A stretch of 38,234 nucleotides of DNA from a virus: IMG/VR virus record IMGVR_UViG_3300011115_000493, positions 1 to 38,234 of that record. One strand, written 5' to 3'. Made by a program: the position numbers and the translations under genes. Of this stretch, positions 1 through 38,234 are shown piece by piece (position 1 is the stretch's first letter; every line of letters starts with the position of its first letter). Below the pieces are notes generated by a model. The model was given only the letters and a program-made list of their open reading frames with translations, searched no databases and had not been told where the DNA came from.

Positions 1-901
1 GGAGAGTCGATTCAAAGCCAGTAAATACGAATGAACCTTGATCGTGAATGTAAAGACTCAAGTAATTCGAGTTAATGAAATAAACCGTACCTTCTGGACA
101 GTAAGGATCTGGATAAACAGGAACGCCAGCGACCATCAAAGCACGGAAAGCTGCTGAAGGACCGTTAGCATCTGAATCGAAACCGTTACCTGGGGTAATA
201 ACATATTGCTCTTGACCAACATAATCTTGGGCTAAAAGTGTCCATGTACCGAATCCGCATACGCCAAAAGTAGGAACTTCAGCGCCATTCTTAACAGTGC
301 CTGAAATGTACTGGAGAATGTTTTGACGAGTTGGGTTCACAGAACCTGCGTTATACACCTTAGATTTCCACCAAGTATAGGTAGTTCTATTGATGTTACC
401 GTAGGTAACCATGTTAGTACCGTCATCAATAGCACCAGGCAAACCAATGAACTGTTGAGTGTTCGTAGTATTGGTATACAGGGCAGTAGCCATTGCATCC
501 ATCATCACATTGGTAGCATCATTCATGCGTGCTTCAATGAGAGGAATAATTGCATAGTCTTGCTGAACTGCACCTTCCATTCCGAGGAATGGTACTGGAG
601 CAATCATCAGTTTAAGGTTGAACTCAGCATTGAAAGCACCTTGCTGAACTGACGGCTGGTTAAACGAACCAGAATAGTCAGACCATTGGGCATTAACAAA
701 CTGTGCGCCTTGAACTGGAACGGTTACTTGGGATACACCACCAGAGGCTTGTTGACTGTTAGCAATCAACGCAGCCACAAGGGGTGTGCTGTTATAAAGT
801 TGTACTACCAGCTTGGGGATAAACGCTCTACGAGTAACATAAGTCAACTCATTGTATTGCGAAGAACCTGACGCTGGAAGAATTCCGCCACCTATAGGCA
901 T
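1..901 (-). CDS. Major capsid protein, N-terminal 300 residues (runs off left edge)
   Basis: The ATG at 901-899 opens a frame that runs without a stop to position 2. The product starts MPIGGGILPASG and continues through a helical N-terminal arm (RRAFIPKLVVQLY) into a compact alpha/beta protein. It lies directly downstream of the scaffold candidate and a few genes after the portal and terminase, which is the usual place of the major head protein. I read it as a HK97-fold coat protein; the fold is inferred from position, size and sequence character. The frame continues from the right end of the window (38234 to 38158), giving 325 residues in all, a normal length. The start is set by the 40-base gap after the scaffold gene. 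Confidence 0.85.
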   Translation of the reverse strand, partial: MPIGGGILPASGSSQYNELTYVTRRAFIPKLVVQLYNSTPLVAALIANSQQASGGVSQVTVPVQGAQFVNAQWSDYSGSFNQPSVQQGAFNAEFNLKLMIAPVPFLGMEGAVQQDYAIIPLIEARMNDATNVMMDAMATALYTNTTNTQQFIGLPGAIDDGTNMVTYGNINRTTYTWWKSKVYNAGSVNPTRQNILQYISGTVKNGAEVPTFGVCGFGTWTLLAQDYVGQEQYVITPGNGFDSDANGPSAAFRALMVAGVPVYPDPYCPEGTVYFINSNYLSLYIHDQGSFVFTGFESTL

Positions 902-941
902 GGTTTATCTCCAAACAAAAATTAAAATATCCCCTCTACTA

Positions 942-1472
942 CTAATACCCTATTGGGCGAGTGTTTTTACGCAACTCACCTAACGCTTCTGCTGCCACAT
1001 TGCGTGCTGCACCTTTTGGATCTTTCCAAAACTTAGAAAGGTCAAAACCCTTCAATGGATTAGGATTGTATCCTGAAGGTGTTGGCACAGCAGCTTGTTT
1101 CATCCAATCAAAATACTCTGCTGCGGTTTCGTGATTGGTCATTCCTTTACTAAGCATGAGCTTCTCAATTTCTTCAATATCTTCTTCAGAATGAGCTAAA
1201 CCCTTCTTGTATAAATTATCTCTGCGAACTTTAAGTTCACCAATAGCATCTTTTTCACGCAACTTAGCTTCTAACTGCGCTACCCGTTCTTCGGCATTGT
1301 TGATTTTCTTTTCAGTGTAATCTTCAATCTCCAATTCAGGAATTGGCATATTAGGGCGAAGTTTCTTTGTCAAACGCAATACTTCTTTGCGAGTGGATGG
1401 ATTCTCAGCCATATCCTTCATTAGCAAAGCTAATTCGTCACGCTGTTCAAAACTTAGATCTTCTAAAGACAT
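942..1472 (-). CDS. Probable capsid scaffolding protein
   Basis: A 176-residue acidic, highly charged, largely helical protein. Residues about 48-105 (TEKKINNAEERVAQLEAKLR onward) look like a coiled coil, and the C-terminus is basic (ELRKNTRPIGY), matching phage scaffolds whose basic tail binds the coat protein. It is the gene immediately upstream of the capsid gene in transcription order. The ATG at 1472 follows an AGGGGA ribosome-binding site. No enzyme motif is visible, so a fused protease is unlikely. Function is inferred from position and composition; a head-completion or internal protein is the alternative. Confidence 0.6.
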   Translation of the reverse strand: MSLEDLSFEQRDELALLMKDMAENPSTRKEVLRLTKKLRPNMPIPELEIEDYTEKKINNAEERVAQLEAKLREKDAIGELKVRRDNLYKKGLAHSEEDIEEIEKLMLSKGMTNHETAAEYFDWMKQAAVPTPSGYNPNPLKGFDLSKFWKDPKGAARNVAAEALGELRKNTRPIGY

Positions 1473-1489
1473 TTTTATCCCCTAATTCG

Positions 1490-1675
1490 TTAAATGACTT
1501 TTTTCGTATCGCCAGGCTTGCTCATAGTCATCATGTTCTTAGAGCCAGCTTTGTTTGAAGCAGTTAAACCACCAAACTCTGAATAACGAGGAGTATTGAT
1601 AATTTGACCATTTTTTTGGTTATTGTCGGTTGGGTTGCGAGGAGCCGAAGCGCCACGGGGTTTAAACAGATCCAT
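1490..1675 (-). CDS. Small hypothetical protein in the head gene block
   Basis: A 61-residue polar protein beginning MDLFKPRGASAPRNP, rich in Asn, Lys, Gly and Pro and with no membrane segment. The ATG at 1675 follows an AAAGGA motif. It sits between the proline-rich protein and the scaffold candidate and is almost certainly co-transcribed with them. I do not recognise the family. Low complexity and the lack of hydrophobic core suggest a disordered assembly factor or minor head component. Confidence 0.55.
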   Translation of the reverse strand: MDLFKPRGASAPRNPTDNNQKNGQIINTPRYSEFGGLTASNKAGSKNMMTMSKPGDTKKVI

Positions 1676-1686
1676 ATTATTTTCCT

Positions 1687-2229
1687 TTACATGGGGGGTG
1701 GTAATGGTGGTGGTACAGGAGCGCCAGGGGGTACTGCACCGCCACCTGTAGGTGGAGGCATTGGCAAGGCTGGTGCAGGTCCTTCTGGAGCCATACCAGG
1801 TATTGCTGGTGCTGACATCATCGCCTTACTTTCAGGAGAAGCACCGCCAGCTTGAGGTAAACTTTGTAACATCTGCAATATCTCAGCAGGTTGCAATTCA
1901 GCAGTACTGGCTTTCTTAACGCCTAGTACACCAATCATGCTACGAATAGCCGATAAAATTTGTTTGCCTTCGGATGATTCACTACCGATTGCAGGTAAAG
2001 ATTGTTCTAACAAATCCATTGCCATAGATACATTAATCAGGGCTGCTTCACGATTGCCCATTTTTGGTTCTGGAGTAGACATTGGAGCAGCCATTGGTGG
2101 GCTGTTAGGATCTGAGATTCCCATATCGCCTGCGCCTTTTGGGACATCAGGTATGCCATTTGGAGTAGCGCTATCACGCTGACTCTTAATCATATTCATT
2201 AATTCTTCGGAAGGTACGCCCATAGCCAT
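1687..2229 (-). CDS. Proline-rich protein of the head gene block
   Basis: A 180-residue protein with a disordered N-terminal third, a helical middle (about residues 60-115, ALINVSMAMDLLEQSLP and a second helix pair) and a C-terminal Pro/Gly/Ala tail ending PPPLPPPM. It is the first gene after the intergenic promoter and hairpin at 2250-2309, so it opens the head transcription unit. Two in-frame ATGs exist (2229 and 2223); the AGGA upstream suits either. I do not recognise the family. Position suggests a head assembly or minor capsid role, by inference only. Confidence 0.6.
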   Translation of the reverse strand: MAMGVPSEELMNMIKSQRDSATPNGIPDVPKGAGDMGISDPNSPPMAAPMSTPEPKMGNREAALINVSMAMDLLEQSLPAIGSESSEGKQILSAIRSMIGVLGVKKASTAELQPAEILQMLQSLPQAGGASPESKAMMSAPAIPGMAPEGPAPALPMPPPTGGGAVPPGAPVPPPLPPPM

Positions 2230-2249
2230 TTCCTATTAAGTTATTGCAT

Positions 2250-2277
2250 AGCCTAAACTAAAACTATCAATTGTCAA
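2250..2277 (-). promoter_or_regulatory. Leftward promoter for the head genes
   Basis: On the minus strand a perfect -35 box TTGACA (2277-2272) is followed after 16 bp by TAGGCT (2255-2250), and the first head gene starts at 2229. The -35 and spacer (TTGACAATTGATAGTTTT) closely match the promoter at 9532-9560, which supports a shared phage promoter type. The -10 match is poor, so an activator may be needed. Confidence 0.5.
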
Positions 2278-2278
2278 G

Positions 2279-2309
2279 TGGGGGGATTTATTTTATTTCC
2301 ACCCCCCCA
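2279..2309 (-). terminator. G/C-clamped hairpin before the head promoter
   Basis: A 7-bp stem (2279-2285 with 2303-2309) of six G:C pairs and one T:A pair closes a 17-base AT-rich loop. It lies between the end of the portal-side operon and the head-gene promoter, where a transcription boundary is expected. No T-tract follows on the minus strand, so it may be a weak terminator, an RNA-stability hairpin or a barrier; the terminator reading is tentative. A 10-bp palindrome (2311-2320) adjoins it. Confidence 0.35.
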
Positions 2310-2334
2310 AGGAAATTTCCATTGAAGGAGGAAA

Positions 2335-2376
2335 CTATCTCCGTGATTTACGACATTTACGAGTTTTACCGTACAT
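2335..2376 (-). CDS. Possible 13-residue basic micropeptide
   Basis: The reading frame encodes MYGKTRKCRKSRR and stops at 2337-2335. It starts 14 bases after a consensus AAGGAG that lies directly behind the stop of the upstream 57-residue gene, so ribosomes would be well placed to start here. Eight of thirteen residues are Lys or Arg. Nothing else in the sequence supports expression, and so short a frame can be chance. Confidence 0.35.
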   Translation of the reverse strand: MYGKTRKCRKSRR

Positions 2377-2392
2377 ATTGGACTCCTTTTGG

Positions 2393-2566
2393 TTAGCCAC
2401 GAACTGATCTAGGGGCAGCACGGGTTTTCATGCCACGATCAAAACTAGGTGTTGCTTGATTACGATACTGCACACTTGCTGGTGCTTGGGTACGATCTAG
2501 CGATTGTGTCGTTACTCTAGGCTGGTCAGCAGTTGATTGAGTCATTGGCATTGTATTTTCAGCCAT
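2393..2566 (-). CDS. Small hypothetical protein downstream of the portal gene
   Basis: A 57-residue polar, Thr/Gln/Arg-rich protein starting MAENTMPMTQST and ending in a basic segment (MKTRAAPRSVRG). Its ATG lies 2 bases after the stop of the preceding 58-residue gene, so translation is probably coupled; the purine-rich end of that gene serves as a weak ribosome-binding site. Family not recognised. Position between portal and scaffold suggests a minor head or assembly protein. Confidence 0.5.
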   Translation of the reverse strand: MAENTMPMTQSTADQPRVTTQSLDRTQAPASVQYRNQATPSFDRGMKTRAAPRSVRG

Positions 2567-2568
2567 GA

Positions 2569-2745
2569 TTATCTCTTTTCTTTACGCATATTACGCATTT
2601 CATTTTTAGTCATAGAAGCACCAGTCATGTTGCGATAAATGCTTTTAGGCTCTACTCGCTCTGACTCTCCTGCTTCCATACGCTTTTCCCGTGGACTCAT
2701 TAAAGACATTGCGGGTTCATTTTCTTTTTGTTCAGGGCTTTTCAT
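2569..2745 (-). CDS. Small basic hypothetical protein downstream of the portal gene
   Basis: A 58-residue charged protein (start MKSPEQKENEPAMSLMSPRE, end RNMRKEKR) rich in Met, Glu, Lys and Arg. It begins 3 bases after the portal stop, and the GGAT of the last portal codons acts as its ribosome-binding site. No motif is visible. The tight spacing with portal and the next gene indicates one translationally coupled string. Confidence 0.5.
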   Translation of the reverse strand: MKSPEQKENEPAMSLMSPREKRMEAGESERVEPKSIYRNMTGASMTKNEMRNMRKEKR

Positions 2746-2748
2746 ACT

Positions 2749-4359
2749 TTATCCTTTTGGTGGAGGGGGCGGTGGAGCCATATCTTGCATGGCTTGATTC
2801 TTTTCTTCTCGTTTCTTTAACTTATCTTTTAACAATTGTTTCATTGGTGGTTCTAGTAAGTCAAGCAAATCTTCACGATCAATTGCTTCGGCTTTAAAAA
2901 GGCTAAAAGCTAGGTCTTTTAAATCTTCCGTAAAAATGGGAGAATTAGAGTGAGCATCGACCTTAACCACAAAATCTTTAGTGAATTGGTTGGCAATAAA
3001 CGGTTGATCGTTAATATCATGGAAATGTGTTGGGTCGTAGGCTTGTATAAGTTTAAGATATAGGGTTGCCACTTTTTCAAGAGAATCCTCCACAATCAAA
3101 GCCCGTTTTTTAGCACGGGAACTACCTAATCTAGCCAATTGACTAGCATGACCTGCTGAACGCACCCCAACTTCACCCTTACCTTCAAGAACATTGCTGA
3201 TACCTGATACTTCAGCAAACATTGAATCAATTTCATGAATCACTTCAAATAGATCAGGTGGCATATTAGGAGCCATACGATCTACCTTAGCATTAGGCAT
3301 ATCAGAAGCCAAAAGCCCGCCTGGGCGGTTTAACGCAAAATTCTTCTCATCCAAAATGCCCATAAAGCCTGAGAGGGCAGTCGGTGGATTGACTTGTTTA
3401 CTAAGTAACTCAAGGATCTCAGCCATACGCTGATTGCGTAACTGTTGCAATAAGATTAGTTTTTGGCACTCAGAAGCACCCCAGTAGTAATCGTATAAGG
3501 GATTAGGACAAATCTGCACAAAAGGACATTCGCCTTTAAGGAACATGGATTCACCAGAACGGTCATAAATAATCACATCAGGACTTGCTATGGTGACTAC
3601 TTGGTAATCATCAGTAGCGTCATTCCAAACCCAGAGTTCGTGCATTTCTACGGTTTCTTCTGACACCCGTGCCTTATAACGATTGATGTCATTAAGCTGC
3701 AAATTCACATTGCCATACATTTGTGGACCTGTTTGCGATAAAAGCAAACGATTAACGCCTTCAGGAATGTCAGTTTCAACTTCGTTATAGCTTGCTGCGA
3801 CTCGATCTACAATCTTTTCCCGTTTAGGATGGGAATATAGCCGTGCATAAAGCTCTGACTTGGTGATGTAATAGGTCTGAACCAATGCTTCTTGCCTACC
3901 TGTATAGGGAGTATCTTCTCGCAACACCCCAATAGCAGATGGCTCAATCATGTAGGGATGGATACCATCATTAAAAATGAGCTTAATGTAGGTTGTGTTG
4001 TACACCAAAGCCCAGTTCAGAGCAGTGGAGAACACCTGATCCGCATTAGAATTAAGCCACTCATCATTAATTGCTTGGGTTAGCGCAGGTGATTTGTATT
4101 GATTGACGGGATTAACTCCAGCGCCTAGTGAAATCGAGAAGCGAGTGGTTTCAGCAGAGTATAAAAAGCTGGTTAACTGATCTAGGTGTGGATTGATTTT
4201 ATTGAAGTACGCTGGCGGTTCTTCAGGTCCTGAGCCAAATAAGTAATAAGACCGCAGGCTTGAATAATCCGCCCGTCTTTCCTCTTTGGATACTAAGCAT
4301 TTTTGCATTAGCTCCAAATAAAAGTTTTCTCTATCGTTATCGTTATCTGGGATTCTCAT
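2749..4359 (-). CDS. Portal protein
   Basis: A 536-residue protein of the size and character of podovirus portals (head-tail connectors), which form the ring at the capsid vertex through which DNA is packaged and released. The N-terminal helical region (residues 1-60), a central alpha/beta wing (about 90-300) and a long helical stem/crown (about 300-450, including LLQQLRNQRMAEILELLSKQ) are consistent with the portal fold. The C-terminus ends in a proline run. It follows the terminase by two genes and precedes scaffold and capsid. The ATG overlaps the upstream stop by 4 bases. Identity rests on size, context and overall sequence character. Confidence 0.85.
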   Translation of the reverse strand: MRIPDNDNDRENFYLELMQKCLVSKEERRADYSSLRSYYLFGSGPEEPPAYFNKINPHLDQLTSFLYSAETTRFSISLGAGVNPVNQYKSPALTQAINDEWLNSNADQVFSTALNWALVYNTTYIKLIFNDGIHPYMIEPSAIGVLREDTPYTGRQEALVQTYYITKSELYARLYSHPKREKIVDRVAASYNEVETDIPEGVNRLLLSQTGPQMYGNVNLQLNDINRYKARVSEETVEMHELWVWNDATDDYQVVTIASPDVIIYDRSGESMFLKGECPFVQICPNPLYDYYWGASECQKLILLQQLRNQRMAEILELLSKQVNPPTALSGFMGILDEKNFALNRPGGLLASDMPNAKVDRMAPNMPPDLFEVIHEIDSMFAEVSGISNVLEGKGEVGVRSAGHASQLARLGSSRAKKRALIVEDSLEKVATLYLKLIQAYDPTHFHDINDQPFIANQFTKDFVVKVDAHSNSPIFTEDLKDLAFSLFKAEAIDREDLLDLLEPPMKQLLKDKLKKREEKNQAMQDMAPPPPPPKG

Positions 4360-4907
4360 TTTTTAATCTGTAAGTTATCAGGATCTCGCATCGTTGAACT
4401 TGGATCAGTTCTAGGTCCTGATTTTATGCCTGCTTCTCTCGGTGTCAAGCCAACTTGTTCACCCTTAATGGATTGAATGCCTCTACCCGATAGTAGACTT
4501 TGCATACTAAGCCCTTGAAAACCGCCACCCCAAATCGCATTATCACCTGCACGGGCTTCCCGTGGGGCTTCTATTTGTGGAGTTGGCATTATTTTGTCCT
4601 TATTGCCTTTTTTGCGGGTGGCATACTTCTCTGCCTCAGCGTATTCTTTTTCGGAGAACTTGTTGTTACGGGTGAGGTAACCCGCTTGGTTCTCGCCTTC
4701 ACGGGCGGTTTTGATATTGGACATTCCAAACTCGATAGCCAATTGCTTAGTACTCTTATCGGTAAAGCGAGTTTTTGCAGACACCATACTAGGGGCTTGC
4801 AGAAAAACAATAAAAACTTCTTCATGGCAATCCTTCATTGGACACTGCGCTTTTTTACTTTCAAAATAGCCGTGCTTTGGACACTTATAGTCATTTACTA
4901 CCGCCAT
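4356..4907 (-). CDS. Zinc-ribbon protein between terminase and portal
   Basis: A 183-residue protein. The N-terminus shows a zinc-ribbon pattern, Cys9-x2-His12 with Cys22-x4-Cys27 (CPKHGYF ... CPMKDC). The rest is charged and mostly disordered, with an Arg-rich C-terminal third. The ATG at 4907 follows AGGGGAG, and the stop overlaps the portal start (ATGA). I know of similar small zinc-ribbon proteins next to phage portals but cannot assign a function; DNA binding during packaging or a minor head role is an inference. Confidence 0.6.
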   Translation of the reverse strand: MAVVNDYKCPKHGYFESKKAQCPMKDCHEEVFIVFLQAPSMVSAKTRFTDKSTKQLAIEFGMSNIKTAREGENQAGYLTRNNKFSEKEYAEAEKYATRKKGNKDKIMPTPQIEAPREARAGDNAIWGGGFQGLSMQSLLSGRGIQSIKGEQVGLTPREAGIKSGPRTDPSSTMRDPDNLQIKK

Positions 4908-4909
4908 TG

Positions 4910-5314
4910 TTATCTCCCCTTCAACTGTTCGTCAAGTGTTAAATCGTTATATTCATACTTTGGTTTAATTCCGAGCTTAATTTGAATCCTGCCATCTACT
5001 AACTCTAATTTGGAAGTTCTTTCAAATTGTGGCTTTGGTTCTTTGCGATACTGAACAAAACGGGTATTGTCCCGATTTTGCATAATCGCTAGTTCTCCAC
5101 GGCAATACTCTTGATATGCCTTAGATACCCGTATTTGCATCATTTCTGTCAATGGTTCGGTCAAATACTTGAAAACATCGTAAAAATGCGATTCAGACAA
5201 GCCAGCATGGTTAGCAAAGAGTTTTAACGAGATTCCTCGGTTTTTATCGTCAATAAAGCGCCTCATGATGCGTTTTAGCTCTAATTTAGTGATTGCTGTG
5301 TTAACCCTGCCCAT
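4910..5314 (-). CDS. HTH DNA-binding protein next to the terminase (small-terminase candidate)
   Basis: A 134-residue basic protein. Residues about 28-52 (ISLKLFANHAGLSESHFYDV) read as a helix-turn-helix, preceded by a basic helix (LELKRIMRRF). The gene overlaps the end of the large terminase by 14 bases and lies between it and the portal. Small terminase subunits are HTH proteins that recognise the packaging site, and no other candidate is present, so this is a reasonable guess. In many phages the small subunit lies upstream of the large one, so a late-gene regulator is a fair alternative. Confidence 0.6.
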   Translation of the reverse strand: MGRVNTAITKLELKRIMRRFIDDKNRGISLKLFANHAGLSESHFYDVFKYLTEPLTEMMQIRVSKAYQEYCRGELAIMQNRDNTRFVQYRKEPKPQFERTSKLELVDGRIQIKLGIKPKYEYNDLTLDEQLKGR

Positions 5315-7064
5315 AAACCCCTATTGCCTTCAAATAATCAGATACATTGCGCCCAACCGTGAGTTGTTCGGGTGTAAAGTCGTCTTGTACCCGTGAAACT
5401 GTCCTAGAAATCTGAGTTGCGATCAATCTAGGCTGAACTTGCTCTGCAAACGCTGCTGCTGCTAAGGCGCAAGCAATAACACGGTCATCTTTGTTCCTGC
5501 CTGCTGCTTCTATCGAGCCACCGTTACGAACCATCGTTTTCATCTCCTCAATGGTGTCCATATCGTTAATTTCCATCATGCCACGCTCAAAAAAGTCCTT
5601 CATGTAGGTGAGCATCCTCTCTTTGGTAGCAGAAGTGGTTAACCAGCCAATCGAATTGCTCATTCCGCCCAAGGTATCGTTTCTGCGCCAGATATAGTTC
5701 TGCATATTGGCATAGACATCCATCAGATCCTTGCCCATAGCGCTTCCCATGTGGGCAGCCTGTCTTTTCAGGTTCTTTAGCTCGTTAATCACTGCTTGAC
5801 CTGGACCGTTTACCTCTAAATTGAGGGTAGAGTTCTTGTAAGCACCTGCTAAGTGGGCGATTACCCAAGCAAATTGATAGGTATTCATTTCAGATGTAGC
5901 AAAGGAAGCGACTTGTTCTAAGCCATCTGAATAGACTCTGAACACTTGGATACAAAAACGATCTGCCCAATCAGAGCTTCCGTAGGCTGGATCAGCGCCC
6001 AAAACATAATAAGCCGTATCTACGGGTTCTTCCCAAACCTTTAAGGTGCATAACCTATCGGTAGACTTGATGACTTCGGTATCTTGAAAGTTCGTACCAA
6101 AGACATAACGGTAAGATGCAAAGGTTTTTTTCTTTAAAGACTTGACGGCATCGGTACAACGGGCATTAGAAAAGAAACTAGTCCCCGTCATAATGAAAGC
6201 GTAGTCCTCGGTAGGCGGAAACTCCTGATACATCAGGCTATCGTCTTTGATTCCTTCAAATAACTTCCAACGCCACCACGCTATTTGCCGTGAATTGATG
6301 TCAAAGTTATAGAGCTTTTTAATATCCTTGACCCATTCCTTTTCTTCCCCTGTCAGCTTGCCATCCCAGTACACCTTGTAGGTGTTGCCATTGGGATCTA
6401 GGCTATAGAGTTCATTACGCCACCAGCCACAGAAGATTGCTCGCTGAGTTCTAGCCCGTTTAGCGGTGGTGTACATATCGTGGAACATATTAAAACCACG
6501 AGCAGTCGATTCAAATAAATACATTCGATCAGGGTTGGTTTCTGCTAAAGACGCTAAGAGAGAAGCAAGCCCTTCCTCATCTCCCCAACTGGAAGTTTCC
6601 GTTCCATGTAGGTATGTAATAGCCTTGCCACGACCCAAAGATCCTTTCGCTCTAAGCCCTGCGACTTGATAAAAGAGTCTACTGCGGTTCTTGAGGGAAA
6701 GCTGATTCCGATTGTGGGCAAGGAGCGGGATACGGTACTCTTTGGGCAAACCATCCATATACATGGCAAGGGTGCTTCTGAACATATCCCGATTTTCTTC
6801 CGTATCTGTTGTAAGGGTTCCCTGCAGACCTGGGTGCGTAAAGTGCCAATAAAGGTCAAGGGCGAGTGAGATTGTGGTGATTCCAAGTTGCCTTCCTTTC
6901 AAAATAACAAAAAAGTGAACATCCTCAGCTAAACCTTTGGCTATTTCATCCATAACATAGGTTTGGGAGCCTAGTAAATGCCCCATTTTCTTTAAACCTT
7001 GCTCTTTGGTTTCTATTTGCAAAGCAGCGCAGAACTTATAAAAACCCTTCTTATCAAAATTCAT
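5301..7064 (-). CDS. terL: Terminase large subunit (ATPase/nuclease)
   Basis: 587 residues with both terminase domains. The packaging ATPase has a variant Walker A at residues 55-64 (LKGRQLGITT), a Walker B-like strand with catalytic acid near 149-156 (ITYLHGTE) and a coupling motif at 185-190 (ESTARG). The RNase H-like nuclease shows acidic residues at D358 (GADPAYG), E417 (LEVNGPG) and D526/D527 (KDDRVIA). It drives DNA into the prohead through the portal and cuts the concatemer. I chose the ATG at 7064, which overlaps the upstream stop by 4 bases (ATGA), over a TTG four codons earlier. No headful or cohesive-end type can be assigned by eye. Confidence 0.95.
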   Translation of the reverse strand: MNFDKKGFYKFCAALQIETKEQGLKKMGHLLGSQTYVMDEIAKGLAEDVHFFVILKGRQLGITTISLALDLYWHFTHPGLQGTLTTDTEENRDMFRSTLAMYMDGLPKEYRIPLLAHNRNQLSLKNRSRLFYQVAGLRAKGSLGRGKAITYLHGTETSSWGDEEGLASLLASLAETNPDRMYLFESTARGFNMFHDMYTTAKRARTQRAIFCGWWRNELYSLDPNGNTYKVYWDGKLTGEEKEWVKDIKKLYNFDINSRQIAWWRWKLFEGIKDDSLMYQEFPPTEDYAFIMTGTSFFSNARCTDAVKSLKKKTFASYRYVFGTNFQDTEVIKSTDRLCTLKVWEEPVDTAYYVLGADPAYGSSDWADRFCIQVFRVYSDGLEQVASFATSEMNTYQFAWVIAHLAGAYKNSTLNLEVNGPGQAVINELKNLKRQAAHMGSAMGKDLMDVYANMQNYIWRRNDTLGGMSNSIGWLTTSATKERMLTYMKDFFERGMMEINDMDTIEEMKTMVRNGGSIEAAGRNKDDRVIACALAAAAFAEQVQPRLIATQISRTVSRVQDDFTPEQLTVGRNVSDYLKAIGVYGQG

Positions 7065-7774
7065 ACGGTAATCCAAGGCAATTTGTTATTAAAACGCTTG
7101 AGTATTTCCCGATTACCGATTTCAAAGAACTCTTTTTGTACGCTATATTCATTACCACCAAGCCTAAAACAAAAGGTGTGCAGGTTAGTACCTACAAACT
7201 TAGGAAAGATTTGTTTGGCAGTAGCATAGAAAGTTCGGTCTATTCCGTAGCCTTTATTGGAGAGAACTCCGCTAATGGCTTTTAAACATTCAGTTCTCAT
7301 TCCCCACATACACCAGTCGACAAAGTGGTGGTTCTCTATATTCCAAGCAGAATTCGCTTCGCCCAATGCTTCACAGTTATCCAATAAGAGGAATTCTCCA
7401 TTCTTATCAAACACCTTTCTAAAAGAATAAGCCCAATCGTTTCCTTCATTAATTTTCCCCATGATGGTTTCTACATGGTCAGGCTCAAACCAATCATCGT
7501 CATTACAGAAGAAAGTGACTTCCTCATTAATCAAATGCGGGGCAGCAGCCAACCAACGCCTACCCTCTAAATCTTTACCGCCAATTTTGGTGTCCCAGTA
7601 GCACAAGCGTACATGGGGATATAAGCGCCTTAGCTCAACAAACTGATTAAAGTTATCGTCACATAAAATGTAATGCTGGCAAGCATAAGTCTGGCTATAG
7701 ATTGATTTAATACATTGCTCTAACTCAAGCGGTCTTTTGCCGTTGGTAACGGTCACTACGGCTGCGGTTCTCAT
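7061..7774 (-). CDS. GT-A glycosyltransferase (family 2-like)
   Basis: 237 residues. The N-terminus reads as a family 2 nucleotide-sugar binding domain: strand AAVVTVTNGKRPLELEQCI, helix, strand YILCDDN, and an acidic DDD at 92-94 (CNDDDWFEPDH) as the metal-binding DXD motif. Such enzymes move a sugar from a nucleotide-sugar to an acceptor in the cytoplasm. It is wedged directly upstream of the large terminase in the late operon, with 4-base overlaps on both sides, so it is expressed with packaging genes. Possible targets are virion proteins, DNA or host surface glycan; the sequence does not decide. Confidence 0.8.
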   Translation of the reverse strand: MRTAAVVTVTNGKRPLELEQCIKSIYSQTYACQHYILCDDNFNQFVELRRLYPHVRLCYWDTKIGGKDLEGRRWLAAAPHLINEEVTFFCNDDDWFEPDHVETIMGKINEGNDWAYSFRKVFDKNGEFLLLDNCEALGEANSAWNIENHHFVDWCMWGMRTECLKAISGVLSNKGYGIDRTFYATAKQIFPKFVGTNLHTFCFRLGGNEYSVQKEFFEIGNREILKRFNNKLPWITV

Positions 7775-8010
7775 TTGTGTTGGTTTAGCTTTTTAATCTC
7801 AAAGTGATCTAGATCCCAGTCCGCCACTTTTAGCCTAGCATGGTGATTTTTAGCTAGATCAATCAAGGCGGTGTAGGTCATTTCACTATAAGTGTTTTTC
7901 CAAGTCCCTGCCAACTTAATCTTTTGCTTTTTGGTTTTACAGGCTATGGCTTTGTTCATTTGTTCTTTAAACAGCAAACGCTCTATTTGCAAACGCTCAA
8001 TGTCTTGCAT
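7771..8010 (-). CDS. Small hypothetical protein in the late operon
   Basis: A 79-residue highly basic, helical protein (start MQDIERLQIERLLFKEQ, then a Lys-rich stretch). Overlaps the glycosyltransferase start by 4 bases (ATGA) and the upstream gene by 14 bases, so it is part of the same coupled string. No motif recognised. Confidence 0.55.
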   Translation of the reverse strand: MQDIERLQIERLLFKEQMNKAIACKTKKQKIKLAGTWKNTYSEMTYTALIDLAKNHHARLKVADWDLDHFEIKKLNQHK

Positions 8011-8242
8011 CCAAATCCTCTGGGCTATCCAAAATAGACTTTAAATAAGTGATCTCAGCCGTAGCTTGGGCTAAAAGTTTAGAGGACTCGCCATGCACCC
8101 GCATGAGTTCATGGAAGATCTGATCTTTACTCATTTCCCAGATCCGTTGCATATACATTTTTTTAGCCTGATCGTTGGCTGTTTCAATGTAATCTACTGC
8201 GCTCATTTGACCGTTTACTTTTTCGCTCATTCTATTCTCCAT
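7997..8242 (-). CDS. Small helical hypothetical protein in the late operon
   Basis: 81 residues, acidic, almost entirely helical (SAVDYIETANDQAKKMYMQR and a second helix ending in LKSILDSPEDLDARH), suggesting a small coiled-coil dimer. The upstream gene overlaps its start by 16 bases. An internal ATG at 8230 is an alternative start. Family not recognised. Confidence 0.55.
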   Translation of the reverse strand: MENRMSEKVNGQMSAVDYIETANDQAKKMYMQRIWEMSKDQIFHELMRVHGESSKLLAQATAEITYLKSILDSPEDLDARH

Positions 8243-8439
8243 ACTCTCACTCCGTTGCCTTCCCGCCTAGCGGTAAATTTCATGCCTGTCCTCTTTTGTG
8301 CCTTGTAGTTTGCATTACAAATAATTTGAATCTTTGACTCTGGCACAAAGAAGCACTCACCCAATTCCATTTCTTTATAAGGGTATCTTTTAGTCCTCTC
8401 AGAAGGTAATGGAATATTACTTTCCACTGCAATTGACAT
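8227..8439 (-). CDS. Small basic protein, first gene of the late operon
   Basis: 70 residues ending in a basic beta-rich pattern (KRTGMKFTARREGNGVRVWR). I have seen similar short proteins with this ending in aquatic phages, without known function. The ATG at 8439 follows a good AAGGAGA site, and the start codon overlaps the -35 box of the opposing rightward promoter. As the first leftward gene after the divergent gap it could be regulatory, but no HTH is visible. Confidence 0.55.
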   Translation of the reverse strand: MSIAVESNIPLPSERTKRYPYKEMELGECFFVPESKIQIICNANYKAQKRTGMKFTARREGNGVRVWRIE

Positions 8440-8460
8440 ATACTCTCCTTAATCTATTTA
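8433..8460 (+). promoter_or_regulatory. Rightward early promoter
   Basis: A perfect -35 TTGACA (8433-8438) is followed after 16 bp by TATTTA (8455-8460). Transcription would start near 8467, only about 11 bases before the ATG at 8478, which has no clear ribosome-binding site. The -35 box overlaps the start codon of the opposing gene (8437-8439). Confidence 0.55.
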
Positions 8461-8465
8461 ATCCA

Positions 8466-8494
8466 ATAATACACACTATGTTAGAAACATACAA
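8466..8494 (-). promoter_or_regulatory. Possible leftward promoter overlapping the rightward one
   Basis: On the minus strand TTGTAT (8494-8489), a 17-bp spacer and TATTAT (8471-8466) would start transcription near 8459 into the gene at 8439. The -35 is only a partial match. It lies within the first codons of the rightward gene, so the two units would interfere. Confidence 0.3.
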
Positions 8495-9188
8495 TGAGTA
8501 TCACCTTGGCGATAACCTTATACACCTTAATTATCTAAGGCGCTTGCAACTCCCATTAGGTGAGGACATTGTTCACCACTGCAATCCCATGCACCACGCT
8601 CAGCTATTACCGCTTACCGAGGGTACAGCAATCACCTTAGCGGATCTATACATACCACCCACGGCAGTCAACGCTTGGATTGGGCGAGATAACTATTTTT
8701 ATACCCATCCACTACAGGCTAATTGGGTGTTATTTCACTTATCTTGGTTCGATCATTTGTCTAATCTTTTAGGGGTAGACAACCCCATAGCTTGTAGAGA
8801 GGACTTACTCTTTGAGTACCCTGCCTTAAACGCTCCCCTCCCACTATCCTTTGATACCCTCATAATCAACGCAGAGCCGAAATCAAACCAGTTACCAACC
8901 TTTAGTCATGGATTCTTTAACAGGCGGGTAAAAGAGCTATTAAACGCTGGCAAGAGGGTGATTACTACGAATCCCACAGGGATGTGCCTATCGACTTTAG
9001 AGATGGGTATGGATGTAACAGCCATTGGTTCTCTATCCAAATACTGTACCGCCATAGAAGGGGTGGCTACAGGTCCTATTTGGACAACTTTTAATGTCTT
9101 TAATTTAGAAAATATCAAGAGTAGGGTTTTGTACTGCGATATTCAAACAGTCAATCTGACGGATAACACCGTAACCAAAAAACTGTAA
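8478..9188 (+). CDS. GT-B-like glycosyltransferase (family 9-like), tentative
   Basis: 236 residues. The opening ETYNEYHLGDNLIHLNYLR resembles the first strand and GD loop of heptosyltransferase-like (family 9) GT-B enzymes, and the C-terminal half (VITTNPTG ... STLEMGMDVTAIGSLSKYCTAIEGVATGP) resembles their donor-binding Rossmann half. At 236 residues it is shorter than the usual 320-350, so parts of the fold are reduced. The ATG at 8478 is preferred over one at 8409, because the glycosyltransferase-like strand starts there and the longer form would run into the divergent gene. First gene of the rightward unit. Could be a nucleotide-binding protein of other function. Confidence 0.45.
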   Translation: MLETYNEYHLGDNLIHLNYLRRLQLPLGEDIVHHCNPMHHAQLLPLTEGTAITLADLYIPPTAVNAWIGRDNYFYTHPLQANWVLFHLSWFDHLSNLLGVDNPIACREDLLFEYPALNAPLPLSFDTLIINAEPKSNQLPTFSHGFFNRRVKELLNAGKRVITTNPTGMCLSTLEMGMDVTAIGSLSKYCTAIEGVATGPIWTTFNVFNLENIKSRVLYCDIQTVNLTDNTVTKKL

Positions 9189-9531
9189 TTTTCTATGGGG
9201 GGAGAACGGAATAGGGCACGCACAATCCCCACTCCCTGCCCAATTGAAGTGCCAATCTTTTGTGCAATTCTAGGCTGCTGGTTAGGTTACCTGACCAAAT
9301 TACCAGGCTAGTGCAGTGTTGCTCAACACTCTAGTTAGTAGCGTACCCTAATCAGTACACCTAATGACTAACGATCACTTAATCTCGCCTATGATCCTAC
9401 CCGTATCATGGTAAACCCTTGCTCGGTTAAAGTTGCCATTGTTTCTATTTTTCTGACAGTTGTCTTACCTATTAATCTAGTTACTTACTAAATTAACTAT
9501 TTATCAATAGTCTTATTATATTAATAGGATC

Positions 9532-9560
9532 ACTATAGAAAAAAACTATCAATTTGTCAA
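9532..9560 (-). promoter_or_regulatory. Strong leftward promoter in the early intergenic block
   Basis: Minus strand: perfect TTGACA (9560-9555), a 17-bp spacer, then TATAGT (9537-9532), with AT-rich sequence upstream of the -35 as in an UP element. The first 18 bases are nearly those of the promoter at 2250-2277. Transcripts would run leftward through the structured block, antisense to the gene at 8478-9188, and on toward the late genes, so it may be the main late promoter. Confidence 0.55.
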
Positions 9561-9582
9561 TCTTAATTAAAATATTTATTTA
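9554..9582 (+). promoter_or_regulatory. Possible rightward promoter for the antirestriction gene
   Basis: TTGTCA (9554-9559), a 17-bp spacer and TATTTA (9577-9582) precede the gene at 9664. It shares its -35 bases with the opposing leftward promoter. The region is AT-rich, so chance matches are easy. Confidence 0.35.
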
Positions 9583-9590
9583 AAGATTAG

Positions 9591-9616
9591 TAGTATTAAT
9601 AGTATTAATAGTATTA
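9591..9616 (+). repeat. Triple 9-bp direct repeat TAGTATTAA
   Basis: TAGTATTAA occurs at 9591 and 9600 and, lacking its last base, at 9609, with no spacing between copies. It lies between the promoter and the ribosome-binding site of the antirestriction gene. The arrangement resembles short iterons or an operator array, or may be simple AT-rich slippage. Confidence 0.7.
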
Positions 9617-9663
9617 CAATCAAACTGTAGTAAACAAAAACCTAACTAAAGGATATAAATATC

Positions 9664-10524
9664 ATGAGCATAGAAAACAAAGTTTATCAACAAGTAACCG
9701 ATAGAATTATTGAGCAATTAGAAAAGGGCGCTATTCCATGGGTTAAGCCCTGGAACGCTACTAGCAGCGCTGATAAGAATGTTATCTCTAAAAAAGAATA
9801 CAACGGGATCAATCGTTTAATTCTAGGTATGTCAGGCTATACAAATAGTGTATGGGGATCATTCAAGCAATGGCAGGAATTAGGCGGTAATGTTGCTAAG
9901 GGTGAAAAAGGCACAATGATTGTTTTCTATTCCCCTATTGTGAAAGAGGCGTTAAACCCTGCCACTGGTAACAATGAGCAATCTATGTATCACTGCTTGA
10001 AATCGTACTATGTTTTCAATGTAGATCAAGTTGAGGGTATCGAGATTGAAAAGCCCGAAGTAACGCCTAGAGTATTTGAGCCCTCAATAGCGCTTGATGA
10101 GCGTATTTTGAAAAGTGGTGCCAATATCAAGCATGGTGGCAGCCAGGCATTTTATAGCCCTAGTACTGACTCAATCGGTATGCCAGATCGTAATACTTTC
10201 ACCGATGATAACAACTATTATGCAACTATCTTGCATGAATTAACGCATTGGTCTGGCGCTAAACATAGGCTTGATCGTACTAAAGGCAAGCGTTTTGCTG
10301 ATAGTGCTTATGCGTTCGAAGAATTAGTGGCAGAAATGGGGGCTGCTTTCCTATGCCAGGACTACGCTATTAGTGGTGATCTACGCCACGCTGGCTATAT
10401 CGGTAATTGGCTTAAGTGCCTAAAAGCAGATAACAAGGCGATATTTAACGCTGCTGCACTTGCTCAAAAAGCAGCAACTTATATTAATGAATTAGATGCA
10501 CTGACTAACCAGGCAGCAGCCTAG
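9664..10524 (+). CDS. ardC: ArdC-type antirestriction protein with zinc metallopeptidase domain
   Basis: 286 residues with two recognisable parts. Residues 1-125 match the ArdC N-terminal single-stranded-DNA-binding domain (QVTDRIIEQLEKGAIPWVKP, then a beta-rich segment ending YYVFNVDQ). Residues 150-275 form a zinc metallopeptidase-like domain with H191-E192-x2-H195 (LHELTHWSG) and a downstream acidic helix (EELVAEMGAAF, E220/E224) for the third ligand. ArdC proteins protect incoming DNA from host restriction and are seen on plasmids and phages. Being the first gene after a promoter suits early expression. The ribosome-binding site AAAGGA lies within a leader shared with two other genes. Confidence 0.88.
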   Translation: MSIENKVYQQVTDRIIEQLEKGAIPWVKPWNATSSADKNVISKKEYNGINRLILGMSGYTNSVWGSFKQWQELGGNVAKGEKGTMIVFYSPIVKEALNPATGNNEQSMYHCLKSYYVFNVDQVEGIEIEKPEVTPRVFEPSIALDERILKSGANIKHGGSQAFYSPSTDSIGMPDRNTFTDDNNYYATILHELTHWSGAKHRLDRTKGKRFADSAYAFEELVAEMGAAFLCQDYAISGDLRHAGYIGNWLKCLKADNKAIFNAAALAQKAATYINELDALTNQAAA

Positions 10525-10532
10525 TTGCCTCT

Positions 10533-10561
10533 TATAGATCCTTGTTTATCAGGGATCTATA
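10533..10561 (+). promoter_or_regulatory. Hairpin between antirestriction gene and next gene
   Basis: A perfect 9-bp stem (TATAGATCC at 10533-10541 with GGATCTATA at 10553-10561) closes an 11-base loop directly behind the antirestriction stop. There is no T-tract after it, so it is more likely an mRNA-stability or processing element than a terminator. Confidence 0.4.
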
Positions 10562-10603
10562 GGGTTGCAATTAAGCAATCAATACCTAACTGGAGTAATC
10601 AAA

Positions 10604-10954
10604 ATGAGTATTTATAAGAGTGTTTTACCGTTTACCAGGGCGCTGCCTATGGCTGCTTGTGGTACTAGTCTTATAACCACAATGCAAGCAAATTATAGTG
10701 ATCTAGTAAAGTGTTTCGGTTTACCTGATAAGGTAAATGAGATCAGCGATAAAGTAAGCGCTGAATGGGTTTTATCTTTTATTGACGGTTCTATTGTCAC
10801 AATCTACGATTGGAAAACTAGCAAGGGCTATTGTGGTGCTAGTGGTGTTGACTATCAAGACAATATCCATTGGCATATTGGAGGCACTGATAGCAGCGTT
10901 GACGCTGCACAATTGATTGTTAACGCTTTATCCATTAATGAGGTGACAGCATGA
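10604..10954 (+). CDS. Hypothetical early protein
   Basis: 116 residues, no membrane segment. The middle has a beta-hairpin-like stretch (VSAEWVLSFIDGSIVTIYDW) followed by GYCGASGVDYQDNIHWHIGG, a pattern I associate with small phage proteins of unknown function. The ATG at 10604 follows TGGAG and the shared leader ACCTAACT; an upstream TTG at 10565 is unlikely. Coupled by an ATGA overlap to a small membrane peptide. Possibly host takeover or antidefence given its neighbours, an inference from position only. Confidence 0.65.
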   Translation: MSIYKSVLPFTRALPMAACGTSLITTMQANYSDLVKCFGLPDKVNEISDKVSAEWVLSFIDGSIVTIYDWKTSKGYCGASGVDYQDNIHWHIGGTDSSVDAAQLIVNALSINEVTA

Positions 10955-11043
10955 ACTATAAAGACAGTCTATTAGATAAGATCATTCTAGTGATCTCATT
11001 ATTCGCTGTAATACCCTTAATTTGGCTATTAATGGCACTGTAA
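10951..11043 (+). CDS. 30-residue single-pass membrane peptide
   Basis: MNYKDSLLDK is followed by a 20-residue hydrophobic segment (ILVISLFAVIPLIWLLMAL), a complete transmembrane span. The ATG overlaps the previous stop by 4 bases (ATGA), which argues for coupled translation. A rho-independent terminator follows 18 bases after its stop. Function unknown; similar tiny membrane peptides modulate host membrane proteins, but nothing specific can be said here. Confidence 0.5.
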   Translation: MNYKDSLLDKIILVISLFAVIPLIWLLMAL

Positions 11044-11061
11044 GGATCGTTTACCAATAAG

Positions 11062-11088
11062 TAGGGGCATACTAGCCCCTATTTTTTT
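11062..11088 (+). terminator. Rho-independent terminator of the first early operon
   Basis: A perfect 7-bp stem TAGGGGC/GCCCCTA (11062-11068 with 11075-11081) with a 6-base loop is followed by seven T residues (11082-11088). It closes the operon at 9664-11043. Confidence 0.85.
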
Positions 11089-11518
11089 AAGCGCTTATAG
11101 AGCGTTTAAATCATTCTCTTATATTTCAATCTATTTTCCCTATGTTTTAACTCTTTTTTGAGAGAGATTGTTTTACTTATTCTTATAAAAATCACGATCA
11201 AAAATTCAGTCGCGCATACGCGCAGGCGAAAGATTTACTAGGGTGGTTTGGCTGGCAATCCATTACGGCAGTCAGCAGCAGGTAGGCTGCCAACAGTAGC
11301 AGGGTGGGAAAAGAATTAACTTACCTTAATTTGATTACCCCATAAAAAAAGTTAGTTAGCACCTAACCCGCTATTCATATAGGGGTGATCGCTTTTAAGC
11401 GGTGGTTATCGTTTATCGAGCGTTGCTTAACTAAAGAGGTGCAGCCCTGTAAAGGTCCCCTAGATGGTAGCCAACTCGTTTATCTGTATCTATCACCACG
11501 ATATTTACAAGGACTGGG

Positions 11519-11644
11519 TTATGGTCCCGTTTAGAGTGTTTTACTGGTGATTTTGATGGTGAGGTCTTAAATCGTTATGGGAACCCAATCGCATAACAGA
11601 CCCAAAACCACCACTAAAACATTCTTGCGGGAATTACACCATAA
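11519..11644 (+). ncRNA. 126-nt long imperfect hairpin
   Basis: Nested pairings read outward to inward: 11519-11524 with 11639-11644, 11525-11529 with 11628-11632, 11534-11543 with 11615-11624 (one G:U), 11545-11549 with 11609-11613, 11551-11555 with 11603-11607, 11563-11566 with 11599-11602 and 11574-11579 with 11592-11597. About 41 base pairs in one rod with small internal loops and one 7-base bulge. This is far more than expected by chance in 126 bases. Confidence 0.7.
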
Positions 11645-11672
11645 AAAAATAAATTACACAAGCATTGTTTAA

Positions 11673-11760
11673 ATACAACAGATTAGTAAAGAGTGTATTG
11701 CATTAAGATTATTAATCCTTTAGAGTGTAGTTGTTGTATCCGATTGACCTAACTAAAGGA
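11673..11760 (+). promoter_or_regulatory. Leader with Shine-Dalgarno-covering helix and crossing alternative helix
   Basis: TCCTTTAG (11716-11723) is exactly complementary to CTAAAGGA (11753-11760), the ribosome-binding site of the gene at 11770. ATACAACA (11673-11680) is exactly complementary to TGTTGTAT (11732-11739). The two 8-bp helices cross, so they form a pseudoknot or alternate. Direct repeats AGAGTGTA (11690-11697, 11722-11729) lie inside. This is the build of a translational switch; no ligand class is recognised. Confidence 0.5.
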
Positions 11761-11769
11761 GTATCCAAC

Positions 11770-12000
11770 ATGAAATTCTGTATTGATTGTATTCACTATG
11801 AGGACTTGACAAGCTTATGCCTCAAGACTAACTACACTGATTTAGTTACTGGCAAGACTGAATATCGTAACGCTCATACTGAAAGAACCCTAGACCTGAC
11901 AGGTTGCGGTAAAGAAGGCAAGTTCTTTAAACCACAGCGCCATAAGATATATTCGGCTGCTGATCTAGATGATTTATCCACAATTCCATTCGGGAGATAA
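11770..12000 (+). CDS. Small cysteine-containing (zinc-ribbon-like) protein
   Basis: 76 residues starting MKFCIDCIHYEDL. C4-x2-C7 and further cysteines at C17 and C47 could hold a metal. The ATG at 11770 follows AAAGGAG, which can be buried by the leader helix; an in-frame TTG at 11731 is not needed. First gene of the recombination operon. Family not firmly recognised; similar short CxxC proteins occur in phage early regions. Confidence 0.6.
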   Translation: MKFCIDCIHYEDLTSLCLKTNYTDLVTGKTEYRNAHTERTLDLTGCGKEGKFFKPQRHKIYSAADLDDLSTIPFGR

Positions 12001-12002
12001 GC

Positions 12003-12191
12003 ATGGCAACGAGAAAAACAGTAAAGACTATCAACGAGATTGATCGCTTAAAGAACTTGATTGCAAGACAAGACGATCAGCTAGACCAGCTATCTGACGA
12101 ACTTAAAGACGCAAAAGAACAGGCTGAGTTCTGTCGCAAGCAGATTAATCACTATCTGGCATTAGTGAACATATTAACGAGGGGATCATAA
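12003..12191 (+). CDS. Small coiled-coil protein
   Basis: 62 residues, with an almost continuous heptad pattern from about residue 10 to 50 (IDRLKNLIARQDDQLDQLSD onward). Starts 2 bases after the previous stop, and its own stop overlaps the next start by 1 base (TAATG). Probably a dimeric helical protein made with the exonuclease, perhaps a partner; no direct evidence. Confidence 0.55.
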   Translation: MATRKTVKTINEIDRLKNLIARQDDQLDQLSDELKDAKEQAEFCRKQINHYLALVNILTRGS

Positions 12192-13090
12192 TGAACGACC
12201 AAGCAGACTTTGCAGACGAGGTTAGAAATAGCGCCTGGTGGAGTGGTGATAGTCGTAAGGCTGCCAATGGTAGAGCAGTAGACGCTATTCTTACTAAACA
12301 AGGCAAGATGCCTATTCCTGACTTGTCGCAAGTTGAAGTGGTGCAAATGGGTCATGTGATGCAGCCGATCATTGGCAAACTAGCCCAGGAGAAGTTACGC
12401 ATTGAATTAAAAGAAGCTGACTATGCTATGACTCACCCTAAGCATGACTGGTTTAGATCACACTTTGATTTCATTAGCGCTGATGGTAAGACGCTAGTTG
12501 AGGCTAAGAACTACAACGCTGGCACTAGGTCAAAGTTTGACGCTGATACCAATACGATCCCCTTGGCTGACTATGCCCAGTTAGTGCATGAAGCTGCTTG
12601 TCATGGTGTTGAGCGCATTTACTTGGCGGTTTTATTTGGCGGACAAGAGTTTCAGACCTTTGAATTTAAGATCAGTGAAGCTGAGAAGGATGAATTTATA
12701 CAGAAGATGGCTGTGTATTGGGGCTTTGTCAAGGCTAATACCTTGCCTGAGGCGGAAACCATTGAGCAAACTAAGCTGATTTATCCAATCTCTACTGAGG
12801 AGCAAGTTGTAGCCACGCAACAAATGGAACAAGCAGTAGCCCAACTCAAAGCAATCAAGGGTCAAATTAAAGAGCTTGAAGGCGCTGAGGAGCAAATAGA
12901 AGTAGCGATCAGGAACGCTCTAGGTGACAAATCAGCCGTAGTGGGTGTAGACGGATCAACGCTAGTGACTTGGCGCTCTACTAAGCCTTCTATGCGCTTT
13001 GCTAGTGATCTATTTAAGCAAGCCATGCCAGATATTTACGAGAAGTTTGTTATGGAGATGCCAGGATCACGGAGGTTCTTAGTCAAATGA
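12191..13090 (+). CDS. YqaJ/lambda-type recombination exonuclease
   Basis: 299 residues. The N-terminal 180 residues carry the PD-(D/E)XK fold of YqaJ viral exonucleases: an early WW motif (NSAWWSGDSRKAA), the GHVMQPIIGKLAQEKL helix, D93 (RSHFDFISADG) and E104-x-K106 (LVEAKNYN). The C-terminal part (about 200-260) is a coiled coil. Such enzymes resect double-stranded ends 5' to 3' to give 3' tails for the partner annealase, here the RecT gene two positions on. The helix residue usually Glu is Gln58 here, which may be a family variant. Part of the recombination operon. Confidence 0.82.
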   Translation: MNDQADFADEVRNSAWWSGDSRKAANGRAVDAILTKQGKMPIPDLSQVEVVQMGHVMQPIIGKLAQEKLRIELKEADYAMTHPKHDWFRSHFDFISADGKTLVEAKNYNAGTRSKFDADTNTIPLADYAQLVHEAACHGVERIYLAVLFGGQEFQTFEFKISEAEKDEFIQKMAVYWGFVKANTLPEAETIEQTKLIYPISTEEQVVATQQMEQAVAQLKAIKGQIKELEGAEEQIEVAIRNALGDKSAVVGVDGSTLVTWRSTKPSMRFASDLFKQAMPDIYEKFVMEMPGSRRFLVK

Positions 13091-13170
13091 ACACTCTTGA
13101 GTTTGTCATTTGGGCAGTAGTAGCAACTTTTATCATTGAAGGTGTTTTATTAATGGGGAAACTATTATGA
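13087..13170 (+). CDS. 27-residue membrane peptide between exonuclease and annealase
   Basis: MNTLEFVIWAVVATFIIEGV and a short tail: one hydrophobic span with little else. ATGA overlaps at both ends (with the exonuclease stop and the RecT start) make an in-frame coupled chain, which argues that it is translated. Function unknown; it may also serve only as a translational bridge. Confidence 0.45.
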   Translation: MNTLEFVIWAVVATFIIEGVLLMGKLL

Positions 13171-13994
13171 GCAATAACTTAATACCTTATGCAGATATGC
13201 AACAGATGGCAGAGGCTATGGTCAAGAGTAATCTATTTGGCATGAAGGATGTAAACCAGGTCATCGCTTTAGGGCTAGTAGCACAGGCTGACGGGATGCC
13301 ATTTGCTAGTGCAGTGCGAGATTACGACATTATTCTAGGTAGACCAGCACTCAAGTCAGCCAGTATGCAAGCACGCTTTCAAGCTGCTGGTGGCAAGGTG
13401 GAATGGAAGGTTTACACCGATGATGAAGTGACGGGTATTTTTTCACACCCCAATGGTGGCACGCTAGAGCTAACTTGGACAATCGAGCAGGCACAACGGA
13501 TTGGTTTAGTTAAGCCTAATTCTGGCTGGTCAAAGTATCCACGGGCAATGCTTCGGGCACGGTGTCTTAGCGAAGGAATCAGGACAGTATTCCCAGGGTG
13601 TCTTGGCAATATGTACGCCCCCGAGGAAGTGATTGATTTTGAGCCACAGACAGCACCTAAGCCAAAGCACATGGGTATCGTTACTAAGCTAGGCAATGAG
13701 ATAGTCACCATTGCTGATCTTAAAGAGGACATGATCAAAGGTATACCCATGTATATCCCAGGATCAGACGAACCTTACGCTCAGTATCTTACGGTTGATG
13801 ATTGGATTGATGGGTACGCAGAGATGCACGCTAAGATCCATGAGTCTACCAAGCTCTCACCAGAGGAAAAAGACGAGAAGATCCAATCTTTAAGGCAGTG
13901 CAATGATACCTATACGAAAACTTTTGACGGCAATACAGTTGCCAAATTCTTATCCAAGCTCACGATCCATAGAAAGGAAATCGCAAATGGCTAG
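13167..13994 (+). CDS. recT: RecT-family single-strand annealing protein
   Basis: 275 residues. The segment VKPNSGWSKYPRAMLRARCL and the following GIRTVFPGCLGNMYAPEEV are typical of the RecT/Redbeta superfamily, as is the N-terminal stretch on substrate selection (ADGMPFASAVRDYDIILGRP). It coats 3' single strands and anneals them, working with the exonuclease encoded just upstream. The pair probably supports recombination-dependent replication and concatemer formation, as no polymerase is encoded. The C-terminal 70 residues are charged and helical. Confidence 0.85.
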   Translation: MSNNLIPYADMQQMAEAMVKSNLFGMKDVNQVIALGLVAQADGMPFASAVRDYDIILGRPALKSASMQARFQAAGGKVEWKVYTDDEVTGIFSHPNGGTLELTWTIEQAQRIGLVKPNSGWSKYPRAMLRARCLSEGIRTVFPGCLGNMYAPEEVIDFEPQTAPKPKHMGIVTKLGNEIVTIADLKEDMIKGIPMYIPGSDEPYAQYLTVDDWIDGYAEMHAKIHESTKLSPEEKDEKIQSLRQCNDTYTKTFDGNTVAKFLSKLTIHRKEIANG

Positions 13995-14250
13995 TTTTTT
14001 ATATCAAGAAGGTAAAGGCGGGTTGTTGCAGGAGTTCGACAAAAAGAACCCTGCTGGACCAGATTGGAAGGGTACTCTTAAGCTCAGTAGAGATTACAAA
14101 AAGGGCGAGGAAGTACGCATTAGCGCATGGACTAAGAACAATCCCAAGGGAACGATCATTAGTCTTAACGAAAACAATTGGACACCAAACCCAGATAGTA
14201 ACTACCCCAAGGAGGTTAATCATGTTAAAGACAGCGATGTTCCTTTTTAG
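13987..14250 (+). CDS. Small SSB-like protein with acidic C-terminal tip
   Basis: 87 residues. The core (WKGTLKLSRDYKKGEEVRIS then AWTKNNPKGTIISL) is beta-rich and basic, compatible with a small OB fold. The C-terminus is DSDVPF, close to the DDDIPF tip by which bacterial SSB recruits replication and repair proteins. The ATG at 13987 overlaps the RecT stop by 8 bases; a longer upstream frame is only the RecT shadow. I infer a single-stranded-DNA-binding partner for the annealase. Family assignment is not certain. Confidence 0.6.
   Translation: MASFLYQEGKGGLLQEFDKKNPAGPDWKGTLKLSRDYKKGEEVRISAWTKNNPKGTIISLNENNWTPNPDSNYPKEVNHVKDSDVPF
14209..14215 (+). promoter_or_regulatory. Consensus ribosome-binding site for the secreted peptide gene
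   Basis: AAGGAGG, the full complement of the 16S tail, sits 6 bases before the ATG at 14222, inside the end of the SSB-like gene. It decides that the overlapping 50-codon frame is a real gene with strong translation. Confidence 0.75.
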
Positions 14251-14374
14251 TATTATTTTAATCACGATGCCGATAGCCCAAGCGGGTACTAAATGCGAAC
14301 CTGATAGCAGGGGAGGCTTTTGCTGTTGGGATGTAGAACGAGATGGCATCTTTAAACCAATATCCTGTGCATGA
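14222..14374 (+). CDS. Small secreted cysteine-rich peptide
   Basis: 50 residues. MLKTAMFLFSIILITMPIAQ-A is a typical Sec signal peptide, with likely cleavage after the AQA at 19-21. The mature part is about 29 residues with four cysteines (C25, C34, C35, C49) that could form two disulfides in the periplasm. It overlaps the SSB-like gene by 29 bases and the RusA start by 4. A perfect Shine-Dalgarno predicts high expression. The role is unknown; an envelope-acting peptide (superinfection exclusion, inhibition of a periplasmic protein) is an inference. Confidence 0.65.
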   Translation: MLKTAMFLFSIILITMPIAQAGTKCEPDSRGGFCCWDVERDGIFKPISCA

Positions 14375-14760
14375 TTATTCTTGATCTACCTTACCCGCCT
14401 TCAATCAATAATTATTGGTTGACTAGCGGGCATAGGCGATACATTAGTAAAAGGGGTATGGAGTTTAGAAAAGCAGTCTGGCTTTACTGCTTAGAATGGA
14501 AAATAAGCAAATTGGGAGATCAAGCCGTGATGGTTCACATTGTTTTAAGACCAAGATCAAAGAAGCTCATGGATATTGACAATTGCGCTAAAGCTATTTT
14601 AGACAGCCTAGAACACGCAGGAATTATTACTTCTGATGTCCAGGTTGAGCGTTTAATGATTGAAAGGGGGCAGCCAGTCAAAGGTGGCGGTTGCCGTGTG
14701 TTAATTGAAGTTATGTCCTCCGATAGCTCAGAGTTGAGCCTTTCACAAGAAGGCAGTTAG
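14371..14760 (+). CDS. rusA: RusA-type Holliday junction resolvase
   Basis: 129 residues, the usual RusA size. Key residues of the family are visible: D68 and D70 in MDIDN, K74, and D89 in ITSDVQVERL, after the N-terminal DLPYPPSINNYW strand. RusA dimers cut four-way DNA junctions, resolving branched intermediates before packaging. It fits the exonuclease/annealase module. The ATG overlaps the secreted-peptide stop (ATGA). Confidence 0.9.
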   Translation: MIILDLPYPPSINNYWLTSGHRRYISKRGMEFRKAVWLYCLEWKISKLGDQAVMVHIVLRPRSKKLMDIDNCAKAILDSLEHAGIITSDVQVERLMIERGQPVKGGGCRVLIEVMSSDSSELSLSQEGS

Positions 14761-14815
14761 GTCAGGTGCGCCAGCCATCTTTTTGGGCAAGCTGGCACTA
14801 ACTATGGGGATAGAT

Positions 14816-15028
14816 ATGAAAACAGTACCGTACAGAACCAAAACAGGTGTAGAGATTGGCAAGTATTACGAAAGAGATACTCGCCCTGAAATATCAGCCG
14901 ATATGGAGTTAATTCAAAGCATTATGCTTGGAAAATATGAGTCAATAAAGCGTAAAACAGCCATTATTTATGCTTATTTTTTAGGCATTACATTGACAAT
15001 CTTTTGCTTGTTTGTGTTTGCTAAATGA
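14816..15028 (+). CDS. Small membrane protein with C-terminal anchor
   Basis: 70 residues: a polar N-terminal 45 residues (MKTVPYRTKTGVEIGKYYER onward) and one C-terminal transmembrane helix (IIYAYFLGITLTIFCLFVF). I chose the ATG at 14816, 5 bases after GGGGA, over 14804. A GCCAGC/GCTGGC hairpin lies in the 55-base gap before it. Starts the chain of 4-base overlaps leading into the metabolic cassette. Family not recognised. Confidence 0.5.
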   Translation: MKTVPYRTKTGVEIGKYYERDTRPEISADMELIQSIMLGKYESIKRKTAIIYAYFLGITLTIFCLFVFAK

Positions 15029-15468
15029 GGGGTTCAAACACTTATTCTGAAAGACAAACTGTTGCGAACAGAGGTGAGGTGTTGTTTGAGCAGTATTGCA
15101 AAGAAAACCACTATGAATGTAAGCGAGTGGGTTTTGATGAGAAAAACAATGCTGTAAGCACTTTCTATGATTTGTCTACTCTACTACGCAATTTGCCAGA
15201 TTATGTATTAGTGCGCCCTGATAGCACCTATGTGGTCAATGTAAAGGGTACAGCCAACATTAAAAAGAAAGAGATTGATCTGCTGCCACTGATGATGGAG
15301 TGGTTTTCTAGTCGATCAGCGCCCTTAGTCTATGCTTTTTGTTTTGAACATAATGATCCCTTGTTTATTCATCCTGAGCAGATGATTGACTTGTACCGTA
15401 GATCAGTTGATAAACAATGGTCTGATGGGGTCATTTACCGTAATTTGAATTTAATGGAATTTGCATGA
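15025..15468 (+). CDS. Possible PD-(D/E)XK-fold nuclease
   Basis: 147 residues. The layout resembles small restriction-like or resolvase-like nucleases: E18 in NRGEVLFEQYCKENHYECKR, D59 in LPDYVLVRP, and N72-x-K74 in YVVNVKGT. The usual Glu of the ExK pair is replaced by Asn, a substitution seen in some family branches, so catalysis is plausible but not assured. Coupled by ATGA overlaps on both sides. Context (after RusA) favours DNA processing; a fold-only or inactive relative is the alternative. Confidence 0.5.
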   Translation: MRGSNTYSERQTVANRGEVLFEQYCKENHYECKRVGFDEKNNAVSTFYDLSTLLRNLPDYVLVRPDSTYVVNVKGTANIKKKEIDLLPLMMEWFSSRSAPLVYAFCFEHNDPLFIHPEQMIDLYRRSVDKQWSDGVIYRNLNLMEFA

Positions 15469-16082
15469 AACACGCTAGTAAGGCAGAATTAATTGCGTTT
15501 GAGCAGGAAACAGCGCAGTTGTGGGAAAACGGGGATTTACCGTACCTTATTCACCTTTCAGGGGGTAATGAGGATTTTCTGATTGATTTGTTTGGTGAGG
15601 CTAATGAGGGGGACTGGTTCTTTTCTACCCATCGCAATCATCACCACGCCCTTTTAGCAGGAATACCTAAAGATGAGCTACAGAATTCGATTTTGGCTGG
15701 AAATTCTATGTTTGTGTATTCTCGCAAGCATCGTTTTTTTACTAGCAGTGTGCTTGCTGGTACTACTTGTATTGCTGCTGGCGTAGCCTATGCCTTAAAA
15801 GAAGCGGGTAGTAGCAACCGTGTCTGGTGTTTTTTAGGTGACGGGGCTGAAGATCAAGGTCATTTCTATGAAGCGGTCCGTATGGTCGCAGGGCATGATT
15901 TGCCTTGTACCTTCATCATTGAGGACAACAATCGCTCAGTGGATACCACTCTAGCAGGGCGCAATCCCTTTGAGTTTCGGTTTAGGATGCCAGGATGCGT
16001 TATCCGTAACCACTACACCCCTACTTATCCTCATGCTGGTAACGGCACGAAGAAGCACATTATCTTTAAGGAGCGCAAGTGA
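15465..16082 (+). CDS. TPP-dependent enzyme, E1-alpha-like subunit
   Basis: 205 residues matching the thiamine-pyrophosphate-binding half of 2-oxo acid dehydrogenase E1-alpha. Seen in order: STHRNHHHALLAGIP (54-68), which fits the E1-alpha RxHxxxLxxG loop; the AGTTCIAAGVAYALK helix (98-112); and the TPP/magnesium motif G125-D126-G127 followed after 27 residues by N155-N156 (FLGDGAEDQG ... EDNN). E1-alpha is normally 320 residues or more, so this is a stripped-down core. It lacks the long C-terminal region with the phosphorylation loops. Partner is the E1-beta-like gene at 16633. Substrate unknown. Confidence 0.8.
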   Translation: MKHASKAELIAFEQETAQLWENGDLPYLIHLSGGNEDFLIDLFGEANEGDWFFSTHRNHHHALLAGIPKDELQNSILAGNSMFVYSRKHRFFTSSVLAGTTCIAAGVAYALKEAGSSNRVWCFLGDGAEDQGHFYEAVRMVAGHDLPCTFIIEDNNRSVDTTLAGRNPFEFRFRMPGCVIRNHYTPTYPHAGNGTKKHIIFKERK

Positions 16083-16636
16083 AGGTATTGGTTGCTTGTG
16101 AGTTTTCTGGTGTTGTTAGGGATGCTTTCTTGCGGGGGGGGGTAGAAGCTATGAGTTGTGATTTTTTACCAACAGAATCACCAGGACCGCATTATCAAGG
16201 CGATATAAGGGATGTATTAGATTACCCTTGGGATTTGATGATTGCTCATCCACCTTGTACCGATTTATCAGTTAGTGGGGCTAAACATTTTCCAGCCAAG
16301 AAATTGAATGGTAAACAACAATTTGGAGCGTCATTTTTTATGATGTTAGCAAAATCAGATATTTCTAAAATATGTATAGAAAATCCTGTTAGCGTTATGT
16401 CAACCTTATATTGCAAGCCAAATCAAATAATCCAACCTTGGCAATTTGGGCATGGGGAAACAAAGTCTACTTGTTTATGGCTTAAAAATTTGCCAAAACT
16501 TGTTCCTACAAACATTGTTAATGGGCGTGAAACTAGAATACACAAAATGCCACCAAGTCAAGATAGGTGGAAACTAAGAAGCATTACATATCAAGGAATA
16601 GCAGATGCTATGGCATATCAATGGGGTAATTTATGA
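16079..16636 (+). CDS. Cytosine-C5-methylase-like protein with poly-G tract
   Basis: 185 residues, GTG start overlapping the previous stop (GTGA). The N-terminus (VLVACEFSGVVRDAFLRGG, then CDF and GDIRDVL) follows the AdoMet-binding motifs of 5-methylcytosine methylases. AHPPCTDLSVSG has the catalytic-type Cys60, and E101-N102-P103 stands where ENV is usual. No target-recognition domain is present, so it is a short phage relative. A run of nine G (16134-16142) lies in codons 19-22, and the second half is visibly more AT-rich than its neighbours. The gene splits the two TPP-enzyme genes, suggesting insertion. Confidence 0.7.
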   Translation: MKVLVACEFSGVVRDAFLRGGVEAMSCDFLPTESPGPHYQGDIRDVLDYPWDLMIAHPPCTDLSVSGAKHFPAKKLNGKQQFGASFFMMLAKSDISKICIENPVSVMSTLYCKPNQIIQPWQFGHGETKSTCLWLKNLPKLVPTNIVNGRETRIHKMPPSQDRWKLRSITYQGIADAMAYQWGNL

Positions 16637-17148
16637 GCTATAAAGACGCACTAATTCGTGCCAATACCTATTTGGCTGCTGATCCTAAGACTAGGTTTAT
16701 AGGCTATGGCTTACTTAAAGGTCGAGCTTTAGGTACGCTAATCAATGTGCCAGAAGCCCAGATCATTGAAATGCCAGTTGCTGAGAATTTAATGATGGAT
16801 ATGGCTATTGGTATGGCTCTGGTGGGCTGCAAACCAGTAGTGTTCTTAGAGCGCATGGACTTTTTAATGAATTGCATGGATGCGCTAGTTAACCATCTAG
16901 ATAAGATCAGCACGATCTCCCAGGGCGAATTTAATCCAAAAGTCATCATTCGGTGCATTGTAGGCAACAAAAACAAGCCTTTATACACGGGATTGACCCA
17001 TATTCAGGACTTTACCGAAGGTTTACAGGCTATGGTGACTATGCCAGTAGTGCAATTAAAGACCGTTGCTGACATCAATTATTCGTATGAAAAAGCCGAC
17101 AAAGCCTTATATTCAACGGTTTTAGTGGAATATAAGGACTTAATATGA
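16633..17148 (+). CDS. TPP-dependent enzyme, E1-beta-like subunit (pyrimidine domain only)
   Basis: 171 residues matching the pyrimidine-binding domain of E1-beta/transketolase. EMPVAENLMMDMAIGMALVG (46-65) aligns with the xISEnxxxGxAiGaAl motif, with E51 as the glutamate that activates the aminopyrimidine of TPP. KPVVFLERMDFLMNCMDALV and TGLTHIQDF follow in the expected order. The C-terminal transketolase domain of E1-beta (about 150 residues) is absent. With the alpha-like gene it makes a minimal two-domain TPP enzyme. No lipoyl E2 or E3 gene is present, so a dehydrogenase-complex role is unlikely. Confidence 0.78.
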   Translation: MSYKDALIRANTYLAADPKTRFIGYGLLKGRALGTLINVPEAQIIEMPVAENLMMDMAIGMALVGCKPVVFLERMDFLMNCMDALVNHLDKISTISQGEFNPKVIIRCIVGNKNKPLYTGLTHIQDFTEGLQAMVTMPVVQLKTVADINYSYEKADKALYSTVLVEYKDLI

Positions 17149-18239
17149 AAACTAACAAATACTCGGATTTCAAGATTTTTCATGTGGCGGGGAAGCTAAA
17201 TTCGTTTTTAGAAAACACGGTCACAGCGCCCATTTATGTTCGTATCAAGCCAATTAACTTATGTAACCACGGTTGCTTTTTCTGTACCTACAGTACGGGC
17301 TTTAGGGTCAAAGACGGGGGCGAGGAGGAGCATATCCATACAGGTATGCACGAGGACATGAAAGAGGATGACACCATTCCTAGAATGAAAATGCTAGAGA
17401 TACTGCATGACCTATACAAAATGGGTGTCAAAGCAATCACTTACTCTGGCGGAGGTGAGCCACTCATGCACCCAGACATAGTGGAGATCATGGTCAAGAC
17501 TTTGGATTACGGTATGGATCTATCCATTATTACTAACGGTCAAAATTTAGCCAAGGAAAGAGCCGTGGTGCTGCGTAATGCGAAATGGGTAAGGGTTAGC
17601 ATGGACTATACCAATGGCGCAGAGATGAAGCGTTTTAGGAATGTTCCAGAAAAGAGTTTTGACAGCGTGATTAAGAATATCGAGGAGTTTGCGAAGTACA
17701 AAGCAAAAGACTGTGATCTAGCAGTTAATTATATTGTGCACCGCAACAATTACGAAAACTTGGGGGTGTTTACACGCCTATTGAAAAGTATTGGAGTGGA
17801 AAATGTGCGCTACAGCCCTATGTATGTACCAGATTTTTATAATTATCACAATGCCATTGCTGATTCTGTTAATGCTCAACTTAAAGAGGCTGCCACGCTG
17901 GTTGACGATAGCTTTAGCGTTAATAGCACTTACAACATTACTCCTGGCAGCAGTCACTCGCCCATCAGGTCTTACAACCGTTGCTACATCATGCAGACAG
18001 TGCCCGTCATCGGGGCTGACCTTGGGGTATACGCCTGTCACAACAAAGCCTACGACAGCACGGGGCTTATCGGTTCGCTAAAGGATCAGAGCTTTAAGGA
18101 TCTATGGTACAGCCAAGCAACCAAGGATTACATGATGAACTTCAATGCCAAGCGTACCTGTTTGCATGAGTGTTCTAATGACCGCAAGAATATTTTGATT
18201 AACGAAGTAGTACAAGCCAGTACCGATAACTTTATTTAG
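17145..18239 (+). CDS. Radical SAM/SPASM-domain enzyme
   Basis: 364 residues. Residues 34-47 (IKPINLCNHGCFFC) hold the radical SAM cluster motif C40-x3-C44-x2-C47. SGGGEP (101-106) is the SAM-binding glycine motif. The C-terminal region has further cysteines (C280, C298, C339, C343; GVYACHNKAY and CLHECSND) as in SPASM domains carrying an extra iron-sulfur cluster. These enzymes start radical chemistry on peptides, sugars or other small molecules. An insert at 55-75 rich in His and Glu is unusual. ATGA overlap with the E1-beta-like gene ties it to the TPP cassette. Confidence 0.85.
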   Translation: MKTNKYSDFKIFHVAGKLNSFLENTVTAPIYVRIKPINLCNHGCFFCTYSTGFRVKDGGEEEHIHTGMHEDMKEDDTIPRMKMLEILHDLYKMGVKAITYSGGGEPLMHPDIVEIMVKTLDYGMDLSIITNGQNLAKERAVVLRNAKWVRVSMDYTNGAEMKRFRNVPEKSFDSVIKNIEEFAKYKAKDCDLAVNYIVHRNNYENLGVFTRLLKSIGVENVRYSPMYVPDFYNYHNAIADSVNAQLKEAATLVDDSFSVNSTYNITPGSSHSPIRSYNRCYIMQTVPVIGADLGVYACHNKAYDSTGLIGSLKDQSFKDLWYSQATKDYMMNFNAKRTCLHECSNDRKNILINEVVQASTDNFI

Positions 18240-18247
18240 GGATAGAT

Positions 18248-19030
18248 ATGCCAAGGAAGAAGAAGATAGTAGAGCCAGCCGTACCTCAAAAGATTAAACT
18301 ATTCATAGCTACACCCATGTATGGTGGTATGTGTGCAGGGTTTTACACCCAATCTATTCTGCAATTGGTGAGCGTTTGCCGTGAACATAATATTGATTTG
18401 AGCTTTAGCTTTATGTTTAATGAGAGCCTGATAACACGGGCAAGGAACGCTATCACCCACCAGTTTCTCAAGAGTGACGCAACTCACATGATGTTTATTG
18501 ACTCAGACATTAAGTTTAATCCTGCTGACATAGTGCCTATGCTGTCGGTTGATAAGGAGATTATCTGTGGTGTATACCCTAAGAAGGAGATCAATTGGGG
18601 TAGCGTCAAGCGAGCTATGGATAATGGCGTACCATTTGATAAGCTCAAGAGCCATACGGGTAGCTTTGTGGTCAACCTAGTTGATTATGTAGGCGAGGTA
18701 ACCGTGCCTGTAAACCAGCCAGTCGAGATCTTTAATGGTGGTACAGGCTTCATGCTGATTAAGCGGGAAGTGTTTACCAAACTAGCCGATCATGTACCAC
18801 AATACAGCAATGATGTGGCTGATTTATCAGGGCAAATGCAACAACAAGAAAAGATTTATGAATACTTTGCCACTAGCATTGAACCTGAAACCAATCGCCT
18901 ATTGTCAGAGGATTATCACTTCTGCCGTATCTGGAGATTGATTGGCGGTAAGGTATGGGCAGCGCCTTGGTGTCAGCTAGCCCACATAGGTACATACGCT
19001 TTTGAAGGTAACTTAACGCCCTCGCCCTGA
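18248..19030 (+). CDS. GT-A glycosyltransferase-like protein
   Basis: 260 residues. After a basic start (MPRKKKIVEPAVPQ) the fold opens with KLFIATPMYGGMCAGF, followed by NESLITRARNAIT and a DXD-type motif D85-S86-D87 (MMFIDSDIKF). NGGTGFMLIKREVF and SEDYHFCRIW fit the acceptor and catalytic-base regions of family 2-like or Anp1-like enzymes. It would transfer a sugar in the cytoplasm. Last gene of the rightward unit, 8 bases after the radical SAM gene; its end overlaps the opposing gene at 19013 by 18 bases. Confidence 0.75.
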   Translation: MPRKKKIVEPAVPQKIKLFIATPMYGGMCAGFYTQSILQLVSVCREHNIDLSFSFMFNESLITRARNAITHQFLKSDATHMMFIDSDIKFNPADIVPMLSVDKEIICGVYPKKEINWGSVKRAMDNGVPFDKLKSHTGSFVVNLVDYVGEVTVPVNQPVEIFNGGTGFMLIKREVFTKLADHVPQYSNDVADLSGQMQQQEKIYEYFATSIEPETNRLLSEDYHFCRIWRLIGGKVWAAPWCQLAHIGTYAFEGNLTPSP

Positions 19031-19174
19031 TGGTCGCTTAGCAGTCTTAGCAGAATCTCTAAAATCTTTGGAGGTGGGTGCACCTTTAGCACCTACTGAT
19101 CTCATTTTCTCTCCTGAGCCTGCTGCTATTCTTTTTTGTTTAGCATGAATGTTTGCGTATAGTCCGTTCTTCAC
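19013..19174 (-). CDS. Small basic protein at the end of the late unit
   Basis: 53 residues with a GTG start: MKNGLYANIHAKQKRIAAGS, then GEKMRSVGAKGAPTSKDF and a basic tail. I recognise the pattern (GLYANIHAK, GSGEKMR, KGAPT) from short conserved proteins in cyanophages and other aquatic phages, function unknown. The start overlaps the stop of the previous gene (GTGA), and its 3' end overlaps the opposing glycosyltransferase by 18 bases. Confidence 0.7.
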   Translation of the reverse strand: MKNGLYANIHAKQKRIAAGSGEKMRSVGAKGAPTSKDFRDSAKTAKRPSGRGR

Positions 19175-19398
19175 CTACTGCACCCCCACCTTCCTCTAGC
19201 TGCCTTACCTCGTTTACCCTTCCAACTTTTAGACCTAGCACAAAATGATTTATGCCTTGGTCCTGATTTAGTTGGGGCTTTTAGTTTACTGCCTGTAGCT
19301 CGGTTATATTTGGCACGACCCTTGGCAGTTAAGCCACCACCAGCCTTGACTGATAGTTTCTCACCACGCCCAACCGATAGATTAGGTTTACTTGCCAT
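19171..19398 (-). CDS. Small basic protein, DUF6321-like
   Basis: 75 residues, very basic: LSVKAGGGLTAKGRAKYNRA, then TGSKLKAPTK and a Lys/Arg/Gly tail with two Cys. The GGLTAKGR-KYN-TG-L-P pattern matches what I recall of the DUF6321 phage family. Role unknown; the charge suggests nucleic-acid contact, possibly packaged with DNA. The ATG at 19398 is clear. Confidence 0.65.
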   Translation of the reverse strand: MASKPNLSVGRGEKLSVKAGGGLTAKGRAKYNRATGSKLKAPTKSGPRHKSFCARSKSWKGKRGKAARGRWGCSR

Positions 19399-19401
19399 AA
19401 T

Positions 19402-19518
19402 TTAACGGGTTCTTCTAGCCCGTTTAGAACTTTTAGCAATACGACTGGTCTTGCGGGGCAACCCACCCATGCGAGTGGTGCGAACTATAGGACTAGGAGC
19501 GCTTAGATTTTCTGGCAT
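19402..19518 (-). CDS. 38-residue basic peptide
   Basis: MPENLSAPSPIVRTTRMGGL followed by an Arg/Lys tail. It overlaps the upstream small gene by 26 bases in another frame and ends 3 bases before the next start. The overlap geometry and similar charge to its neighbours favour a real gene, but no homologue is recognised. Confidence 0.4.
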   Translation of the reverse strand: MPENLSAPSPIVRTTRMGGLPRKTSRIAKSSKRARRTR

Positions 19519-19651
19519 TTGTTTTCCCGATTGGTTTACGAGCAACAGTTAAGGCAATGGCTATGGCTTGCTTTTGAGGTCTGCCTTCCTTGACCATCTT
19601 GCTAATGTTAGCAGAGATAGCGTTCTTTGACTTTGATTTATTAAGTGGCAT
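19493..19651 (-). CDS. Small basic phage protein (KSKS...GRPQKQAIAIA type)
   Basis: 52 residues: MPLNKSKSKNAISANISKMV, then KEGRPQKQAIAIALTVAR and a basic tail. The pattern MPL-KSxSKxA-xxNI, then GxPQKQAxAIA, is a widespread short phage protein family with no known function. It lies just downstream of the endolysin. Confidence 0.65.
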   Translation of the reverse strand: MPLNKSKSKNAISANISKMVKEGRPQKQAIAIALTVARKPIGKTNARKSKRS

Positions 19652-19667
19652 GGTTTAATTCCTACGG

Positions 19668-20177
19668 TTAAGTAATCATTTGTTCAGCATTAGCTTCTAC
19701 TGTATCAGCCCTAGCAAGCCAGCCTTTTTCAAAGTGCGGATTGTTCAATGACTTGTAAAATGCTATTTTTTCTTCGGTGAAATGCTCCACCACATCCATT
19801 GGATTAGATTGCCTAATGAGAGCTTGAGTAATTGAACCGAGAACACCATCTGCGTCTGCTCCAACGGCTTTTTGCAAGCATTTGATTGCTCGCTTGACTC
19901 CCGCATTGACAGCAAAGTCGAAAACCACATAGTCCACCCCACTAGGTAAAATGTCGCATCCTGCTGGATTCCAATAATTCTGTTTATACAACGGTTTTAC
20001 CATTACTGGCGTTAAATCTTTGATTTCTTGGACACTAACAGGGCGATTGACATAGGCTTTCCAAGTAGCGATAGTCACTCCTAAGTTAGTAGCGCCCCCA
20101 GAATCATTGGGATCTTGAACGAATCCGCCTTCGCTTTTCATCAGCAGGTCAAAGGATTTATTAAAGTTTTCGATCAT
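19668..20177 (-). CDS. Endolysin, glycoside hydrolase family 108 type
   Basis: 169 residues. The N-terminus (FDLLMKSEGGFVQDPNDSGG) carries the EGG motif of family 108 muramidases, with E16 as catalytic acid, followed by ATNLGVTIATW. The C-terminal half (FAVNAGVKRAIKCLQKAVGA, DADGVLG) is the associated peptidoglycan-binding domain. It cuts the glycan backbone of the cell wall at lysis. No signal peptide, so release depends on the holin. It starts inside the end of the spanin gene (17-base overlap). Confidence 0.9.
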   Translation of the reverse strand: MIENFNKSFDLLMKSEGGFVQDPNDSGGATNLGVTIATWKAYVNRPVSVQEIKDLTPVMVKPLYKQNYWNPAGCDILPSGVDYVVFDFAVNAGVKRAIKCLQKAVGADADGVLGSITQALIRQSNPMDVVEHFTEEKIAFYKSLNNPHFEKGWLARADTVEANAEQMIT

Positions 20178-20580
20178 TAAAAATGCCTATTTGTTCTTTG
20201 AGCCAGCCCTGTAAAGACACCAATTGCTGTGTAGTTATCGCACACTTTTCAATAAAGGCAGGGTCGGAGGGGGTTCCATCAGTGCTGCTGGTGGATTTGG
20301 AAACGCCTGTTGTTTGATCGGTGTTGGGGAGGCGCATCCCACCATAAACACGCTTAATAAGAGCAATGCGGTTTTCATAATCAGATTTAACCTTTTGGTT
20401 TACTTGTTCAGCTTCTTTAGCTTTAGACTTATTAATGAGTTCCTGCTCTTTGGCAGCTAATTCCACCTTAGCCACATACGCATCGTACTTGGCTGACTCA
20501 TACTTGCCATACCCTAGTCCAGCTATTGCAAGAACAGCACAAGCAGCGTAGATATAGATTGAGATTGGTAAGGGAAACAT
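20161..20580 (-). CDS. Inner-membrane spanin (Rz-like)
   Basis: 139 residues: an N-terminal transmembrane helix (residues about 6-23, ISIYIYAACAVLAIAGLGYG), a long coiled-coil periplasmic segment (KVELAAKEQELINKSKAKEA onward) and a C-terminal globular end. This is the i-spanin layout. Spanins join inner and outer membranes and fuse them in the last step of lysis. The outer-membrane partner is encoded inside this gene at 20235-20378. Start at 20580 overlaps the holin stop by 1 base. Confidence 0.85.
   Translation of the reverse strand: MFPLPISIYIYAACAVLAIAGLGYGKYESAKYDAYVAKVELAAKEQELINKSKAKEAEQVNQKVKSDYENRIALIKRVYGGMRLPNTDQTTGVSKSTSSTDGTPSDPAFIEKCAITTQQLVSLQGWLKEQIGIFNDRKL
20235..20378 (-). 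CDS. Outer-membrane spanin lipoprotein (Rz1-like), embedded in Rz
   Basis: 47 residues in a different frame wholly inside the i-spanin gene. MKTALLLLSVFMVGC is a lipoprotein signal with lipobox MVGC (Cys15 lipidated after cleavage). The mature 33 residues are proline-rich (FPNPPAALMEPPPTLPLL), as in Rz1 o-spanins. AAAAGG lies about 14 bases before the ATG. The gene-in-gene arrangement is the one known from lambda. Identification rests on the lipobox, Pro content, length and position together. Confidence 0.85.
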   Translation of the reverse strand: MKTALLLLSVFMVGCASPTPIKQQAFPNPPAALMEPPPTLPLLKSVR

Positions 20581-20759
20581 TATTTTCTCATGGGTTGGCT
20601 AGTAACAAACCGCAATATGGCACAGATAAGCCCAATAGCTATAAAGATAATGCCGTAGTACTTAGGTGAAATGATGTTTTGCAGGTAAGAAAAGTTTTCG
20701 TACAGCGAGCCAATAATGACTAGTGAAAGTGAGAACCACATAGTCCTCGACTTCCACAT
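20580..20759 (-). CDS. Holin candidate
   Basis: 59 residues from the ATG at 20759: MWKSRTMWFSLSLVIIGSLY is a first transmembrane helix after a basic start, and YYGIIFIAIGLICAILRFVT a second, with a basic C-terminus. Two membrane spans directly before spanin and endolysin genes fit a class II holin, which forms inner-membrane holes to release the endolysin. The start is uncertain: an ATG at 20801 gives 73 residues but overlaps the upstream gene, and neither has a good ribosome-binding site. Confidence 0.75.
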   Translation of the reverse strand: MWKSRTMWFSLSLVIIGSLYENFSYLQNIISPKYYGIIFIAIGLICAILRFVTSQPMRK

Positions 20760-20775
20760 AGGCTTAGGGTGACGG

Positions 20776-21126
20776 TTATAAACCTTCGCCTGGCGTAACA
20801 TAAACTGCTGAGTTAGCTGAGTCACCAATTACTCTGGCATATACATTAGCGCTTTGGCTTACTTGTGGACCAGTAATGGTGAAGTAAGCATAAGGCGGTA
20901 CAGCAACAACATAGCTAGGAACTAGATCTGGCAACGCCACATTAAAAGTGTTAGAGGCGCTAATCCATACATAGGCAAACGCATTAACACTGTCGTTGGA
21001 CAAATAGTATTGGTTTACAGGGCTGGTAGCGCTAATAGTAAAAACATTAGACTCTGTATTAGCAGCGCCATTCGCCACAACTTTGACAGTTTTACCCATC
21101 GGCTGAAAAGCGATATTATTAGCCAT
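20776..21126 (-). CDS. Virion-type small protein, paralogue of 30275..30601
   Basis: 116 residues, beta-rich with alternating small hydrophobics (YYLSNDSVNAFAYVWISASN) and the ending AVYVTPGEGL. The gene at 30275-30601 encodes a protein of the same plan ending VVYITPGDGV, so the phage keeps two copies. I do not know the function; both lie among structural genes, so a tail decoration or fibre-associated role is inferred. ATG overlaps the upstream stop by 1 base. Confidence 0.65.
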   Translation of the reverse strand: MANNIAFQPMGKTVKVVANGAANTESNVFTISATSPVNQYYLSNDSVNAFAYVWISASNTFNVALPDLVPSYVVAVPPYAYFTITGPQVSQSANVYARVIGDSANSAVYVTPGEGL

Positions 21127-21374
21127 TAGATAATCCGATTCTTTTCAGGCTTAGTAGTTGAGGAGATCTTGCTGTTGTAATCTCCTTCTTCAAAGCAAAT
21201 AACGCTACGAAATCCACCCATCGGAACCTGACCTGGACTCCATTTTTGGCTGCGGACTGTTACATCTGAAGGCTTCTGTGGGCGCATTGCCTTAGGATTA
21301 TCCTTCTGTGAAAAGTTATAATCCTTAGCTCCAGGCACTTCACTCTTGAGTTGAAATTCTTTCATGTCTTTCAT
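21126..21374 (-). CDS. Hypothetical protein in the lysis region
   Basis: 82 polar residues (start MKDMKEFQLKSEVPGAKDYN), with no membrane segment or motif. Overlaps the small membrane protein upstream by 35 bases and abuts the following gene by 1 base. Unrecognised; lies in a block of short genes just before the holin. Confidence 0.5.
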   Translation of the reverse strand: MKDMKEFQLKSEVPGAKDYNFSQKDNPKAMRPQKPSDVTVRSQKWSPGQVPMGGFRSVICFEEGDYNSKISSTTKPEKNRII

Positions 21375-21567
21375 TTGTATTTCTCTCTTTAATGTTGATT
21401 AGAAGATAACTGAAAATTGAGAAAAATGCCATCGTTCCCAGTCGTTCCCACCTTGGATCCCACATAGTCCAGCACGCCAGAGAAAAAGAAAGTCCTAGCG
21501 CTAAGACTGATAACATACGCTCTGATATGACTGCTAAAGCTAAACGAACTAATGCGACTGCATCCAT
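21340..21567 (-). CDS. Small two-span membrane protein
   Basis: 75 residues: hydrophobic helices at about residues 3-34 (VRLALAVISERMLSVLALGL and following FSLACW) and 44-58 (MAFFSIFSYLLINI), then a charged tail. The ATG at 21567 follows AAGGGGA. It lies four genes before the holin and could be a second holin or antiholin, which often have this size. A frame at 21389-21598 overlapping it is not favoured. Confidence 0.5.
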   Translation of the reverse strand: MDAVALVRLALAVISERMLSVLALGLSFSLACWTMWDPRWERLGTMAFFSIFSYLLINIKERNTNERHERISTQE

Positions 21568-21601
21568 TGTTAATCCCCTTGTTAATTAAACTATCCATAG
21601 T

Positions 21602-21808
21602 TTAATCCTCATCATCTTCTGTTGCAATAAAACCGCTACCCCATTCTTCATCGGATAGCTTCTGCTTGAGCTTCTCTATATTGACTGCACGGTCAATAAC
21701 CTTGCATTTATCAGTCAAAGAGTAGCTTTCATCCTCCATAACAAGCAATAGGAGCTTGCTAACAGCTTCTTCTAGGTCAGGGTTTAAACCTTTATTCTTT
21801 TTAGCCAT
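21602..21808 (-). CDS. Small acidic hypothetical protein
   Basis: 68 residues, helical, with a strongly acidic C-terminus (SGFIATEDDED). The middle (YSLTDKCKVIDRAVNIEKLK) is a helix-turn-helix-like pair without a DNA-binding signature. Starts 2 bases after the large internal protein gene. I have seen similar short proteins next to podovirus internal virion proteins; function unknown. Confidence 0.55.
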   Translation of the reverse strand: MAKKNKGLNPDLEEAVSKLLLLVMEDESYSLTDKCKVIDRAVNIEKLKQKLSDEEWGSGFIATEDDED

Positions 21809-21810
21809 GA

Positions 21811-23634
21811 TTATTTAGTGATTAAATTGTATGCGCCAGTAGCTGCGCCTGTACCTACTGCACCATAAACCCCTATTCTGATGCCTTTTCTAATGTATTC
21901 TTTTTTCTTTTGAGCATCAGTGATTGCGTTCACTTCTCTTAAAAACTGATCTCTTTGCTGAATATTCATAACACCCGCTTTTTCAAGGCGATTAGCTACT
22001 TTAGTAACCTGAGCATTGATTTCATTGATGTCTTTAGCACGCTCAAGATCGCTATTAATCAACATTAGATCGTTCTTTAAGGTTTCTTTTTCTGCTGCCG
22101 TAGCAGTTCTAGTAGCGCCCATTTCAGTTACCTTAGCGCCCCGTTGTTCTGCTGTAATAGCTGCCTTTACATAGTCATCTGCCATTTTTGCGGAATTGGT
22201 TTCTTTTAACATGGTTCTGTTATCACGCAAAAACTGCTGTAATTGATTAGCTGTCTTTCTACTTTCAAGCTGGCTTACAAAATAGCGCTGTGCTGACTGC
22301 TCTGCTAGTTTGACATCACCACCAAGGGCATCTATTAAAGCACGGTAATCTTCAGGAGTTTTAAATACTTTTGTTGGGATTGACTGGGCTGGAACTTTAG
22401 CGTAATTAGCGCCTAAACCATACAACTGTGTATCTGTTAAAGCCTTACCAACTTTAGTTTGAAACACTCGCATTGGCTCTGAATCTATGCGGTATTGGTC
22501 AATAAACTTACGGATGCCAGGAGAGAAATCTTCCATTACGCCTTCAACAACTTTAGCTAGTCTACCTGCTTGTTGTTGGCTGATCGCATCAAATCCTTCT
22601 GCGGGTAAACCCGAAGCCCGATCTCGTAAAAACCGTCTTAGGTTTTCTAAACCTTCAAAACTGACTGGTTTGCCTCGCACAATACCTGTAACTGGATCAA
22701 CTTCTCTAGGATTGATAGCTCTCTTAACTTGTAACAATTGATTTTTAATTGCGTCAACGGATGCTATAGCTAATTTAGTATCAGGATTAACAATTTCAGC
22801 GTTAATTGTTTTTAATGCGTCTTTAAATGCTTCTGTGTCTGCTACCTTTTGACCAGCTTTTTCTTTATTTAAAGCAAAATTAAATGCCTCAGCCTTGTTG
22901 GTTGTTGCATTAGCTTCACGGGTAGCTTTTAAAGCATTGTATTTTTGGTCAACTATTGACCTAATGTCTGTACCAATTTCATTTAATGATTGTGGAATAG
23001 GCTTAGTAGCGCCAGCTTCTGTGCTTACAGTAACGCCAGGCAAACGACTATAGGCAGCCTCGCTCTTACCAGCTTCTCGTTGTGCAATTTTTTCTGCTGC
23101 AAGAGCACGGGATTGAGCAGTTTCCGCTTGAGTACCTGCGGTAGAGATTTCTTCTTGTAACCTCTTACCTGTTGTTTTTTGGAGTTCTTCAGCAAGATCT
23201 TTACCACCAGACATCATCTTGCCAATCTTGCCAACGCCATATTTTCCTAATTCATATACTGCTTTACCGCCAGCAAGCGCTGCGGGGATAAACTCTCCAG
23301 CAGTCTGATAGCCACTGACTGACTCGCTTGGCTGAGGAACGCCTAATTTTGATAGACCAGATTGAATGTTTTTAGTTGTAGGAAATACAGTTTCATAGCC
23401 CTTTAAAGCGCCTTTACCTTTTGCTCCTACTTCAGGTCCACCAGGCAATACACTCTCAATATCTCCAAGAGTTCCAGGTATGCTTGTTGCTAATCCATAG
23501 GCTATTGCACCTGCTTTTTCTCCAAAGCTAGGTTTTTTCTCTGGCTCAATAACAATTGAATCTGGATTAAATTTAGCTGTAACCCTACCTTTAGGTTCTT
23601 CTGCTATGGTTGCTGTTGAAGGGTCAAATGCCAT
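21811..23634 (-). CDS. Large internal virion (ejection) protein candidate
   Basis: 607 residues: an N-terminal region with a Gly/Ala/Pro hydrophobic stretch (GEKAGAIAYGLATSIPGTLG), a long Ala/Glu/Lys/Gln helical middle (residues about 140-560) with coiled-coil character, and a C-terminal hydrophobic segment (IRIGVYGAVGTGAATGAYNL). Three consecutive large genes of this type precede the tail genes. Podoviruses such as P22 and T7 carry sets of internal proteins ejected to make a conduit across the envelope; this is the inferred role. No lytic transglycosylase motif was spotted. Confidence 0.55.
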   Translation of the reverse strand: MAFDPSTATIAEEPKGRVTAKFNPDSIVIEPEKKPSFGEKAGAIAYGLATSIPGTLGDIESVLPGGPEVGAKGKGALKGYETVFPTTKNIQSGLSKLGVPQPSESVSGYQTAGEFIPAALAGGKAVYELGKYGVGKIGKMMSGGKDLAEELQKTTGKRLQEEISTAGTQAETAQSRALAAEKIAQREAGKSEAAYSRLPGVTVSTEAGATKPIPQSLNEIGTDIRSIVDQKYNALKATREANATTNKAEAFNFALNKEKAGQKVADTEAFKDALKTINAEIVNPDTKLAIASVDAIKNQLLQVKRAINPREVDPVTGIVRGKPVSFEGLENLRRFLRDRASGLPAEGFDAISQQQAGRLAKVVEGVMEDFSPGIRKFIDQYRIDSEPMRVFQTKVGKALTDTQLYGLGANYAKVPAQSIPTKVFKTPEDYRALIDALGGDVKLAEQSAQRYFVSQLESRKTANQLQQFLRDNRTMLKETNSAKMADDYVKAAITAEQRGAKVTEMGATRTATAAEKETLKNDLMLINSDLERAKDINEINAQVTKVANRLEKAGVMNIQQRDQFLREVNAITDAQKKKEYIRKGIRIGVYGAVGTGAATGAYNLITK

Positions 23635-24923
23635 TATTGATCCTCCCAGTTTCCATTTCCTAGATACTTAGCTTTATTTCCAGAGCTATCTGTATATACT
23701 TTTCCAGTCACATACTTATCTTGAGTTCCACCACCAGTAGGAGCATTGCCATAAGTAGCAGTAAAGCTAACTGGTTCAGCATCAGGCAAGCGATAGCCAG
23801 AAGATTCAAATGCTCGTCTACGCTGACCTGCTGTATCTAAAGTGTAATCAATTTGATCTTGAATCATATTTTGAACAACTTTAGGCTGGTCGCTTTTCTT
23901 AGCAGTAAATTCTTGATAGTTTTTAAGCTCGTTACCAGTTAAGGTAGCACCAAACAGGGCATGACGGTTAGGTGCTTGCAAGCGTTGGTAATCTGACCAC
24001 CATGAAATTGCTTTTCTACCTTCTTCTCCGCCATACCTACGCAATGCTTCAGCTTCCAAATCAGCACCAAAACCAAATAAACCCAAACTAGCATATTCAG
24101 GTTTAAACTTGTTTTTAAGGTTAATTAAGCCACTAGCAAGAGATTCAAGTCCTGTAATACTGTTAATTTCTTTATCTTTTAATGGTTTTCCAGCATCTTT
24201 AGCATTAACTTTCATCATGGCAATGCCTAGATCTTGTGCCATTTTGTCTGCTTTTAACTGGGCATCCATAAACTTGTATAGATCTTCTTTGACTCCAATA
24301 GCGCCTTTAGTATTGTAAGAAGCCTTTAGATAGTCACTTCCTGAAGCTGCTACAGCAACAGCACGATCAGCGCTTGCCTTTGCTGAATCAATTAAAGCAG
24401 TCTTATCGGCTAGTTCTAATTCTTTATATAAACGCTCTTGAGTTGCTTTTAAAGAAGCCATTTCCTTTTCAAACTGGATTTGTTCCCGTCTAAAGACATC
24501 TTGTCTACCAGTCTGATAGCCCTTCATCATGCCTGTCATGGAATCAATCGCTGCTTTACCTGACCTAGCGCCATACTGTCCTGCTGCCGTACCAATAAAG
24601 GCAATGAGTCCAGCTAAAGAGGACATACCAATAAAGGTTTCTTGGCTAGGTTTAAAATCAACTCCCCTAGATACGGCACTGAGTTCTTTTAAAACAGGTT
24701 CTCTAGCTGCACGCTGGATGTCCGATGTTTGATAAGCTGCATCACGGGTAGCCTGTGCTTCACCCATAGATTTTTGAACAGCAGCCTCACCCTCAGTCTT
24801 ATAAAGATCAGCCGTATTTTGACTAGCTTGGCTTAAATCACCCATGCTAATACGAGGTGCTTTAGGTGCTTTTGGGACAACAGGGTTTGAGAAGTTGCCT
24901 AATGTTTCAGGATTAACAGCCAT
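23634..24923 (-). CDS. Internal virion protein candidate with membrane segment
   Basis: 429 residues. A Pro/Ala N-terminus, helical blocks rich in Ala, Lys, Gln and Glu (about 30-85 and 135-200), one hydrophobic stretch (FIGMSSLAGLIAFIGTAAGQ, about 92-111) and a C-terminal small beta unit (YVTGKVYTDSSGNKAKYLGN) ending WEDQ. The stop overlaps the next start by 1 base. Its place between two other internal-protein candidates supports a DNA-ejection role; unproven. Confidence 0.5.
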   Translation of the reverse strand: MAVNPETLGNFSNPVVPKAPKAPRISMGDLSQASQNTADLYKTEGEAAVQKSMGEAQATRDAAYQTSDIQRAAREPVLKELSAVSRGVDFKPSQETFIGMSSLAGLIAFIGTAAGQYGARSGKAAIDSMTGMMKGYQTGRQDVFRREQIQFEKEMASLKATQERLYKELELADKTALIDSAKASADRAVAVAASGSDYLKASYNTKGAIGVKEDLYKFMDAQLKADKMAQDLGIAMMKVNAKDAGKPLKDKEINSITGLESLASGLINLKNKFKPEYASLGLFGFGADLEAEALRRYGGEEGRKAISWWSDYQRLQAPNRHALFGATLTGNELKNYQEFTAKKSDQPKVVQNMIQDQIDYTLDTAGQRRRAFESSGYRLPDAEPVSFTATYGNAPTGGGTQDKYVTGKVYTDSSGNKAKYLGNGNWEDQ

Positions 24924-24925
24924 GA

Positions 24926-26227
24926 TTAAATCTCTCCTCTTTGTGTTGGCAAGGAATTGGTATAGTTTCCGCCACCAGTAAGTAAATCACTACCAGCATT
25001 AGCAATAGCATCAAGTGCGCCTGTACTTTGTCTTATTCCCGTTCCTGGTGTTCCTGAAGGTAAGTTAGGGCTATAACCCAAAACCATTGGCGCAAGCAAT
25101 ACACCAAGTTGTTTAGCAAAGTCTGCTTGACTTGCTGCTAAATCTTTATCAGCTTGCATACCAGCTTGAATAGCATTAACAGCGTAGTTATCACCAATGT
25201 TTGCAATCTTGATACCTTGGATTAACTGGTTATCTAATAGGCGTGCTTCCAAATCAGCAATACTGTTAGCGCCTTGTAAGACTCCTACACCACCTGTACG
25301 ACTAATGTTTTGGGCTGCCATAGCTCTAGCTGCTTTTACTGCTTGAATGTTACTAGCACTTAGATTGCCTGCTTGAGCGCCAGCAATTAAACCTTTTCCA
25401 ATGCCTTGATAAGGAGCAGCGATTCCCATTCTTTCATTCTTGGCTTGTTGTGCTTGATCTTCTGCTTTCTTAGCAGCAGGTTGGGCAACACCCTTAGATA
25501 GAGCGTAGGCTGTACCAGCACCCAAACCTAAGCGAAGTAATTGACTTAAAAGATTAGAGTAATCGCTATCTTTGCCACCTGGTTTAGTGCCAGGCGCAGC
25601 TTGAGGTATCTTTGTTAGCGCCTCATAGTATGGATTACCAGTTGGCGTATAAACAGTTTGTTCTCCTGCCGTAGGTAATCTTCCCCCTGGGTATAATTGT
25701 GGGTATTCTTTAGCTACTTGTTCAGGAGTACCAGGCAATCCTGTTGAAGGAAGAACTCCAGGACCAGCAGGACCTACATCTTCGGGACCGCCAGCATAGT
25801 AACCAGGACTAGCATTTGGGGGATAAACAAAGGCTTGTTGCTGTGGCGTATAACCCATTTCAGCGTAAGTAGGACCAGCTTGTTCTGGATAACTTTCTTG
25901 TGGGGTGTAGCCCATTTCGTTATAGGTTGGACCAGCTTGTTCTGGATAACTAACATTCGGTTCATAGTTAATATTAGGCTCATAAACTGTGCCTTCTGGA
26001 ATATAAGGACCGCTAGACTCGTCAGTTACATAATCTTCACCGTCATAGTATTCCAATAAACCAGTATCAGGATTTATGCTTCCAGCACCACCACGCTTTT
26101 TAAGTAAAGCAGCCTCTTTAGGGGTAATGTGGGCAAGGACTGTATCTTTACCTCGACCCTTAGCACGGATCATTTCCGCCAATGCTGGCAATCCCAAGCC
26201 AAGTGTTTTTGATAAAGTATTATTCAT
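24926..26227 (-). CDS. Internal virion protein candidate with YPEQAGPTY repeats
   Basis: 433 residues. The N-terminal part contains HITPKEAALLKKRGGAGSIN, with a pattern I recall in other aquatic podovirus internal proteins. Residues 80-130 are a Tyr/Pro/Glu-rich linker with two near-identical 19-residue units (SYPEQAGPTYNEMGYTPQE and the next). The C-terminal 200 residues are Ala/Gly/Gln-rich helices. Probably part of the ejected protein set. Function inferred from position and composition. Confidence 0.5.
   Translation of the reverse strand: MNNTLSKTLGLGLPALAEMIRAKGRGKDTVLAHITPKEAALLKKRGGAGSINPDTGLLEYYDGEDYVTDESSGPYIPEGTVYEPNINYEPNVSYPEQAGPTYNEMGYTPQESYPEQAGPTYAEMGYTPQQQAFVYPPNASPGYYAGGPEDVGPAGPGVLPSTGLPGTPEQVAKEYPQLYPGGRLPTAGEQTVYTPTGNPYYEALTKIPQAAPGTKPGGKDSDYSNLLSQLLRLGLGAGTAYALSKGVAQPAAKKAEDQAQQAKNERMGIAAPYQGIGKGLIAGAQAGNLSASNIQAVKAARAMAAQNISRTGGVGVLQGANSIADLEARLLDNQLIQGIKIANIGDNYAVNAIQAGMQADKDLAASQADFAKQLGVLLAPMVLGYSPNLPSGTPGTGIRQSTGALDAIANAGSDLLTGGGNYTNSLPTQRGEI
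25838..25951 (-). repeat. Two tandem 57-bp coding repeats
   Basis: Residues 93-111 and 112-130 of the protein at 24926-26227 are encoded by two adjacent 57-bp copies that differ at a few bases (Asn versus Ala in the eleventh residue). A recent tandem duplication, in frame. Confidence 0.8.
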
Positions 26228-26229
26228 AT

Positions 26230-28218
26230 TTAACTCCCTATTTCATCCAAATCTCGTAATGATTGGGCATTAACCCACTTCTTCTTAGGTGCTGCTCCTG
26301 ATTCTTCACTAATCTTTTCTCCTTCTGAACCTGTATCGCCTGCTCCTCCACCGCCACCGCTTGCCAATGACACACTACCAGTGTTCAATGCTTGTCCCAA
26401 GGCTGCTGTACTAGGTCCAAAGTATGAACTAGTTGCTGGACTTGTGCCACTAGTTGCCATCATTGGAGCAGGTTGTGAAGTTGGCGATCTAGCCGTTGGT
26501 TGATTTGTTTCTCTTATAACTTCTTTAGCTCCCGTACTAGGAGTAACTGTCCTACCACTAGTAGGTGTACTGCCAGTAGAAGGCTTGGTGCTTGGGAAGA
26601 AGTAAGAAGATAGTGCGCCAGCCAAAGTGGTAGCTGTAGTACCAGCTAATTTTTCACCAAATGTTCTTTCTTCTACAGGGATACCTTCAGGGTATAAATC
26701 AGGATATTTTTGTGATACCTCATAAGGTGATAAATAACGCTGTTCTTCGGTATCAAATACTTGATCGTGACCTTGTAAATCATAGCCACTTGTCTGAATA
26801 TCTTTAATTGCGCCACCAGTTAAACCACTAATAGTTCCTCTAGCCAAGCCTGATATGGGATCTTTGCCACCTAAAATAGCAGTTACTGTGCCTTTAACAG
26901 CGCCTGTAGCACCCCCTGCCACAGTAGAAGGTATATCTTTAGGTAAGGCAGAGCTAATTTCTCCTGCAACTTGAGCGCCTACACCAGCAATAGCAGCATT
27001 TTTAAGCGATTCTTCTACTACTTTTTGCCAGTCATTACCGTTTAAAGCGCCATTAAGGGCTGTATTTCCACCAGCAGCAATAGCTGCGGTTACTGCGCCA
27101 CCATAGGCTGCTGCGGTTGCTGTACTTGCTCCCATGCTAGTCAAAATAGAAGCGCCCATTTGCGGACCCATTGCTACGCTTGCCATAACTGCTGTACCAA
27201 TTTTAATTACAGAATCAAAAACCTTATAAAGTTCACCAGATTGGTTTGCAGGAGTAACATCTTGAATCGTATAAGTACGATTGCCTTTTTCTGGATCAGT
27301 AAATACTTTACCTGTTTTGGTGTTTATTAAATATTCAGGCTTTTGAACTGGAAGTTCAACTCCATTAATAGTGACTGTATCTGGAACGCTTGACCCTGCA
27401 TACGCATAGTTACGATTACCCAAGCGCATATTGGCAGGATCTTCATAGCTTGAATAAGGCGGTGTAATACTAATGGCAGTGTTTGGAGAACTAGGATCAG
27501 CTAAAGCGGTAGATCCATCTGCATAATGATATTGTCCTTGTCCATAGTAATCAGACCAACTAACAGCATTTTTTTGTAAATTATTAGGATCAATAAGCCA
27601 ATTTACACCACCAGTATCACCAGCAGCAGCTTGTTTTGCATTTTGTTTATCTTGAAACTCTTGACTACCAGCAATTCTACTAATGGCTTGTGCCATGTCC
27701 ATACCACGAAAGGTATTCATGCCGTCAGGATCAGGATTTCTACCTAAATAGCGATTGTAAAGTTGTTTAACTTGTTCGTCATTTAGCCCAGATTGAGGTT
27801 CTTGAGTTACTGGATTTCTACCCGCACCTGAATTCATAGGCGTGGTAGCAGGCGCTTGCTGATTGGTTATACGCTGTGCATACTCTCCACTTCCAAGGAT
27901 TCCTTGAAGTACCTGTTCATAGCTTTGTCCACGCCAAGTATTTAATCCACCTTGGTCAGCGCCACGCCCTAAATACTGTTGATAAAGCTGATTAATTGCA
28001 TTGTCGTCTAAGCCAGACGGTGCTTGTTCTTGTGGTTGCTGTTGTTGTGGTTGCTGTTGTGGCTGAGATTGACGGTTGCGGTATTCTTCGGCTTCTCCGC
28101 TATTGGCTATGCCACTTTCAATGGTTCCGTCATCGTACTGTAGCCAGCCTTCAGCACCTGGCTCTGGATCACGACCAAGATATTGTCTATAAAGACTCGC
28201 TAATCTGCCGTAATCCAT
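26230..28218 (-). CDS. Virion protein with three DUF4214-like repeats
   Basis: 662 residues. Three repeat units at about 3-48, 71-119 and 146-192 share the plan LYxxYLGRxPDxxGxxxW ... I..SxE, which is the DUF4214 pattern. A Gln/Pro linker (51-66) separates the first two. Residues about 345-470 are Gly/Ala-rich and hydrophobic (MGASILTSMGASTATAAAYG) and may insert in membrane, and the C-terminal 150 residues are Ser/Thr/Pro-rich. DUF4214 occurs in bacterial surface and S-layer-like proteins. Here it sits beside the internal-protein genes, so an ejected envelope-contacting protein is likely. Confidence 0.65.
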   Translation of the reverse strand: MDYGRLASLYRQYLGRDPEPGAEGWLQYDDGTIESGIANSGEAEEYRNRQSQPQQQPQQQQPQEQAPSGLDDNAINQLYQQYLGRGADQGGLNTWRGQSYEQVLQGILGSGEYAQRITNQQAPATTPMNSGAGRNPVTQEPQSGLNDEQVKQLYNRYLGRNPDPDGMNTFRGMDMAQAISRIAGSQEFQDKQNAKQAAAGDTGGVNWLIDPNNLQKNAVSWSDYYGQGQYHYADGSTALADPSSPNTAISITPPYSSYEDPANMRLGNRNYAYAGSSVPDTVTINGVELPVQKPEYLINTKTGKVFTDPEKGNRTYTIQDVTPANQSGELYKVFDSVIKIGTAVMASVAMGPQMGASILTSMGASTATAAAYGGAVTAAIAAGGNTALNGALNGNDWQKVVEESLKNAAIAGVGAQVAGEISSALPKDIPSTVAGGATGAVKGTVTAILGGKDPISGLARGTISGLTGGAIKDIQTSGYDLQGHDQVFDTEEQRYLSPYEVSQKYPDLYPEGIPVEERTFGEKLAGTTATTLAGALSSYFFPSTKPSTGSTPTSGRTVTPSTGAKEVIRETNQPTARSPTSQPAPMMATSGTSPATSSYFGPSTAALGQALNTGSVSLASGGGGGAGDTGSEGEKISEESGAAPKKKWVNAQSLRDLDEIGS

Positions 28219-28574
28219 TATTGATCTCCCACTAGCATTTCTGCCAACTTACCTGCTGACATAATTGCACCAATAAAACGGTAATCAAAGCCCTCTTGGA
28301 TTTCTTCTGGTTTAGCCATCTTAGATTGGATAGCTTGTTGCTTAACCATTGCATATAAGGTTTTATCCCGTAAGGATTTTTCAGCCATAAGCCCTAATTG
28401 AACTACTAGGCTAGGATTGATATTGTCCTTAGCTAAAACAGCCTTTAACTGTTCTTTAGCTTGCTCAATTTCAGGAGTTTGCGTAACTTGTCCTTTGTTT
28501 TGCATAGCCGTCATTACTTCACTGTCAGGAAAAGCCGATTTTTTTTGGGGTGGGGAAAGCGGATTAGTTGCCAT
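28218..28574 (-). CDS. Hypothetical protein between tail and internal-protein genes
   Basis: 118 residues, helical, polar at the N-terminus (MATNPLSPPQKKSAFPDSEV) with amphipathic helices after residue 38. Start and stop each overlap a neighbour by 1 base (TAATG). Family not recognised; composition is like small chaperones or core proteins. Confidence 0.5.
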   Translation of the reverse strand: MATNPLSPPQKKSAFPDSEVMTAMQNKGQVTQTPEIEQAKEQLKAVLAKDNINPSLVVQLGLMAEKSLRDKTLYAMVKQQAIQSKMAKPEEIQEGFDYRFIGAIMSAGKLAEMLVGDQ

Positions 28575-28915
28575 TAAACTAGCCCCATGGTACTAGCAAT
28601 TTGTTGGTGAATATACAGGTGAGAAGCGATCCAATCGTAAAAATCATTCTCCACATTCCAGTCTACATCGAGCATATTAAAGGGGTTACTAAGCTCTAAA
28701 ATGTTGGCAAAACTCTGATGTTCGACCTGATGGGCGAGCAACCAGTCGTCTAAATAGTCGGGTTCTGCCTCTGAAAGCGGGAAAGCAGGCACTAATATGC
28801 CTTGATCTAGGAATGTTTCCCTAAATACTTGGTGTTGTTGAGCATTAACGAATAAGAAGTCCTTTAATGATTCAACATTGCCAAATTCCACAGTTTGTAA
28901 GGTATTAAAATCCAT
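28574..28915 (-). CDS. Acidic protein with three H-x-x-H-type helices
   Basis: 113 residues, acidic and aromatic. Three similar stretches recur: FLFVNAQQHQVF (about 21-32), WLLAHQVEHQSF (58-69) and WIASHLYIHQQI (95-106), each a helix with His near the end. This suggests a three-fold internal repeat, maybe a helical metal-binding or packing unit. No family name can be given. It lies between structural genes. Confidence 0.55.
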   Translation of the reverse strand: MDFNTLQTVEFGNVESLKDFLFVNAQQHQVFRETFLDQGILVPAFPLSEAEPDYLDDWLLAHQVEHQSFANILELSNPFNMLDVDWNVENDFYDWIASHLYIHQQIASTMGLV

Positions 28916-29136
28916 TACCGATTAACCTTATCTCTTAACTCTTTATATATCTCCGCCAACATCCCTTTGATCTCAGTAATATCTGCTCTGTAGTCATCTT
29001 TAGTGACATACATGAGGGGCATTTCTCTGACATCTTCGTCTAGTCTAGTAAGGCTTTTACTAATGTTATTTAGCACCCAACCTCCTAAGAATCCAGCTAT
29101 AGCAATCGCAATATTGAAAAGATTTTGAGTATCCAT
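28915..29136 (-). CDS. Small membrane-anchored helical protein
   Basis: 73 residues: one N-terminal transmembrane helix (LFNIAIAIAGFLGGWVLNNI) followed by a charged coiled-coil segment (KDDYRADITEIKGMLAEIYK) and a basic end. This is the plan of small phage accessory lysis proteins (XhlA-like), which also have a coiled coil and a membrane helix, but the order here is reversed. Function uncertain. Adjacent to the tail fibre gene. Confidence 0.5.
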   Translation of the reverse strand: MDTQNLFNIAIAIAGFLGGWVLNNISKSLTRLDEDVREMPLMYVTKDDYRADITEIKGMLAEIYKELRDKVNR

Positions 29137-29139
29137 GAG

Positions 29140-30243
29140 TTAGATCGCATAGTAAGGAATTTTTACATTGACACTGTTTACATTGGCAATAATGTAGCCA
29201 GCAGGAATAAGCATCATGGTCGCTGAACTAAAAGTAGCGTTAGAAGCGGTATTAGAGGTATATCTAAAAGTGGTTACATTTTCTGTACCACTCGTAATAG
29301 TTACATTAGCTAAGGTAAGGTTTCCTAAGCTAGTAATCGTAGAACCTAGTGTAACTAGGGTATTCCCTAATGTAGCACTTGAATTAGCAAGAAAGCTGTT
29401 AGGAAAGGTTGCTGCTACGCTTTGAATATTAGCATTTTGAAAGGCTAAATTGCCTACTGTAGTAGCGGTGTTTCCAAGTCCTATGGTGGTATTGCCAATG
29501 GTGATATTGCCACTCGTAATGGCTGTATTGGCTACAGTAATGGCTACATTGGTAGCTGTTGTTATCCGACCTTTAGCATCGACAGTAACTTGAGAAACTG
29601 CGCTTGTATTGCCATACACACCTGCAACAACGCCACTAGTATTAAGTGTAGGATTTGGATAAGTCCCAGTAAGGTCACCGCCAGCAACGCCACTAGGAGT
29701 AACGCCAGAAATCGTAACATTAGCAACATTGGTTAATTGTCCTTGTGAATTAACGGTAATTTGAGCTACTTGCGTAGAATTACCATAAACACCTGAAGTA
29801 ACAGCCGTGTTTGCTATATTTAAAGTAACATTGGCTGCTAAATTACCACCACCAGATAAGCCTGTACCAGCAATAATGGTTCTAGTATTGGCTACTGCAC
29901 CTGTGACATTGGCTACTGGAATAGTAGTTGAGGCTGTAACGATATTAGAGCCATTGGCATACATATAACCAGTAAGACCAGTAACGGTAATATTGGCAAA
30001 GGATTCAGTGCTACCACCTAATACTTTTTCCCATGTTGAGCCATTAAAGATAGCCCAATCGCCCTCAGACCAGATATTAATGCCGTCTAAATTCGTTGTT
30101 CCTGCAACGGAAACAATATAGTAATTATTAGTCGTTCCAACGCTACTTGTTAAAGTAGGATTATTGGTCGCAGCGTTCCAAGTGCCTTGATAACTCAAGC
30201 CACCACTACTACCGCCACTAGCCGAAACGACTTTAAGAACCAT
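29140..30243 (-). CDS. Tail fibre protein with repetitive beta structure
   Basis: 367 residues, very rich in Asn, Thr, Val, Gly and Ser. The middle has [12 protein letters not shown] (190-201), a signature of many phage and bacterial fibre proteins, and [17 protein letters not shown]-type repeats. Residues 251-318 form a repeating GNTxxxLGNxxTxxGNL module, shared with the protein at 33432-34109. Likely a trimeric beta-helical receptor-binding fibre on the virion surface. The short C-terminal beta region may be the tip. Confidence 0.7.
29290..29493 (-). repeat. Fibre module shared with 33816..34016
   Basis: Encodes a block with [16 protein letters not shown] that recurs nearly unchanged ([16 protein letters not shown]) in the protein at 33432-34109. 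The two copies are about 4.5 kb apart on the same strand, so they are potential sites of homologous exchange between fibre genes. Confidence 0.7.
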
Positions 30244-30274
30244 GATCTAAATTCCTATTTAATTACTATGACGG

Positions 30275-30601
30275 TCACACACCGTCACCTGGGGTGATAT
30301 AAACAACAGCAGTTGTAGTGCTGTAGCCTGTGAAATACGCATTAGGAGCAAATGTCAAAATCTCATCTGTACCTGCAAGTAATGGAAACGCTGGTTGAGA
30401 ACTGGTTACTTGTACCGCATAAGCAGTTGCATTAGCAGCGTCTACTCCATATCCTAAAAATACTGTAGTTGTACCTGCATTGATAATGCGATATTGATTA
30501 CCGCCTAAAGTGGTAGAACTGCATTGCACAGGAGTAGGCGGAGTAGATGCAGCCGTAAAAGTAACGGTGTTACCTGTTTTACAAAAGGCATTAATACCCA
30601 T
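30275..30601 (-). CDS. Virion-type small protein, paralogue of 20776..21126
   Basis: 108 residues, beta-rich with two cysteines. The core YRIINAGTTTVFLGYGVDAA, the aromatic FAPNAYFTGY and the ending VVYITPGDGV match the plan of the protein at 20776-21126. The ATG follows GGAG, which overlaps the stop of the upstream gene. Located within the fibre cluster, so a fibre-associated or decoration role is inferred. Confidence 0.65.
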   Translation of the reverse strand: MGINAFCKTGNTVTFTAASTPPTPVQCSSTTLGGNQYRIINAGTTTVFLGYGVDAANATAYAVQVTSSQPAFPLLAGTDEILTFAPNAYFTGYSTTTAVVYITPGDGV

Positions 30602-30602
30602 T

Positions 30603-30995
30603 TTATGCTCCTACAGGGGCTTCTACCCACGATAAAGTTGCTTCATCCCATACCCAAGGTCCGCCTGTAGTTGGCGCTGGTCCTGGAGGAGTTGGCGCTT
30701 CCCATAAGTAAGTAGCTGGATTCAAAACCCATGAAGGATAGGGTTGTGGGGCTGCAAAGCCTATACCATCCCATGAGTAGCCAATACCAGCATAGTTGTA
30801 ATTAAGCGGAGTGCCACCATCAGGAGTCATTGGCTCGGCAGGAGGGCTAGGTGCGTAATGCACATTTCCATAAGTGTTATACGAAGTTTGAACCCATAAA
30901 GTTGGATCTCCCAAAACTCCGCTATCAATAAATGTTTGATCGGCAACAATCACATCAGTGACTATCCCGTTTTCTACTTTTGCAAAATGTGCCAT
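30603..30995 (-). CDS. Fibre-region protein of the MAHFAK family
   Basis: 130 residues: MAHFAKVENGIVTDVIVAD, WVQTSYNTYGNVHYAP, NYAGIGYSWDGIGF, PYPSWVLNPATYLWEAP and a final WDEATLSWVE. This exact order of motifs is common in cyanophages and other aquatic phages, near tail fibre genes. Function unknown, possibly tail fibre assembly or tip. The length and Pro-rich middle are normal for the group. Confidence 0.75.
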   Translation of the reverse strand: MAHFAKVENGIVTDVIVADQTFIDSGVLGDPTLWVQTSYNTYGNVHYAPSPPAEPMTPDGGTPLNYNYAGIGYSWDGIGFAAPQPYPSWVLNPATYLWEAPTPPGPAPTTGGPWVWDEATLSWVEAPVGA

Positions 30996-31004
30996 ATTTG
31001 TTCC

Positions 31005-33431
31005 TTAAAAAGTAATCGTTCCAGACGAATTAAAAGTGTAAATGTAGTTTCCGCCAGATGTAGTAAATGTGGGCGATCCTGTAGTTGCTGAAGCGGGTCT
31101 ATAAGCAGTTGAATAACTAAATATAATAATTCCTGAACCGCCAGAACCGCCAGTTTGTGATCCCGCAGAACCGCCTCCACCACCGCCAAGATTAACAGTA
31201 CCATTTGTTCCTGCACCATTAGTACTTCCAGCTCCACCGCCACCAGAACCACCATTTCCTCCTGCAAGAGAAGAAGGAGAACCACCACCACCTCCGCCAC
31301 CAGCATAGGTTACAGATGAACCGCTTATAGATGATGCTGTTCCTGCGCCTCCATTGCCACCAGCAACAGAAGAAGCATTACTACCCACAGCGCCAGCGCC
31401 ACCACCTCCACCACCAGAGGTATATGTTACGCCATCAGTAGATCCTGTACCTCCAGCATTACCTTGTCCAGAAGTTGCTGTACCACCAGCAGTTTGTCCA
31501 CCCGAACCACCGCCACCAGAACCGCCAGATCCCGCAGAAACTGATTGTGGACCTGATGCTCCTCTACCTCCACCAACAGAAGCTGTTACTCCTGTAATTG
31601 ATGAATTTGATCCACCTGTTGCAGTAGGAGTGCCACTTGTTCCACCAGTTCCACCAGCACCAATGGTTACGGTATAAGATGTTCCTGAAGTGATAGTAAG
31701 TGTTCCAGTTAAAAGACCCCCTGCACCACCAGCACCAGATTGGTTATAAGACGCACCACCACCTCCAGCAACTTGTAAGTAAGTAGCGCTTGGAGCAATA
31801 GTTCCAATTAGGCTTCCACTACTGGTAAACGAATGTATGGTATTTCCACTAGATGTAGTTACAGTACCGCCAGTAAATCTTTGGCTACCAGCGTATGAAA
31901 TGATTACTATGCCTGAACCGCCATCACCGTTGTAAGTAGTAAATGCTCCACCACCGCCACCTCCAGTATTAGTTGTACCGTTAGTAGCGGTTGCTAATGC
32001 ACCATTACCACCACCGCCAGTACCGCCAGAACCTGAGCTAACTCCTCCTCCACCGCCACCGCCACCAGCGTAATAAACTGAAGAACCTGATAGTGAAGAA
32101 GTTAAACCTATACCACCATTTGAACCAGCTTCGTTAGCTGAGTTTGCAGCAGCAGCACCAGCACCACCGCCTCCAGCACCGTTGTAAGTTCCTGTTCCTA
32201 CTGCGCTACCTCCAGCATTACCTTGACCAGAAGTTCCAGCACCACCAGTTCCCACATTACCGCCAGCATAAGCACCACCACCTCCTGAACCACCAGAACT
32301 AGCTGCTGCACTATAGCTAGTGCGCCCACCACCAATTGCTGTTGTTGTCACTATACTAAAACTTGAATTAGCACCACTTGATTGGCTAGCTCCACCAGCA
32401 CCAACAACAACGGTATAGGTAGAATTAGTATCAAGAGTAGTAGTAGAAGCAAGTAGTCCACCTGCACCACCTCCGCCTCCAGTACCTGCTCCGCCACCAG
32501 CAACAATTAAATAGCTTGCAGATAAAGAGCTAATAGGACTAAGGACACCACTAGAAGTGAATGTATGGATAGTGTTGCCACCGCTTGATGTGACTGTGCC
32601 ACCACCAAATTGTTGTGCGCCTGTGTAAGAGATGATGACAATGCCTGAGCCACCATTAGCTCCATTTGCACTTACACCAGCACTTGCACCACCACCACCA
32701 CCTAAATTGGCTGTTCCAGCAGTTCCAGCTATTTGATTGCCTCCAGCACCACCGCCTCCATTACCACCAGAACCAGGAGTACCACCAGCTTGTTGAACAG
32801 AACCACCTCCACCACCAGCATAAAAGGTGCTTGTTCCTGAAATAGAAGATGCAACACCAACACCACCGTTACCAGCTACAGAACTAGATTGAGCAGCTTG
32901 ACCTACAGCGCCAGCGCCACCACCACCGCCACCTGGATAATTACCACTTGAATAAACTGCAGTACCACCAGCATAACCTTGATTAGCCGTTCCAGTTCCG
33001 TTTGCTTGACTATTCGCTGCGCCACCACCGCCAGAACCACCATTACCAGCAGGATTTGTTGGATTAGATGAAGCTCCAACACCGCCTCCAGTAGATGTAA
33101 CAGTTGTTAATCCTGTTCCAGATATAGATGAGTCAGAACCGTTAGTACCACCTGCTCCTGAACCGCCTGTTTTTCCAGTGCCACCTGCGCCAATGGTTAT
33201 TGTATAAGAAGTTGTTAAAGAAAGACTTAATGCTGATTCAGCAGAACCTCCACCGCCAGATGTTCCAGCAGAAGTTCTGTATCCGCCAGCACCACCACCC
33301 CCACCTGAAGCATAAGTACCACCTCCACCGCCACCAGCAACAACTAGGTAACTAGCAGTAACACCAGCACTACCAGAGCTAAAGCCAAAGGCTGCTAGGG
33401 CTGCTGCACCGATTTTAGATAAGCGAGGCAT
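31005..33431 (-). CDS. Giant glycine-rich tail adhesin with three tandem modules
   Basis: 808 residues with very high Gly content. An N-terminal 25 residues (LSKIGAAALAAFGFSSGSAG) precede three tandem modules at about 26-304, 305-548 and 549-808. Each opens with ASYLVVAGGG-like sequence, has TSYTITIGAGG, poly-Gly stretches and YAGGGGGG, and closes with GGSGIVIISY; the first two are followed by GGTVTSSGGNTIHTFTSSG. Glycine-rich sandwich domains form host-recognition tips of phage fibres such as the T-even adhesin. I infer a receptor-binding role. Module number may vary by recombination. Confidence 0.8.
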   Translation of the reverse strand: MPRLSKIGAAALAAFGFSSGSAGVTASYLVVAGGGGGGTYASGGGGGAGGYRTSAGTSGGGGSAESALSLSLTTSYTITIGAGGTGKTGGSGAGGTNGSDSSISGTGLTTVTSTGGGVGASSNPTNPAGNGGSGGGGAANSQANGTGTANQGYAGGTAVYSSGNYPGGGGGGAGAVGQAAQSSSVAGNGGVGVASSISGTSTFYAGGGGGSVQQAGGTPGSGGNGGGGAGGNQIAGTAGTANLGGGGGASAGVSANGANGGSGIVIISYTGAQQFGGGTVTSSGGNTIHTFTSSGVLSPISSLSASYLIVAGGGAGTGGGGGAGGLLASTTTLDTNSTYTVVVGAGGASQSSGANSSFSIVTTTAIGGGRTSYSAAASSGGSGGGGAYAGGNVGTGGAGTSGQGNAGGSAVGTGTYNGAGGGGAGAAAANSANEAGSNGGIGLTSSLSGSSVYYAGGGGGGGGVSSGSGGTGGGGNGALATATNGTTNTGGGGGGAFTTYNGDGGSGIVIISYAGSQRFTGGTVTTSSGNTIHSFTSSGSLIGTIAPSATYLQVAGGGGASYNQSGAGGAGGLLTGTLTITSGTSYTVTIGAGGTGGTSGTPTATGGSNSSITGVTASVGGGRGASGPQSVSAGSGGSGGGGSGGQTAGGTATSGQGNAGGTGSTDGVTYTSGGGGGGAGAVGSNASSVAGGNGGAGTASSISGSSVTYAGGGGGGGSPSSLAGGNGGSGGGGAGSTNGAGTNGTVNLGGGGGGSAGSQTGGSGGSGIIIFSYSTAYRPASATTGSPTFTTSGGNYIYTFNSSGTITF
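31008..33356 (-). repeat. Three tandem coding repeats of about 0.74-0.84 kb
   Basis: The modules of the glycine-rich adhesin correspond to DNA blocks starting near 33356, 32519 and 31787 and reading leftward. Their boundary codons are strongly alike, so unequal recombination could add or remove modules. Confidence 0.7.
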
Positions 33432-34109
33432 TTATGCGAACTTTGTTTGGGAGGCTAAGATTGTGTAAGTATTTGCTGCACTTTTCATAACAACATAAAC
33501 ATAAGTATCTGTTGAGTTGGCATTTCCACTAGTGGGCGCTGTTCCGCCTTGCCATTTAGGAGTAACCGTGCTGCCGTCAACTTGTACAAGACTGTTGTAA
33601 TAAGCTGTAGCGCCTTGAGCAGTGACTAAACTTGCTGAAACAGACACATTGGCTGGCACTGCATTATTAAAGGTTGTACCTGCATTTCCACGGAAATTAA
33701 CCGTAAAGTTACCAGTAGCATTAGCTGTGCAATAGACCACCACATTAGACAAAATATCAATGTTGATTGTGGCGTTTGCTGCTGTAGCTGTGATGTTTGC
33801 TGGCTCTTGAATATTCTCAATCGTAGCGTTGTTTAGCGCTAAATTACCAACAGAGGTAGTAGCACTTCCTAGCGTTAAAGTCGCATTACCTAAAGTCGCT
33901 GTGCTATTGGCTAAAAAGCTATTTGGAAAAGTAGTCGCAACACTGGTAATTAAGACATTACCTAGGCTTAAATTACCAACAGTCGTAGTGGTATTGCCAA
34001 GCCCAATGGCTGCGTTACCTAGCGTTGCTGTAGTATTAAAGTCTGCATCTAAATTAGATAATGGTATTGCCGTAGTAGCATTACCAAATGTATAGGGAAC
34101 TCCAGCCAT
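33432..34109 (-). CDS. Fibre or fibre-connector protein
   Basis: 225 residues. Residues 32-98 are the GNxxxxLGNxxTxVGNL module with [16 protein letters not shown], shared with the fibre at 29140-30243. The C-terminal half (NVVVYCTANATGNFTVNFRG and onward) is a compact beta domain, similar to those at the end of phage fibre and neck proteins. It lies directly after the hub gene, so it may attach the fibres. The stop overlaps nothing; the next gene starts 1 base later. Confidence 0.65.
   Translation of the reverse strand: MAGVPYTFGNATTAIPLSNLDADFNTTATLGNAAIGLGNTTTTVGNLSLGNVLITSVATTFPNSFLANSTATLGNATLTLGSATTSVGNLALNNATIENIQEPANITATAANATINIDILSNVVVYCTANATGNFTVNFRGNAGTTFNNAVPANVSVSASLVTAQGATAYYNSLVQVDGSTVTPKWQGGTAPTSGNANSTDTYVYVVMKSAANTYTILASQTKFA
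33816..34016 (-). repeat. Fibre module shared with 29290..29493
   Basis: Second copy of the GNxxxxLGN / [10 protein letters not shown] module. The encoded residues (32-98) align without gaps with those of the other fibre over most of the block, indicating duplication or exchange. Confidence 0.7.
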
Positions 34110-34110
34110 T

Positions 34111-36099
34111 TTAGAACCTCACTCTCAATTCATGTTCAAATTCGTATGTGTTAACAACAAATCCAGCCGAGTTGGAAGTTTGGGTTAACCCTAAGTATTT
34201 TCCCCATTGCATAGCATCTGACTTATACAAGGTATAACCAGTTCCACCTAACCAAGATATTACTGTAGAACTACTATTTGTCCAAGAAATAGTTTGATTG
34301 GAATTATTGATCCAAGTAATAAAGTTTTGTAAGGTATAGACAGGGCTAGAACCATTTTCAGAATCTATGGTGACATCTAAAACAGCGCCTTGCGTAAGTG
34401 TTGCTTCAATACCAAATTTTAAAGCCTGTTTAGTACGGATTGGATCAGTCAAAGGCAATAAAGCGGTTTGGATTCGACTGGTAATGGCTTCTGTGGTGTT
34501 GTCATATAGTTTATGCAAAGCATTATTAGACACCCCGTAAAGACTAATTTTTCCATTATAAGGAACCGTTGTAATGTACTTTAAATCATTATCTTGGCTA
34601 GTTAAAAACCAGCGTTTTTCAAAGAAAACGGCTTGAATATAACGGTAGCTATCGGTAAATATATTGTCGTAATAACGGAAATTAAAGGCAGCGCATAGAA
34701 TATTATTGATAAGAACCTGACCTGCATAAATTGGGCTATTAAAGTCAATATTAGGAATTAAGCCGTCTAAACTATCGGAGAGTTTAGAAGTGGTAGAACC
34801 AACAAGGGCGTAAACCCCATAATCGTTCATAAATAGCACAGATCTAAAGTACGGGAATATGGCGTACGAACGCTTAGAACCCACAGAAGCGCTGACATTG
34901 GTATTGGTAAATAAAGTCGTACCAGCCGTGGTGACCCGAACATCAGAAAACACATTGATCGAGTCGTCACCAAAAACATACAAAAAGTTATTAGCAGCGA
35001 CAATTTGCTCAATATTGCCATGTAGGGTTGAGTCCGTAATGACAATTGTGCCAGCCGATACGCTTGTAAAATCGCTATAAGAACCCGCAGCAGAGTAAGC
35101 TACTGAGCGCCCAAAGGCTACCCAGACCCTGCCAGAAAATGAGGAAACTCCCACATTAGGCTCGTTATTGATAACGGGAACTAAATTAGCGCCAGAGCCA
35201 CCAGCCGAGATCGTGGCAGTAATATTGGCATTATTGGTATAGTTTTGACCGTAATTGGTCATTACCACTACGGAAACCGCATTGTTACGAATAATGGCAG
35301 TACCTGCTGCACCCGTGCCACCACCACCGCTAAAGGTAACAGGCGTTGTGCCATTGGTATAACCTGAGCCACCATTGACTACCGCAGTAGCCACCGTACC
35401 CTGTCTAAAAGTTAAAATCTCTGCAATAGCGCTGGCATTAGAGCCACCGCCACCAGCAAAGGTTACGGTAAGGTTACTGGCGTTGGTATAGCCTGATCCT
35501 GCATTAGTTAAAGTCACATAAGTAACAGCATTGCCAGTAACAGCGCAAACTGCTTCAGCCCGAACACCACCAACTTCATCTGGTCCTGAAATGGTTACGG
35601 AAGGAGCCGTATTGTAGCCAGAACCATAGTTAACCATTGCCACTAAACCAACTGAGCCAATAGTAGTGGTGTTGTTACCATCCCATTGGTATAAACCCTT
35701 AGACTGATCTAATATCAAAATATGGTCATTGTTATATTGGCTAACTTGGATGCCAGCATTGGAAAAAGTATTGGCTATAGCAACAGTACCTTTAGTGCTG
35801 GTTGTTACATTGTAATATTCGGCTGAACCGTCTGATAAAAAAGCTAAAACATAGTCTGTAATGTTTAGGCTGGCAGAAGCAAAATGCGTAACGGTATTAG
35901 AAAAAACTACGGAATTGTTGCTGGAATCTCGAACTGCAGCTTGGGTTGGTACAATTTTTAAATTGCCAAAACCAACAGGTTGGGCATTTTCTAGCCAAGA
36001 AAACTCATCCTCACCAATGGCAGTTCGGTTTGCTTTGGTATTAAGCCCTTTAAATTGCTTAATAACCTGATAAGACTTTTTCTGTTCTGCCGAAGCCAT
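34111..36099 (-). CDS. Tail hub / DNA-stabilisation protein (P22 gp10-like), with inserted repeats
   Basis: 662 residues. The N-terminus (QVIKQFKGLNTKANRTAIGE, then ENAQPVGFGNLKIVP) has the plan of podovirus stabilisation or hub proteins, in which a short arm leads into a beta-propeller. Later VYALVGSTTSKLSDSLDG and WGKYLGLTQTSN fit propeller blades. Four about 40-residue repeats with NxGSGYTNxxxVTxSGGGG character (about 152-310) are inserted within it; they look like surface-exposed beta units. It plugs the portal channel and carries the tail tip. Homology is inferred from layout, not searched. Confidence 0.65.
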   Translation of the reverse strand: MASAEQKKSYQVIKQFKGLNTKANRTAIGEDEFSWLENAQPVGFGNLKIVPTQAAVRDSSNNSVVFSNTVTHFASASLNITDYVLAFLSDGSAEYYNVTTSTKGTVAIANTFSNAGIQVSQYNNDHILILDQSKGLYQWDGNNTTTIGSVGLVAMVNYGSGYNTAPSVTISGPDEVGGVRAEAVCAVTGNAVTYVTLTNAGSGYTNASNLTVTFAGGGGSNASAIAEILTFRQGTVATAVVNGGSGYTNGTTPVTFSGGGGTGAAGTAIIRNNAVSVVVMTNYGQNYTNNANITATISAGGSGANLVPVINNEPNVGVSSFSGRVWVAFGRSVAYSAAGSYSDFTSVSAGTIVITDSTLHGNIEQIVAANNFLYVFGDDSINVFSDVRVTTAGTTLFTNTNVSASVGSKRSYAIFPYFRSVLFMNDYGVYALVGSTTSKLSDSLDGLIPNIDFNSPIYAGQVLINNILCAAFNFRYYDNIFTDSYRYIQAVFFEKRWFLTSQDNDLKYITTVPYNGKISLYGVSNNALHKLYDNTTEAITSRIQTALLPLTDPIRTKQALKFGIEATLTQGAVLDVTIDSENGSSPVYTLQNFITWINNSNQTISWTNSSSTVISWLGGTGYTLYKSDAMQWGKYLGLTQTSNSAGFVVNTYEFEHELRVRF

Positions 36100-36105
36100 G
36101 ATAAA

Positions 36106-36975
36106 TTAAGGTGTATTAAATGCGGTTGGAATCCTGCGAGTAAAGGTGCTATTCAAAATTGAATTAGCTTGTTTTAGATACTCTTGTTTAAAAATTTCTG
36201 ATTCGCCATAACTTTGCTCATAAAACTTAGCAAGGTAGGCTGCATAAAACTTTACCGCAGAAGTATAAGGGTCTGCAATGGGGTCAACTGCTGTGGGCGC
36301 TGTTTGCACTAAGGCAGTTGGCAAAATAACCGTATCTAGTTCAATTTGATAGACTTGATCTGGGGCAGGACCGAAATAAATATTGCCTTGTCCATAAATA
36401 CTAAAAACAATAGGTCGGCTGACATTGTTTTGCCAAATCCGCATGGTGGAATTAAAGTTAGACCAAGCCATATAATCCATAGGAATACGAGAGTTACCCC
36501 AATACAGATTAATGTTGACAATGTCTAAAGTAGTTAAACCCTCTGGCAAAGCCTCGTAATAAATATTCTCAGTATTACCAACATACTGCAAGGTAGCTGT
36601 ACCGTCAGCAAAAGCAGTGCTTGGCGGGTAATTGTAGCCACTAGCAGGATAAGCAGGTGGAGTAGAACTTGAAGTTCCACCTGTAATGTATTGATATATA
36701 TAGATATTGCTATAAACAAAAGTATTGGCAACAACAACAGTATCCGCTACCCAAGGTGTAGGGTTAGCAGGTGTTGCACCATTAATGGTATTGCCAGCAG
36801 GTACTGCGCAAGGAACTTGAGTTACTTGAATTGTTCTAAGACACCCTGTATCACGGACAACTCGTTCCCGTGCAGAGTTAATGTAATCAGTTAACTGTGA
36901 TGTGCTGTAAAAGTTAGCGTTTGCATCATGCAGTAATCTCTGCACTTCAGTAATGTAGGAATTAAGCGTAGCCAT
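36106..36975 (-). CDS. Head-to-tail adaptor protein candidate
   Basis: 289 residues. The N-terminal helices (LNSYITEVQRLLHDANANFY, then LTDYINSARERVVRDTGCLR) and the C-terminal helix (YTSAVKFYAAYLAKFYEQSY) flank a beta-rich insert. Such proteins bind under the portal in podoviruses (the P22 gp4 group). It lies just upstream of the hub protein in transcription order, as expected. No muramidase motif seen. Confidence 0.6.
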   Translation of the reverse strand: MATLNSYITEVQRLLHDANANFYSTSQLTDYINSARERVVRDTGCLRTIQVTQVPCAVPAGNTINGATPANPTPWVADTVVVANTFVYSNIYIYQYITGGTSSSTPPAYPASGYNYPPSTAFADGTATLQYVGNTENIYYEALPEGLTTLDIVNINLYWGNSRIPMDYMAWSNFNSTMRIWQNNVSRPIVFSIYGQGNIYFGPAPDQVYQIELDTVILPTALVQTAPTAVDPIADPYTSAVKFYAAYLAKFYEQSYGESEIFKQEYLKQANSILNSTFTRRIPTAFNTP

Positions 36976-36992
36976 AGTTTAGTATCCATAGT

Positions 36993-37331
36993 TCATGCTA
37001 CAGCCTGTAGGACTTTTCCCCCACCCCTCTTTGAAGAAGGGAGAGGTACTCTTTCCACCAACGGGGATAACGATTGGTTCTTTTTTGGCGGTTCAGTAGA
37101 TAGCTCCCATTTAGACAAGATTTCAAAACCCGTATCTAAATCATTGGAAGTTTTTATCCATCCTAACCGTGCCAAGTAAACTTCCTTGTTTTCTTCTTTG
37201 TAACCAAAAATATGCTTGGCAGTTTCAATTGGAATTTCAACAGTTGTGCCAGGCAAAAAATCATAAACCACTCCAGCAAAACCATCTTTCAATGGTTTGT
37301 CGGAATGGTTGGTTACAAATATACTAGACAT
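36993..37331 (-). CDS. Small virion-region protein with REP-like C-terminal extension
   Basis: 112 residues. Residues 1-75 form a compact domain (MSSIFVTNHSDKPLKDGFAG, FLPGTTVEIPIETAKHIFGY, RLGWI) that I have seen in other phage head-tail regions, function unknown. The last 30 residues (SLSPLVERVPLPSSKRGGGK) are encoded by a G/C-rich inverted repeat near 37017-37050 and look unrelated to the rest. The stop lies 17 bases before the adaptor start. Confidence 0.6.
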   Translation of the reverse strand: MSSIFVTNHSDKPLKDGFAGVVYDFLPGTTVEIPIETAKHIFGYKEENKEVYLARLGWIKTSNDLDTGFEILSKWELSTEPPKKNQSLSPLVERVPLPSSKRGGGKVLQAVA

Positions 37332-37792
37332 TAGAAGCTAATTACATCACCAAAAACACTAATGTTGACGGTGTTGGTATTTCCTGAAGCGGTGTTCACT
37401 TTAACAAACAATGTTGAAGTTGTAGATCCAGAAATAGCCGTATTAGCACCATAAGCGCCAGTAATCGGAATATCAAGATAACGACCTGCTGCTGACAGTA
37501 CAGTTAAAACAGTATTTGCAGTAATCAAATTAGCATCATTACCATCAGAGCTAGTATAGATTCCTACATTTCCTGAAGCAACTGAACCAACTGGGCTAGT
37601 AATTGTAATTTTTCTTACAATAATTGAACCCGAATTGGAAACTGCCCCACCATTGGTTAGACCACCAGTTGCAAGTGACAAGTTAGCTACCGCATTACCT
37701 GTTGCAGATAAAGATACAGTGCTAACAAAAGCAACTTTTACATTACCAAAACTATCAATGCGTAGATTATCTACCGAATTGGGGTTAGCCAT
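37331..37792 (-). CDS. Beta-rich structural protein candidate
   Basis: 153 residues, dominated by Ser, Thr, Ala, Gly, Val and Asn, with alternating patterns (IIVRKITITSPVGSVASGNV and later NTNTVNISVFGDVISF) typical of phage decoration or tail beta-barrels. Starts with MANPNSVDNLRIDSFGNVKV. Position two genes after the capsid suggests a head decoration or vertex protein. The stop overlaps the next start by 3 bases. Confidence 0.6.
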   Translation of the reverse strand: MANPNSVDNLRIDSFGNVKVAFVSTVSLSATGNAVANLSLATGGLTNGGAVSNSGSIIVRKITITSPVGSVASGNVGIYTSSDGNDANLITANTVLTVLSAAGRYLDIPITGAYGANTAISGSTTSTLFVKVNTASGNTNTVNISVFGDVISF

Positions 37793-37803
37793 TATCTTTC
37801 CCC

Positions 37804-38145
37804 TTAACTAGCAAAGGTACTTGAAACTGCTTGACCGCCATTGACAGTAATCAATTGCACTGAAGTATTGGTAGTTGCCAAAAATTGCACATTAATACCG
37901 TCAGAGATAATAACGCCACCAGAGTTAATGGGGTATACATTTGAGAATGTAGCCACATTAGAAGTAGCGTTGTAATTCGATACAGCTTGAATTACCACAT
38001 TGGCGGTTGCAAATGCCATGTAAGTACCAGCAGGAACCACATTACCAGCCGTAGTGACGGTAATGTTAGAAACTGATTGGTAATACGCTGCGGCAGTATT
38101 TGCATAAGTGCCTGTTACTAAAATCTTATTTAGACCGAGTGCCAT
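37804..38145 (-). CDS. Small beta-rich structural protein directly after the capsid gene
   Basis: 113 residues with Ala/Thr/Val/Asn-rich beta sequence (ITVTTAGNVVPAGTYMAFAT, NVVIQAVSNYN). The ATG at 38145 follows AAGGAG, placed just behind the capsid stop. Small proteins made right after the coat are often capsid decoration proteins, and this is the inferred role. No family recognised. Confidence 0.6.
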   Translation of the reverse strand: MALGLNKILVTGTYANTAAAYYQSVSNITVTTAGNVVPAGTYMAFATANVVIQAVSNYNATSNVATFSNVYPINSGGVIISDGINVQFLATTNTSVQLITVNGGQAVSSTFAS

Positions 38146-38157
38146 GACTAGTTCTCC

Positions 38158-38234
38158 TTATAATGAAATAGAGTTGTAGCCAGATACTCTGGTCATTGAC
38201 TTCGGCTTAACGCTTACCAATTCGGCAATCATCA
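38158..38234 (-). CDS. Major capsid protein, C-terminal part (continues 1..901 across the join)
   Basis: Twenty-four codons and a TAA at 38160-38158 read MIAELVSVKPKSMTRVSGY and a short tail. The partial codon at 38233-38234 joins the single leftover base at position 1 to make CTG (Leu). The capsid frame therefore closes exactly, ending ...ESTL-L-MIAELVSV. No start codon with a ribosome-binding site is needed here. Downstream, the next late gene (ATG at 38145) begins after an AAGGAG motif that lies just behind this stop. The in-frame fit is seen directly; that the window is a complete circle is an inference from it. Confidence 0.85.
   Translation of the reverse strand, partial: MIAELVSVKPKSMTRVSGYNSISL

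Follow-up and report, generated by a model that had tools for sequence, protein, structure and literature searches.

A structured RNA, probably of the minus strand, with a covarying loop-strand helix in the early region of an uncultured phage genome

Gene surroundings of the gap and recurrence of its sequence

The stretch of DNA analysed here, referred to as the window, is a complete IMG/VR virus record of 38,234 bases. Genes for an ArdC-like antirestriction protein, a RecE-like exonuclease, a RecT-like protein and RusA lie near a gap in its early region (Table 1). A sequence-only reading of the window had described this gap as some 700 bases without a gene, rich in self-complementary segments and preceded by a terminator, and all of this was borne out. 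An ORF scan found no frame of at least 50 aa at 11044-11769, that is, between a 30-codon frame ending at 11043 and the ATG at 11770, bar one TTG-started extension of the next gene; on the minus strand no such frame lies between 9119 and 12144 of the window. An inverted repeat followed by seven T occupies 11056-11088. Inverted repeats are numerous within the gap, the best having 23-nt arms (11533-11555 and 11603-11625), and 11096-11769 folds better than shuffled sequence on either strand (z = -3.8 for plus and -2.6 for minus, each against 20 shuffles). Two other parts of the window deserve mention. A second gap of 475 nt (9189-9663) lies behind an ORF at 8409-9188 whose 259-aa product has no Pfam or PHROG match, and at 15465-18239 two ORFs match the two parts of phrog_34187 (dehydrogenase E1 and transketolase domains); they enclose a methyltransferase-like ORF (phrog_757) and are followed by a radical SAM/SPASM protein.

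Relatives of the locus were fetched by searching with its exonuclease and ArdC-like protein. In a nucleotide profile search, about 300 nt around window positions 11345-11645 recurred at the equivalent place in these relatives, and sequence matches to the RNA were found in 166 of 265 loci. With a covariance model of 183 positions, E fell below 1e-7 in 17 of 89 additional loci and, among more distant loci, in 16 of 100, many of the matches being opposite in orientation to the neighbouring genes. As several locus ids can share one contig, distinct sequences were used where possible; after copy removal, 112 distinct 180-nt cores fell by sequence into three clades, clade I (57, including the window), clade II (39) and clade III (16). 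A pattern for clades II and III occurred in 83 stretches of viral contigs. The only full match to the RNA in a named phage record is MW202825.1, which was found via a relative's exonuclease gene. The unannotated stretch at 3759-4436 of L266 (MW202753.1) has open frames but shows no trace of the RNA.

Broad conservation is confined to about 11344-11661, the RNA together with its putative promoter. The ~250 nt at 11096-11343 are matched mainly in near relatives and lie outside the RNA unit, so the earlier view of one structured RNA over the whole region stands for only part of it. These ~250 nt are non-coding and contain inverted repeats, and the near relatives that match them include L002, L003, L005, L007 and L008.

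The Rfam covariance-model search on both strands, which the sequence-only reading had suggested, matched no family. At the gathering threshold nothing was found on either strand of the whole window, and relaxing E up to 10 added only chance-level microRNA models. In sets of 12 and 6 relatives the RNA was likewise unmatched, the sole match at gathering score being a tRNA in L288. Models of GOLLD, ROOL and the phi29-type packaging RNA are included in Rfam. BLASTN of the whole region and the relatives' RNAs against 50,697 phage records returned short, chance-like matches and MW202484.1 only; a plasmid search for the RNA found none, and two RNA patterns gave 0 matches each in a genome collection. 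The part of the literature searched, with most subscription journals and bioRxiv outside its scope, names no such RNA.

Table 1. Features of the RNA locus and nearby genes in the window
Feature	Position	Strand	Remarks
ArdC-like antirestriction gene	9664-10524		near gap
RNA, ~283 nt	11344-11626	minus	predicted 5' end at ~11626, predicted 3' end at U tract; from conservation, covariation and strand evidence
U7 tract	11344-11350	minus	behind weak A-U-rich inverted repeat in window sequence; taken as 3' end
Hairpin P2	11367-11385	minus	81.6% paired; 1/5 pairs two-sided; weakly supported
Hairpin P3	11390-11401	minus	4/4 pairs two-sided; 78.9% of cells paired
Strand a	11402-11406	minus	ACCAC in RNA; pairs with L6 (GUGGU in RNA)
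Motif GATAAAC, copy 2	11411-11417	minus	columns invariant in alignment A1
P5 arm	11422-11475	minus	P5a 11472-11475 / 11422-11425; P5b 11457-11461 / 11435-11439; conserved internal loops
Motif GATAAAC, copy 1	11478-11484	minus	columns mostly invariant in A1; present in clades II and III too
Hairpin P6	11485-11509	minus	loop L6 at 11495-11499; two-sided change in 6/7 pairs
Hairpin P7	11511-11527	minus	loop ATNACCCA; 99.6% of cells paired; two-sided change in 3/5 pairs
Domain B long hairpin	11533-11625	minus	outer helix of ~20 pairs, inner helices, apical loop
Strand c	11557-11562	minus	UCACCA in RNA; in domain B internal loop; L6-complementary, as is strand a
Putative extended -10-like box	11633-11638	minus	(TGG)TGTAAT; 5/6 to TATAAT, TG in extended position
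Putative -35-like box	11656-11661	minus	TTGTGT; 3/6 to consensus; 17-nt spacer to -10
RecE-like exonuclease	12191-13090		near gap
RecT-like protein	13167-13994		near gap
RusA	14371-14760		near gap

Domains, strand and ends of the RNA

Alignment of homologues with a test for covariation, also suggested by the sequence-only reading, yielded short helices that covary strongly. On this comparative evidence, the gap holds a structured non-coding RNA, most likely read from the minus strand, that belongs to a covarying RNA family found in many uncultured freshwater phages. The kind of element was thus correctly foreseen, with the unit being ~283 nt on the minus strand, not ~680 nt. The family is real and, so far as Rfam 15 and the portion of the literature searched show, previously unlisted.

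The 5' part of the RNA, domain B, is a long hairpin that clade III does not have. Counts on the minus strand cover 26 distinct sequences, after 10 loci belonging to a different subtype, in which the end was not found, were dropped; 18 of its 32 pairs change on both sides, and 95.1% of cells are paired against 34-57% when the partners are slid. In MW202484.1 (L401, 3600-4300), a domain B-like hairpin with a pseudoknot stands without any recognisable domain A, a sign that domain B may be able to exist on its own.

Domain A, the 3' multi-helix domain, was aligned over 54 clade I sequences, 51 of them distinct, with a hand-drawn structure (alignment A1). Both sides change in 25 of 40 pairs over these 54 sequences, and 92.1% of cells are paired against 76.6% with shuffled partners and 38-52% with slid partners; these figures overstate independence, because the drawing was guided by the very alignment on which it is scored, and that alignment is of related sequences. 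Its helices are almost purely Watson-Crick, with no excess of G-U. Within the P5 arm, all four P5a pairs show two-sided change (94.6% paired), as do 2 of 4 pairs in P5b, and other clades carry other inserts in its place. The two GATAAAC motifs (GTTTATC on plus) flank this arm and are retained even where it is replaced.

The most informative helix of domain A is that between strand a and the loop of P6, hereafter a-L6, whose two strands lie ~90 nt apart. In A1 it is paired in 100% of cells, with two-sided change in 4 of 5 pairs, and strand a takes 17 different sequences. Taking all three clades together (for clade I, 178 loci reduced to 170 by a motif filter), an exact 5-nt complement was found in its fixed place in 42 of 47 unique combinations, compared to 24 of 1996 (1.2%) when strand a was taken from a different type. 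The five failures are one-base C-A mismatches at the end of the helix.

Strand c of domain B shows a similar complementarity to L6: among 25 distinct clade I cases, 19 reach at least 6 nt, against 29% of mismatched combinations, and 6 have no match. An earlier version of this test, with too narrow a filter, gave 7/9 against 21/50. In clade II, complements of at least 7 nt between c and c' occur in 24 of 32 distinct members and 91 of 915 mismatched combinations, a result used only as support since at least five members (including L283, L288, L413, L419 and L439) were mis-segmented. In L070, L131 and L007, strand c reads TACAGG or ACAGG on plus and has no match in L6; there it is complementary to the P5 loop (CCTGTA or CCTGT), as seen in these few related sequences only.

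An initial reading put the RNA on plus, with domain A ahead of domain B, and alignment A1 and model R1 were therefore written on plus; their pair positions are valid for either strand, whereas their G-U and A-C counts are not. This reading was dropped as domain B and the promoters indicate minus. On the minus strand domain B has 85 G-U cells in 15 pairs and 7 A-C cells in 4 pairs, and on plus the A-C mismatches fall exactly where minus has G-U. Shuffle-corrected folding energy of domain B favours minus in 38/38 clade I and 20/20 clade II representatives. Together with the upstream promoter-like sequences, these two lines of evidence assign the RNA to the minus strand. Domain A alone folds no better than its shuffles on either strand and has no clear strand bias; by clade, there is no preference in clade I (21/38 favour plus), and minus is preferred in clades II (15/20) and III (9/9). 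Folded as single sequences, the two strands of the window RNA do not differ (z of -3.03 on minus and -3.52 on plus). An unbiased stem-finder, which counted 197 A-C and 46 G-U on plus, was given no weight because A beside runs of G produced false A-C pairs.

Transcription would start at about 11626, downstream of the two putative promoter boxes. In clade I, all 33 distinct flanks have the end of their best promoter site 7 nt ahead of the first base pair of the long hairpin, with a mean score of 9.42; the mean is 7.02 in shuffles and 5.65 on plus at the opposite end. These flanks are not independent, being related to one another and reaching into the start of the following gene. TTGACA lies upstream of 22 of 32 clade II members, where 1.06 would be expected, and 8 of 12 clade III flanks score at least 8 in the promoter scan against 24% of shuffles. 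The -35 box of the window itself is poor, and a separate scan with a stricter consensus listed no minus-strand promoter at the 5' edge of the RNA in the window. At the other end, the U7 tract is likely to be the 3' end of the window RNA. A run of at least six T within 70 nt behind domain A is found in 7/54 clade I, 3/40 clade II and 21/25 clade III flanks, and with U tracts so uneven over the clades, such a tract can serve as a putative 3' end in the window but not across the whole family. A run of at least five U also follows domain B directly in 29/29 distinct clade II and 13/37 distinct clade I members; in such members, transcription may mainly yield domain B alone, as a short, terminated RNA.

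Gene settings and rival readings

The RNA is found in three settings. In the window it runs against the surrounding early genes, and 131 of 161 usable clade I loci are without a sense ORF of 60 aa just behind it. In clade II a sense ORF follows closely in all 54 usable loci (9 clade I and 6 clade II loci were too short for this count). In clade III the RNA diverges from an operon of a small ORF, the terminase large subunit and portal (8/8 loci by ORF layout), with profile checks agreeing for terL in 2/2 tested and for portal in 1/1. Because one RNA occurs in three settings, a trans-acting product is favoured over a leader or a part of the packaging machinery. A leader or attenuator acting in cis, in which a promoter would be followed by domain B serving as a (regulated) terminator, then by domain A and an early operon, and with clade I as an inverted derivative, would suit clade II well: its TTGACA promoters (22/32), the U run after domain B (29/29) that resembles a terminated leader, and the sense ORF behind domain A (54/54) are all accounted for. 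However, the window RNA and most of clade I oppose the operon and have no sense gene behind them, and clade III dispenses with domain B and points away from the terminase genes; taken over the whole family a leader is therefore unlikely. The clade III setting and the kissing-type covariation of a-L6 are, in turn, what one might expect of a phi29-like packaging RNA, a ring at the portal joined by loop-strand kissing. Yet the window copy sits in the early region, ~4 kb from the packaging genes and on their far side, and neither the window nor the relatives match the Rfam models, which makes such a role quite improbable.

The conserved element might instead act as DNA, as a folded single strand or a replication origin. 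Its domain A helices are nearly all Watson-Crick without a G-U excess, no replication initiator was recognised among the early genes scanned, and the cumulative GC skew reaches a local minimum around 9-9.5 kb, ~2 kb from the RNA. Against this stand the strong one-strand G-U bias of domain B, the conserved promoter-like sequences at its 5' edge and an orientation that flips between clades, and we consider an element of this kind improbable. Chance folding or a decayed gene is hardly credible: some members do have long stop-free frames (119 aa in L099, for example), but the helices covary, the motifs are conserved over clades and codon periodicity is absent, with variable columns of domain A spread 33/33/37 over the codon phases and a length not divisible by three in 162 of 215 internal gaps. 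A coding reading was rejected, as indels across the family keep no frame. The origin or degenerate gene that the sequence-only reading held in reserve is disfavoured by the same covariation, flat codon phase and gap lengths.

Taken together, we favour a self-standing RNA that acts in trans rather than as a leader. The best joint explanation, to which we give a probability of about 0.6, is a covarying RNA made as its own minus-strand transcript and acting in trans as a scaffold held by kissing. Of its parts, we infer with good support that a putative sigma-70-like promoter of its own would drive a separate ~283-nt minus-strand transcript, whereas action in trans as a folded scaffold during infection is weakly suggested. 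Domain B and the 3' domain would be held together by L6 kissing strand a, or its look-alike strand c, through strict Watson-Crick pairs, and a-L6 could form inside a single molecule or link separate ones. Both conserved GAUAAAC segments could offer a binding surface for a protein or another copy. As a and c cannot both occupy one L6, the RNA would have to switch or pair between molecules. As to function, our best guess is a scaffold or oligomer of RNA that loop-strand kissing keeps together. A bolder version, which we regard as doubtful, is a phage RNA of a new class whose self-assembly follows a kissing code that is both variable and self-specific, where the choice of a or c as partner of L6 governs oligomer exchange or a two-state switch during host takeover.

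Comparison with known phage RNAs

Large structured RNAs are known from phages. GOLLD forms an RNA-only 14-mer cage and ROOL an RNA-only multimeric cage, and it is this assembly that has made them prominent; the phi29-type packaging RNA is another structured phage RNA, joined by complementary loops. Like the latter, the RNA described here is structured and appears to be joined through a loop, and in clade III it adjoins packaging genes; unlike it, the window RNA lies in the early cluster and has no Rfam match. The sequence-only reading had placed the gap with GOLLD and ROOL by type, which survives as an analogy but fails on Rfam match, length and tRNA. In a report on GOLLD and ROOL (PMC12286853), many GOLLD members are described as longer than 800 nt and near tRNA islands, and pairing of L20 with J13/15 covaries and is intermolecular in the cryo-EM structure. 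ROOL is described there as a phage and prophage RNA with multiple pseudoknots, whose J6/8-L8 pairing covaries and proved to be intermolecular.

The window RNA and GOLLD are both phage-borne, environmental and pseudoknotted, with covarying pairing between a loop and a joining region; in contrast, the window RNA is ~283 nt, about one third of GOLLD's length, in a record with 0 tRNA or tmRNA genes over its 38,234 bases, and has no match to the GOLLD model. Similarly, a-L6 is the type of contact made by J6/8-L8 in ROOL, a resemblance and not homology, whereas the ROOL model match and the tRNA island are absent and the helices differ as far as compared. By analogy with GOLLD and ROOL, a-L6 may be an intermolecular pairing, which would say nothing of kinship. 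More broadly, uncultured phage genomes carry RNA classes missing from Rfam. The present RNA is smaller than the cage-forming ones, its promoter-like sequence is clear, its helices have been tested by covariation and it has more than 100 distinct members, and its structure and assembly are therefore directly testable with in-vitro transcripts.

Follow-up and report, generated by a model that had tools for sequence, protein, structure and literature searches.

The closest described systems include the E1-like alpha/beta protein pairs of two sugar pathways, AviB1/AviB2 (avilamycin) and Pau11/Pau12 (paulomycin), which have been proposed to add two-carbon branches to sugars (passages of PMC4425429 and PMC4753412); in these passages Pau11/Pau12 are full-length subunits from actinobacterial antibiotic clusters, and no radical SAM partner is described. 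BtrN is a twitch radical SAM dehydrogenase (PMC9012708), and a four-Cys iron finger motif has been defined for the BAHT heptosyltransferases (PMC4358343). Cyanophages carry LPS/heptose gene clusters that contain the Zn-alcohol dehydrogenase (Zn-ADH) type of the module reported here; passages on these clusters in PMC3037559 and PMC7378029 give no description of a TPP/oxidoreductase unit, and a passage of the former leaves open whether the clusters are working or stuffer DNA. Our literature search on a TPP plus radical SAM unit in phages returned nothing relevant.

The window (the whole stretch of DNA analysed, 38,234 nucleotides) comes from a freshwater phage. The original prediction described a cassette at 15465–19030 that combines a minimal split TPP enzyme, a radical SAM enzyme and a glycosyltransferase. 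The genes discussed below are as follows:

8409–9188, + strand: GT9L, a protein with a predicted ADP-heptosyltransferase fold (AF2 model and Foldseek)
15465–16082, + strand: alpha, 205 aa, a minimal TPP-binding (PP) domain protein of the E1-alpha/transketolase superfamily (E1_dh, PHROG 34187)
16079–16636, + strand: DNA methyltransferase between alpha and beta (PHROG 757, 2e-68)
16633–17148, + strand: beta, 171 aa, a pyrimidine-binding (Pyr) domain protein that lacks the transketolase C-terminal domain (Transket_pyr, 1e-5)
17145–18239, + strand: rSAM, 364 aa, a radical SAM protein whose single auxiliary cluster is of the twitch type (Radical_SAM, 2e-17; SPASM, 1e-4)
18248–19030, + strand: GT, 260 aa, a GT-A type glycosyltransferase with a DSD motif (PHROG 1574, PHROG 34859, Anp1)

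An ORF check confirmed the positions and common strand of the genes at 15465–19030, and all motifs named in the prediction (GDG, NN, RxHxxxL, E51, CxxxCxxC and DXD) are present by motif and family checks. Four-base overlaps, claimed almost throughout, do join o147, alpha, the methyltransferase, beta and rSAM in series, but rSAM and GT are separated by an 8-base gap. The methyltransferase, absent from the prediction, is probably exchangeable cargo and not part of the sugar module; in relatives the slot between alpha and beta is empty or occupied by small ORFs or different DNA-modification genes.

Alpha contains GDG (125–127), EDNN (153–156) and RNHHHAL (57–63), of which GDG, E153-D154-N155 and R57/H59 are conserved among relatives. 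In Pfam it matches E1_dh (4e-18, covering only positions 8–164 of the 300 in the profile) and not Transketolase_N, with DXP_synthase_N at only 4e-6; its best PDB profile match is human PDH E1-alpha (4e-19), and it scores 94 bits against a cut-off of 394 for the NCBIfam E1 equivalog. Beta has the pyrimidine domain only (Transket_pyr in Pfam), with 2-oxo acid dehydrogenase E1-beta subunits as its best PDB profile matches (9e-15). Its E51 is invariant in 12 relatives and aligns with the Glu of TP(L/I)SE, and H123 aligns with the conserved His of E1-beta; together with GDG 125 and N155 of alpha, the TPP-binding GDG...N and the catalytic Glu and His thus align with E1 structures. The pair falls short of a 2-oxo acid dehydrogenase E1 (PDH/BCKDH), the E1_dh match being partial and beta having no transketolase C-terminal domain, and no E2, E3 or lipoyl partner was found among the cassette neighbours or the 10 large other-strand ORFs scanned. 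Central 2-oxo acid oxidation, which the prediction already considered unsupported, is rejected on these grounds.

PHROG 34187, a family of unknown function, matches alpha at 2e-68. The family matches both domains of the window pair (2e-68 and 1e-45) and includes fused alpha-beta proteins from the cyanophages S-SM2 and P-TIM68, whose deposited name is transketolase central region protein, with about 52% and 44% identity; they differ in being fused, in having Zn-ADH and not rSAM as partner, and in lying within a large heptose/LPS cluster. For a naturally fused alpha-beta relative, a confident predicted fold looks transketolase-like (TM about 0.6 to transketolase, with a large rmsd). Split (N-/C-terminal) transketolase is alike in fold and TPP residues and replaces the pair in sister loci, whereas the window alpha matches E1_dh instead of Transketolase_N and beta lacks the C-terminal domain. 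Alpha and beta are best explained as one minimal TPP enzyme with a putative active site between the PP and Pyr domains.

The radical SAM protein has eight cysteines: CNHGCFFC (40–47) plus C190, C280, C298, C339 and C343. C40, C44, C47, C280 and C298 are kept in all 90 homologues, and C339 and C343 in 89 of the 90. The four later cysteines of the prediction build a single auxiliary cluster of the twitch type and not a full SPASM domain. No NCBIfam equivalog cut-off is reached. The sugar-acting enzymes BlsE, BtrN and DesII are among the top PDB matches of the rSAM profile; BtrN (1e-12) shares CxxxCxxC and the four-Cys auxiliary cluster, but it has about 250 aa against 364 and the similarity is confined to the radical SAM core.

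Alpha, beta and rSAM (the trio) form a real unit, found again with varied gene order in distant phages and in archaea. The original prediction held that the genes form a system and that homologues never occurring together would break the idea; we found the opposite, co-occurrence in unrelated phages, in different orders and far beyond chance. We collected 237 non-redundant loci that encode a TPP pair, which is E1-like in some and a true split transketolase in others. Of these, 88 have the window-type rSAM, 119 have Zn-ADH and 13 have other rSAMs, and rSAM and Zn-ADH never occur together (0 out of 237). All four combinations of TPP enzyme and oxidoreductase are found. The E1-like pair is combined with the window-type rSAM in 85 loci (86 if a locus with a second rSAM is included) and with Zn-ADH in 83; the true transketolase pair is combined with Zn-ADH in 36 loci and with the window-type rSAM in two only. 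In two further groups, of eight and five loci, the partner is another related rSAM. Where an E1-like locus is flanked by 4 kb or more on both sides, an oxidoreductase is always present, and the partner genes are nearly all on the same strand (median gap of three bases to rSAM and zero to Zn-ADH). On the alpha tree the oxidoreductase partner has changed at least three times. The split transketolase (Transketolase_N, 7e-27; Transket_pyr, 2e-19) occupies the same slot between Zn-ADH and a kinase. A genome search of the Nanoarchaeota group gave seven positives out of 327; searches of Patescibacteria, Cyanobacteria and the L087 phylum each returned the seed genome alone.

Neither exchange had been part of the prediction, nor had GT9L or the link to ADP-heptose genes. 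Neighbours of the Zn-ADH type include HldD-like (5e-62), HldE kinase-like (9e-32) and HldE adenylyltransferase-like (1e-34) genes, i.e. the ADP-heptose pathway. A Prochlorococcus locus (L089) has HldE and GmhB, and an archaeal locus (L085) has rSAM, a fused alpha-beta, an HldE-like gene and an epimerase together. The window's own cassette has no heptose genes beside it; they accompany the Zn-ADH type and a small number of archaeal loci. The Zn-ADH and archaeal types lie in sugar/glycan gene clusters, the archaeal ones surface-glycan-like. Some small cyanophage genes carry the deposited annotations SIS and NTase, which we did not retain: in one locus (L169) the products resemble a HAD-type protein, weakly, and a cupin. 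The same locus has an adenylyltransferase-like gene at 14246–14644.

Two putative transferases are encoded in the window. GT has its DSD motif at 85–87 and matches PHROG 1574 (8e-49; unknown function), PHROG 34859 (glycosyltransferase, 1e-6) and Anp1 (5e-5). As predicted, a glycosyltransferase, of the GT-A type, stands in the cassette, but it belongs to a general phage family: 65 isolated phages have relatives of it, compared with 13 records for alpha and five for rSAM, and only in the window clade is it linked to the trio. GT9L, outside the reported interval, is the transferase with the closest ties to these three genes; other phages (L048-type and L166/L174-type loci) carry it immediately next to beta, rSAM or Zn-ADH. 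Sequence searches with GT9L gave nothing in Pfam, PHROG or PDB, and no sequence-level GT9 match; only the fold search gave matches. With its AF2 model (pLDDT 90.8), the top Foldseek PDB matches are TibC (7e-7), WaaC, WaaF and GT9 proteins, and the 27 matches with E<0.001 comprise 20 to TibC, three to WaaC, one to WaaF, two to another GT9 protein and one to a designed glycosyltransferase, which points to a GT-B fold of the GT9/TibC kind (TM about 0.55 by query). GT9L homologues have an invariant GD near the N-terminus, in addition to the predicted fold shared with the ADP-heptosyltransferases TibC, WaaC and WaaF. GT9L lacks the iron-finger cysteines of TibC, as no Cys is conserved in at least 95% of its 107 homologues, and only one position in more than 60%; it also shows no sign of the TibC beta-barrel or dodecamer. 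Two close loci (L316 and L326) have GT9L and GT and no trio; the LGD-type neighbours in L207, L004 and L167 align with GT9L at an hhalign probability of 35%, too low to join them with confidence.

Taken together, the cassette is probably a module for the biosynthesis and transfer of an activated sugar, heptose-type or heptose-derived, that is put on the virion or the host envelope. Like transketolase, alpha/beta would transfer a ketol-type unit of two carbons. The rSAM would oxidise an alcohol on the same pathway, the task of Zn-ADH in sister loci; we infer this two-electron oxidation because Zn-ADH exclusively swaps with rSAM. The ADP-heptose-type precursor would be supplied by the host in the window phage, whereas cyanophage-like relatives would use their own HldE-like kinase, HldE-like adenylyltransferase and HldD-like epimerase. 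The acceptor to which GT9L and GT attach the product would be the host envelope or a protein of the virion. The order of the steps, the exact sugar and the acceptor in this scheme are suggestions. The prediction had proposed a two-carbon or sugar-derived group attached to a surface glycan, virion protein or DNA; a sugar-derived product is most likely, because of the HldE/HldD-like neighbours and the heptosyltransferase fold, while DNA as acceptor fits poorly, no base-hypermodification enzyme travelling with the trio outside the closest relatives.

Since the best sequence matches of alpha and beta are E1 subunits of 2-oxo acid dehydrogenases, nearest to PDH E1, a decarboxylating reaction is possible: rSAM or Zn-ADH would make a keto-sugar, providing the ketone, and alpha/beta would decarboxylate pyruvate and add an acetyl unit, as proposed for AviB1/AviB2 and Pau11/Pau12. 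We consider this unlikely, as the genuine transketolase pair in the same slot beside Zn-ADH suggests ketol transfer, and Pau11/Pau12 (325 and 345 aa) are much longer than the window pair. A role as metabolic helper, in pentose-phosphate or acetoin-type flux unrelated to glycosylation, is improbable. Genes for TPP enzymes and dehydrogenases are common in metabolism, and cyanophages carry carbon-metabolism genes (a passage of PMC3037559), but here the enzymes are truncated, E2/E3 are missing, and the trio is tightly linked to heptose-activation genes and heptosyltransferase-fold proteins and is present in archaeal surface-glycan-like clusters.

The genes around the window cassette, on the other hand, could suggest that it builds a group put on phage DNA bases against restriction: RecE, RecT and RusA genes adjoin it in the window clade, an ArdC antirestriction gene is close by, and in the closest relatives the alpha/beta slot holds DNA methyltransferases or a Mom-like gene. 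Such DNA-modification genes are exchangeable, however, and missing from most loci; in a second phage clade, capsid genes lie on one side of the trio and tail-side genes on the other, the Zn-ADH and archaeal types are found among sugar/glycan genes, and the proteins scanned included no base-modifying enzyme of the thymidylate-synthase-like or dioxygenase kind. This makes DNA hypermodification improbable. Least probable by far is a viperin-like rSAM making antiviral or counter-defence nucleotides. PADLOC pVip models do match rSAM (2e-18), but the curated NCBIfam viperin model, on which we rejected this role, gives 58 bits against a cut-off of 180. The rSAM also has a fixed TPP partner and swaps with Zn-ADH, and it has four conserved C-terminal auxiliary-cluster cysteines, which viperins are not known to carry.

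The preferred reading, sugar synthesis and transfer by the cassette, offers a concrete, testable function for PHROG 34187 and for part of the cyanophage LPS clusters. The module is seen in hundreds of viral fragments, with enzymes exchanged for unrelated ones. The double replacement, of rSAM for Zn-ADH and of the E1-like pair for transketolase, is a natural one, so that the chemistry of one partner can be inferred from the other. More tentatively, and with somewhat less than even confidence, the loci may represent a previously undescribed, mostly viral route to a heptose-derived sugar in two reactions, two-carbon transfer and alcohol oxidation, each open to two enzyme families that have no relation or a distant one, in four combinations, with a product that would decorate virions or the surface of infected hosts. 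The preferred reading itself predicts that phage particles or infected cells carry a new sugar.

The cassette at 15465–19030 of the window, a 38,234-base IMG/VR virus record with portal protein and terminase genes, stands as originally predicted: its open reading frames (ORFs) are on the + strand, and all the motifs named for their products are found in the sequence. Counting from the ORF upstream of alpha, neighbouring genes overlap by 4 bases at the first four junctions and are separated by 8 bases at the last.

Genes in and next to the cassette of the window
15025–15468: 147-aa protein directly 5' of alpha
15465–16082, + strand: alpha, the E1-alpha-like half of a predicted minimal TPP enzyme
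16079–16636, + strand: DNA methyltransferase (PHROG 757), between alpha and beta
16633–17148, + strand: beta, the E1-beta-like half
17145–18239, + strand: radical SAM protein (rSAM)
18248–19030, + strand: GT-A glycosyltransferase (GT)

The family search gave no match for the 147-aa protein; a look-alike, judged by eye from its N-terminal pattern, lies between alpha and beta in three other loci (L249, 3757–4248; L252; L258). An ArdC-type antirestriction protein is encoded at 9664–10524 (ArdcN, 2e-34; MPTase-PolyVal, 4e-48).

A viral scan with alpha as query gave 112 relatives, 80 of which were retrieved; the final locus table was built from further scans with other members and from genome searches. 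The set of alpha, beta and rSAM is found in two distinct gene orders and contexts: alpha–(x)–beta–rSAM–GT adjoining RecE/RecT/RusA in the clade of the window, and, in a second clade, GT–GT9L–beta–rSAM–alpha, flanked by the major capsid protein and tail-side genes (GT9L is an ADP-heptosyltransferase-fold protein, at 8409–9188 in the window). The 735-kb phage LR756501 has the order beta–rSAM–alpha. This recurrence strongly supports the trio as one unit, in agreement with the earlier idea of a gene system. At three bacterial and archaeal loci (L086, L087 and L091) the alpha/beta pair occurs with glycosyltransferases and with two or three distinct radical SAM genes, which suggests a more complex form of the module in cells.

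Other genes come and go. The GT family is present in 65 isolated phages, and two phages related to the window by terminase (79–81% identity) carry GT with no match to alpha, beta, rSAM or GT9L. GT9L and GT are found without the trio in two IMG/VR loci, L316 (17971–19166) and L326, where a 147-aa-type ORF is joined directly to GT, a natural cassette-free allele. An insertion slot between alpha and beta takes exchangeable genes: the closest relatives fill it with differing DNA-modification genes, and elsewhere it holds small ORFs of the MNNEPVAW type or is empty, with alpha overlapping beta directly by 4 bases.

Contents of the alpha/beta slot
Window, 16079–16636: PHROG 757 methyltransferase
L011, 10615–11715, and L012, 10615–11745: two other DNA methyltransferase types (PHROG 67-type, PHROG 116-type)
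L005, 6501–7115: Mom-like gene

The E1_dh match of alpha (4e-18) spans only the first half of the family, and beta matches only the pyrimidine domain. Their best PDB profile matches are PDH E1-alpha (4e-19) and a 2-oxo acid dehydrogenase E1-beta (9e-15), and GDG...N, the catalytic Glu (E51) and His (H123) line up with E1 structures. Proteins of ∼400 residues that combine both halves in one chain (PHROG 34187) occur in cyanophages, some archaea and many viral contigs; the AlphaFold2 model of one such fusion, L165 (pLDDT 88, pTM 0.91), has transketolase (2e-13), DXS and PDH E1-beta as Foldseek neighbours. The natural fusions and this transketolase-like predicted fold argue that alpha and beta are in all probability two halves of one enzyme. 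In rSAM, the CxxxCxxC triad and C280, C298, C339 and C343 are each retained in at least 89 of the 90 homologues; since the auxiliary cysteines number four, one extra cluster, of the twitch type, is predicted. Its PDB profile matches include SuiB, MoaA, BlsE, DesII and BtrN, a twitch enzyme whose reaction is the two-electron oxidation of an alcohol (PMC9012708).

Zinc alcohol dehydrogenase (Zn-ADH) takes the place of rSAM in many loci, and the two are never found together (0 of the non-redundant TPP-pair loci). E1-like pairs accompany the window-type rSAM in 85 non-redundant loci (plus one also carrying a second rSAM) and Zn-ADH in 83, true split transketolases accompany Zn-ADH in 36 and the window-type rSAM in 2, and related rSAM families are the partner in 8 and 5, counts that include related sequences and so are not independent events. 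Another 17 loci have no oxidoreductase in reach (13 have short flanks; the other four are all transketolase-type). The alpha tree shows at least three changes of partner: one at a deep split, one at L165/L207 (a fused pair that has rSAM but is nested in the Zn-ADH clade) and one at L075 (a long branch that has Zn-ADH but is nested in the rSAM clade). The TPP enzyme is swapped as well: the position flanked by Zn-ADH and a PfkB kinase, elsewhere held by the fused pair, can hold a transketolase pair, and the rSAM of the two transketolase loci that carry it is 43–44% identical to that of the window over its full length. In viral contigs, minimal split transketolases, each a pair of about 245 + 160 aa lacking the C-terminal domain, adjoin Zn-ADH or rSAM.

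Minimal split transketolase pairs
L372, 7004–8217
L373, 7838–9057
L401, 7580–8781
L390, 7830–9049

A heptose-type route is moderately supported. Neighbours of the Zn-ADH type are closest to the HldE kinase (9e-32), the HldE adenylyltransferase (1e-34) and the ADP-heptose epimerase HldD (5e-62), with scores below the curated cut-offs for strict function. HldE- and GmhB-type genes are on a Prochlorococcus contig bearing the TPP pair, and an archaeal contig of the rSAM type (L085) unites a member of the window rSAM family with a fused pair, an epimerase and an HldE-like protein; related rSAMs flank other archaeal pairs, and at L091 and L494 an HldE-like kinase is present too. Two cyanophage annotations are doubtful: genes deposited as phosphoheptose isomerase (L002, 15483–15821, and relatives), whose L169 member (14641–14967) weakly resembles a HAD-type protein and not an isomerase, and a neighbour deposited as nucleotidyltransferase, which in L169 resembles a cupin. 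Other phages have a GT9L homologue directly 5' of beta, rSAM or Zn-ADH. GT9L has no family match by sequence; its predicted fold (pLDDT 90.8) is nearest TibC, a protein heptosyltransferase using ADP-heptose, then WaaC and WaaF. It lacks the iron-finger cysteines of TibC, which rules out membership of the TibC family.

As two unrelated oxidoreductases swap and two TPP enzyme types swap, the simplest reading is that interchangeable enzymes would carry out the same two reactions in all module types. Zn-ADHs interconvert alcohols and carbonyls, and the Zn-ADH NeoA and the rSAM BtrN reportedly catalyse a step shared by two aminoglycoside pathways. The oxidation step would be such an alcohol/carbonyl conversion, by Zn-ADH or by rSAM, a role that BtrN shows to be within reach of a twitch enzyme. 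For the TPP step, the transketolase in this slot points to ketol transfer. Acetyl transfer is a serious rival, because E1-like pairs have been proposed to install the two-carbon sugar branches of avilamycin and paulomycin (PMC4425429, PMC4753412); the TPP pair may act as these sugar-branch enzymes would.

As to the acceptor, virion proteins would be favoured by the capsid/tail-side position in the second clade and the TibC-like predicted fold, and the host envelope by the cyanophage context and the literature on phage LPS genes (PMC3037559; PMC7029224). The original interpretation, that the cassette makes and attaches a two-carbon or sugar-derived group, is supported in part and sharpened: the unit stands firmly and the heptose-type sugar route moderately so, while the chemistry and acceptor are proposals. 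On this reading the cassette represents a novel version of sugar modification carried by phages, with a predicted chemistry and acceptor.
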